Source: a virus
Length of the DNA: 27,317 nt
IMG/VR virus record: IMGVR_UViG_3300044971_000257
Location: 1-27,317 of that record
Direction: 5' to 3' (one strand)
Under the pieces are notes generated by a model. The model ran no database searches, was not told where the DNA came from, and was given only the letters and a program-made list of their open reading frames with translations. The position numbers and the translations under genes are program-made. Of this stretch, positions 1-27,317 are shown in pieces. Positions within the stretch are counted from its first letter, which is position 1, and every line of letters starts with the position of its first letter.

Positions 1-609
1 TATCCTGCGCAGTTATGGCAAATAGACGCTTCATTGTTTGGCCAGTTCACAACGGTTTCAAGACTTTGCGTGGACTTTGTGCGCGAGATGTTAGCCAATT
101 TTGAAAAGGTCACAGTTATTGCTGAGTGGGGAAATCATGGGCGAATTGGCGGCAAGCGCGCAGAAGTTCCTAAATCTGACAATGTGGACAGAATGGTTTA
201 TGAAATGAGCCGCCAAATCCTTGCAGGCGAAAAGCGTTTAACCTGGGAAGATTGCCCTGAGGACATTCAAGAAGTTGAAATTGGTAATTACCGCGCCCTA
301 CTAATGCATGGTGACGAGTTAGGCCGTTCAGGATTTGCAAGCCCTGCCGCATGGATTGCAGGTGCTAACCGTTGGAAAGCAGGCGCACATGATTACGATT
401 TCCACGACATTTTCTTAGGTCACTACCACCGACATGCACAAGAGCCAATTCAAAAACACTACAACATTTATTGGACAGGATCAACGGAGTCAGATAACCG
501 CTATGCCCGTGACTCAATGGCCGCTAGTGGAAAACCATCACAGCGTTTGCATTTTGTAGATCCAATTAAAGGCAGAACAACAGCCCAGTATCAAGTTTGG
601 TTGGACTGA
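1..609 (+). CDS. Calcineurin-like metallophosphoesterase (5' partial)
   Basis: The frame is open from base 1, so the gene begins upstream of the window; the ATG at 34 is probably internal. Three metal-binding motifs of the calcineurin-like phosphoesterase superfamily are readable: GNHGR at 130-144 (family form GNH-D/E), HGDE at 307-318, and GHYHRH at 418-435 (family form GHxH). The first motif, D-x-H, must lie upstream. Members hydrolyse phosphodiester bonds with two metal ions; phage versions are often DNA-repair nuclease relatives (SbcD/Mre11-like) and sit with replication genes, as here. The substrate cannot be told. The Gly replacing the usual acidic residue after GNH is a mild deviation. 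The stop TGA at 607-609 shares one base with the next ATG, so the two genes are translationally coupled. Confidence 0.8.
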   Translation, partial: YPAQLWQIDASLFGQFTTVSRLCVDFVREMLANFEKVTVIAEWGNHGRIGGKRAEVPKSDNVDRMVYEMSRQILAGEKRLTWEDCPEDIQEVEIGNYRALLMHGDELGRSGFASPAAWIAGANRWKAGAHDYDFHDIFLGHYHRHAQEPIQKHYNIYWTGSTESDNRYARDSMAASGKPSQRLHFVDPIKGRTTAQYQVWLD

Positions 610-1070
610 TGGCGCTTGAGCCAATTAGAGAAGTAGTTAGCGACAATGCCAAAGAGCGCGCAATGGCCGTGTTCTTACAAGAAATTATGAATTGGGAACT
701 TTTCCCTACCCCTAAATTTTATTTTACCGATTTTCACATTTTGCAACTGTATGACAATGGGCGCAAGAACTACATTGGGGATCTTGAAATCAAATGGCTA
801 AACATACCTAGCAATGTTCCCGCAATTTTCCCGTTTAATAAATTACAACAAATGATGATTGCCCCACCATACACAGATAGCCCCAACTCATTCCATAGGA
901 TTTGTTTTAGATTTACTGATGGCGTTTTAATGTTGCCAGTCAAAGAATTGGCTTGCCTACACCCTGAGATACACACGCGGCGCGATACTAATGAAACGGA
1001 TTTAGTTGTGAAAGTGTCTGTTTCTGATTACACAAAATACTTCAAGCCAATTGTTGTTGCTGAGCCTTAA
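609..1070 (+). CDS. Hypothetical protein, possible nuclease-like core
   Basis: I do not recognise this 153-residue protein. The start chosen is the ATG at 609, which overlaps the preceding TGA by one base; a GTG at 600 would add three residues and is less likely. The middle contains GDLEIKWLN, where D followed by E-x-K could be the D...(D/E)xK signature of a PD-(D/E)xK nuclease fold, but this is only a short local resemblance. No membrane segment or signal peptide is visible. It lies directly after the phosphoesterase and its TAA stop (1068-1070) overlaps the stop of the minus-strand gene that faces it, so no room is left for a terminator between them. Confidence 0.6.
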   Translation: MALEPIREVVSDNAKERAMAVFLQEIMNWELFPTPKFYFTDFHILQLYDNGRKNYIGDLEIKWLNIPSNVPAIFPFNKLQQMMIAPPYTDSPNSFHRICFRFTDGVLMLPVKELACLHPEIHTRRDTNETDLVVKVSVSDYTKYFKPIVVAEP

Positions 1071-1273
1071 TCTTCATCATCATCTGAATAGTCAGAGGTG
1101 ATCAGGCGCATGTCAGAAACATCTACGCCCGCTTCAACGGCTTTATCCATAGCGTCTTTGAATGTTGATAAGCAACGCCCTGTTAAATCGCTAACCATGT
1201 CAGGATAAGTTGCTTCTGTTCCCAGTTCAACCATAAGGCCGCCTAAGCGGATTGAGATTTGTGAATAAGCCAT
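1067..1273 (-). CDS. Small acidic hypothetical protein, lone minus-strand gene
   Basis: The start is the ATG at 1273-1271, preceded by a perfect AGGAGG (1283-1278) four bases upstream; the longer 107-codon reading upstream lacks such a site and runs across the control region. The product is 68 residues with a strongly acidic C-terminal tail rich in Asp after SDMRLITSDY. The central part (TYPDMVSDLTGRCLSTFKD) is probably helical; no helix-turn-helix, membrane segment or Cys motif is visible. It is the only gene on this strand in the early region and is divergent from the recombination gene at 1406. Its function is unknown; a small acidic protein beside a divergent control region could be a regulator or inhibitor, but that is speculation. 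Confidence 0.65.
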   Translation of the reverse strand: MAYSQISIRLGGLMVELGTEATYPDMVSDLTGRCLSTFKDAMDKAVEAGVDVSDMRLITSDYSDDDED

Positions 1274-1279
1274 GTTTCC

Positions 1280-1316
1280 TCCTGGCCTCAAGTATGGCAT
1301 TTCCGACACGCCAGGA
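1280..1316 (-). promoter_or_regulatory. Inverted repeat that could mask the Shine-Dalgarno site of the minus gene
   Basis: TCCTGGC at 1280-1286 and GCCAGGA at 1310-1316 are perfect 7-base inverted repeats 23 bases apart. In the minus-strand transcript the 3' arm includes the first four bases (AGGA) of the AGGAGG that serves the ATG at 1273, so a folded stem would bury the ribosome site. This is seen directly in the sequence; the regulatory meaning is inference. Confidence 0.45.
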
Positions 1317-1373
1317 ACATAAATTACGGGGTGCTTGTGTTTGTCAGTGGCTTTTGGTTCAATTCTCCTACAC

Positions 1374-1387
1374 GGGCTAGTTAGCCC
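1374..1387. promoter_or_regulatory. Operator-like palindrome upstream of the annealing-protein gene
   Basis: GGGCTA-GT-TAGCCC is a palindrome with 6-base arms and a 2-base centre, 18 bases before the ATG at 1406. The loop is too short for a good RNA hairpin, so a DNA-binding operator is the more natural reading. The binding protein is unknown; the winged-helix protein at 1989 and WhiB are possible local candidates. Confidence 0.35.
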
Positions 1388-1405
1388 CAAACAGGAAGGT
1401 TACAA

Positions 1406-1996
1406 ATGGCAAGTTACAAAGGCCCACTAGATTACATTGATGTGGCAACAAGAATTATTGAGTTCAGAGAAAAGTTCCCGCATGGTTCATTACAGTCATG
1501 GAAAGACCCGTATGTAATTGAAGTTAAAATGCCTGACGGATCTATTAAAAGTTACATGGTTTACAGCGCGGCGGCATACCGTTCCCCTGATGACTCATTG
1601 CCAGGCGTAGGTTGGGCATACGAGCCAATTCCAGGGCCAACCAATTTCACCCGTGACTCTGAACTACAAAACGCTGAAACAGCCGCCTGGGGGCGCGCAA
1701 TGGTGGCCGCTCTTGCAGTGGACACAAAGAAGGGCATTGCATCATCTGAAGAAGTACGCAACCGCCAAACAAAAACAACTGAAGCGCCACAAGCCAAAGC
1801 ACCTGAGCCTAAGCGCGTATTTACAGAAGAAGAAAGAGCGCAAGCGTTTGCAGTTTACACATTAGTTGAAACTAAAAATAGTGAAAAAGAATTAGAGCAT
1901 CAATGGAAAGAAAATTTTGATTTGCTTGAAGTTGAGATTGGTGGCGTAACTTTGCGTAATCACATTTTGGCGCGTAGGGCGGCTATCAATGGATAA
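1406..1996 (+). CDS. Probable single-strand DNA annealing protein (Rad52/ERF-like)
   Basis: The 196-residue product starts at an ATG preceded by AGGAAGG. It carries SELQNAETAAWGRAMVAAL (about residues 85-103), which resembles the conserved helix with AET(A/S)A-x-GRA seen in many phage Rad52/ERF/DdrA-type recombinases, and a preceding AYRSPDDSLPG segment shared by a recurrent actinophage family. Such proteins anneal complementary single strands during phage recombination and replication. The C-terminal third (KQTKTTEAPQAKAPEPKR and beyond) is a charged, low-complexity linker followed by a short helical domain. Context agrees: a Cas4-like nuclease, RusA resolvase and SSB lie downstream. The family assignment rests on motif memory, so it is moderate. 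The final codons overlap the next gene by 8 bases. Confidence 0.55.
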   Translation: MASYKGPLDYIDVATRIIEFREKFPHGSLQSWKDPYVIEVKMPDGSIKSYMVYSAAAYRSPDDSLPGVGWAYEPIPGPTNFTRDSELQNAETAAWGRAMVAALAVDTKKGIASSEEVRNRQTKTTEAPQAKAPEPKRVFTEEERAQAFAVYTLVETKNSEKELEHQWKENFDLLEVEIGGVTLRNHILARRAAING

Positions 1997-2294
1997 CAAA
2001 GTCATAATTGCGCAAAATGCAAAATTAACATCAGTAGCGGCGGCTATGAAAGCGTTGCCTAGAACTGGATCAATGCGCCGCAAGGTGTATGAGTACATTG
2101 TGGGCCAGGGTTTGCGTGGCGCTACTGATCAAGAAATAGAAAAAGCATTAGGTATTGATGGCAACACAGTGCGCCCTACCAGGATTAGCCTGATTAAAGA
2201 TGGTTACATTGTTTGGGCAGGCACATTCAGAAAAAATAAACACAACAATGACTGCTTGGTTTACCGCGCAGTAGAGGAAGGAATGATGCTATGA
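1989..2294 (+). CDS. Winged-helix DNA-binding protein
   Basis: A 101-residue protein. The middle, RRKVYEYIVGQGLRGATDQE followed by IEKALGI and TVRPTRISLIKDGYIV, reads as a helix, a short turn, a recognition helix and a beta wing ending in an aromatic strand, the usual pattern of winged-helix proteins that handle a variable-type choice of DNA sites. The N-terminus has an Ala-rich helix. The start overlaps the annealing-protein stop by 8 bases and the stop overlaps the next start as ATGA, so it is co-transcribed with the recombination genes. It might act as a regulator or as a recombination accessory factor; the sequence alone cannot decide. Confidence 0.65.
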   Translation: MDNKVIIAQNAKLTSVAAAMKALPRTGSMRRKVYEYIVGQGLRGATDQEIEKALGIDGNTVRPTRISLIKDGYIVWAGTFRKNKHNNDCLVYRAVEEGMML

Positions 2295-2551
2295 GTAAAA
2301 AAGAAAACAAGTTTGAACCATCAAACGGATTAAAGGTGGCAGTTCATTTCAACATCATTGCAATCCGCGCAGTGGCTCAAGAGTTAGACATGTTTCCTGA
2401 AGTTCTTGCTGAAAAGTTAGACAGTGCAGGATTTATGCTTGTGCCTGATCCTTTCAACATGTCATCAGATGCAGGCAAGGTCATTGTCTTGCAGAACAAG
2501 CGCGAGAATTCAAACATCAGTTTGGTAAAAGAGGAAACAGTTGATGAGTGA
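2291..2551 (+). CDS. Hypothetical protein
   Basis: I do not recognise this 86-residue product. The ATG overlaps the preceding TGA by four bases (ATGA). The sequence has an amphipathic helical centre (NIIAIRAVAQELDMFPEVL) and a charged Lys/Glu-rich ending. There are no Cys, membrane segments or signal peptide. It is part of the tightly coupled early operon between the winged-helix gene and a coiled-coil protein. Confidence 0.6.
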   Translation: MSKKENKFEPSNGLKVAVHFNIIAIRAVAQELDMFPEVLAEKLDSAGFMLVPDPFNMSSDAGKVIVLQNKRENSNISLVKEETVDE

Positions 2552-2912
2552 AATTATTACGCCCGCAATGGTGGAGCAAAAATTACGCGGCCTTTCCAAA
2601 GAAGTAGATGAAGCGCACAAAAATCTTGTAGAGGTTGAAACGATTTACCACAGCATCAAGGCAGAGTATGAAATTGCTATGGCTAAATCTCGTATGACTT
2701 TTGCAACTCAATCATCACCAACTGGTAAAAATTACACAGTTGGAGAGCGTGAGGACATGGCGCTTATTCAAAATGAAGAATTGCACAAAGATTTGTCAAT
2801 TGTTCAAGCCAAAGTTTTAGCCACACGCGCTAACACCAACAGGCTCAAGATGCAGGTGGACATTGCGCGCTCTGTTGGTACATCAGTGCGCACAAGCATG
2901 GATTTAACATGA
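2544..2912 (+). CDS. Coiled-coil hypothetical protein
   Basis: The 122-residue product is almost wholly predicted helix: two long heptad-rich stretches (about residues 8-50 and 72-112) flank a short polar loop with QSSPTGKNYTVGER. That pattern suggests an antiparallel hairpin or a dimeric coiled coil. The start chosen is the ATG at 2544, which lies next to an upstream AGAGGAAA; the TTG one codon earlier is less likely. It overlaps the preceding stop by 8 bases and its own TGA shares three bases with the ATG of the next small gene. Function unknown; its place next to an annealing protein suggests a recombination or replication accessory, which is inference. Confidence 0.6.
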   Translation: MSEIITPAMVEQKLRGLSKEVDEAHKNLVEVETIYHSIKAEYEIAMAKSRMTFATQSSPTGKNYTVGEREDMALIQNEELHKDLSIVQAKVLATRANTNRLKMQVDIARSVGTSVRTSMDLT

Positions 2913-3085
2913 TGACTTTTTGGATTGCACTTTTTATTGGTTTGTTGATGGGCTATTGGTTGTATCCGTTGCGCATGGCGTTTAGGCTGTACAAAATAAG
3001 TAAAAAAATTAAGCAATTGGAAATTGATCACATGACAATGATGGAAGATTTACGCGGCAAACAATGGAATGAGGATAATTTGTGA
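2909..3085 (+). CDS. Small single-span membrane protein
   Basis: A 58-residue reading frame. The ATG (2909) overlaps the preceding TGA as ATGA, and the TGA overlaps the next gene's GTG as GTGA, so the coupling pattern of the operon supports it. Residues 2-20 (MTFWIALFIGLLMGYWLYP) form one hydrophobic span, followed by a basic stretch (RLYKISKKIKQ) that would stay cytoplasmic, then a Met/Glu-rich helix. No signal cleavage site is apparent. It could be a membrane-associated accessory protein of unknown role; nothing identifies it as a holin. Confidence 0.6.
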   Translation: MMTFWIALFIGLLMGYWLYPLRMAFRLYKISKKIKQLEIDHMTMMEDLRGKQWNEDNL

Positions 3086-3753
3086 TTGACTTTCAGGAAA
3101 TGATTACAAAAACCCTGGTTGCAAATGACAATTCAAGGGCTAGATCACAACAAGTAGCCATTGGGCCATCTGCAATTGGTGGGTGTCACCGCAGGCTATG
3201 GCATGACATTGCACAAACTGAGCCAACAAATGTTGGTGACAAGTTGGGAGCAATCTTGGGAACTTACATTCACACAGGCATTGAAGAAGCCATCAGGCAA
3301 GAAGATCCGTTTGGCGTTCAGTATGAGTTAGAAATTGCCGTAGAAGCCAATGGTGTACCTGGGCATGTGGATTGCTACGACAAGATTAACCACACGGTAA
3401 TTGATTGGAAAACTATCAAGAAAGGTAGTGGCCGCTACTTTGGCGCAAACAATAGGCAACAGGTTTGGCAAATTCATTTGTACGGTTATCTGCTCACACA
3501 AAATGGTTACACGGTAAAAGATGTAGCCCTTGTTGGTATCCCGCGTGATGGCAAAATGTCAGACATTTTGGTGTACGCGCAACCGTATGACGAGCAAATT
3601 GCATTACAGGCTTTGGAGCATTTAGAACAAACGCGTGAAATGGTTGCTCAACAACTTAAGCCACGGCCTGAAAAACCTTTAGCATTTTGCGCAGACTTCT
3701 GCCCCTACTACGATCCGACAGGAGAAGAAGGTTGCCCAAGTACACAGAAGTAA
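3082..3753 (+). CDS. Cas4/RecB-like PD-(D/E)xK nuclease with four Cys
   Basis: The 223-residue protein starts at a GTG overlapping the previous TGA (GTGA). It shows the core of the RecB-type nuclease fold: H64 in GTYIHTGIEEA, D97 in GHVDCYD, D108 and K110 in VIDWKTIKK, and the QxxxY motif Q130-Y134. Four Cys sit where Cas4 and AddB place their [4Fe-4S] ligands: C35 near the N-terminus and C203, C207 and C218 near the C-terminus. Such enzymes are exonucleases on single-stranded or duplex DNA ends and are common beside phage annealing proteins, to which they supply 3' or 5' tails. No Cas1/Cas2 or CRISPR array is in view, so the role is probably recombination or replication. The 3' end overlaps the WhiB gene by 22 bases. 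Confidence 0.85.
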   Translation: MIDFQEMITKTLVANDNSRARSQQVAIGPSAIGGCHRRLWHDIAQTEPTNVGDKLGAILGTYIHTGIEEAIRQEDPFGVQYELEIAVEANGVPGHVDCYDKINHTVIDWKTIKKGSGRYFGANNRQQVWQIHLYGYLLTQNGYTVKDVALVGIPRDGKMSDILVYAQPYDEQIALQALEHLEQTREMVAQQLKPRPEKPLAFCADFCPYYDPTGEEGCPSTQK

Positions 3754-4073
3754 ATTGGGAAGATGCAGAGTGTAGGCGATTAGAAGTTCACACAGATTTG
3801 TTTTACGACATAGAAGAACAAAGATCTGTTGATGCTTATGATCACATCAATGCAGTGCGATCTATTTGCGTCTCTTGCCCTATTTGGAAAGATTGTTTAG
3901 CATACGCGTTCCAAAATGAAAATTACGGAATGTGGGGCGGCATGACTAGCCAGGAGCGGGCAAGCATTGATGAACCTTTGAAGTATCCAAATCAACGCAT
4001 CAGAGGGCTACACGCATTAAAACAAATGGGAGTTTCATTAGACATAATCAAAGAATGTAAGGGGGCAAAATGA
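3732..4073 (+). CDS. whiB: WhiB-family iron-sulfur regulator
   Basis: The only sensible start is the TTG at 3732, which follows GGAGAAGAAGG; this gives a 113-residue protein beginning MPKYTEVNWEDAEC. The four Cys ligands are C14, C46, C49 and C55 (C-x31-C-x2-C-x5-C), followed by the turn GMWGG at 66-70 and TSQER, all classic WhiB features. These proteins bind a [4Fe-4S] cluster and work with the housekeeping sigma factor to alter transcription. Phage WhiB proteins, such as that of mycobacteriophage TM4, can inhibit a host WhiB. A basic C-terminus with YPNQRIRGLHALK may contact DNA. Its start lies inside the Cas4-like gene and its TGA overlaps the next ATG. The family is specific to Actinobacteria and their phages, so this gene supports the host assignment. 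Confidence 0.92.
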   Translation: MPKYTEVNWEDAECRRLEVHTDLFYDIEEQRSVDAYDHINAVRSICVSCPIWKDCLAYAFQNENYGMWGGMTSQERASIDEPLKYPNQRIRGLHALKQMGVSLDIIKECKGAK

Positions 4074-4882
4074 CTTCTTTGCCATACATGCAGTTGTATG
4101 TTTCTGATTACCTGGCAGACACAGCACACCTGACAGCGCAACAACATGGCGCATACATGCTTTTGTTAATGAATTACTGGCAACGCGGCAAAGCGTTGGA
4201 CAACACCAATGAGCGTTTATCGCATGTGGCCCGTCTTAACCCTGAAGAATGGGCAGAGGCTAAGCCAACGCTAGAAGAATTTTTTATTGTTGAAGGTAAT
4301 TTATGGACTCATGCCAGGGTAGAAGATGACCTTGAAAAAATCCGTGAAAAGTCTGCAAAGGCATCATTTGCGGGCCGTAAATCAGTTGTTGCGCGTGGAT
4401 TGAACGAGCGTTCAACAAACGCTGAACAATCGTTGAACCATAAAGAGGAAGATAAAGAGGAAGATAAAGATAAAGACATAAACAAAAAAGATTTGTTTGT
4501 GGATTTTTGGAATGTCTATCCTTTGAAGGTGGGAAAAGGTGCGGCACTTAAAGCATTTGAAAAAGCAATCCGTACAACTGATGCAGACATAATCATTAAA
4601 GGCGCTCTAAGGTACAAATCAGACCCAAACAGAGTGCCAGGGTACACAGCACATGCCGCTACCTGGTTAAACGCGCAGAGATGGCTTGATGACCCTTTGC
4701 CGCCCCGTAATCTTTCTCCCGCAGAAATCAAGGAAAAAGAATTACAAGATGCAAGAGCAAAAGCAGAACGAGAACGAGTGGAGAACGAAGCATGGTTCAG
4801 GGAGCAAGAAGAACAAAGGTCACGCGCAGTTCCACCACCCGCAGAACTCAGAGAACTTTTGAGAAAGAGTTTTACAAAATAA
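4070..4882 (+). CDS. DUF1376-type phage replication protein
   Basis: The 270-residue protein has an N-terminal DUF1376-like domain (about 1-95) with PYMQLYVSDYLADTAHLTAQ, GAYMLLLMNYW and a following EEW, which is the hallmark of this winged-helix family in phage replication modules. A hydrophilic KEEDKEEDKDKD linker (about 124-135) leads to a C-terminal domain (about 140-212) with FWNVYPLK and WLNAQRWLDD, typical of O-protein or DnaT-like replication proteins that recruit helicase. The last 55 residues are a charged coiled coil rich in Arg and Glu. It likely opens the origin or loads the replicative helicase. It is coupled to WhiB by an ATGA overlap. Confidence 0.75.
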   Translation: MTSLPYMQLYVSDYLADTAHLTAQQHGAYMLLLMNYWQRGKALDNTNERLSHVARLNPEEWAEAKPTLEEFFIVEGNLWTHARVEDDLEKIREKSAKASFAGRKSVVARGLNERSTNAEQSLNHKEEDKEEDKDKDINKKDLFVDFWNVYPLKVGKGAALKAFEKAIRTTDADIIIKGALRYKSDPNRVPGYTAHAATWLNAQRWLDDPLPPRNLSPAEIKEKELQDARAKAERERVENEAWFREQEEQRSRAVPPPAELRELLRKSFTK

Positions 4883-4890
4883 CTCAAACA

Positions 4891-4931
4891 TTAACTGTAA
4901 CTGTTACACTTGATGTAACCATTACAGGAGG
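4891..4931 (+). promoter_or_regulatory. GTAAC/GTTAC inverted-repeat cluster and strong ribosome site
   Basis: In the 53-base gap after the replication gene, GTAAC (4897-4901), GTTAC (4903-4907) and GTAAC (4915-4919) form two overlapping inverted repeats: GTAAC-T-GTTAC and GTTAC-7-GTAAC. This is followed by a near copy CCATTAC and by AGGAGG at 4926-4931, five bases before the ATG at 4936. A repressor site or an iteron-like element next to a replication gene are both possible; neither is shown. Confidence 0.35.
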
Positions 4932-4935
4932 AACT

Positions 4936-5124
4936 ATGACTAAGCAATTAGTTAATCCCGCAGTTGTTCAACCAGGTGACCATGTTTTAGATAAAGGACA
5001 TGACCTCATGGTGAAGTACATACAAGGCCCTGATTATTTTGGCGTTTATGATTTTCATGGCGTTAATGAAACAGGTGCAGAACAAATTGCAACAGCGCAG
5101 GATTTGATTACACTGATTAGGTGA
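4936..5124 (+). CDS. Small hypothetical protein
   Basis: The start is the ATG at 4936 with AGGAGG five bases upstream; a longer open frame from 4792 runs inside the preceding gene and has no ribosome site. The 62-residue product has QPGDHVLDKGHDLMVKYI, which looks like a small beta barrel core (turn-strand-strand), and an acidic helical end. It is not recognised. It ends in a GTGA overlap with the RusA gene, so it is translated together with it. Confidence 0.6.
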   Translation: MTKQLVNPAVVQPGDHVLDKGHDLMVKYIQGPDYFGVYDFHGVNETGAEQIATAQDLITLIR

Positions 5125-5501
5125 TTACTTTTCAAGTAGATGGCCAACCAGTTCCGCAAGGATCTATGAAGGTCATCAACGGGCGTGTTATTCATGCCAA
5201 AGGTTCAGAACTGGCCGCGTGGCGTTCTGCCATTGCTTTGCGGGCTAGAGAGGCAGGGGCAAAGCCTCACCTTGAGCCAGTGGAGATAGACATGATTTTC
5301 ACAATGATGCGCCCAAAGACTGTAAACCGCCCTGAGCCGTCAGTAGCCCCTGACCTGGATAAACTGGTCAGAGCAGTCCTAGACGGCCTTACAGCCATTG
5401 CCTACCGTGATGATGGGCAGGTTGTACGCCTGACCGCGGCTAAGCAGTACGGGGTCAATCCTGGGCTTTGGGTTCAAATGTGGGCCAAAATGCCCGCTTA
5501 G
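5121..5501 (+). CDS. rusA: RusA-family Holliday junction resolvase
   Basis: The 126-residue protein begins at a GTG overlapping the preceding TGA. It matches the RusA fold: the N-terminal strand FQVDGQPVPQGSMK, then the catalytic block PDLDKLVRAVLDGL (77-90) with D78, D80, K81 and D88, and D97/D98 in YRDDGQV. These line up with the essential acidic cluster and lysine of E. coli RusA. RusA dimers cut four-way junctions symmetrically to resolve recombination intermediates, here presumably branched replicating phage DNA before packaging. Length is normal for the family. It closes the first operon; after it comes a 120-base gap with a promoter candidate. Confidence 0.9.
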   Translation: MITFQVDGQPVPQGSMKVINGRVIHAKGSELAAWRSAIALRAREAGAKPHLEPVEIDMIFTMMRPKTVNRPEPSVAPDLDKLVRAVLDGLTAIAYRDDGQVVRLTAAKQYGVNPGLWVQMWAKMPA

Positions 5502-5547
5502 GCGGCGCGACACGCCAAAAAGATTTTTAGAGCATTTGCCACTTTTT

Positions 5548-5577
5548 TTGCCAAATACCTGATTTGTAGTGTAATTT
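5548..5577 (+). promoter_or_regulatory. Candidate sigma70-type promoter
   Basis: TTGCCA (5548-5553) is followed after 18 bases by TAATTT (5572-5577), a reasonable -35/-10 pair inside the 120-base gap between rusA and the small-gene block. A start near 5584 would put the leader hairpin at the 5' end of the message. The upstream stretch is T-rich. No experimental support; the match is by eye. Confidence 0.45.
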
Positions 5578-5588
5578 ATTCCTTGTAA

Positions 5589-5603
5589 GGGAGATCCACT
5601 CCC
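5589..5603 (+). promoter_or_regulatory. Leader hairpin ahead of the small-gene block
   Basis: GGGAG-ATCCA-CTCCC is a perfect 5-base stem with a 5-base loop, ending 18 bases before the ATG at 5622. The ribosome site AAAGGAAGAAGG lies just after it. The stem would sit at the extreme 5' end of a transcript from the candidate promoter, where such hairpins can stabilise mRNA. That role is inference. Confidence 0.4.
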
Positions 5604-5621
5604 AAAGGAAGAAGGCACAAA

Positions 5622-5951
5622 ATGACTGAAAACTTAACACCAGCACAAAAAGCAAAGCGCACACGCTTGCACAAGAAGGCTTACGCAGTTATGGATCAAG
5701 CAGTTGCACCACAGTTCAAAGAGTGGGAAGCGGCTTTAAATCGCAATTGCCCAATCCGTGACCGTTACATTGCAAAACTAAAAGCAGAGCGTGACGCGGC
5801 TATTGCAGAAATCAATCGCAAGTATCAAGAAGATTATGAAATTCAAATAGCGCAATTTGAACACATGATGAAGCCAACACAAGATGCTTACGAAAAAGCG
5901 CGTGAAGAAGCATGGGTTGTTTACCACGAAACAATGAAGGCAGGTAACTAA
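5622..5951 (+). CDS. Helical hypothetical protein
   Basis: A 109-residue protein with a good ribosome site (GGAAGAAGG) before its ATG. It is nearly all helix and strongly charged, with Ala/Lys/Glu heptads running from about residue 30 to 100 (for example KLKAERDAAIAEINRKYQED), suggesting a coiled coil. There is one Cys and no membrane segment. As the first gene after the candidate promoter it may be made early and abundantly. I do not recognise it; small helical proteins in this position of phages are often host-takeover factors, but nothing here shows that. Confidence 0.65.
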   Translation: MTENLTPAQKAKRTRLHKKAYAVMDQAVAPQFKEWEAALNRNCPIRDRYIAKLKAERDAAIAEINRKYQEDYEIQIAQFEHMMKPTQDAYEKAREEAWVVYHETMKAGN

Positions 5952-5953
5952 TT

Positions 5954-6148
5954 ATGACTACAACAAAAGTTAATCTTAATCAGTTTATGACAGATGTTCA
6001 CAACGGCACAGGTTTTACATTTAACACTTTTCACACAATGTTCCGTTATGTAAATGAGCGTTATTTTGGCCGCACTTTGTACACACAAATTAAAAGCGGA
6101 CAAATTACGGTTGATGAAGTTGTAGCAATTATGAAGGGGGCAATGTAA
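5954..6148 (+). CDS. Small hypothetical protein
   Basis: A 64-residue product rich in Thr, Phe and Asn at its N-terminal half (NGTGFTFNTFHTMF) followed by NERYFGRTLYTQIKSGQ and a short helix. It is separated by two bases from the previous gene and its TAA shares a base with the next ATG (TAATG). No domain is recognised. The high aromatic content suggests a folded mini-domain rather than random coding. Confidence 0.55.
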   Translation: MTTTKVNLNQFMTDVHNGTGFTFNTFHTMFRYVNERYFGRTLYTQIKSGQITVDEVVAIMKGAM

Positions 6149-6342
6149 TGGCACTAACAAGTAAAGATCTACAAATTATCAATCAAGCGCTTGCTCAGTA
6201 TGAAGCAACGCTGGAAGATGGCCCAGGTAATCCTGCTTACGATTATCACAAAAAAATGTACGGTAATTGTGAAAAAACTATTGAGGCAACACGCGCCCGC
6301 GTGTGGAAAGAAATTAACAAGCGCGAGAGGACATGTGTGTGA
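6148..6342 (+). CDS. Small hypothetical protein
   Basis: A 64-residue, largely helical protein (LQIINQALAQYEATLED, then EKTIEATRARVWKEINKR), consistent with a two-helix hairpin. The start is the ATG in the TAATG junction, and the stop TGA overlaps the GTG of the next gene. GGGGG sits before the start. Function is unknown; it belongs to the run of short co-translated genes. Confidence 0.55.
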   Translation: MALTSKDLQIINQALAQYEATLEDGPGNPAYDYHKKMYGNCEKTIEATRARVWKEINKRERTCV

Positions 6343-6509
6343 AGTTCAAGGTAGAGATGACGGTGGAGTTCAAAGATTTTGTAATTCCACCTAATAAAAG
6401 CCAATCAATGATCAATGGCATGCAACGCGAGCAGGTAGCGTTTGCATTACAAGATAAATTGGCAGGCATGAATTTGCAGATCCACAATGTCTATAAGCAA
6501 CGATCCTAG
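6339..6509 (+). CDS. Small hypothetical protein with GTG start
   Basis: A 56-residue frame. The GTG at 6339 is preferred because it overlaps the previous stop as GTGA and lies eight bases after GAGAGG; the ATG at 6333 is only two bases from that site. The product alternates polar and hydrophobic residues at the start (KFKVEMTVEFKDFVIP), a likely beta pair, then a helix (INGMQREQVAFALQDKLAG) and a strand. That beta-beta-alpha-beta order suggests a compact domain. It overlaps the zinc-ribbon gene by 23 bases. Confidence 0.5.
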   Translation: MKFKVEMTVEFKDFVIPPNKSQSMINGMQREQVAFALQDKLAGMNLQIHNVYKQRS

Positions 6510-6654
6510 ATGCATTTGGTGCGGAACTTATGGCTCGCCTGCAAATTTTGTAATTGTATTTGAAGCAGTAGAAGGCAATGCACTTAGCGAGTGCGAGTGG
6601 TGCGGCACAACGGAATACTTTAGAAGGAGGGCAAGCAATGGAAAAGAAGATTAA
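6487..6654 (+). CDS. Zinc-ribbon microprotein (two CxxC)
   Basis: A 55-residue frame with two CxxC knuckles, CIWCG (residues 9-13) and CEWCG (36-40), about 23 residues apart. This is the classic four-Cys zinc ribbon. The linker holds a beta strand (NFVIVFEAVEG). A basic C-terminus (FRRRASNGKED) follows. Such ribbons bind nucleic acid or proteins; the partner is unknown. The gene starts inside the preceding gene and overlaps the following membrane-protein gene by 17 bases, so coding density is very high here. Confidence 0.6.
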   Translation: MSISNDPRCIWCGTYGSPANFVIVFEAVEGNALSECEWCGTTEYFRRRASNGKED

Positions 6655-6820
6655 AGACTCAATCACAACACGCGGTTGGTTAGTTATTTGGTTAGGAGTA
6701 TTGGCGTTTACCATTTGGTTTACAACAGCAACGGCTGATGTTTGTTATGTAGGAGAGCAAGGCAACTGGTTAGGTTATGGATCATGTTCAGCAATGATTG
6801 ATAGCGTGGTGGGCAAATGA
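6638..6820 (+). CDS. Small membrane protein
   Basis: The ATG at 6638 has AAGGAGG seven bases upstream, better than any start earlier in the frame. The 60-residue product has a short Lys-rich N-terminus, one clear hydrophobic span (WLVIWLGVLAFTIWFT, about 14-29) and then a polar tail with two Cys (DVCYVGEQGNWLGYGSC). With Lys inside, the tail is likely outside the membrane, where the two Cys could pair. It could be a holin-like or an envelope-modifying peptide; the lytic enzyme lies 400 bases downstream. This is only suggestive. Confidence 0.6.
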   Translation: MEKKIKDSITTRGWLVIWLGVLAFTIWFTTATADVCYVGEQGNWLGYGSCSAMIDSVVGK

Positions 6821-7023
6821 CACCTGAAGAAGTAATTAAAAATCATTTAGAGCCAATTCAAGATGTTTTAACAACATGGATTGAAGGCCCGTATGTAGCA
6901 AAAATGTTGGCTGACCCTGAAACGCGTGAGCGCTACATGGGTTTTGTGGAAGGCATCAGATTAAGCAGGGCTAATGTAATTCAAGCAATTATCAACTTAA
7001 CGCCACAGGAGGAAGAAGAATGA
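6817..7023 (+). CDS. Small hypothetical protein
   Basis: A 68-residue protein beginning at an ATG that overlaps the previous TGA (ATGA). Helical throughout, with ETRERYMGFVEGIRLSRANV and an acidic end (PQEEEE). No motif is recognised. The end overlaps the start of a 27-residue membrane peptide. Its sequence up to the acidic tail looks like a folded helical bundle rather than a chance frame. Confidence 0.55.
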   Translation: MTPEEVIKNHLEPIQDVLTTWIEGPYVAKMLADPETRERYMGFVEGIRLSRANVIQAIINLTPQEEEE

Positions 7024-7103
7024 TGTTCATTGCAAGCGTAATTATTGTGACTCTTTTGGGCGTTGTAATCAGTGAGATTTGCTATAAAATAGAGCAGTCC
7101 TAA
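7020..7103 (+). CDS. 27-residue membrane peptide
   Basis: ATGATG at 7020 overlaps the previous stop (ATGA) and follows a GGAGGAAGAAG ribosome site. The product is a single hydrophobic span (MFIASVIIVTLLGVVISEI) with a short polar tail. It is too short for homology arguments; support comes from coupling and from the perfect membrane-helix composition. It may be a tiny membrane regulator or a lysis-related peptide. Confidence 0.45.
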   Translation: MMFIASVIIVTLLGVVISEICYKIEQS

Positions 7104-7127
7104 AAATAACCTGAAAGGGGTAAAGAA

Positions 7128-7217
7128 ATGGACAGTTTAATAAATCGTTGTATGTGCGGTAGTTGGGTTTACGGTAACGCCGCTTGCGAAGTGTGTAGAA
7201 AGTTGGCGAAAGGCTAA
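7128..7217 (+). CDS. 29-residue zinc-knuckle-like peptide
   Basis: The ATG at 7128 follows GAAAGGGG by seven bases. The product has four Cys in a C-x-C...C-x2-C layout (RCMCGSWVYGNAACEVCRK), which looks like a minimal zinc knuckle. Its TAA is three bases before the CTG that appears to start the lytic enzyme, so ribosomes ending here could reinitiate there. The peptide's role is unknown. Confidence 0.5.
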   Translation: MDSLINRCMCGSWVYGNAACEVCRKLAKG

Positions 7218-7220
7218 AGC

Positions 7221-7646
7221 CTGAAGCGTCTAACACAAATCCTTTTAAGCGCCGCATTAGCGGTAGGAATTGTGTTTGCTTCACCTGCGGCGGCTCAAGC
7301 ACCTAAATTACAATTGCATCAAATGCCGCCAAAAGTCATAGCACTTGAGATGGTGAAGAAAAATTATCCTGATCATAAGAAGCAATTTGCCTGCCTGGAA
7401 CAATTGCTTTACAAGGAGAGCGGGTGGCGCGTAAATGCGCTTAATCGCTCATCAGGCGCATTTGGGCTTTTCCAGTTCTTGCCGTCCACATGGAAAAATT
7501 ACAAGTATCCTTACATGCCAAAAGACGCTTACACGCAAATTAAGGCTGGCTTGCGCTATGTGTATAAGCGTTATTCCACACCTTGCGGGGCGTGGGAGTT
7601 TTGGAAAAAACAGGCTGGCCCTGACATGCACGGAGGTTGGTATTGA
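7221..7646 (+). CDS. Secreted lytic transglycosylase-like endolysin, CTG start
   Basis: The 141-residue precursor opens with a textbook Sec signal peptide: KR, a hydrophobic core (ILLSAALAVGIVFA) and SPAAAQA before cleavage. That signal peptide is only complete if translation begins at the CTG at 7221; the frame has a TAA at 7215 and no ATG, GTG or TTG between it and the GTG at 7272, which lies inside the hydrophobic core. AAGG lies about eight bases upstream of the CTG. The mature part is an SLT-type lysozyme domain: YKESGWRV with catalytic Glu66, then SSGAFGLFQFLPSTW, the substrate groove motif. It would cut peptidoglycan between MurNAc and GlcNAc. An exported enzyme needs no large holin pore, only a trigger. 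It could also be a wall-remodelling enzyme rather than the main lysin. Confidence 0.85.
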   Translation: MKRLTQILLSAALAVGIVFASPAAAQAPKLQLHQMPPKVIALEMVKKNYPDHKKQFACLEQLLYKESGWRVNALNRSSGAFGLFQFLPSTWKNYKYPYMPKDAYTQIKAGLRYVYKRYSTPCGAWEFWKKQAGPDMHGGWY

Positions 7647-7738
7647 TGACTACATCACCATTTGGCCTGCCGTTACGCGTTGATCTTCCTACGGTAGATC
7701 CTACTGAATGGGAAGATGAAGAAGAAGATGGCGATTGA
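7646..7738 (+). CDS. 30-residue acidic peptide
   Basis: The ATG shares one base with the lysin TGA, and CGGAGG lies within 15 bases upstream. The product is MTTSPFGLPLRVDLPTVDP followed by an acidic tail (EWEDEEEDGD). Its 3' end overlaps the HNH gene start in another frame. It may exist mainly to couple translation. No function is assigned. Confidence 0.35.
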   Translation: MTTSPFGLPLRVDLPTVDPTEWEDEEEDGD

Positions 7739-8069
7739 TAAAAAGGTTGTTGCTACCGTAATTAACAGGGCTAATGGCTATTGTGAAGTCTGCGGTGGCC
7801 CTGGCTTAGTTGAGAACATGGCCTTGCATCACCGCAAACTCAAATCCAGGGGCGGCAAAGACACCGTTTCCAATCTCATCTTGATCCATCACGGTTGCCA
7901 TAATCTAAAAACAGATAGTATTCACCTTAAGCCTGCAAGCGCAGAGCAAAAGGGTTGGATTGTGCCTTCTTACAAAGAGCCACATGAATTTCCTTTTGTG
8001 AAGCCTGATGGTTCAATTGTATTACTACAAGATGACGGCACTGAAGCCGTGATGATGGAAGGTGACTAA
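7728..8069 (+). CDS. HNH endonuclease
   Basis: A 113-residue protein if begun at the ATG at 7728 (a start at 7716 would add MKKK). The HNH core is complete: CEVCG zinc knuckle (C19, C22), LHHRKLKSRGG with H34/H35, then DTVSNLILIHHGCHN giving N49 and H58. These bind one metal ion and cut DNA. In many actinophages and HK97-like phages an HNH protein sits upstream of the terminase and stimulates cos cleavage during packaging; here it is about 1.6 kb upstream of the small terminase, so that role is plausible. A homing or accessory role is the alternative. The C-terminal third is a beta-rich extension (FVKPDGSIVLLQDDGTEAV). It is coupled by TAATG to ssb. Confidence 0.85.
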   Translation: MAIDKKVVATVINRANGYCEVCGGPGLVENMALHHRKLKSRGGKDTVSNLILIHHGCHNLKTDSIHLKPASAEQKGWIVPSYKEPHEFPFVKPDGSIVLLQDDGTEAVMMEGD

Positions 8070-8431
8070 TGAACATAAGTGTTAAAGGTAATTTAGGCAG
8101 TGACCCTGACCTAAAGTTTTCTAAGAACAACACCGCGTACTGTAATTTTTCATTGGCTTACACACCGCGCAAGCAAGTTAATGGTGAGTGGCAAGATGGC
8201 GAAACAATGTGGTTCAAGGTTATTGCATTTGGTACAAAGGCTGAAGCAATCGCAGACACTTTTAGAAAAGGTGACACAGTTTTAGTAACTGGTGAATTGG
8301 CACAAAGCACATACACCGACAAAGAAGGAAATGAAAAAACTTCTATGGAGATTACAGCCAAAGAAGTAGGTTTAGTTCCTAAACTGGGAAAGCCAAAGGC
8401 ACAAGCAACTAAGGAGGCAACACCGTGGTAG
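8069..8431 (+). CDS. ssb: Single-stranded DNA-binding protein
   Basis: A 120-residue OB-fold SSB: MNISVKGNLGSDPDLKFSKN, FSLAYTPRK, MWFKVIAFGTKAEAIADTF and KGDTVLVTGELAQSTYTDKEGN are the standard strands and loops. It coats single-stranded DNA during phage replication and recombination, working with the annealing protein and nuclease encoded upstream. It is shorter than host SSB and its C-terminus (KEATPW) lacks the acidic DDxPF tip that recruits host partners, so it may not share the usual SSB interactome. It starts in a TAATG junction. Confidence 0.92.
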   Translation: MNISVKGNLGSDPDLKFSKNNTAYCNFSLAYTPRKQVNGEWQDGETMWFKVIAFGTKAEAIADTFRKGDTVLVTGELAQSTYTDKEGNEKTSMEITAKEVGLVPKLGKPKAQATKEATPW

Positions 8432-8610
8432 ATGATCTAATGAGCGCGGCAGAAGTATGCGAACGCTTAGGAATTACATTAAATAACTTACGACAGATCC
8501 AACACCGTAAGACACTTACATGGGTGCAGAAGTCAGGCCGTAATGTGTTTTACACAAAAGCAGATGTTGAAAACTATTTTTCAAAGCGCCAGGAGCGTAA
8601 TCAAGGCTAA
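8425..8610 (+). CDS. MerR/excisionase-type helix-turn-helix protein
   Basis: The GTG at 8425 has AAGGAGG eight bases upstream and overlaps the ssb stop by seven bases. The 61-residue product is a one-domain HTH: MSAAEVCERLGITLNNLRQ is the helix-turn-helix, KTLTWVQKSGRNVFY the wing and TKADVENYF the final helix. This is the HTH_17 (MerR-like, excisionase) pattern. Such small proteins are either transcription regulators or Xis directionality factors. No integrase is present in the window, so regulation is the safer reading. Confidence 0.8.
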   Translation: MVDDLMSAAEVCERLGITLNNLRQIQHRKTLTWVQKSGRNVFYTKADVENYFSKRQERNQG

Positions 8611-8619
8611 CATCTTCAT

Positions 8620-8805
8620 GTGATCGTCATTGAAGAAGAAGTAACCGTGGCTCAGATAGATGAATGTCTGAGTCATGTTTACGCCATGCTGAAAACAGAT
8701 GAATTTGGCAACCGCATGGATTGGCGCAAAAAAGAGATGCTTACAGAGCAGTTAGATGAATTGCTTGATGCTCGTATCAATCTTGTAAGAACAGGTAAGC
8801 CATGA
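8620..8805 (+). CDS. Small hypothetical protein
   Basis: A 61-residue helical product from a GTG at 8620; the only ribosome-like sequence is AGGAG about 25 bases upstream, so initiation is probably by coupling. Sequence such as VAQIDECLSHVYAMLK and TEQLDELLDARINL suggests a pair of helices. No domain is recognised. The TGA overlaps the ATG of the next membrane peptide. Confidence 0.5.
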   Translation: MIVIEEEVTVAQIDECLSHVYAMLKTDEFGNRMDWRKKEMLTEQLDELLDARINLVRTGKP

Positions 8806-8891
8806 ACAACACACCGTTTGATGGAGTATTGCTTTTTATTGTTTTGAGTTTGTTTATTGCAGTAGTTGCAATGTCGCTAGGAATTAGATAA
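8802..8891 (+). CDS. 29-residue membrane peptide
   Basis: The ATG overlaps the previous TGA (ATGA). The product is polar for seven residues (MNNTPFD) and then a single strongly hydrophobic helix (VLLFIVLSLFIAVVAMSLGI) ending in Arg. It is the last gene before the terminator-like hairpins. It resembles tiny phage membrane peptides that assist lysis or block superinfection, but size prevents any firm call. Confidence 0.45.
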   Translation: MNNTPFDGVLLFIVLSLFIAVVAMSLGIR

Positions 8892-8905
8892 GTTACGCGT
8901 ACCTG

Positions 8906-8920
8906 ACCCCACCGTGGGGT
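8906..8920. promoter_or_regulatory. GC-rich palindrome after the early gene block
   Basis: ACCCCAC-C-GTGGGGT is a near-perfect palindrome with 7-base arms around one base. It lacks a T-run, so it is not a terminator by itself. It could be a protein-binding site, such as an operator or a packaging-related site; it lies between the early block and the late block. Confidence 0.35.
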
Positions 8921-8936
8921 TGAGTGCTGGACACAG

Positions 8937-8964
8937 CCCCTATTCACAACGAGTAGGGGTTTTG
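8937..8964 (+). terminator. Rho-independent terminator candidate
   Basis: CCCCTA (8937-8942) pairs with TAGGGG (8954-8959); the stem can be extended by TC/GA across a mismatch. The stem is followed by TTTTG. It would end transcription of the block running from 5622 and separates it from the acetyltransferase and terminase genes. Confidence 0.6.
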
Positions 8965-8984
8965 TTCACAACTAGGGGGGCAAA

Positions 8985-9599
8985 ATGAATTTAGGCAAAT
9001 TTGATTGTGCAACAGGACTAATAAATGTTTTGTATCAAAAAGATGACTTAGTTGTAAGAAATGCCCGCGAAATTGACATTATGTTTATTGATAAATTACA
9101 AAAAGATAATTCTTATGCTGTTGGATTTATTCAAAAAACCGTATGGGATAAGTATGTTTTTGGCGGAGAAAGAAATTTTGTTGTATTTATTTGCGAGAAG
9201 AACAATGACCCTGTTGGGTACATTCTCTTAACACCAGGCAAAGGCCACCACACTTACACGCGTATTCAGCAAATCGCAGTCAGAGATGACGCAAGACGAT
9301 TAGATTACGGTTCTGCGCTTATAGCCGTTGTAAAAGATTTTTGCCAAACATTTCAAAGAACAGGTACACGCTTGAGATGCCGTACAGATTTAGAGTCTAA
9401 TAGTTTTTGGAAAGCATTAGGTTTTAACAAATACGGTGTGTGGCAAAAGGGTATGATTAACCATGTAGGCTTTAAGGCTTCAGCCGACATAAACTTATGG
9501 CAAATAGATTTGAATGATAATTTATTAACGCTTTTTCCTTCAGAAGAAGAAGAATTATGGATACCGTCTGCTACCAGTAGTAACCTTAAAGCCAGGTAA
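8985..9599 (+). CDS. GNAT-family N-acetyltransferase
   Basis: A 204-residue protein whose ATG follows GGGGGG. The GNAT acetyl-CoA-binding motif is IQQIAVRDDARRLDYGSALI: a strand, then the R/D-x-R/G-x-G-S/A-L loop that grips pyrophosphate. Beta strands before it (FVVFICEK and VGYILL) and the later ESNSFWKALGF motif complete the fold. GNAT enzymes move an acetyl group to amines of small molecules or proteins. The acceptor is unknown. It sits alone between a terminator-like hairpin and the small terminase, a common place for accessory genes, and may modify a host protein or the phage's own head. The C-terminal 40 residues are unusual for the family (DINLWQIDLNDN and an acidic tail). Confidence 0.75.
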   Translation: MNLGKFDCATGLINVLYQKDDLVVRNAREIDIMFIDKLQKDNSYAVGFIQKTVWDKYVFGGERNFVVFICEKNNDPVGYILLTPGKGHHTYTRIQQIAVRDDARRLDYGSALIAVVKDFCQTFQRTGTRLRCRTDLESNSFWKALGFNKYGVWQKGMINHVGFKASADINLWQIDLNDNLLTLFPSEEEELWIPSATSSNLKAR

Positions 9600-9643
9600 T
9601 TCAACTTGCAGGAAACTTTTTGAAACATTAACATGAACACATT

Positions 9644-10141
9644 ATGGTAGAAAATACGCGTAATTTAGTAGAAAAAGAAACAACCATAATTGAGTTGCGC
9701 CATGAAGGTTATGTGTGGCGTGAGATTGCAGTTATGGTGGACATGAGCATTGCAGGCGTTGTGAAGGCTTACAAGCGCGCTCTTACGCGTCACCCTGTTG
9801 CGGCAATAGAAGAACACCGTGAACTGGAATTAGATCGCCTGGATAATCTTCAGCGTACCTACTGGCAACCTGCGGTGGCTGGCAATCTAAGAGCGGCAGA
9901 TTTTGTTTTACGCGTAATTGATAAGCGCGCAAAGTTACTGGGATTAGATGCACCATTGAAGGTACAAGCAGAGGTGGTTACTTATGACGGATCAGACCTG
10001 GACAGAGAAGTTGAACGAGTCGCAAGAATTATTGAAGCCTCAACAGTTGGAGGGGTTGCAACCATCACAGAACTCACGGATCAAGGCGAGCCGTTGGGTA
10101 TGGAAGAACAAACTGGCGCGGAAGGAACAACTACCGCCTGA
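9644..10141 (+). CDS. terS: Probable terminase small subunit
   Basis: The 165-residue product has an N-terminal helix-turn-helix (IIELRHEGYVWREIAVMV, then SIAGVVKAYKRAL), and a helical oligomerisation segment (LDRLDNLQRTYWQPAVAG, then FVLRVIDKRAKLLGLDAP), both standard for TerS. TerS recognises the packaging site and recruits the large subunit. A TAA in frame at 9629 makes ATG 9644 the first possible start, although no Shine-Dalgarno site is evident. The C-terminal 50 residues (from about residue 114) are encoded in the same bases as the start of the large terminase, a 158-base overlap in another frame. Confidence 0.75.
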   Translation: MVENTRNLVEKETTIIELRHEGYVWREIAVMVDMSIAGVVKAYKRALTRHPVAAIEEHRELELDRLDNLQRTYWQPAVAGNLRAADFVLRVIDKRAKLLGLDAPLKVQAEVVTYDGSDLDREVERVARIIEASTVGGVATITELTDQGEPLGMEEQTGAEGTTTA

Positions 10142-11405
10142 AGGTGACTGGAACATTTGGCTTGCAATGGCAGGCCGTGGATTTGGCAAAACAAGATTAG
10201 GCGCTGAAGAAATAGCCTGGCAAGCAATCGTTCAACCCGCTACCAGGTGGGCTGTTGTTGCCCCTACATTCTCAGATGCTAGAGATACATGTGCAGAGGG
10301 TGAGTCAGGCATTGTTGCCGTCTTACAGCGTTATCAAATGCTTCAGAATTACAACCGTTCTATTGGTGAGATCTTGCTTAAGAACGGTAGCCGCATAAAA
10401 CTGTTTAGCGCAGATAACCCTGAACGCTTTAGAGGCCCACAACATCATGGCGCTTGGTGTGATGAGTTAGGTGCATGGCGTTATCAAGATGCCTGGGATC
10501 AATTGCAGTTTGGCCTACGCCTGGGAAAAAAACCGCGTGTAATTGTTACTACTACGCCGCGTTCTACCGCTCTCATACGCATGCTTGCAGGCCGTACAGA
10601 TGGCTCAGTAGTAATTACCAGGGGAAGCACATTTGATAACGCTAAGAACCTAGCCCCTAGCGCATTGATGGAGTTGCAAGCGCGTTACAACGGTACGCGT
10701 TTAGGCCGCCAGGAACTTTATGGAGAAATCCTTGATGATGTTGAAGGAGCATTGTGGACTAGAGGTTTAATTGACCGCACACGCATTGCAACAGCCCCAA
10801 CTATGGCCCGCATTGTTGTAAGCGTTGATCCTGCCGTAACTAACTCAGAGAAGTCAGATGAAACAGGAATTGTTGTTGTTGGATCTACCTCAGATGGCCA
10901 GGGCTATGTGCTTGGTGATTACTCATTTAGAGGTTCACCGTTGCAGTGGGCTACAAAGGCAGTAGAACTATTTGACGCATACAAGGCTGATGCTGTTTTG
11001 GTGGAAGTAAACCAGGGCGGTGACATGGTGGGCGCAGTGTTGAAGCAAGTACGGCCTACCTTGCCAATTAGAGAAGTGCGAGCGCATGTGGGTAAAAAAC
11101 TACGCGCTGAACCAGTAGCGGCTATGTATGAGCAGGGGCGTATTCACCACATTGGAGAATTTGCAGAGTTAGAAGATCAAATGTGTACCTGGACTGTTGA
11201 TGAACCTAATTCACCTGACCGCATTGATGCAATGGTGCAGGGTTTTAGCGATTTGTTAGGAAAGGTTACGGTTAGTAATTACTTTAACGCTATTGCTAAT
11301 CATTGCCCTAAGTGTGGCTTGCCTATGCCTAAATCATTTACACATTGTTCTGCGTGTAGAACCGCTATGATTGTGACAAATTCTGAGGTGGCACAAGGAG
11401 CGTAA
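9984..11405 (+). CDS. terL: Terminase large subunit with C-terminal zinc ribbon
   Basis: A 473-residue packaging motor. ATPase: Walker A AGRGFGKT (63-70), preceded by the typical QLPPEGDWNIWL, and Walker B with D160-E161 in AWCDELGAW; TTTPR follows as a coupling motif. Nuclease: D282 in VSVDPAVTN, E341 in LVEVNQGG, and D412/D415 in PDRIDAM form the RNase-H-like active site that cuts concatemers. The ATG at 9984 has AGAGG nearby and gives the usual amount of sequence before Walker A, so the 158-base overlap with terS is probably real. At the C-terminus four Cys (C441, C444, C455, C458) make a CxxC-x10-CxxC zinc ribbon that is not part of the minimal terminase; it may hold portal or DNA. Confidence 0.95.
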   Translation: MTDQTWTEKLNESQELLKPQQLEGLQPSQNSRIKASRWVWKNKLARKEQLPPEGDWNIWLAMAGRGFGKTRLGAEEIAWQAIVQPATRWAVVAPTFSDARDTCAEGESGIVAVLQRYQMLQNYNRSIGEILLKNGSRIKLFSADNPERFRGPQHHGAWCDELGAWRYQDAWDQLQFGLRLGKKPRVIVTTTPRSTALIRMLAGRTDGSVVITRGSTFDNAKNLAPSALMELQARYNGTRLGRQELYGEILDDVEGALWTRGLIDRTRIATAPTMARIVVSVDPAVTNSEKSDETGIVVVGSTSDGQGYVLGDYSFRGSPLQWATKAVELFDAYKADAVLVEVNQGGDMVGAVLKQVRPTLPIREVRAHVGKKLRAEPVAAMYEQGRIHHIGEFAELEDQMCTWTVDEPNSPDRIDAMVQGFSDLLGKVTVSNYFNAIANHCPKCGLPMPKSFTHCSACRTAMIVTNSEVAQGA

Positions 11406-11950
11406 TGGCTGACAATTACAACACAATAATTGATCAAGGCGCTGACTGGTTTCGCAATTTCTTGTACACACAACCTGCAACGATTACAAACGCAGTAGGC
11501 AATGGCACAACTGTTACATACACCGCAGAAAACGGATTTAGTGCAGGGCAAACTGTTTACATTGAAGGCATCATGCCTAGCCAATACAACTTAGGTAATG
11601 TAACGATTGCTTCACGCACCTCAACACAATTTACTGTTACAAACGCGGCTACTGGTTTATACATTCAAGGTGGAGATGCACTAAGCGCAGTGGACATTAC
11701 TGGCTACACAGCCCGTATGCAGTTGCGCTCGCTACCTAATGACACCGTTGCAGTTTTAACGCTTACAGAAACAAGCGGCATTACAATTGATGGGCCTAGT
11801 GGAACTCTTGCAGTTCGCGCAACAGCGGCACAAACGGCGGCAATAATTGCAGGCCCTTACTATTATGATTTAGAGATAACATCACCTACTGGTGTGAAAA
11901 CACGACTTGTTCAGGGTGAATTAAATGTAAACGCAGAGGTGACAAGATGA
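11405..11950 (+). CDS. BppU-like structural adaptor with inserted beta domain
   Basis: A 181-residue protein starting in a TAATG junction after terL. Residues 1-22 (IIDQGADWFRNFLY) and 92-181 (DALSAVDITGYTARMQLRS; SGTLAVRATAAQTAAI; YYYDLEITSPTG) together match a fold seen in phage adaptors like the N-terminal domain of the baseplate protein BppU, which tethers receptor-binding proteins. Between them, residues 23-91 look like an inserted beta sandwich (TVTYTAENGFSAGQTVYIEG, and VTIASRTSTQFTVTNAATG), a module repeatedly found pasted into phage structural proteins. Its place just before the collagen-like fibre and overlapping it by four bases suggests it anchors that fibre. Because it lies between terminase and portal, attachment to the head is as likely as to the tail. 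Confidence 0.55.
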   Translation: MADNYNTIIDQGADWFRNFLYTQPATITNAVGNGTTVTYTAENGFSAGQTVYIEGIMPSQYNLGNVTIASRTSTQFTVTNAATGLYIQGGDALSAVDITGYTARMQLRSLPNDTVAVLTLTETSGITIDGPSGTLAVRATAAQTAAIIAGPYYYDLEITSPTGVKTRLVQGELNVNAEVTR

Positions 11951-14493
11951 CATACAACCCAAATAACTTTTTGAATAATCCAAACCCTGTTGGAACTCCA
12001 AATGTCATTGTTGTTACACCTGGCCCTATGGGGCAACAAGGCGCACAAGGTATTCAAGGCATTGCAGGTAACTTCTCTGCTCAAGGTACGCAAGGTACAC
12101 AAGGTTTACAAGGTGGCGGATTTAATCAGGCACAAGGAACACAGGGTTTACAAGGCCCACAAGGATTAACTGGTGTTCAAGGTACAAATGGTTTGCAAGG
12201 TGTACAGGGCGCACAAGGCACAACAGGTATTCAAGGCCAAACTGGTATTCAAGGCGCATTTGGTGTTCAAGGAACTAACGGAACACAAGGCACATCAGGA
12301 GCGCAGGGAGTTGAAGGCGTACAGGGTGCAACAGGTACACAGGGTTTAGTTGGCGTACAAGGAACTAATGGTGCGCAAGGTATTACGGGTACACAAGGAG
12401 CAACTGGTACACAGGGCTTGCTTGGTATTCAAGGTTCTATTGGTGCGCAAGGCATAACTGGCACAAACGGAACTCAGGGCGCGACAGGTACACAAGGCGT
12501 AACAGGAATTCAAGGCACACAGGGAACGCAGGGTGTGCAGGGCTTACTTGGTAATGTTGGAAATACTGGAACACAGGGAACAACAGGATCTCAGGGTTTA
12601 ACTGGATCTCAAGGCGCTATTGGCGATACTGGTTCACAGGGAACGCAGGGTGTTCAAGGTATTACTGGCGTACAAGGTTTAACTGGTGCGCAAGGAACAC
12701 AAGGAATTCAGGGCCATGACGGAACACAAGGATTAACTGGTGTTCAAGGAACTACGGGCGCACAAGGAACGATAGGCGCTCAAGGAACTGATGGAATACA
12801 AGGTTTAACAGGTATTCAAGGATCAACAGGTGCGCAGGGTTTAACTGGCTTACAAGGCACAACAGGTTCTCAAGGACTTGATGGAATTCAGGGAACTGTT
12901 GGAGCGCAAGGAACTCAAGGCGTACAGGGAATTACTGGTAGCCAAGGTGTTCAGGGCTTAAATGGTATTCAAGGTGTGCAAGGCCTTACTGGTGCAAGCG
13001 GTACATCATCATCTATTTTTGAGTATCAAGCAGACACTACAACTCAAACACCTGTACCTGCCGCTGGCAGAATTATTTGGAATAATGCCACACAAATTTC
13101 TTCAACAAACATTTACATTTCTCATTTAACAGATTTCAATGTGGACATTGATTTTCTATTAGCAAACATTAAAGATAATGACATTTTCTTTATTCAAGAT
13201 AGAACTGACTCTAACAATTATCAAGAGTGGGAAGTAAACGGCACACCTTCATCTGTTACTAACAGTTATTTCACTTTTCCTGTAACGCTTTTAGCATCAG
13301 GTGGAACAGGCACAACAAACTTTGCTAATAATCACAACCTTTCTCTCATTACTCAAAGCGTTGGTGTTCAAGGAGTTACAGGTGCGCAGGGTACAACAGG
13401 TGCGCAGGGAACTCAGGGCTTACAAGGTGTTCAGGGAACTGAAGGCTTACAAGGTACAACTGGAACTCAAGGACTTGTTGGCGCGCAGGGTCAGACTGGC
13501 GCACAAGGCATTGAAGGCTTGCAGGGTACTCAAGGAGTGCAGGGCGTAACTGGTTCTCAAGGACAAACTGGATCACAAGGTTTAGATGGTATTCAGGGAA
13601 CTACTGGCGCTCAAGGCTTAGAGGGAATTCAAGGCCATGAAGGAACTCAGGGTACGACTGGTGCGCAGGGCTTAGAAGGTTTGCAAGGAACTCAGGGAAC
13701 TCAGGGTATTCAGGGTGTAACTGGTAGCCAGGGAACAACTGGAACACAAGGCACACAAGGAACTCAAGGACTTGAGGGATTGCAAGGTGTTACAGGATCT
13801 CAAGGTACTGACGGCGTTAATGGTGTTCAAGGAACAACAGGTACTCAAGGTACAACTGGTACTCAGGGCATTGAAGGACTGCAAGGAATAACTGGTACGC
13901 AAGGTACTCAGGGGCTTGAGGGAATTCAGGGAACAACTGGATCACAAGGTACTGAGGGAATTCAAGGCATCACTGGTACTCAAGGCTTAACTGGATCTCA
14001 GGGAACTACGGGCGCAGAGGGTATTCAAGGCGTTCAAGGTACTAATGGAATTCAGGGCGCTACTGGAACTCAGGGAACAACAGGTAGCCAGGGAACTCAG
14101 GGTACTCAGGGAGTTCAAGGCACAACTGGACTTCAGGGATTAACTGGAACACAAGGTTTGCAAGGAACTTTGGGTACACAGGGAACTACTGGAACGCTTC
14201 CAACCGTTACATTTAACGCGCAAACAATTGCTTACACATTGGTTGCAGGAGATGTAAACAAATGGGTTACGCAGAGCGGTACTGCAAACATTACTGTTCC
14301 CGCTGGAACATTTAGCACTGGACAAGTTATTTATGTACAGCGCATTGGTGCAGGTGCGGTTTCTATCGTGGCAAGCGGTGTGACATTTACATCAAATGGA
14401 TCTGCAAGCCCAGTGTTACGCGCTCAATACAGTTCTGCATCAATCCTTTGTACTGGATCTAACACCTTTACAATTGTTGGAGACATTTCCTAA
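11947..14493 (+). CDS. Collagen-like fibre protein
   Basis: An 848-residue protein. After a 25-residue leader come two long Gly-X-Y regions, about residues 26-352 and 472-751, made of triplets such as GTQ, GLQ, GVQ and GTT. They contain almost no Pro; Gln and Thr fill the Y position. Between them is a globular domain (about 353-471; SIFEYQADTTTQTPVPAAGRI onward), and a C-terminal beta-rich domain (about 752-848; ITVPAGTFSTGQVIYVQRIGAG onward) that may be a trimerisation or receptor-binding knob. Such proteins form trimeric flexible fibres. Bacterial and viral collagen-like stalks with Thr-rich triplets can be heavily glycosylated (for example BclA of Bacillus). It overlaps the preceding adaptor gene (ATGA) and its stop overlaps that of the convergent methyltransferase gene. 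Confidence 0.85.
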   Translation: MTYNPNNFLNNPNPVGTPNVIVVTPGPMGQQGAQGIQGIAGNFSAQGTQGTQGLQGGGFNQAQGTQGLQGPQGLTGVQGTNGLQGVQGAQGTTGIQGQTGIQGAFGVQGTNGTQGTSGAQGVEGVQGATGTQGLVGVQGTNGAQGITGTQGATGTQGLLGIQGSIGAQGITGTNGTQGATGTQGVTGIQGTQGTQGVQGLLGNVGNTGTQGTTGSQGLTGSQGAIGDTGSQGTQGVQGITGVQGLTGAQGTQGIQGHDGTQGLTGVQGTTGAQGTIGAQGTDGIQGLTGIQGSTGAQGLTGLQGTTGSQGLDGIQGTVGAQGTQGVQGITGSQGVQGLNGIQGVQGLTGASGTSSSIFEYQADTTTQTPVPAAGRIIWNNATQISSTNIYISHLTDFNVDIDFLLANIKDNDIFFIQDRTDSNNYQEWEVNGTPSSVTNSYFTFPVTLLASGGTGTTNFANNHNLSLITQSVGVQGVTGAQGTTGAQGTQGLQGVQGTEGLQGTTGTQGLVGAQGQTGAQGIEGLQGTQGVQGVTGSQGQTGSQGLDGIQGTTGAQGLEGIQGHEGTQGTTGAQGLEGLQGTQGTQGIQGVTGSQGTTGTQGTQGTQGLEGLQGVTGSQGTDGVNGVQGTTGTQGTTGTQGIEGLQGITGTQGTQGLEGIQGTTGSQGTEGIQGITGTQGLTGSQGTTGAEGIQGVQGTNGIQGATGTQGTTGSQGTQGTQGVQGTTGLQGLTGTQGLQGTLGTQGTTGTLPTVTFNAQTIAYTLVAGDVNKWVTQSGTANITVPAGTFSTGQVIYVQRIGAGAVSIVASGVTFTSNGSASPVLRAQYSSASILCTGSNTFTIVGDIS
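12022..13002 (+). repeat. Gly-X-Gln/Thr coding repeat, first block
   Basis: About 109 tandem 9-base units of the pattern GGN-NNN-CAA/CAG/ACN encode the first collagen-like region. Codon choice varies between neighbours (GGA, GGT, GGC; CAA, CAG), so the protein is repetitive while the DNA is only approximately so. This limits slippage but could still allow length change by recombination. Confidence 0.8.
13360..14199 (+). repeat. Gly-X-Gln/Thr coding repeat, second block
   Basis: About 93 codon triplets of the same pattern encode the second collagen-like region. Near-identical phrases such as caaggaactcaaggt recur with varied wobble bases. The same repeat in both blocks offers a target for recombination that would delete the intervening globular domain. 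Confidence 0.8.
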
Positions 14494-15164
14494 CGAACCC
14501 ACAACATACCTACATCTGCGGTAGGGCGTAGGTTGGCTACTTTCCAACCGCCGTCTATCCACTCATCAGATGTAAGTTGATGCCAGGCATTTAGTTGATT
14601 GGTGTTATTAGATTGCATGTTGCCCCACACTTGCGGCTCTTGCAGATGGTTCACAATGTATTGCGCGGCCATCTCTCTGTAACCCAGGGTAAATAAATAA
14701 TCTAACTGATCCTCATGTTGGTGCATGGTTTCAAATGTCCACTCAAAACAAATCATGCCCCCGTAATGGCGTGTCATGCCTTTCATCACTTGCCACTCTG
14801 CACCTTCAACATCAATCTTGATTAGGTCAGGGTTGCCGTATGTATCTGCAAGGGTGTCAATGGTGATTGTGTTTACTTCTACCTCACGGTGAGGCTTGCC
14901 TTTGTATGGCATGCCATCTTTGGTTAGCCACTCTTGGTTAAGCGAACTTAGGCCATCTTCATCTGCCTCATAAAACTTTAAGCGTTCGCCATCTTTGTCA
15001 CTGACTGCCATTCTAAGAGGCACAACATTGGGGTTGTAGATGAAGTTACCAACTAACTCTGAAAACACGCGTGGAGCGGCTTCTAAGGCTATTACGCGGT
15101 ATCCTTGTTTTAATCCTGCAAGCGTTGCATCACCGCGATTAGCACCAACATCAAATAGAAGCAT
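14490..15164 (-). CDS. FkbM-family methyltransferase
   Basis: A 224-residue SAM-dependent enzyme. Motif I is FDVGANRGD (4-12), the acidic residue binding the ribose is E28 in ALEAAP, and DLIKIDVEGAEW (113-124) is the diagnostic FkbM block. These enzymes usually methylate a hydroxyl of a sugar or polyketide. The start ATG follows AAAGGAT by six bases and overlaps the TPR gene by 14 bases. The C-terminal part (WTFETMHQHEDQLDYLF onward) is complete for the family. Stop codons of this gene and of the fibre gene overlap, tail to tail. Encoding sugar methylation next to a Thr/Gln-rich fibre suggests modification of a glycan, either on the fibre or on the host surface. Confidence 0.88.
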   Translation of the reverse strand: MLLFDVGANRGDATLAGLKQGYRVIALEAAPRVFSELVGNFIYNPNVVPLRMAVSDKDGERLKFYEADEDGLSSLNQEWLTKDGMPYKGKPHREVEVNTITIDTLADTYGNPDLIKIDVEGAEWQVMKGMTRHYGGMICFEWTFETMHQHEDQLDYLFTLGYREMAAQYIVNHLQEPQVWGNMQSNNTNQLNAWHQLTSDEWIDGGWKVANLRPTADVGMLWVR

Positions 15165-15714
15165 TGCCTATCCTTTCAAGATTATGTTGCACAGCGGACT
15201 TGTATCCTGGGTCAATGTCCATTGCGTTTAAGCGACCTAGTATTTGGATACTTTCATCTTTACGCCCTATCCACCAAGCGGCTACTGCTTTTTCAAACAG
15301 CAATACATACTGCCCTTCATAACCAACATGGACAGGAAGCGGTGAATTAAGTTGATTATGCAATCCAATGTTTGCCCAGGTGTAGCACTCTTGCCATTGC
15401 CCTAAACGCTCATGAAACTGCGCCAAAAGGAAATAACCTTCAGGGCGGTATGGCAAATAAGCAACAGCCTGCAATAAACAATTGCTCACAGTGGCATTAC
15501 GGTCATTTTGGTCATCAAAGCAATGGGCCGCTTTAAGAAGTGACGCATAAACTAAGGTTGGGTGTGTCTCATGGCCGTACTCTGCGGTGCGCAAATAGAA
15601 AGAAACGGCTGATGCTGTTTGGTTTTGCTTCTCGTACTCCACTGCCACATCAAAATTAAGCGCTGGATTAAATGGATCTTTAGATAGTTCTACGACTAAC
15701 TGCTCAATTTTCAT
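15151..15714 (-). CDS. TPR-like helical repeat protein
   Basis: A 187-residue protein from the ATG at 15714, which has GGAGG nine bases upstream (a TTG two codons earlier is nearer to that site but less usual). Paired helices of tetratricopeptide type can be read: NPALNFDVAVEYEKQNQTAS, then SFYLRTAEYG; EGYFLLAQFHERLGQWQECY, with TWANIGLHN; and FEKAVAAWWIGRKDESIQIL. These fit about three to four TPR units. TPR repeats often accompany sugar-transferring or sugar-modifying enzymes, holding the protein substrate. The gene overlaps both neighbours by 11-14 bases, so the three minus-strand genes form one operon. Confidence 0.7.
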   Translation of the reverse strand: MKIEQLVVELSKDPFNPALNFDVAVEYEKQNQTASAVSFYLRTAEYGHETHPTLVYASLLKAAHCFDDQNDRNATVSNCLLQAVAYLPYRPEGYFLLAQFHERLGQWQECYTWANIGLHNQLNSPLPVHVGYEGQYVLLFEKAVAAWWIGRKDESIQILGRLNAMDIDPGYKSAVQHNLERIGNASI

Positions 15715-16705
15715 ACGCAAGTGCCTCCATAATTAAATCCTCTACTACTGCCCCAGGTACTTGCAAGACAAATGCGGCGTTATCCTGGAAGCCAAATGAC
15801 ACCAAAAGGTTGCCGTTATGGACTGCCGCACCTACACAGAACTCAACGCGAGCATCTAAGAACGAGAATTCCTTACTTAGCCCTACAACATTGAGTTCCT
15901 GATCCCACACAACCAAGCGGTGACGGTAAATGGCATCTTTTTGCTTGAGGTAATTCTTAAATAGATCTACCTCATGGGTAATGGAGATGTACATGTTGCC
16001 CCACCGTATGACCTGGCTAGATCCGCGTTGATCCTTAGGCGCTGATGCTGTTGGCTTAACAAATACCTGCTCACATTCACCACTAAGCGGACTGGCATAA
16101 ACTAATTCTGTTGGCATTGTCCATTTGATGAAGTGATAAGGCTTATCTAGGACAGGTATCCAATTCTTCTCACAGTAAGAAGTGTTAGGAGCAGGGGCTT
16201 TGATGCGCACACGCCTGACTTCTTTGACTGCCCAGTTATCCCAGTCAATCTCAATAAGGCTGTACTCCATGCGGCCTACGCCGTTGGTTGTGGTGTCACG
16301 GCGAACGCCTACTAAGTAATAATCATCTAACCACTGAACTACGCGGCAATCTTCTTCACCCACAAACTCCCAAATGGGTTCAACATCTAATTCAGATGTA
16401 TCCACTTTGGCGTGGTGAGTCATTTCAAGATTATCATTGAGGCGGCACAAGTAATTGACCGTAACTAAGCGGCGATCCTTCTCAGGGTGCAGGTATGACA
16501 GTGGCCCAAATCGGCTAGGAAACTTCTGCTCATTTTCTGCGTGGTACAGCGTGTAATTAACATGGCGTAAGTTCACAAGAATGTTGCCCTTGTCATCAAT
16601 AAAGATTGATGGGTTCATTAGCCCAGTGCCGCTAGTTAATCCGTGAGGGATTACCAGGGGCGCAAGTTTGCCACCGTGTTGAACTGCCTTCTCTACTAAG
16701 TTCAT
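15704..16705 (-). CDS. Five-bladed beta-propeller, GH43/GH130-like carbohydrate enzyme
   Basis: A 333-residue protein with the repeated strand pattern of a five-bladed propeller. Landmarks: GLMNPSIF (28-35), E118-D119-x-R121 in GEEDCRVVQW, EKNWIPV (179-185), RGSSQVIRWGNMYISITHEV (227-246), IYRHRLVVWD (259-268) and RVEFCVGAA with LLVSFGFQDNAA near the end. The order NPS, ED-R, EKNW, HR, EF is that of glycoside-phosphorylase and mannosyltransferase relatives of GH130 rather than classical GH43. It may transfer or remove a sugar. ATG 16705 follows TAAGGAT. It heads the minus-strand operon, so its promoter should be in the gap before the portal. Exact activity is not known. Confidence 0.6.
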   Translation of the reverse strand: MNLVEKAVQHGGKLAPLVIPHGLTSGTGLMNPSIFIDDKGNILVNLRHVNYTLYHAENEQKFPSRFGPLSYLHPEKDRRLVTVNYLCRLNDNLEMTHHAKVDTSELDVEPIWEFVGEEDCRVVQWLDDYYLVGVRRDTTTNGVGRMEYSLIEIDWDNWAVKEVRRVRIKAPAPNTSYCEKNWIPVLDKPYHFIKWTMPTELVYASPLSGECEQVFVKPTASAPKDQRGSSQVIRWGNMYISITHEVDLFKNYLKQKDAIYRHRLVVWDQELNVVGLSKEFSFLDARVEFCVGAAVHNGNLLVSFGFQDNAAFVLQVPGAVVEDLIMEALAYEN

Positions 16706-16788
16706 AATCCTTACAATACATGATGTTCAGAAAATCGCTATCATTGCAACACGCCTGATTTACAAGAGGCATAACAAGGGAGATACGC
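16706..16788. promoter_or_regulatory. Divergent gap between the propeller and portal genes
   Basis: This 83-base gap must contain the promoter of the minus-strand cassette and perhaps one for the portal operon. AAGGGAG at 16776-16782 is the portal ribosome site. I could not find a convincing -35/-10 pair on either strand, only isolated hexamers (TTGTAA, TATTGT) with poor spacing. Confidence 0.3.
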
Positions 16789-18636
16789 ATGGGTCTGCGT
16801 GACCGTATCGCAAGAGCATTAGCAACTCAAGACATTGAAAAAGGCCCTAACCTGCCTGCGGGTGCTACAACAATTGGCACTGACGCACTCATGGCATCAT
16901 CAGGTTTAGCAATGCAACAAACTTACGGCAACAATGTTGCTCTCCCACGCGCACCATTTAGTTCAACAGTTCCATTTGGCCCAGGAAATCCAATTATCCC
17001 TGGTGCGATTAACCCAATTAACCCTGCCACTGGCCGCCCTGAACCGCGCCGTTATGAGTACCAGGTTGCTCAGAACATCAACATTGTTCCAACGCGCTTA
17101 GTTCCATTTTCAACATTACGCGCCGCTGGTGACAGTATTGACATTCTGCGCCGTTGCATTGAAGTAACTAAATCAAAGATGAACGGTTTACAGTTTGACA
17201 TTGTTCTTGGTGCAGACGCATCAGAGAAGATTGCGGCAGAGTCAGGTGGCGATCATGTGCGCGCTATGGCTAAGGCCCGCGAAAAGTACACAGATGAAAT
17301 TAACCGCTTGCGTGAGTTTTGGGAAAACCCTGACAAGGCAAACGGATACACATGGAATGACTGGATCAACATTGCAATTGAGGACATTCTTGTAATTGAT
17401 GCACTTGCTATTTACCCACAACCAACAGTAGGCGGAGATCTTTACGGTTTCCAAATCCTTGATGGTTCAACAATCAAACCACTCATTGATGACCGCGGTA
17501 TGCGCCCAATGTCACCTAACGCCGCGTTCCAACAGATCCTTTACGGTTTTCCACGCTCAGAGTTTTCTGCAACAGAAGAAGATCCAAAGGCAGATGGTGA
17601 ATTTACATCTGATCAATTGGCTTACTTGGTTCGCAATCGCCGCTCAACAACCGTTTATGGATTTAGCCCAGTAGAGCGAGCGCTACCACTTGCTGACATT
17701 TACTTGCGCCGCCAACAATGGATCAGAGCAGAGTACACAGACGGTGTAATGCCTGAACTTATGTTTACAACTGATGAAGATTGGGGAACTAACCCTGATC
17801 TCTTGCTTGCTTATGAGCGTATTCTTAATGATGACCTTGCAGGACAGACAGAGCAACGCAAGCGCGCTCGCCTATTGCCAAAGGGCTTAACACCTGTTGT
17901 TAATGAAGGTTATGGCGAAAAGTTCAAGGACACACTTGATGATTATTTAGTTACTTCTATTTGCGGACACTTTGGCGTACAACCATCTGAAATTGGTTTC
18001 TCACCAAAGGGCGGATTAGGTGGAGCAGGCTATGCAGAAGGACAAGCAGAAAACGGTGAAGCGCTAGGCATTGGGCCTCTTGCTAACTGGATCTCTAAGC
18101 AACTTACAAATCTTTCTTACACATACTTAGGTATGCCGCGTGAACTTGAATTCAAATTGCTTACATCAGAGCGCAAAGACACAGAAGAAAATGCGCGTAA
18201 GAATGAGATTGAAGTGCGCTCAGGTGGTAAGTCAATCAACGAGCGCAGATCAGAACTTGGTTTGCCGTTGCTTGATACACCTCAAGCAGACATGCCAATT
18301 ATGGTTGCAGGTTCAAGCGTTCTTTTATTCTCACCTGATGGATTGATTGATGCGGCGGCGGCGGCAACAGCGCCAACACTAAGCGGCCCTGATGCAACAC
18401 CTGATGCGCCTACAACACCAAATCCTCTTGAACAAAAACCTTCAACAGAGGTACAGCCTGAAGAAGATGAAGTGACTGAAGTAAAAGCATTTATGAAATG
18501 GGCGGCTAAGGGTAAGCGCGCAAGATTATTTGAATTCAAATCACTTGATCCAATTGTGGGAGATGCGCTCAACCGTTGTGCTTTTGATGGTGATTTAGAT
18601 ACTGCGCGAGCGCTGGCTAAGGCTTATCTAACATGA
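16789..18636 (+). CDS. Portal protein
   Basis: A 615-residue portal. After a Pro-rich N-terminus, the sequence from about residue 90 (YEYQVAQNINIVP) is typical: RLVPFSTLRAAGDSIDILRRCI, a wing segment (YGFQILDGSTIKPLIDDRG), and the conserved VYGFSPVERALPLADIYLRRQQW with LTPVVNEGYGEKFKDTLDDY and GHFGVQPSEIGF. Twelve copies form the ring at the head vertex through which DNA passes and to which the tail joins. The last 100 residues are an Ala/Thr/Pro-rich linker followed by a helical tail (FMKWAAKGKRARLFEFK) not needed for the core. It overlaps the MuF gene by four bases. Confidence 0.92.
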   Translation: MGLRDRIARALATQDIEKGPNLPAGATTIGTDALMASSGLAMQQTYGNNVALPRAPFSSTVPFGPGNPIIPGAINPINPATGRPEPRRYEYQVAQNINIVPTRLVPFSTLRAAGDSIDILRRCIEVTKSKMNGLQFDIVLGADASEKIAAESGGDHVRAMAKAREKYTDEINRLREFWENPDKANGYTWNDWINIAIEDILVIDALAIYPQPTVGGDLYGFQILDGSTIKPLIDDRGMRPMSPNAAFQQILYGFPRSEFSATEEDPKADGEFTSDQLAYLVRNRRSTTVYGFSPVERALPLADIYLRRQQWIRAEYTDGVMPELMFTTDEDWGTNPDLLLAYERILNDDLAGQTEQRKRARLLPKGLTPVVNEGYGEKFKDTLDDYLVTSICGHFGVQPSEIGFSPKGGLGGAGYAEGQAENGEALGIGPLANWISKQLTNLSYTYLGMPRELEFKLLTSERKDTEENARKNEIEVRSGGKSINERRSELGLPLLDTPQADMPIMVAGSSVLLFSPDGLIDAAAAATAPTLSGPDATPDAPTTPNPLEQKPSTEVQPEEDEVTEVKAFMKWAAKGKRARLFEFKSLDPIVGDALNRCAFDGDLDTARALAKAYLT

Positions 18637-20336
18637 TTGAGGGCGCTCTCAAGGCAGATGGGCGCTTAGCGGCAAAGAACGCAGTGAAGATTAGGGCGGC
18701 ACTGCACCAGGTAACAGACTTCAAGCGAGTCTTTAACAAATACCAGGAAACAATGCCACAGCCTACGGATAACCCTACCCAGGATCGTGTGCGCGCTCGT
18801 TCATGGGTTTTGCTAAATGTGTACTTAAATGATGAACCGTTACGCAATGCCGTTATGCAGGCATGGGCTGAGGCTTATGTTTTGGGTGCTGTTGCCGCTA
18901 GTGAATGGTTAGAAAAAACCCGTATAGCAAACAAGGCTGATGACATTGAAATCAATTGGGATAAATGGCGGCCAGGAGATACGGCTACCGCTTTAAGAAT
19001 TACTCCAACTGAAGGTTTTAGCAAATACTTGCGGACGGTAAATGCTGATAGTTATTTCAAAAATTTTAACAAAGAAACTGTTGAAAATTTAGGCACTGCG
19101 CTTTCTAATGCAATTACTCTAGGCTTAGACGCTGAAAGTGCCGCTGTAATGATTGGCAAGCATGTTGCAAATCCTAGCCGCGCTTTAACTATTGCCATCA
19201 CTGAGCAAAACCGCGCTATGTCATTTTCAACTATTCAAAGATACCAGGCGGCAGGTTTGCAAAAAATGGAATGGGCCGTATCTGATCCGTGTGACATTTG
19301 TGCAAAGAATGATGGGCAAATAATTCAGATTGGGCAAACATTTGCGTCAGGTGACGCTCAACCCCCTGCTCACCCACACTGCCGTTGTGTGTTACTACCT
19401 GTAATTCCTGGTATGGAAGATAATCCCGCTGGCATTGATGGAACAGTTACAACCCCTACAACTGGTGCTGACGGTGCAATTTCAACTGAACCATTAGTGC
19501 CAACAGTTACATCATCAACAGAATGGCAACCAGTTGATGAAGCGGGTTGGATAGAAAGACAAACTAGATACAGAATTTCACGCAATCTTCCGCCGCCTAA
19601 TTTATTTCAAACAAGCATAATTAGAGATCAGTTTAATGACGCAAGTATTATTCTTGAAAAAGGCAATGTTACTGTTTTGCTAGACAAAAAATTAAAAACC
19701 GTAACTGATGAAATGTTAGATGCGTTTTTAACAAACTTTGATGAGGTTTATGAAAAATTACCTGCCTGGCGCAAACTCAATCCTGATGGAACAATAAAAG
19801 ATTTCTTGCTTTTAATTAAGGAAGGCGTGGAAGGCACTAAGGGTAATGTTAATGCTTACACTTATTTGGGTCATGACACTATTTGGTTTAGCGCTCAAAC
19901 TGTTAGAAATGCAGTGAGCGCTCCTAGAATTTTGACAGAACCAGGAGCAGACATTGCAAGATACCGTTTGCCTAATGGCAATAAAACGCGTTGGAGCATG
20001 CCTGTTGCTTATGAAGTGAATGAAAACAAATACACTATTGCACACGAATTAGGCCATGATGTAGATAGCAATAGCAACAACCCTATGCGTGGCAGATTTG
20101 TAGGAGGGTTGCGCCGTAAGTATAAAGATGGCGATTTATGGAGCGCTTATGGAACTGAGAACGCTAAAGAAGCCTATGCTGAAGTGTTTGCTCAATGGCT
20201 TTTGGGAGAACAAACACCAGTGACTCAAGCATTTGCTGAACGCTTTGGTTGGAATTTGGGCTTACAAGAGTATTGGGATTTAATGCCCGATTACTTAAAA
20301 TGGAAACCTTCTATGAGACAGACAGGACAGGGGTAA
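18633..20336 (+). CDS. MuF head protein fused to an HExxH metallopeptidase domain
   Basis: A 567-residue two-part protein. Residues 1-260 are a MuF/SPP1 gp7-like head morphogenesis domain; the signature is WAVSDPCDICAKNDG (about 211-226) with PPAHPHCRC (about 242-250), a Cys/His cluster that may bind zinc. A Thr/Pro-rich linker (about 261-300) leads to a C-terminal domain with H471-E-L-G-H475 in AHELGHDVD and a probable third ligand E513 in KEAYAEVFAQW, the layout of a zinc metallopeptidase. MuF proteins are carried in the head in few copies and may enter with DNA. Fusions of MuF to toxin-like domains are known in phages. Here the enzyme could act on host proteins after injection, or on the head. 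The N-terminal GALKADGRLAAKNAV is helical. Confidence 0.8.
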   Translation: MIEGALKADGRLAAKNAVKIRAALHQVTDFKRVFNKYQETMPQPTDNPTQDRVRARSWVLLNVYLNDEPLRNAVMQAWAEAYVLGAVAASEWLEKTRIANKADDIEINWDKWRPGDTATALRITPTEGFSKYLRTVNADSYFKNFNKETVENLGTALSNAITLGLDAESAAVMIGKHVANPSRALTIAITEQNRAMSFSTIQRYQAAGLQKMEWAVSDPCDICAKNDGQIIQIGQTFASGDAQPPAHPHCRCVLLPVIPGMEDNPAGIDGTVTTPTTGADGAISTEPLVPTVTSSTEWQPVDEAGWIERQTRYRISRNLPPPNLFQTSIIRDQFNDASIILEKGNVTVLLDKKLKTVTDEMLDAFLTNFDEVYEKLPAWRKLNPDGTIKDFLLLIKEGVEGTKGNVNAYTYLGHDTIWFSAQTVRNAVSAPRILTEPGADIARYRLPNGNKTRWSMPVAYEVNENKYTIAHELGHDVDSNSNNPMRGRFVGGLRRKYKDGDLWSAYGTENAKEAYAEVFAQWLLGEQTPVTQAFAERFGWNLGLQEYWDLMPDYLKWKPSMRQTGQG

Positions 20337-20338
20337 CA

Positions 20339-21049
20339 ATGAGTAATTTTATTGATCAAGTAGGAGACATAAATGATTACTCCAACATGCCCAAATTTGA
20401 GTTGCAACAAAGAGCAATCTTTGGTGATGCTAAGGCAGAACGAATTTACGCTGAACGCTACGGCAAGAACAATAAGAACGCTGAACTTACTGAGTTATTT
20501 GCAAAATGGGGCGCTTTAATAAAAGCAGACATTGAAAAGAACAACCCTAACCGTGACTCTAAGGGCCGCTTTACTTTTGGTGCAGGTGGCCCGCAAGGTG
20601 GAGGCGCTGGCGGAGCAGGCGCAGGAGCAGGTGAAGCAGGTACAGGAGAAACCGCAGAGGCTACTGATTACCGCGGATACCACACAGCGCCTAGACGCGC
20701 AGACGGGTTTGGCGCACCTGCAACTGATGTTGAAGAAATGATGCCTGATTTTTATGAACGCCCAAACATTTACACCACGGGTATGCCGCAAGCGGATAAA
20801 GAAAGCGTTTCAGCGCTTATGGCTATTAGAGGTAAACCTACTAAACCTGTAACTATTTATAGAGCCGTTCCTGAAGGCGTGGACAAAATCAATCCTGGTG
20901 ATTGGGTAACAATGTCACCTACTTATGCTAAACAACATTTGCTTAGTAATTTAGAAGCAGGCCATGTAATTAGTAGAACAATTCCTGCGGGAGATTTATG
21001 GTTTGATGGTGACAGTATCAATGAATTTGGCTATGACCCAACAGATTAA
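20339..21049 (+). CDS. ADP-ribosyltransferase-like virion protein
   Basis: A 236-residue protein from the ATG at 20339 (upstream frame inside MuF lacks a ribosome site). The N-terminal 70 residues are helical. RDSKGRF (72-78) followed by a Gly/Ala-rich linker is a junction often seen in phage virion proteins before a C-terminal effector domain. The domain (about 155-236) has an ADP-ribosyltransferase outline: R175 in TIYRAVPEG, S193 in DWVTMSPTYAKQH and E229 in DSINEFGYDP, i.e. the R-S-E triad of this superfamily; such sequences are frequent in phage structural genes. It would transfer ADP-ribose from NAD to a host target, as T4 Alt does after injection. The gene sits directly behind the MuF-peptidase. 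No immunity gene is seen. Catalytic activity is unproven. Confidence 0.65.
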   Translation: MSNFIDQVGDINDYSNMPKFELQQRAIFGDAKAERIYAERYGKNNKNAELTELFAKWGALIKADIEKNNPNRDSKGRFTFGAGGPQGGGAGGAGAGAGEAGTGETAEATDYRGYHTAPRRADGFGAPATDVEEMMPDFYERPNIYTTGMPQADKESVSALMAIRGKPTKPVTIYRAVPEGVDKINPGDWVTMSPTYAKQHLLSNLEAGHVISRTIPAGDLWFDGDSINEFGYDPTD

Positions 21050-21106
21050 AAACGCTTGTGTAACCAAAAATTGATACTCTTATGGTAAACGCGCAAAGGA
21101 GTAATC

Positions 21107-23083
21107 ATGAGTGATGGCTTTGTACCACCTCAAGCAGTGCGCAGTAACGCTAAACGCGGTTTAGAACTTAGAGCAAAGCATGGCCGTGGCGGAACAGAGG
21201 TGGGCGTTGCCCGCGCCCGCGACTTATCAAACGGAAAAGCATTATCATTAGACACATTAAAGAGAATGAACTCTTACTTTGCCCGCCATGAAGTTGATAA
21301 AAAAGGCGAAGGCTGGGGCGTAGATAGTGCAGGTTACATTGCTTGGTTGCTTTGGGGCGGAGACGCTGGTAGAGCATGGGCTAAAAGAATTACCAGTGAA
21401 CAGGAAAACAAGGAGAAATCAATGGCTAGTAATCTAACAACCACCTCATACTTTAGTATTGAGAAGGCTGACCGTAACGCAGACGGCACAATGACCGTTT
21501 ACGGAAAGGCAACAGATGACTCACTAGACATTGATCAACAGATTTGTGACGGCGATTGGTTAAAACGCGCCATGCCCGCCTGGTTTAAGTCAGGTGGAAA
21601 CATCAGAGAGCAACACAGCCAAATTGCCGCAGGCGTGGCTAAGGAGTATGAAGCGAAGGCTGATGGACATTACATTGGTGTATTAGTTGTAGATCCTGTT
21701 TCAGTTAAGAAGGTAGATGCTGGCGTACTCAAGGGCTTTTCAGTAGGTATTAAAAACCCACGCGTTGTACGCGATAGCAAAGCGGCAAATGGCCGTATTG
21801 TTGATGGGCAGATTGTAGAAATCAGTTTAGTGGATCGCCCTGCCAATCCTAACTGCCAATTGGTTTTGGCTAAGTCTGTTGATGGCGAAAAGGACTTGGT
21901 ACAGGTTGAGGAATGGATTGAGAAAAAAGAGGGTGAAGAAAATTTCACTCAAGTAATTAAACCGCGTAAGGGTGAGCCTGCGGATAAAGAATTATACGCA
22001 GAGGTCATTAGAGCGGCTAAAGCAAAGTTTGATGTGTACCCATCTGCCTATGCAAATGCCTGGGTAGTACGCGAATACAAAAAGCGTGGTGGCAAATACA
22101 AGGCAGAGAGTAAGGAAAAAGGTTTACAATCTGACGGTAATTTAATTAAGGAGAACCCAATGGAAACAGAAACAATTGCCGTACCTGAGTCTATTTTGGG
22201 TGATCTTTTCAAGTTTGATAAAGGTGAGTACGAGCGCGCCCGTGAAGCGTTAGCAAATCTCATTTCTATTGAAGCGCAAGAAATGAAGGAAGGTCACAAT
22301 GAACTTTCTTCTATCTCACATTTACTAGAAGCCGTTTCTCATCTCCATGCTTGGTATGAGGGCGAAGAAGCAGAGGGAGAAGTCATGGAAGAAACGGAAA
22401 TTGAAATGGCAGTAAAGCCTGAAGAAAAAGAAATCATGCCTAAAAAGGGCGAGACATTAAAAGAATTTAAGGCGCGTTGTAAAGAAGCAGGCATGGCTGA
22501 AGGTTATGCTGAAAAGTGCTACAACAAATACATGGCCGCTGAAAAAGAAATAGAAGCATCTGCCGCGGCAACTGACATGACACCAACAGCGGAAACAGGT
22601 GCAAACCTAAACACTGCAACAATCATTCCTCCTGCGGATACACCTAAATCTGCGGAAGCAGAAGAAGCACCAGTTGCAGAAGAAGTTGCTGAAGAAGCAC
22701 CTGCGGCTGAAGAAGTTACAGAAGAAGTTTCTGTTGATGAAAACTCAACAGATAAGTTAGAAGCCATAGTAGAAGAAGTGGTGGAGAAAGCAACAAAGGC
22801 TCTCAAATCAGAGATTGCCAACCTTGTGTCTGCAAAAGAGGCGGCTGAGGTGCGCGCAATGAGTTTGGAAACTGAGTTAGCAACCGCTAAATCTTTGGCT
22901 CTAGGTGGTGGCCCAAAGCGAACAGTAAGCCCAATAGATGTGAAAGCAACTAATGACTTGCTGACTAAGGCCGCTGTTTACAAAGAAAAAGCAAAAGCAA
23001 CAACAGACATAACACTTGCTAAGGGTTACAAAATACTTGCAGATGAATACATTGCAGAGTATGAAAAAACCCTTGATAAGTAA
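21107..23083 (+). CDS. Prohead protease fused to N-terminal accessory and C-terminal scaffold
   Basis: A 658-residue multi-domain protein starting after AAAGGAG. Residues 1-105: a small conserved domain (TEVGVARARDLSNGKALSLD, then GYIAWLLWGGDAGRAWAKR) common in phage capsid operons. Residues 106-260: prohead protease, with H170 in REQHSQIAAG, S212 in LKGFSVGIKNP, and EISLVDRPANPNC. Residues about 290-335: ELYAEVIRAAKAKFDVYPSA, then KKRGGKY, resembling the DUF5872-type domain. The remainder is a Glu/Ala-rich scaffold: an acidic low-complexity stretch and a coiled coil (IEEVVEK, SLETELATAKSLA). The protease would cut scaffold and capsid N-termini during head maturation. Two strong internal SD-ATG pairs (listed separately) suggest nested products. 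Confidence 0.85.
   Translation: MSDGFVPPQAVRSNAKRGLELRAKHGRGGTEVGVARARDLSNGKALSLDTLKRMNSYFARHEVDKKGEGWGVDSAGYIAWLLWGGDAGRAWAKRITSEQENKEKSMASNLTTTSYFSIEKADRNADGTMTVYGKATDDSLDIDQQICDGDWLKRAMPAWFKSGGNIREQHSQIAAGVAKEYEAKADGHYIGVLVVDPVSVKKVDAGVLKGFSVGIKNPRVVRDSKAANGRIVDGQIVEISLVDRPANPNCQLVLAKSVDGEKDLVQVEEWIEKKEGEENFTQVIKPRKGEPADKELYAEVIRAAKAKFDVYPSAYANAWVVREYKKRGGKYKAESKEKGLQSDGNLIKENPMETETIAVPESILGDLFKFDKGEYERAREALANLISIEAQEMKEGHNELSSISHLLEAVSHLHAWYEGEEAEGEVMEETEIEMAVKPEEKEIMPKKGETLKEFKARCKEAGMAEGYAEKCYNKYMAAEKEIEASAAATDMTPTAETGANLNTATIIPPADTPKSAEAEEAPVAEEVAEEAPAAEEVTEEVSVDENSTDKLEAIVEEVVEKATKALKSEIANLVSAKEAAEVRAMSLETELATAKSLALGGGPKRTVSPIDVKATNDLLTKAAVYKEKAKATTDITLAKGYKILADEYIAEYEKTLDK
21410..21424 (+). 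promoter_or_regulatory. Internal ribosome site and in-frame ATG, protease domain
   Basis: AAGGAG (21410-21415), six bases, ATG 21422, in frame. Translation here would make a 553-residue protein starting MASNLTTTSYF exactly at the protease boundary, without the N-terminal 105-residue domain. Confidence 0.5.
22148..22162 (+). promoter_or_regulatory. Internal ribosome site and in-frame ATG, scaffold part
   Basis: AAGGAG (22148-22153), six bases, ATG 22160, in frame. It would give a 307-residue scaffold-only product (METETIAVPESILG), the arrangement seen in lambda where Nu3 starts within gene C. Confidence 0.5.
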
Positions 23084-23112
23084 CCCAACCTAATCTCTGA
23101 AAGGAAACACAA

Positions 23113-24798
23113 ATGGCACTTACACCTCCAAAGGTGGCCGATCTATTCAGTGATGCAACTCCTAAAGAAGCCGCAGAACGCTTTGAGGAATACTCAGGCG
23201 AACTCACAAAGAGTCTTTCACGCGCTTCACATGTTCCAGGACAAGCACCACAGGCAGATCCAATCTCAACACTTGAAGCACTAGCGGCTAACAAGTCACT
23301 TACAGGTGACGCTATGAACGGTTTGAATACTGCTCTAGCGGCTCAGCGCATGGCAATGCAGGACATTCAGAAGGAAATCACACTTACTTCTCCTTTGTCA
23401 TCTTCATTTGCGGCGTTTGACCTTGAAGCACCTGCGAAGTTGCTTACACCACGCCCTACTCCACTCCGCAACCGTATTCCACGCAAAAAGGGAATTGGTA
23501 CATCTCACCGTGTAAAGAGAATTCTTGGTTACACAGGTACAGGTACAGGCGGACAAGGACAGATTTGGCCTGGTATTACAGAAAGCACACAGAATAACTT
23601 TGCTGGTGGCGGTTCTACTCCACTTGAGTTAATCCGTGGCCCACAGATCTCCTACACCGCAGATGATTTAATCTTGCCTTACAACTCATACTCACTATCT
23701 GATCAGGTTTCATTTGATGCAAACTTCTCAGGTATGGGCTATGAGGATCTCCGTCAGTTGTCATCAACTTCTACTCTATACGCAACAATGCTTATGGAAG
23801 AACGCATGATGCTAATGGCTCGCGGAACTGCATCAGGTTACTCAGGAGCGATTGCCGCTCCAACAGCACTTGTTGCATCATCTCCTGCGGCAACAGGTTC
23901 ACAGACTGCACTAGCGGCAGGCCTTTACTTCATCTACATCACCGCAGACGCAGGTATTTCTGCCAACGGTTTTGGTGAGTCAATTGTTTCAGCCGTTGCA
24001 TCAGAGACAGTTGCATCAGGTGATGTTCTTTCTGTTTCCTTCACAGGATCAGTTGGCGCACTTGGTTACAATGTGTATGTTGGAACTGCAACAGGAACAG
24101 CAAACTGCAAGTTGGTTGGAACAGTAAAGGGCGGAACAACAGTTATTGTTCAAGGCGCTTCTGCAACTAACCTTCCTGCAAACAACTTTGCGTTCTCAAC
24201 ATCAGGCCCAGCGGCTTCACGCGCTAACGCTGATACATCTGCTTACGCAACTGGTTATGACGGAATTCTTCCAACAGTTCTAGGCCCTAACACTGGCTTC
24301 AACAACGCAATCAACAGCGCGTTCTCAACTGCTAACCCAGGTGTAGAATTCCAAGATGTTTTTGCTGAGTTGTATCAGAATGTAAAGGCTGATCCTGACA
24401 TGGTTCTCATGAACGGAAATGACCGTAAGCAACTATCTGACGCAATCAAGAATGGCTCAACCGCTAACTACCGTTTGGTAATTAACAACCCTGGCGCAGA
24501 CGGAACTACATACGGTTCTATTGTTACAGGACTTCAGAATGAAGTAACAGGCAAGGCAGTGGACATCATGGTTCACCCGTGGCTGAACTCAGGTGTTGCA
24601 CCTGTTCTTTCATTCACATTGCCAATTCCTGATACACAGGTATCTGATGTATGGGCAAACTTCTTGGTACAGGACTACATGGGTATCCAGTGGCCAGTAA
24701 CTCAGTTCACTTATGACTTCTCAACATACTTCCGCGGAACTTTCTTCTGCACCGCTCCTGCATGGAACGGCGCAGTTTCAGGAATTCAGCAAGCGTAA
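23113..24798 (+). CDS. Major capsid protein with Ig-like insertion
   Basis: A 561-residue HK97-type capsid protein. The first 100 residues are helical and likely removed or act as internal scaffold (LTGDAMNGLNTALAAQRMA). The fold is seen in RKKGIGTSHRVKRILGYTG, LSDQVSFDANFSGMGYEDLRQ, and, near the end, VQDYMGIQWPVTQFTYDF. Residues about 247-362 are an extra beta domain (LYFIYITADAGISANGFGES; GYNVYVGTATGTANCKLVG; VIVQGASATNLP), resembling fibronectin/Ig-like modules inserted into phage capsids and tubes to face outward. AAAGGAA precedes the start. The gene is followed by a strong hairpin. Codon use is visibly richer in C-ending codons than its neighbours, as expected for a highly expressed gene. 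Confidence 0.92.
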   Translation: MALTPPKVADLFSDATPKEAAERFEEYSGELTKSLSRASHVPGQAPQADPISTLEALAANKSLTGDAMNGLNTALAAQRMAMQDIQKEITLTSPLSSSFAAFDLEAPAKLLTPRPTPLRNRIPRKKGIGTSHRVKRILGYTGTGTGGQGQIWPGITESTQNNFAGGGSTPLELIRGPQISYTADDLILPYNSYSLSDQVSFDANFSGMGYEDLRQLSSTSTLYATMLMEERMMLMARGTASGYSGAIAAPTALVASSPAATGSQTALAAGLYFIYITADAGISANGFGESIVSAVASETVASGDVLSVSFTGSVGALGYNVYVGTATGTANCKLVGTVKGGTTVIVQGASATNLPANNFAFSTSGPAASRANADTSAYATGYDGILPTVLGPNTGFNNAINSAFSTANPGVEFQDVFAELYQNVKADPDMVLMNGNDRKQLSDAIKNGSTANYRLVINNPGADGTTYGSIVTGLQNEVTGKAVDIMVHPWLNSGVAPVLSFTLPIPDTQVSDVWANFLVQDYMGIQWPVTQFTYDFSTYFRGTFFCTAPAWNGAVSGIQQA

Positions 24799-24821
24799 GT
24801 TACAACTTAATAAGAAGGGAG

Positions 24822-24848
24822 GGGTGCGGTGTAAAAGCCGCACCCTTT
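24822..24848 (+). terminator. Terminator-like hairpin after the capsid gene
   Basis: GGGTGCGG (24822-24829) pairs with CCGCACCC (24838-24845) around an 8-base loop, followed by only TTT. The short T-run suggests partial termination, which would let the capsid message exceed downstream genes; the stem also stabilises the 3' end of the capsid mRNA. Confidence 0.55.
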
Positions 24849-24870
24849 CCCAATTAACTAGGAGGCAAAA

Positions 24871-25146
24871 ATGGCAAGATGGGTAGCACCTGACAGGGGT
24901 GTAAAAGAAACTGTTATTGGCGGCAAAAGTTATTTCACTGATCGCCAGGGTATTTACAATGTAGAAAATAAGGCACATCAGAGGGCAATGAAGGCTGAAG
25001 GATTTTTTGAAGCATCACTTAATCCAATTTCTAGTGATGACCGCAAGCGCGGATTTAGTTGCGTAGAATGTGGCTTTGAGGGCTGGTTTCGCAAGTGTGG
25101 GCGTTGCGGATACGAGTCACAAGAAACACCGCGAGATGGAGAATAA
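24871..25146 (+). CDS. Zinc-ribbon head-associated protein
   Basis: A 91-residue protein with a strong AGGAGG site (24860-24865). Four Cys sit near the C-terminus in SCVECG...KCGRCG, CxxC-x8-CxxC, a zinc ribbon. The N-terminal part (ARWVAPDRGVKETVIGGKSY) is beta-like, followed by a helix (NKAHQRAMKAEGFFEA). Small genes of this type lie between capsid and connector genes in many actinophages. It may be a capsid stabiliser or head completion factor; this is positional inference. Confidence 0.65.
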   Translation: MARWVAPDRGVKETVIGGKSYFTDRQGIYNVENKAHQRAMKAEGFFEASLNPISSDDRKRGFSCVECGFEGWFRKCGRCGYESQETPRDGE

Positions 25147-25149
25147 ATC

Positions 25150-26043
25150 ATGGCCGTAGGTATCACGCCCGACATTAGCAATGAGAACCCATACATCAGT
25201 GTGGCGGAATACAAGAACGCGCCAACGGCAATCAACTATGACATGTTGGTTGTGGGCGGTAATGCCGCGGCTCAAGATGCAGAACTGGCAGAAGTTATTT
25301 TGCGCGCTTCTTCATACATGAATGAGTACCTCAACCAAAATCTTGTGGCTAGTCAGTACACAGAAACACAACGCATACGCTATTCAGCATCAGGCGGGTA
25401 CTACGCACTGCACCCATACAATGCGCCTATTGTTTCTCTTTCAGCATTTTATTACGGGGCAAACCCAAACCAGTTAAATGAATTACAGGATTGCTCAATA
25501 GCATGGTTTGAAGGGCAACAAATCATTATCCCTGGCAATCAAATTGGGTGGAACTACACATCTCAAGGCCCGCTTCAGTTTGGCGGTTCTATTGGGCAGA
25601 GCAATTACACATTTACAAAGTACACATACATTGCGGGGTATGCCAATACAGAACTAGCGGTGGCAACTCTTGCAGGAGATAGCACCCTAACCGTAGCCAG
25701 TGGAGTAGGTATTTTGCCAGGCGAGCAGTACCGCATTTTTGATGGTCAGAGAACTGAACGCGTGACTGTTGCAAGCAACTACACCTATGGATCAACAACA
25801 GTTCCTTTAGTTGCTCCAATGCTCTTTGCTCATGGTGTTGGCGCGACATTTAGCAACCTGCCAACTGTTCTCAAGCAAGCCTGTATTTTAATTACAACCG
25901 CATTTATTAAAATGCGTGGTGATGCTTCAACTACTATGGCTTACACAACCTCACCCGCAGGAAACATTCCTGGTTCAGTGCGCTACGGCAGTGACATAGC
26001 CGTTGCCCTAGACATGGTGAACAAGTACCGCAGGATTAGATAA
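25150..26043 (+). CDS. Head-tail connector (adaptor) protein with beta insertion
   Basis: A 297-residue protein. The N-terminal helical core (DAELAEVILRASSYMNEYLN) and C-terminal helices (LKQACILITTAFIKMRG and SDIAVALDMVNKYRRIR) match the gp6/gp15-like adaptor family that binds the portal and fills the neck. Between them are beta-rich parts: a carrier region (RIRYSASGGYYALHPYNAPIV) and residues about 168-236 (GDSTLTVASGVGILPGEQYR, then ERVTVASNYTYGSTTVPLVA), which resembles an insertion module common in phage neck and tail proteins. It is longer than typical adaptors because of this. The stop shares one base with the next ATG (TAATG). Confidence 0.75.
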   Translation: MAVGITPDISNENPYISVAEYKNAPTAINYDMLVVGGNAAAQDAELAEVILRASSYMNEYLNQNLVASQYTETQRIRYSASGGYYALHPYNAPIVSLSAFYYGANPNQLNELQDCSIAWFEGQQIIIPGNQIGWNYTSQGPLQFGGSIGQSNYTFTKYTYIAGYANTELAVATLAGDSTLTVASGVGILPGEQYRIFDGQRTERVTVASNYTYGSTTVPLVAPMLFAHGVGATFSNLPTVLKQACILITTAFIKMRGDASTTMAYTTSPAGNIPGSVRYGSDIAVALDMVNKYRRIR

Positions 26044-26549
26044 TGCCTGCCGTACCTATTCTTACAGGCCGCAACGCGGTACGCCAAACACTATCTTTAT
26101 TTTTATCCAATCCGCGCATCACAAATGTCAATCAGGTTTTTACATCTTTTCCAAAAATCATCAACTACCAGGTAAACGCTGAACCAGGACAAGCCACAAG
26201 AGCGGCCATTGTTGTTTACATTGCTGATGAGTATGAAACCCGTTTGGCTATTGGTGGAGCAACTAATGGTTGGAAGCGTGTGGATTACACCGTAATTGTT
26301 CAGATTTTCTGCATTTCTTTTCATAGAGAGGCAGAAGATGTTATGACTGACTTTGACACAATCGTTGATAACATCAAAGAGCGCTTAAGGTCAGATCATA
26401 ACTTTGGCGATCCAACAGGTAATTTAGTTTGGCAAGGTGCAGAGCCAGTTATTCAGGCCCGCTATGGAGAACCTTCTACTGAAAAAGAAGGCGTTACAGA
26501 AATCTTTGCTGAGATACAATTTCCCGTAACACAGATGATCCAGGCATAA
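26043..26549 (+). CDS. Tail terminator / neck completion protein
   Basis: A 168-residue protein in the position of the tail terminator (between connector and major tail protein). It starts in a TAATG junction. Features fit the lambda gpU/gp10-type family: an N-terminal helix (GRNAVRQTLSLFLSN), strands (RAAIVVYIADEYETRLAI; RVDYTVIVQIFCISF), a helix (EDVMTDFDTIVDNIKERLRS) and a final strand (VTEIFAEIQFPVTQMI). Such proteins stop polymerisation of the tail tube and join it to the head. Position is the main evidence. Confidence 0.65.
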   Translation: MPAVPILTGRNAVRQTLSLFLSNPRITNVNQVFTSFPKIINYQVNAEPGQATRAAIVVYIADEYETRLAIGGATNGWKRVDYTVIVQIFCISFHREAEDVMTDFDTIVDNIKERLRSDHNFGDPTGNLVWQGAEPVIQARYGEPSTEKEGVTEIFAEIQFPVTQMIQA

Positions 26550-26557
26550 GGAGCATG

Positions 26558-26767
26558 ATGAAGTACAAATACAACGGAACTGATGAACGCGTGTTCCCTA
26601 GCATTGGGAAAACTGTAAAACCTGGTGATGAGTTTGACGCACCTGAAGGATTTGTAGCCGCAGATGTAATTCTTGCGGGCGCAAAGCCAACAGTCACAGA
26701 ACCAACAAAACCAATAGAAACAACAACAACTATGTCTGCCGCGTCAGACAAGAAACTAGGAGCGTGA
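26558..26767 (+). CDS. Small hypothetical head-tail region protein
   Basis: A 69-residue product (MKYKYNGTDERVFP). ATG 26558 is preferred to ATG 26555 because AAGGAG (26548-26553) is four bases from it rather than one. The first 45 residues look like a small SH3-like beta domain (RVFPSIGKTVKPGDEFDAPE); the rest is a Thr/Pro-rich tail (TEPTKPIETTTTM). Short proteins of this look are found next to tail tube genes and may be neck or capsid decorations. No function is assigned. Confidence 0.55.
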   Translation: MKYKYNGTDERVFPSIGKTVKPGDEFDAPEGFVAADVILAGAKPTVTEPTKPIETTTTMSAASDKKLGA

Positions 26768-26771
26768 AATA

Positions 26772-27317
26772 ATGTCTGTTCAACAGTCCGTACGCTCGTA
26801 CTTAGGTATTGCTAAAGAAGCAACCCGCGGTACGGCAGTAGCACCAACCGACTTCATTCCAGTAATGAAGGACTCATTAAAACCAGTGGACATTGTAGAT
26901 CCACTTTATGACACAGGCTTGCGTGGCTCAAATGTATTAAATTACAATTACATTCCAGGCCGCACACGCTCAACCGTAGATTTTGGTGGCGCAGTATTTG
27001 CAGACACCGTGGGCTATGGCATTGCAGGACTTCTTGGTTCAGTAGCAACTACTGGCGCGTCCGCACCATTTACTCACACAATCTCACTATTTAACAGCCT
27101 TGCATCAGGTGGAGATGTTCAGCCAATTTCTTACACATTGACTGACTTCTACGCCGTAGATGTTCGCTCATACCCTGGTTGCCAATTCTCTGACTTCTCA
27201 TTGAAATTCAATGCAGACGGCATGCTTGAGTATGATGCAAAAAGCACTGGTTTCCAGTCTGAAACTGTTTCAGATCCAACACCTACATTCTCAACAGTTC
27301 TACCTACACCAGTGTGG
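26772..27317 (+). CDS. Major tail protein (3' partial)
   Basis: The ATG at 26772 opens a frame that runs to the end of the window without a stop, giving 182 residues. MSVQQSVRSYLGIAKEATRG and TAVAPTDFIPVMKDSLKPVD are the standard beginning of siphovirus tail tube proteins, followed by the RSTVDFGGAVFADTVGYGI strand-helix element and FYAVDVRSYPGCQFSDFSL. It polymerises in hexamer rings to form the tail tube. The start is preceded by AGGAGCG. The gene continues beyond the window, where tail assembly chaperones and tape measure are expected. Confidence 0.88.
   Translation, partial: MSVQQSVRSYLGIAKEATRGTAVAPTDFIPVMKDSLKPVDIVDPLYDTGLRGSNVLNYNYIPGRTRSTVDFGGAVFADTVGYGIAGLLGSVATTGASAPFTHTISLFNSLASGGDVQPISYTLTDFYAVDVRSYPGCQFSDFSLKFNADGMLEYDAKSTGFQSETVSDPTPTFSTVLPTPVW

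Follow-up and report, generated by a model that had tools for sequence, protein, structure and literature searches.

A candidate fibre-stalk glycosylation module, with a GH130/GT108-type propeller, encoded opposite a phage collagen-like fibre gene

To our knowledge, glycosylated phage fibres have rarely been described. In BclA, a Thr-containing collagen stalk, with Thr at the Y position after Pro, carries a methylated glycan, and in O-GlcNAc transferase (OGT) a TPR superhelix presents the substrate to the enzyme. Among viruses, L230 of mimivirus is described in excerpts of PMC4691112 as a collagen lysyl hydroxylase-glucosyltransferase that makes hydroxylysine and adds glucose. The locus analyzed here belongs to a metagenomic phage and lies within a stretch of 27,317 nucleotides (IMG/VR record IMGVR_UViG_3300044971_000257), referred to as the window (Table 1). 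Its three minus-strand genes probably constitute a fibre-stalk glycosylation module in which a propeller transfers a sugar, a TPR protein holds the stalk and an FkbM protein methylates.

Table 1. Features of the locus between the terminase and portal genes of the window
Feature	Position	Strand	Remarks
TerL gene	9984-11405	+	
Small protein beside fibre	11405-11950	+	
Collagen-like fibre, 848 aa, proposed acceptor	11947-14493	+	PF01391 2.7e-92; PHROG tail-fibre families
First Gly-X-Y stalk segment, residues 64-354	12136-13008	+	Long uninterrupted run
Second Gly-X-Y stalk segment, residues 473-751	13363-14199	+	Long uninterrupted run
FkbM-type methyltransferase	14490-15164	-	PF05050 2e-17
TPR protein, proposed fibre-binding subunit	15151-15720	-	TPR_17 5.2e-6; ATG start at 15714 gives 187 aa
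Propeller, five-bladed, proposed glycosyl (beta-mannosyl?) transferase	15704-16705	-	GH130/GT108 fold
Asp308 codon	15782-15784	-	Invariant; proposed match of GH130 Asp281/Asp344
Asp119 codon, E-D-x-R motif	16349-16351	-	Invariant; proposed catalytic Asp
Asn31 codon	16613-16615	-	Invariant (63 members); proposed -1 mannose-binding Asn of GH130
Portal gene	16789-18636	+	

Gene calling bore out the layout given in the original prediction, with a minus-strand cassette opposite the collagen fibre between terminase and portal, as well as its overlapping stops. The collagen and FkbM genes have 4 bases in common at their ends, FkbM and TPR overlap by 14 bases, and TPR and propeller by 11 or 17 bases depending on the TPR start chosen, so the overlaps are real. 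The cassette was seen again in many viral contigs, and the arrangement is therefore not a matter of chance. Two earlier labels were not confirmed. For the small protein beside the fibre, taken to be an adaptor, the best PHROG match was phrog_1084 (4.6e-23), a family of unknown function, followed by a weaker match to phrog_3304, L-shaped tail fibre assembly (4.2e-7); judging by these profiles, it possibly serves in fibre assembly or attachment. The phage had also been called an actinophage, and the top-ranked named terminase came from a Microcystis phage (51% identity over 81%). Comparison of the window collagen with named phages was of little help: 153 of 154 records were Gordonia phages, the C-terminal end of the fibre being matched in the matches listed.

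The fibre matched PF01391 with 302.9 bits. Its two stalk segments comprise 190 triplets, with Gln at Y in 106 and Thr at X in 64; GTQ is the commonest (33), Pro is almost absent and the Lys fraction is 0.0. Across cassette-linked stalks, X is mostly Thr, and the fraction of Gln at Y was 0.39-0.87 in 31/31, compared with a median of 0.12 in unlinked viral collagens (n=95); a fraction of at least 0.3 was found in 31/31 linked versus 22/95 unlinked stalks. The 95 remained from 120 sampled collagen loci once 22 that lacked a usable run and 3 whose record also held a propeller had been set aside, although one composition tally still took in 96. Gln at Y is thus what stays constant among these stalks, and not Thr, which ranges from nearly absent to dominant. 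This weakens Thr as the constant acceptor, since Gln at Y, not Thr, is high in all 31. Outside the repeats, 26 of the 31 linked collagens fall into one homology group, so shared ancestry could account for some of the signature; Gly-X-Gln is nevertheless common to all five homology groups. Collagen also occurs without the cassette: among 98 viral records with collagen that were sampled, a propeller was present on 3, two of which are divergent. A propeller was also expected wherever a viral collagen is Gln-rich, and this prediction held only partly: four unlinked stalks (L498, L506, L560, L570) are Gln-rich and Pro-poor on records of 4-21 kb that carry neither propeller nor TPR.

The same cassette was found with collagen-like genes in other phages. 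In related phages, the terminase-portal interval contained a stalk of at least 10 triplets in 32/32 distinct contigs with the propeller and in 0/36 without it (72 rows minus 4 second copies of contigs); for loci obtained from the portal query alone, the counts were 11/11 and 0/36. A short stub protein occupied the fibre's place in all eight cassette-less loci read. On the portal tree, from which 4 propeller rows with short portals were dropped and in which second contig copies were kept, no more than three propeller/collagen co-changes are required; each of them is concordant (sign test p 0.25), and at this number Fisher values overstate independence. On a second backbone, two cassette-bearing cyanophages carry Gly-X-Gln stalks, whereas four of six cassette-less relatives have no such stalk and the stalks of the other two are rich in Pro, with Thr at Y.

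Outside the window's backbone, collagen was located within 8 kb of 20/28 propellers, within 5 kb of 21/39 and within 3 kb of 18/52, versus 3/80 background loci, and Pfam collagen was detected on 29/36 propeller-bearing versus 3/50 random viral records; the random background is unmatched for tail regions, so these contrasts may be overstated. Nearby genes were counted for propellers dereplicated at 75%, with locus L162 counted twice at 8 kb, and the random-contig background comprised 120 loci, with 80 used for nearby-gene counts and 50 of those (records >15 kb) for the whole-record count. Speaking in part against the proposal, some propellers had no fibre neighbour: there was no Pfam collagen on 7/36 propeller-bearing records, which may be fragments, and no collagen gene of at least 10 triplets within the 8 kb on either side of 8/30 propellers for which that span is available (one locus counted twice). 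Orientation differs between loci (convergent, or on the same strand with collagen upstream or downstream), and spacing varies.

Structure prediction placed the propeller with GH130/GT108, as proposed. The AlphaFold model (pLDDT 92, pTM 0.90) has the five-bladed beta-propeller fold of GH130 along its whole length, with Z up to 23.9, for the 1,2-beta-oligomannan phosphorylase 9gph_A (VIA Z 23.9, rmsd 3.3, 273 aligned); the GDP-Man-dependent mannosyltransferase MPT-2 (6q4z_A, VIA Z 18.5) and MPT-4 (Z 17.6) rank below the GH130 rows. Identity to GH130/GT108 structures is 10-17% over structural alignments. The Pfam GH130 match (PF04041) is sub-threshold, with E 0.18 and 11.1 bits versus a cut-off of 26, at residues 106-135; across the family, 34 of 63 members match the GH130 profile with E no higher than 0.1 (the best 4.8e-6). 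Searches of PDB sequences with phmmer and hmmsearch gave no match apart from a chance one to an antibody, and global hhalign of the family with GH130 gave no useful alignment. The propeller is highly conserved, with 47 invariant columns among 63 members, and a comparison of viral contigs with a GTDB scan suggested that the family is nearly limited to phages. A bacterial origin was rejected, as GTDB yielded just 6 relatives, several beside phage-type genes: head or tail genes lie near L225 and L228, a neighbour matches a PHROG (unknown function; helicase) at L224 and L226, and the two proteins tested at L227 had no match.

According to excerpts of PMC4264767, the -1 mannose residues of Teth514_1788 are Asn28, Asp92 and Asp281, the latter two pairing with Asp131 and Asp344 of BF0772. 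Asn31, Asp119 and Asp308 of the window propeller can be matched by motif to this Asn/Asp/Asp set through weak, local profile alignments. With hmmsearch, the NP motif of one family member (L106) was weakly aligned with that of GH130; WE-GLED-R, from family members, likewise aligned weakly with GH130 WE-GlEDPR, and FGFQDNA was paired with the YGxAD motif by local hhalign (probability 68%, E 4.7e-5), the C-terminal part alone being covered. The D119-D308 spacing of 189 is the same as that of D92-D281 in Teth514_1788. Fold and motifs make the propeller a credible, and likely, transferase in itself, so that no host transferase need be invoked; of the two sources first suggested, propeller or host enzyme, the former is retained.

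The TPR protein scored 26.8 bits against TPR_17 (cut-off 24.4). Its model is wholly helical (pLDDT 95), and designed TPRs and the OGT TPR (1w3b_B, query-normalised TM 0.78) are among its listed PDB matches. Propeller and TPR are the cassette core: in 64 testable divergent representatives, TPR is the gene adjoining the propeller in 57 and lies within seven genes in 63. FkbM (PF05050, 64.3 bits versus a cut-off of 22.7) is one of several propeller partners, and it is missing from a lineage (L286, L292) whose terminase-portal interval holds propeller, TPR and collagen; methylation would therefore be an optional tailoring step. Partners in other phages are GT17, whose enzymes act on beta-mannose, GT2, GT25, radical-SAM and DUF6445, which we take to be oxygenase-like. 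Single ORFs join the propeller to TPR (L121, L156), FkbM (L125, L149), GT17 (L101, L190), DUF6445 (L099) and radical SAM (L091, L135, L149). Methyltransferase partners were counted by BLAST to three query regions, of which the S-SCSM2R region has no Pfam name. S-SCSM2R, a Synechococcus phage with WH7803 as its recorded host, is one cassette-bearing phage.

The cassette could instead remodel a host surface glycan, for receptor change or superinfection exclusion, and adjoin the fibre because host-range genes swap together. In two Nanopelagicales phages, tail-fibre and collagen-like genes are located in a variable island (PMC10202952), and jumbo-phage clusters of glycan genes have been interpreted as serving capsule modification (PMC7824862); the 7/36 collagen-free propeller records fit as well. 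However, such an enzyme would not be expected to follow the repeat composition of the stalk, nor to be missing from loci with just a stub for a fibre, and we regard this explanation as rather unlikely. Linked inheritance alone, with cassette and Gly-X-Gln collagen spreading as one block without functional dependence, would suit the single large homology group and the mere three forced co-changes; since orientation and spacing vary between loci and all five homology groups show the signature, we give it little credence.

About as doubtful is a propeller that acts as hydrolase or phosphorylase in the trimming or salvage of beta-mannosides, with FkbM and TPR doing something separate. The best structural matches do include GH130 phosphorylases and hydrolases, and the E-D pair resembles that of GH130_NC, whose Glu is proposed as the base, but two phosphorylases carry this Glu too (both points from excerpts of PMC4264767). 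Moreover, the fold is common to GT108 and mannoside-synthase relatives, and the single-ORF fusions to GT17, TPR, FkbM and other modules speak against this role.

Stalk glycosylation thus remains our preferred explanation. Decoration of the fibre, as originally predicted, agrees with the co-occurrence, the two backbones and the repeat signature; the optional FkbM and inconstant Thr do not fit its first form. The propeller would attach a sugar to the Gly-X-Gln/Thr stalk of the facing gene, most likely mannose in beta linkage with GDP-mannose or mannose-1-phosphate as donor. The TPR protein would hold the stalk and present it to the propeller, as the OGT superhelix does, and FkbM would then O-methylate the sugar; in other phages, the GT17, GT2, GT25, radical-SAM or DUF6445 partners may build different decorations. 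That the reaction runs towards transfer and not towards hydrolysis or phosphorolysis is inferred, as are the sugar's identity and methylation and the residue that accepts it, and the benefit could be protease resistance, stalk stability or masking. As Gln at Y is high in all 31 linked stalks, even in L201 with hardly any Thr, Gly-Thr-Gln/Gly-X-Gln might be a sequon glycosylated by propeller-TPR in the triple helix, possibly on Gln itself; both the linkage and the class of enzyme would then be peculiar to viruses, and swappable tailoring would vary the fibre coat. This extension we consider quite improbable.

A literature search revealed, among the matches listed, no paper in which phage collagen is linked with a GH130-like propeller, TPR and FkbM. 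Should the proposal be right, a large group of aquatic phages, so far unrecognised, would be coating its collagen fibres with sugar by means of an enzyme nearly restricted to viruses. This could explain what stabilises or masks stalks nearly free of Pro, and so of a hydroxyproline route, and collagen glycosylation would become testable in bacteria with two genes.

In comparison with BclA, Thr here leads at X and Gln at Y, with almost no Pro. The TPR superhelix beside a transferase recalls O-GlcNAc transferase (GT41), but the catalytic part here is a propeller rather than GT-B, and usually a separate protein. With GH130/GT108 enzymes (Teth514_1788, BfMGP; Leishmania MPT/MTP), the propeller shares the full-length five-bladed fold, and its Asn/Asp/Asp motifs can be weakly aligned with theirs; unlike them, it is almost phage-only, falls below the Pfam cut-off and is paired with TPR and fibre genes. 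As in mimivirus, where a viral enzyme glycosylates the virus's own collagen-like proteins and the glycans include methylated sugars (excerpts of PMC4691112), the modified stalk would be the phage's own. Unlike L230, the three cassette proteins show, by Pfam, neither a lysyl hydroxylase domain nor a glucosyltransferase joined to one, and they face a stalk practically without Lys; the transferase candidate is instead a propeller of GH130/GT108 type that is paired with TPR.

The terminase–portal interval of the window contains a small protein, a collagen-like fibre and three overlapping minus-strand genes, which bears out the gene map of the original prediction; coordinates are collected in the table. 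Against Pfam, the window propeller returned a GH130 match only, below threshold. Since the gene labelled 'Rnase E' stands ahead of TerL, its position suggests a small terminase, and the label is possibly wrong.

Coordinates and descriptions of the features discussed
Locus	Position	Strand	Feature
Window	8985-9599		GNAT acetyltransferase adjoining packaging genes (PF00583, 3e-9)
Window	9644-10138		PHROG label 'Rnase E' (1.4e-27)
Window	11947-14493	+	Collagen-like fibre, 848 aa, between terminase and portal; Pfam collagen match
Window	14490-15164	-	FkbM methyltransferase, overlapping, opposite fibre; Pfam support
Window	15151-15720	-	TPR protein, overlapping, opposite fibre; Pfam support
Window	15704-16705	-	Propeller-like protein, overlapping, opposite fibre
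L002	12959-15112		Radical SAM/SPASM domain in fibre cassette
L230 (Actinomycetia phage DSL-LC01)	7397-8314		Propeller, 25% identical, beside methyltransferase and TauD-type dioxygenase
L631 (S-CAM9)	27398-32890, 33251-34416		Pro-rich collagen followed by genes annotated as 2OG-Fe(II) oxygenases
L634 (S-PRM1)	29571-35045		Pro-rich collagen region
L280, L288, L298, L319, L332, L337, L343, L349			Stub, encoded next after the terminase and small-protein genes; consists of an N-terminal region, few Gly-X-X triplets and a small domain at the tip

AlphaFold modeling of the propeller was confident (pLDDT 92, pTM 0.90), and structure comparison with the PDB agreed with the predicted GH130-like fold: the top matches were GH130 mannoside phosphorylases and a mannoside synthase (best GH130 row, Z 23.9). 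Leishmania GT108 rows, including GDP-mannose-dependent mannosyltransferases, ranked lower (Z 18.5 to 17.2), and GH43-type propellers came next (Z ~18 and below). Among viral structure models, proteins of pithovirus, solivirus, satyrvirus and indivirus have a comparable fold, and several of the viral matches carry the names fucosyltransferase, pyruvyl transferase or LicD. The alignment of 63 divergent viral relatives contains 47 invariant columns. GH130 enzymes bind mannose through Asn, Asp and Asp (Asn28, Asp92 and Asp281 in Teth514_1788), and in the Teth514_1788 subgroup a Glu precedes Asp92, as given in the relevant passages of PMC4264767. Invariant N31, E118-D119 and D308 of the propeller family sit in motifs matching GH130, in profile matches that are weak and local; the Asp-Asp spacing is 189 in both proteins (D119-D308, Asp92-Asp281). 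The putative sugar-site correspondence is thus one of matched motifs, not of a superposed active site.

Three IMG/VR scans, from each of which 80 stretches were kept, found at least 588, 600 and 599 relatives, among 599, 600 and 600 stretches listed. Across 84,980 species genomes, a single scan returned six relatives. Two of these (L225, L228) lie alongside phage head or tail genes and two (L224, L226) have a neighbour with a PHROG match; two proteins of L227 compared with PHROG gave no match. The family is almost phage-only, a strong tendency rather than proof because the species genomes were scanned with just two patterns. The DSL-LC01 propeller is a divergent branch, with no TPR match anywhere on its record.

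Partners were counted around 65 propeller representatives below 75% identity, 64 of them testable. TPR is the immediately following gene in 57 of the 64 and lies on the same strand within seven genes in 63. The same-strand run after the propeller holds methyltransferase-type matches in 45 representatives, DUF6445-type in 33 and radical SAM in 14. Some of 20 cassette proteins from seven loci carry GT17, GT2, GT25 or GT1-like domains (Pfam); known GT17 members act on a beta-mannose acceptor. Depending on the locus, the propeller is fused in a single ORF to TPR, FkbM, GT17, DUF6445 or radical SAM. In the fibre cassettes of L002, L091, L135 and L149, radical SAM/SPASM domains are fused to propeller or TPR and are candidates for peptide or sugar modification. 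Some phages (L125, L126, L156-L159, L162) carry two closely placed propeller genes, one fused to TPR or FkbM, hinting at two-sugar decorations. Structures similar to the TPR model (pLDDT 95) include designed TPRs, the kinesin light chain and the O-GlcNAc transferase TPR; this is compatible with a fibre-holding role but does not prove it, since TPR is a common fold.

To compare same-backbone phages with and without the cassette, portal relatives were used to collect loci holding both terminase and portal; removing four second copies from 36 + 36 loci left 32 distinct with propeller and 36 without. A collagen run of at least 10 triplets was present in the interval of all 32 distinct contigs with a propeller there vs 0 of 36 without, nor did it occur elsewhere on those fetched loci. 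Many propeller-bearing loci came from a propeller query; among those found through portal alone, the counts were 11/11 vs 0/36. Terminase and portal abut in 12 of the cassette-less loci, lie 1.1 kb apart in one and are separated by 2.1-3.5 kb in 23. In all eight read among these 23, a 92-105 aa protein with only few triplets takes the fibre's place; its N-terminus resembles some cassette-bearing fibres (that of L045 closest by eye), and this stub is perhaps a natural stalk-less form. On the portal tree, propeller and collagen change together wherever a change is forced (3/3), a number too small to reach significance (sign test p 0.25).

Across whole viral records, Pfam collagen was detected in 29 of 36 propeller-bearing vs 3 of 50 background records (Fisher p 4e-13, records taken as independent). 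The former derive from 26 dereplicated loci and 11 additional ones chosen by the author, two of these 37 loci sharing a record; the latter were picked via an arbitrary 14-base word. The seven propeller-bearing records lacking Pfam collagen are 24-64 kb long.

The repeats were compared between 31 linked collagen genes, each no more than 9 kb from one of the 65 propeller representatives (around the rest, either no collagen gene lay in that span or the available sequence was too short), and 95 viral collagens sampled with a pattern of Gly codons in which positions X and Y of the Gly-X-Y triplet are unconstrained. Gln at Y spans 0.39-0.87 in linked stalks (median 0.62 vs 0.12) and reaches at least 0.3 in 31/31 vs 22/95. 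Thr at X has a median of 0.36 vs 0.03, with hardly any Thr in one linked stalk (L201), and Pro is nearly absent (<=0.07, rounded, vs a median of 0.11). Thr at Y, the BclA-like position, did not differ between linked and sampled collagens. Independence among the linked stalks is incomplete: outside the repeats, 26 of the 31 fall in one homology group.

A second backbone is provided by two named Synechococcus phages with the cassette, DSL-LC02, a metagenome assembly (PMC10611076), and S-SCSM2R. A collagen gene adjoins the propeller in the former and lies 7.9 kb from it in the latter; the collagens of the two phages are Gly-X-Gln (Gln at Y 0.43-0.83). Six cassette-less records were fetched of 430 with a relative of the neighbouring fibre in DSL-LC02, and four showed no collagen run within the 43-45 kb fetched. 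The other two of the six, S-CAM9 and S-PRM1, resemble each other; their collagen is rich in Pro, with Thr at Y and little Gln there (0.02-0.07). This collagen is followed in S-CAM9 by genes whose annotation is 2OG-Fe(II) oxygenase, which perhaps represents another way of modifying collagen.

The simplest reading of fold and gene association is a putative two-part stalk transferase with FkbM methylation: the propeller would provide catalysis and TPR would hold the stalk, the pair glycosylating its Gly-X-Gln/Thr repeats, and FkbM would methylate the stalk sugar. Because the L286/L292 lineage combines propeller, TPR and collagen with no FkbM, it shows that methylation is optional. Beta-mannose as the sugar would follow from the fold only, with the GT17 fusion as a hint. 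The cassette may instead target the host surface, or its association with collagen may reflect a host-range island whose genes are inherited together. Collagen without the cassette is common, any propeller occurring on 3 of 98 sampled collagen-bearing records, and a few Gln-rich stalks lack the cassette, on short records.

A literature search, with subscription journals and preprints mostly outside its scope, gave no description of this cassette among the matches listed. For the stalk transferase reading, virus-made glycosylation of viral collagen is described for the mimivirus L230 protein (PMC4691112); in contrast to that system, the enzyme, its partner and the stalk chemistry are different here, and the viruses are phages.
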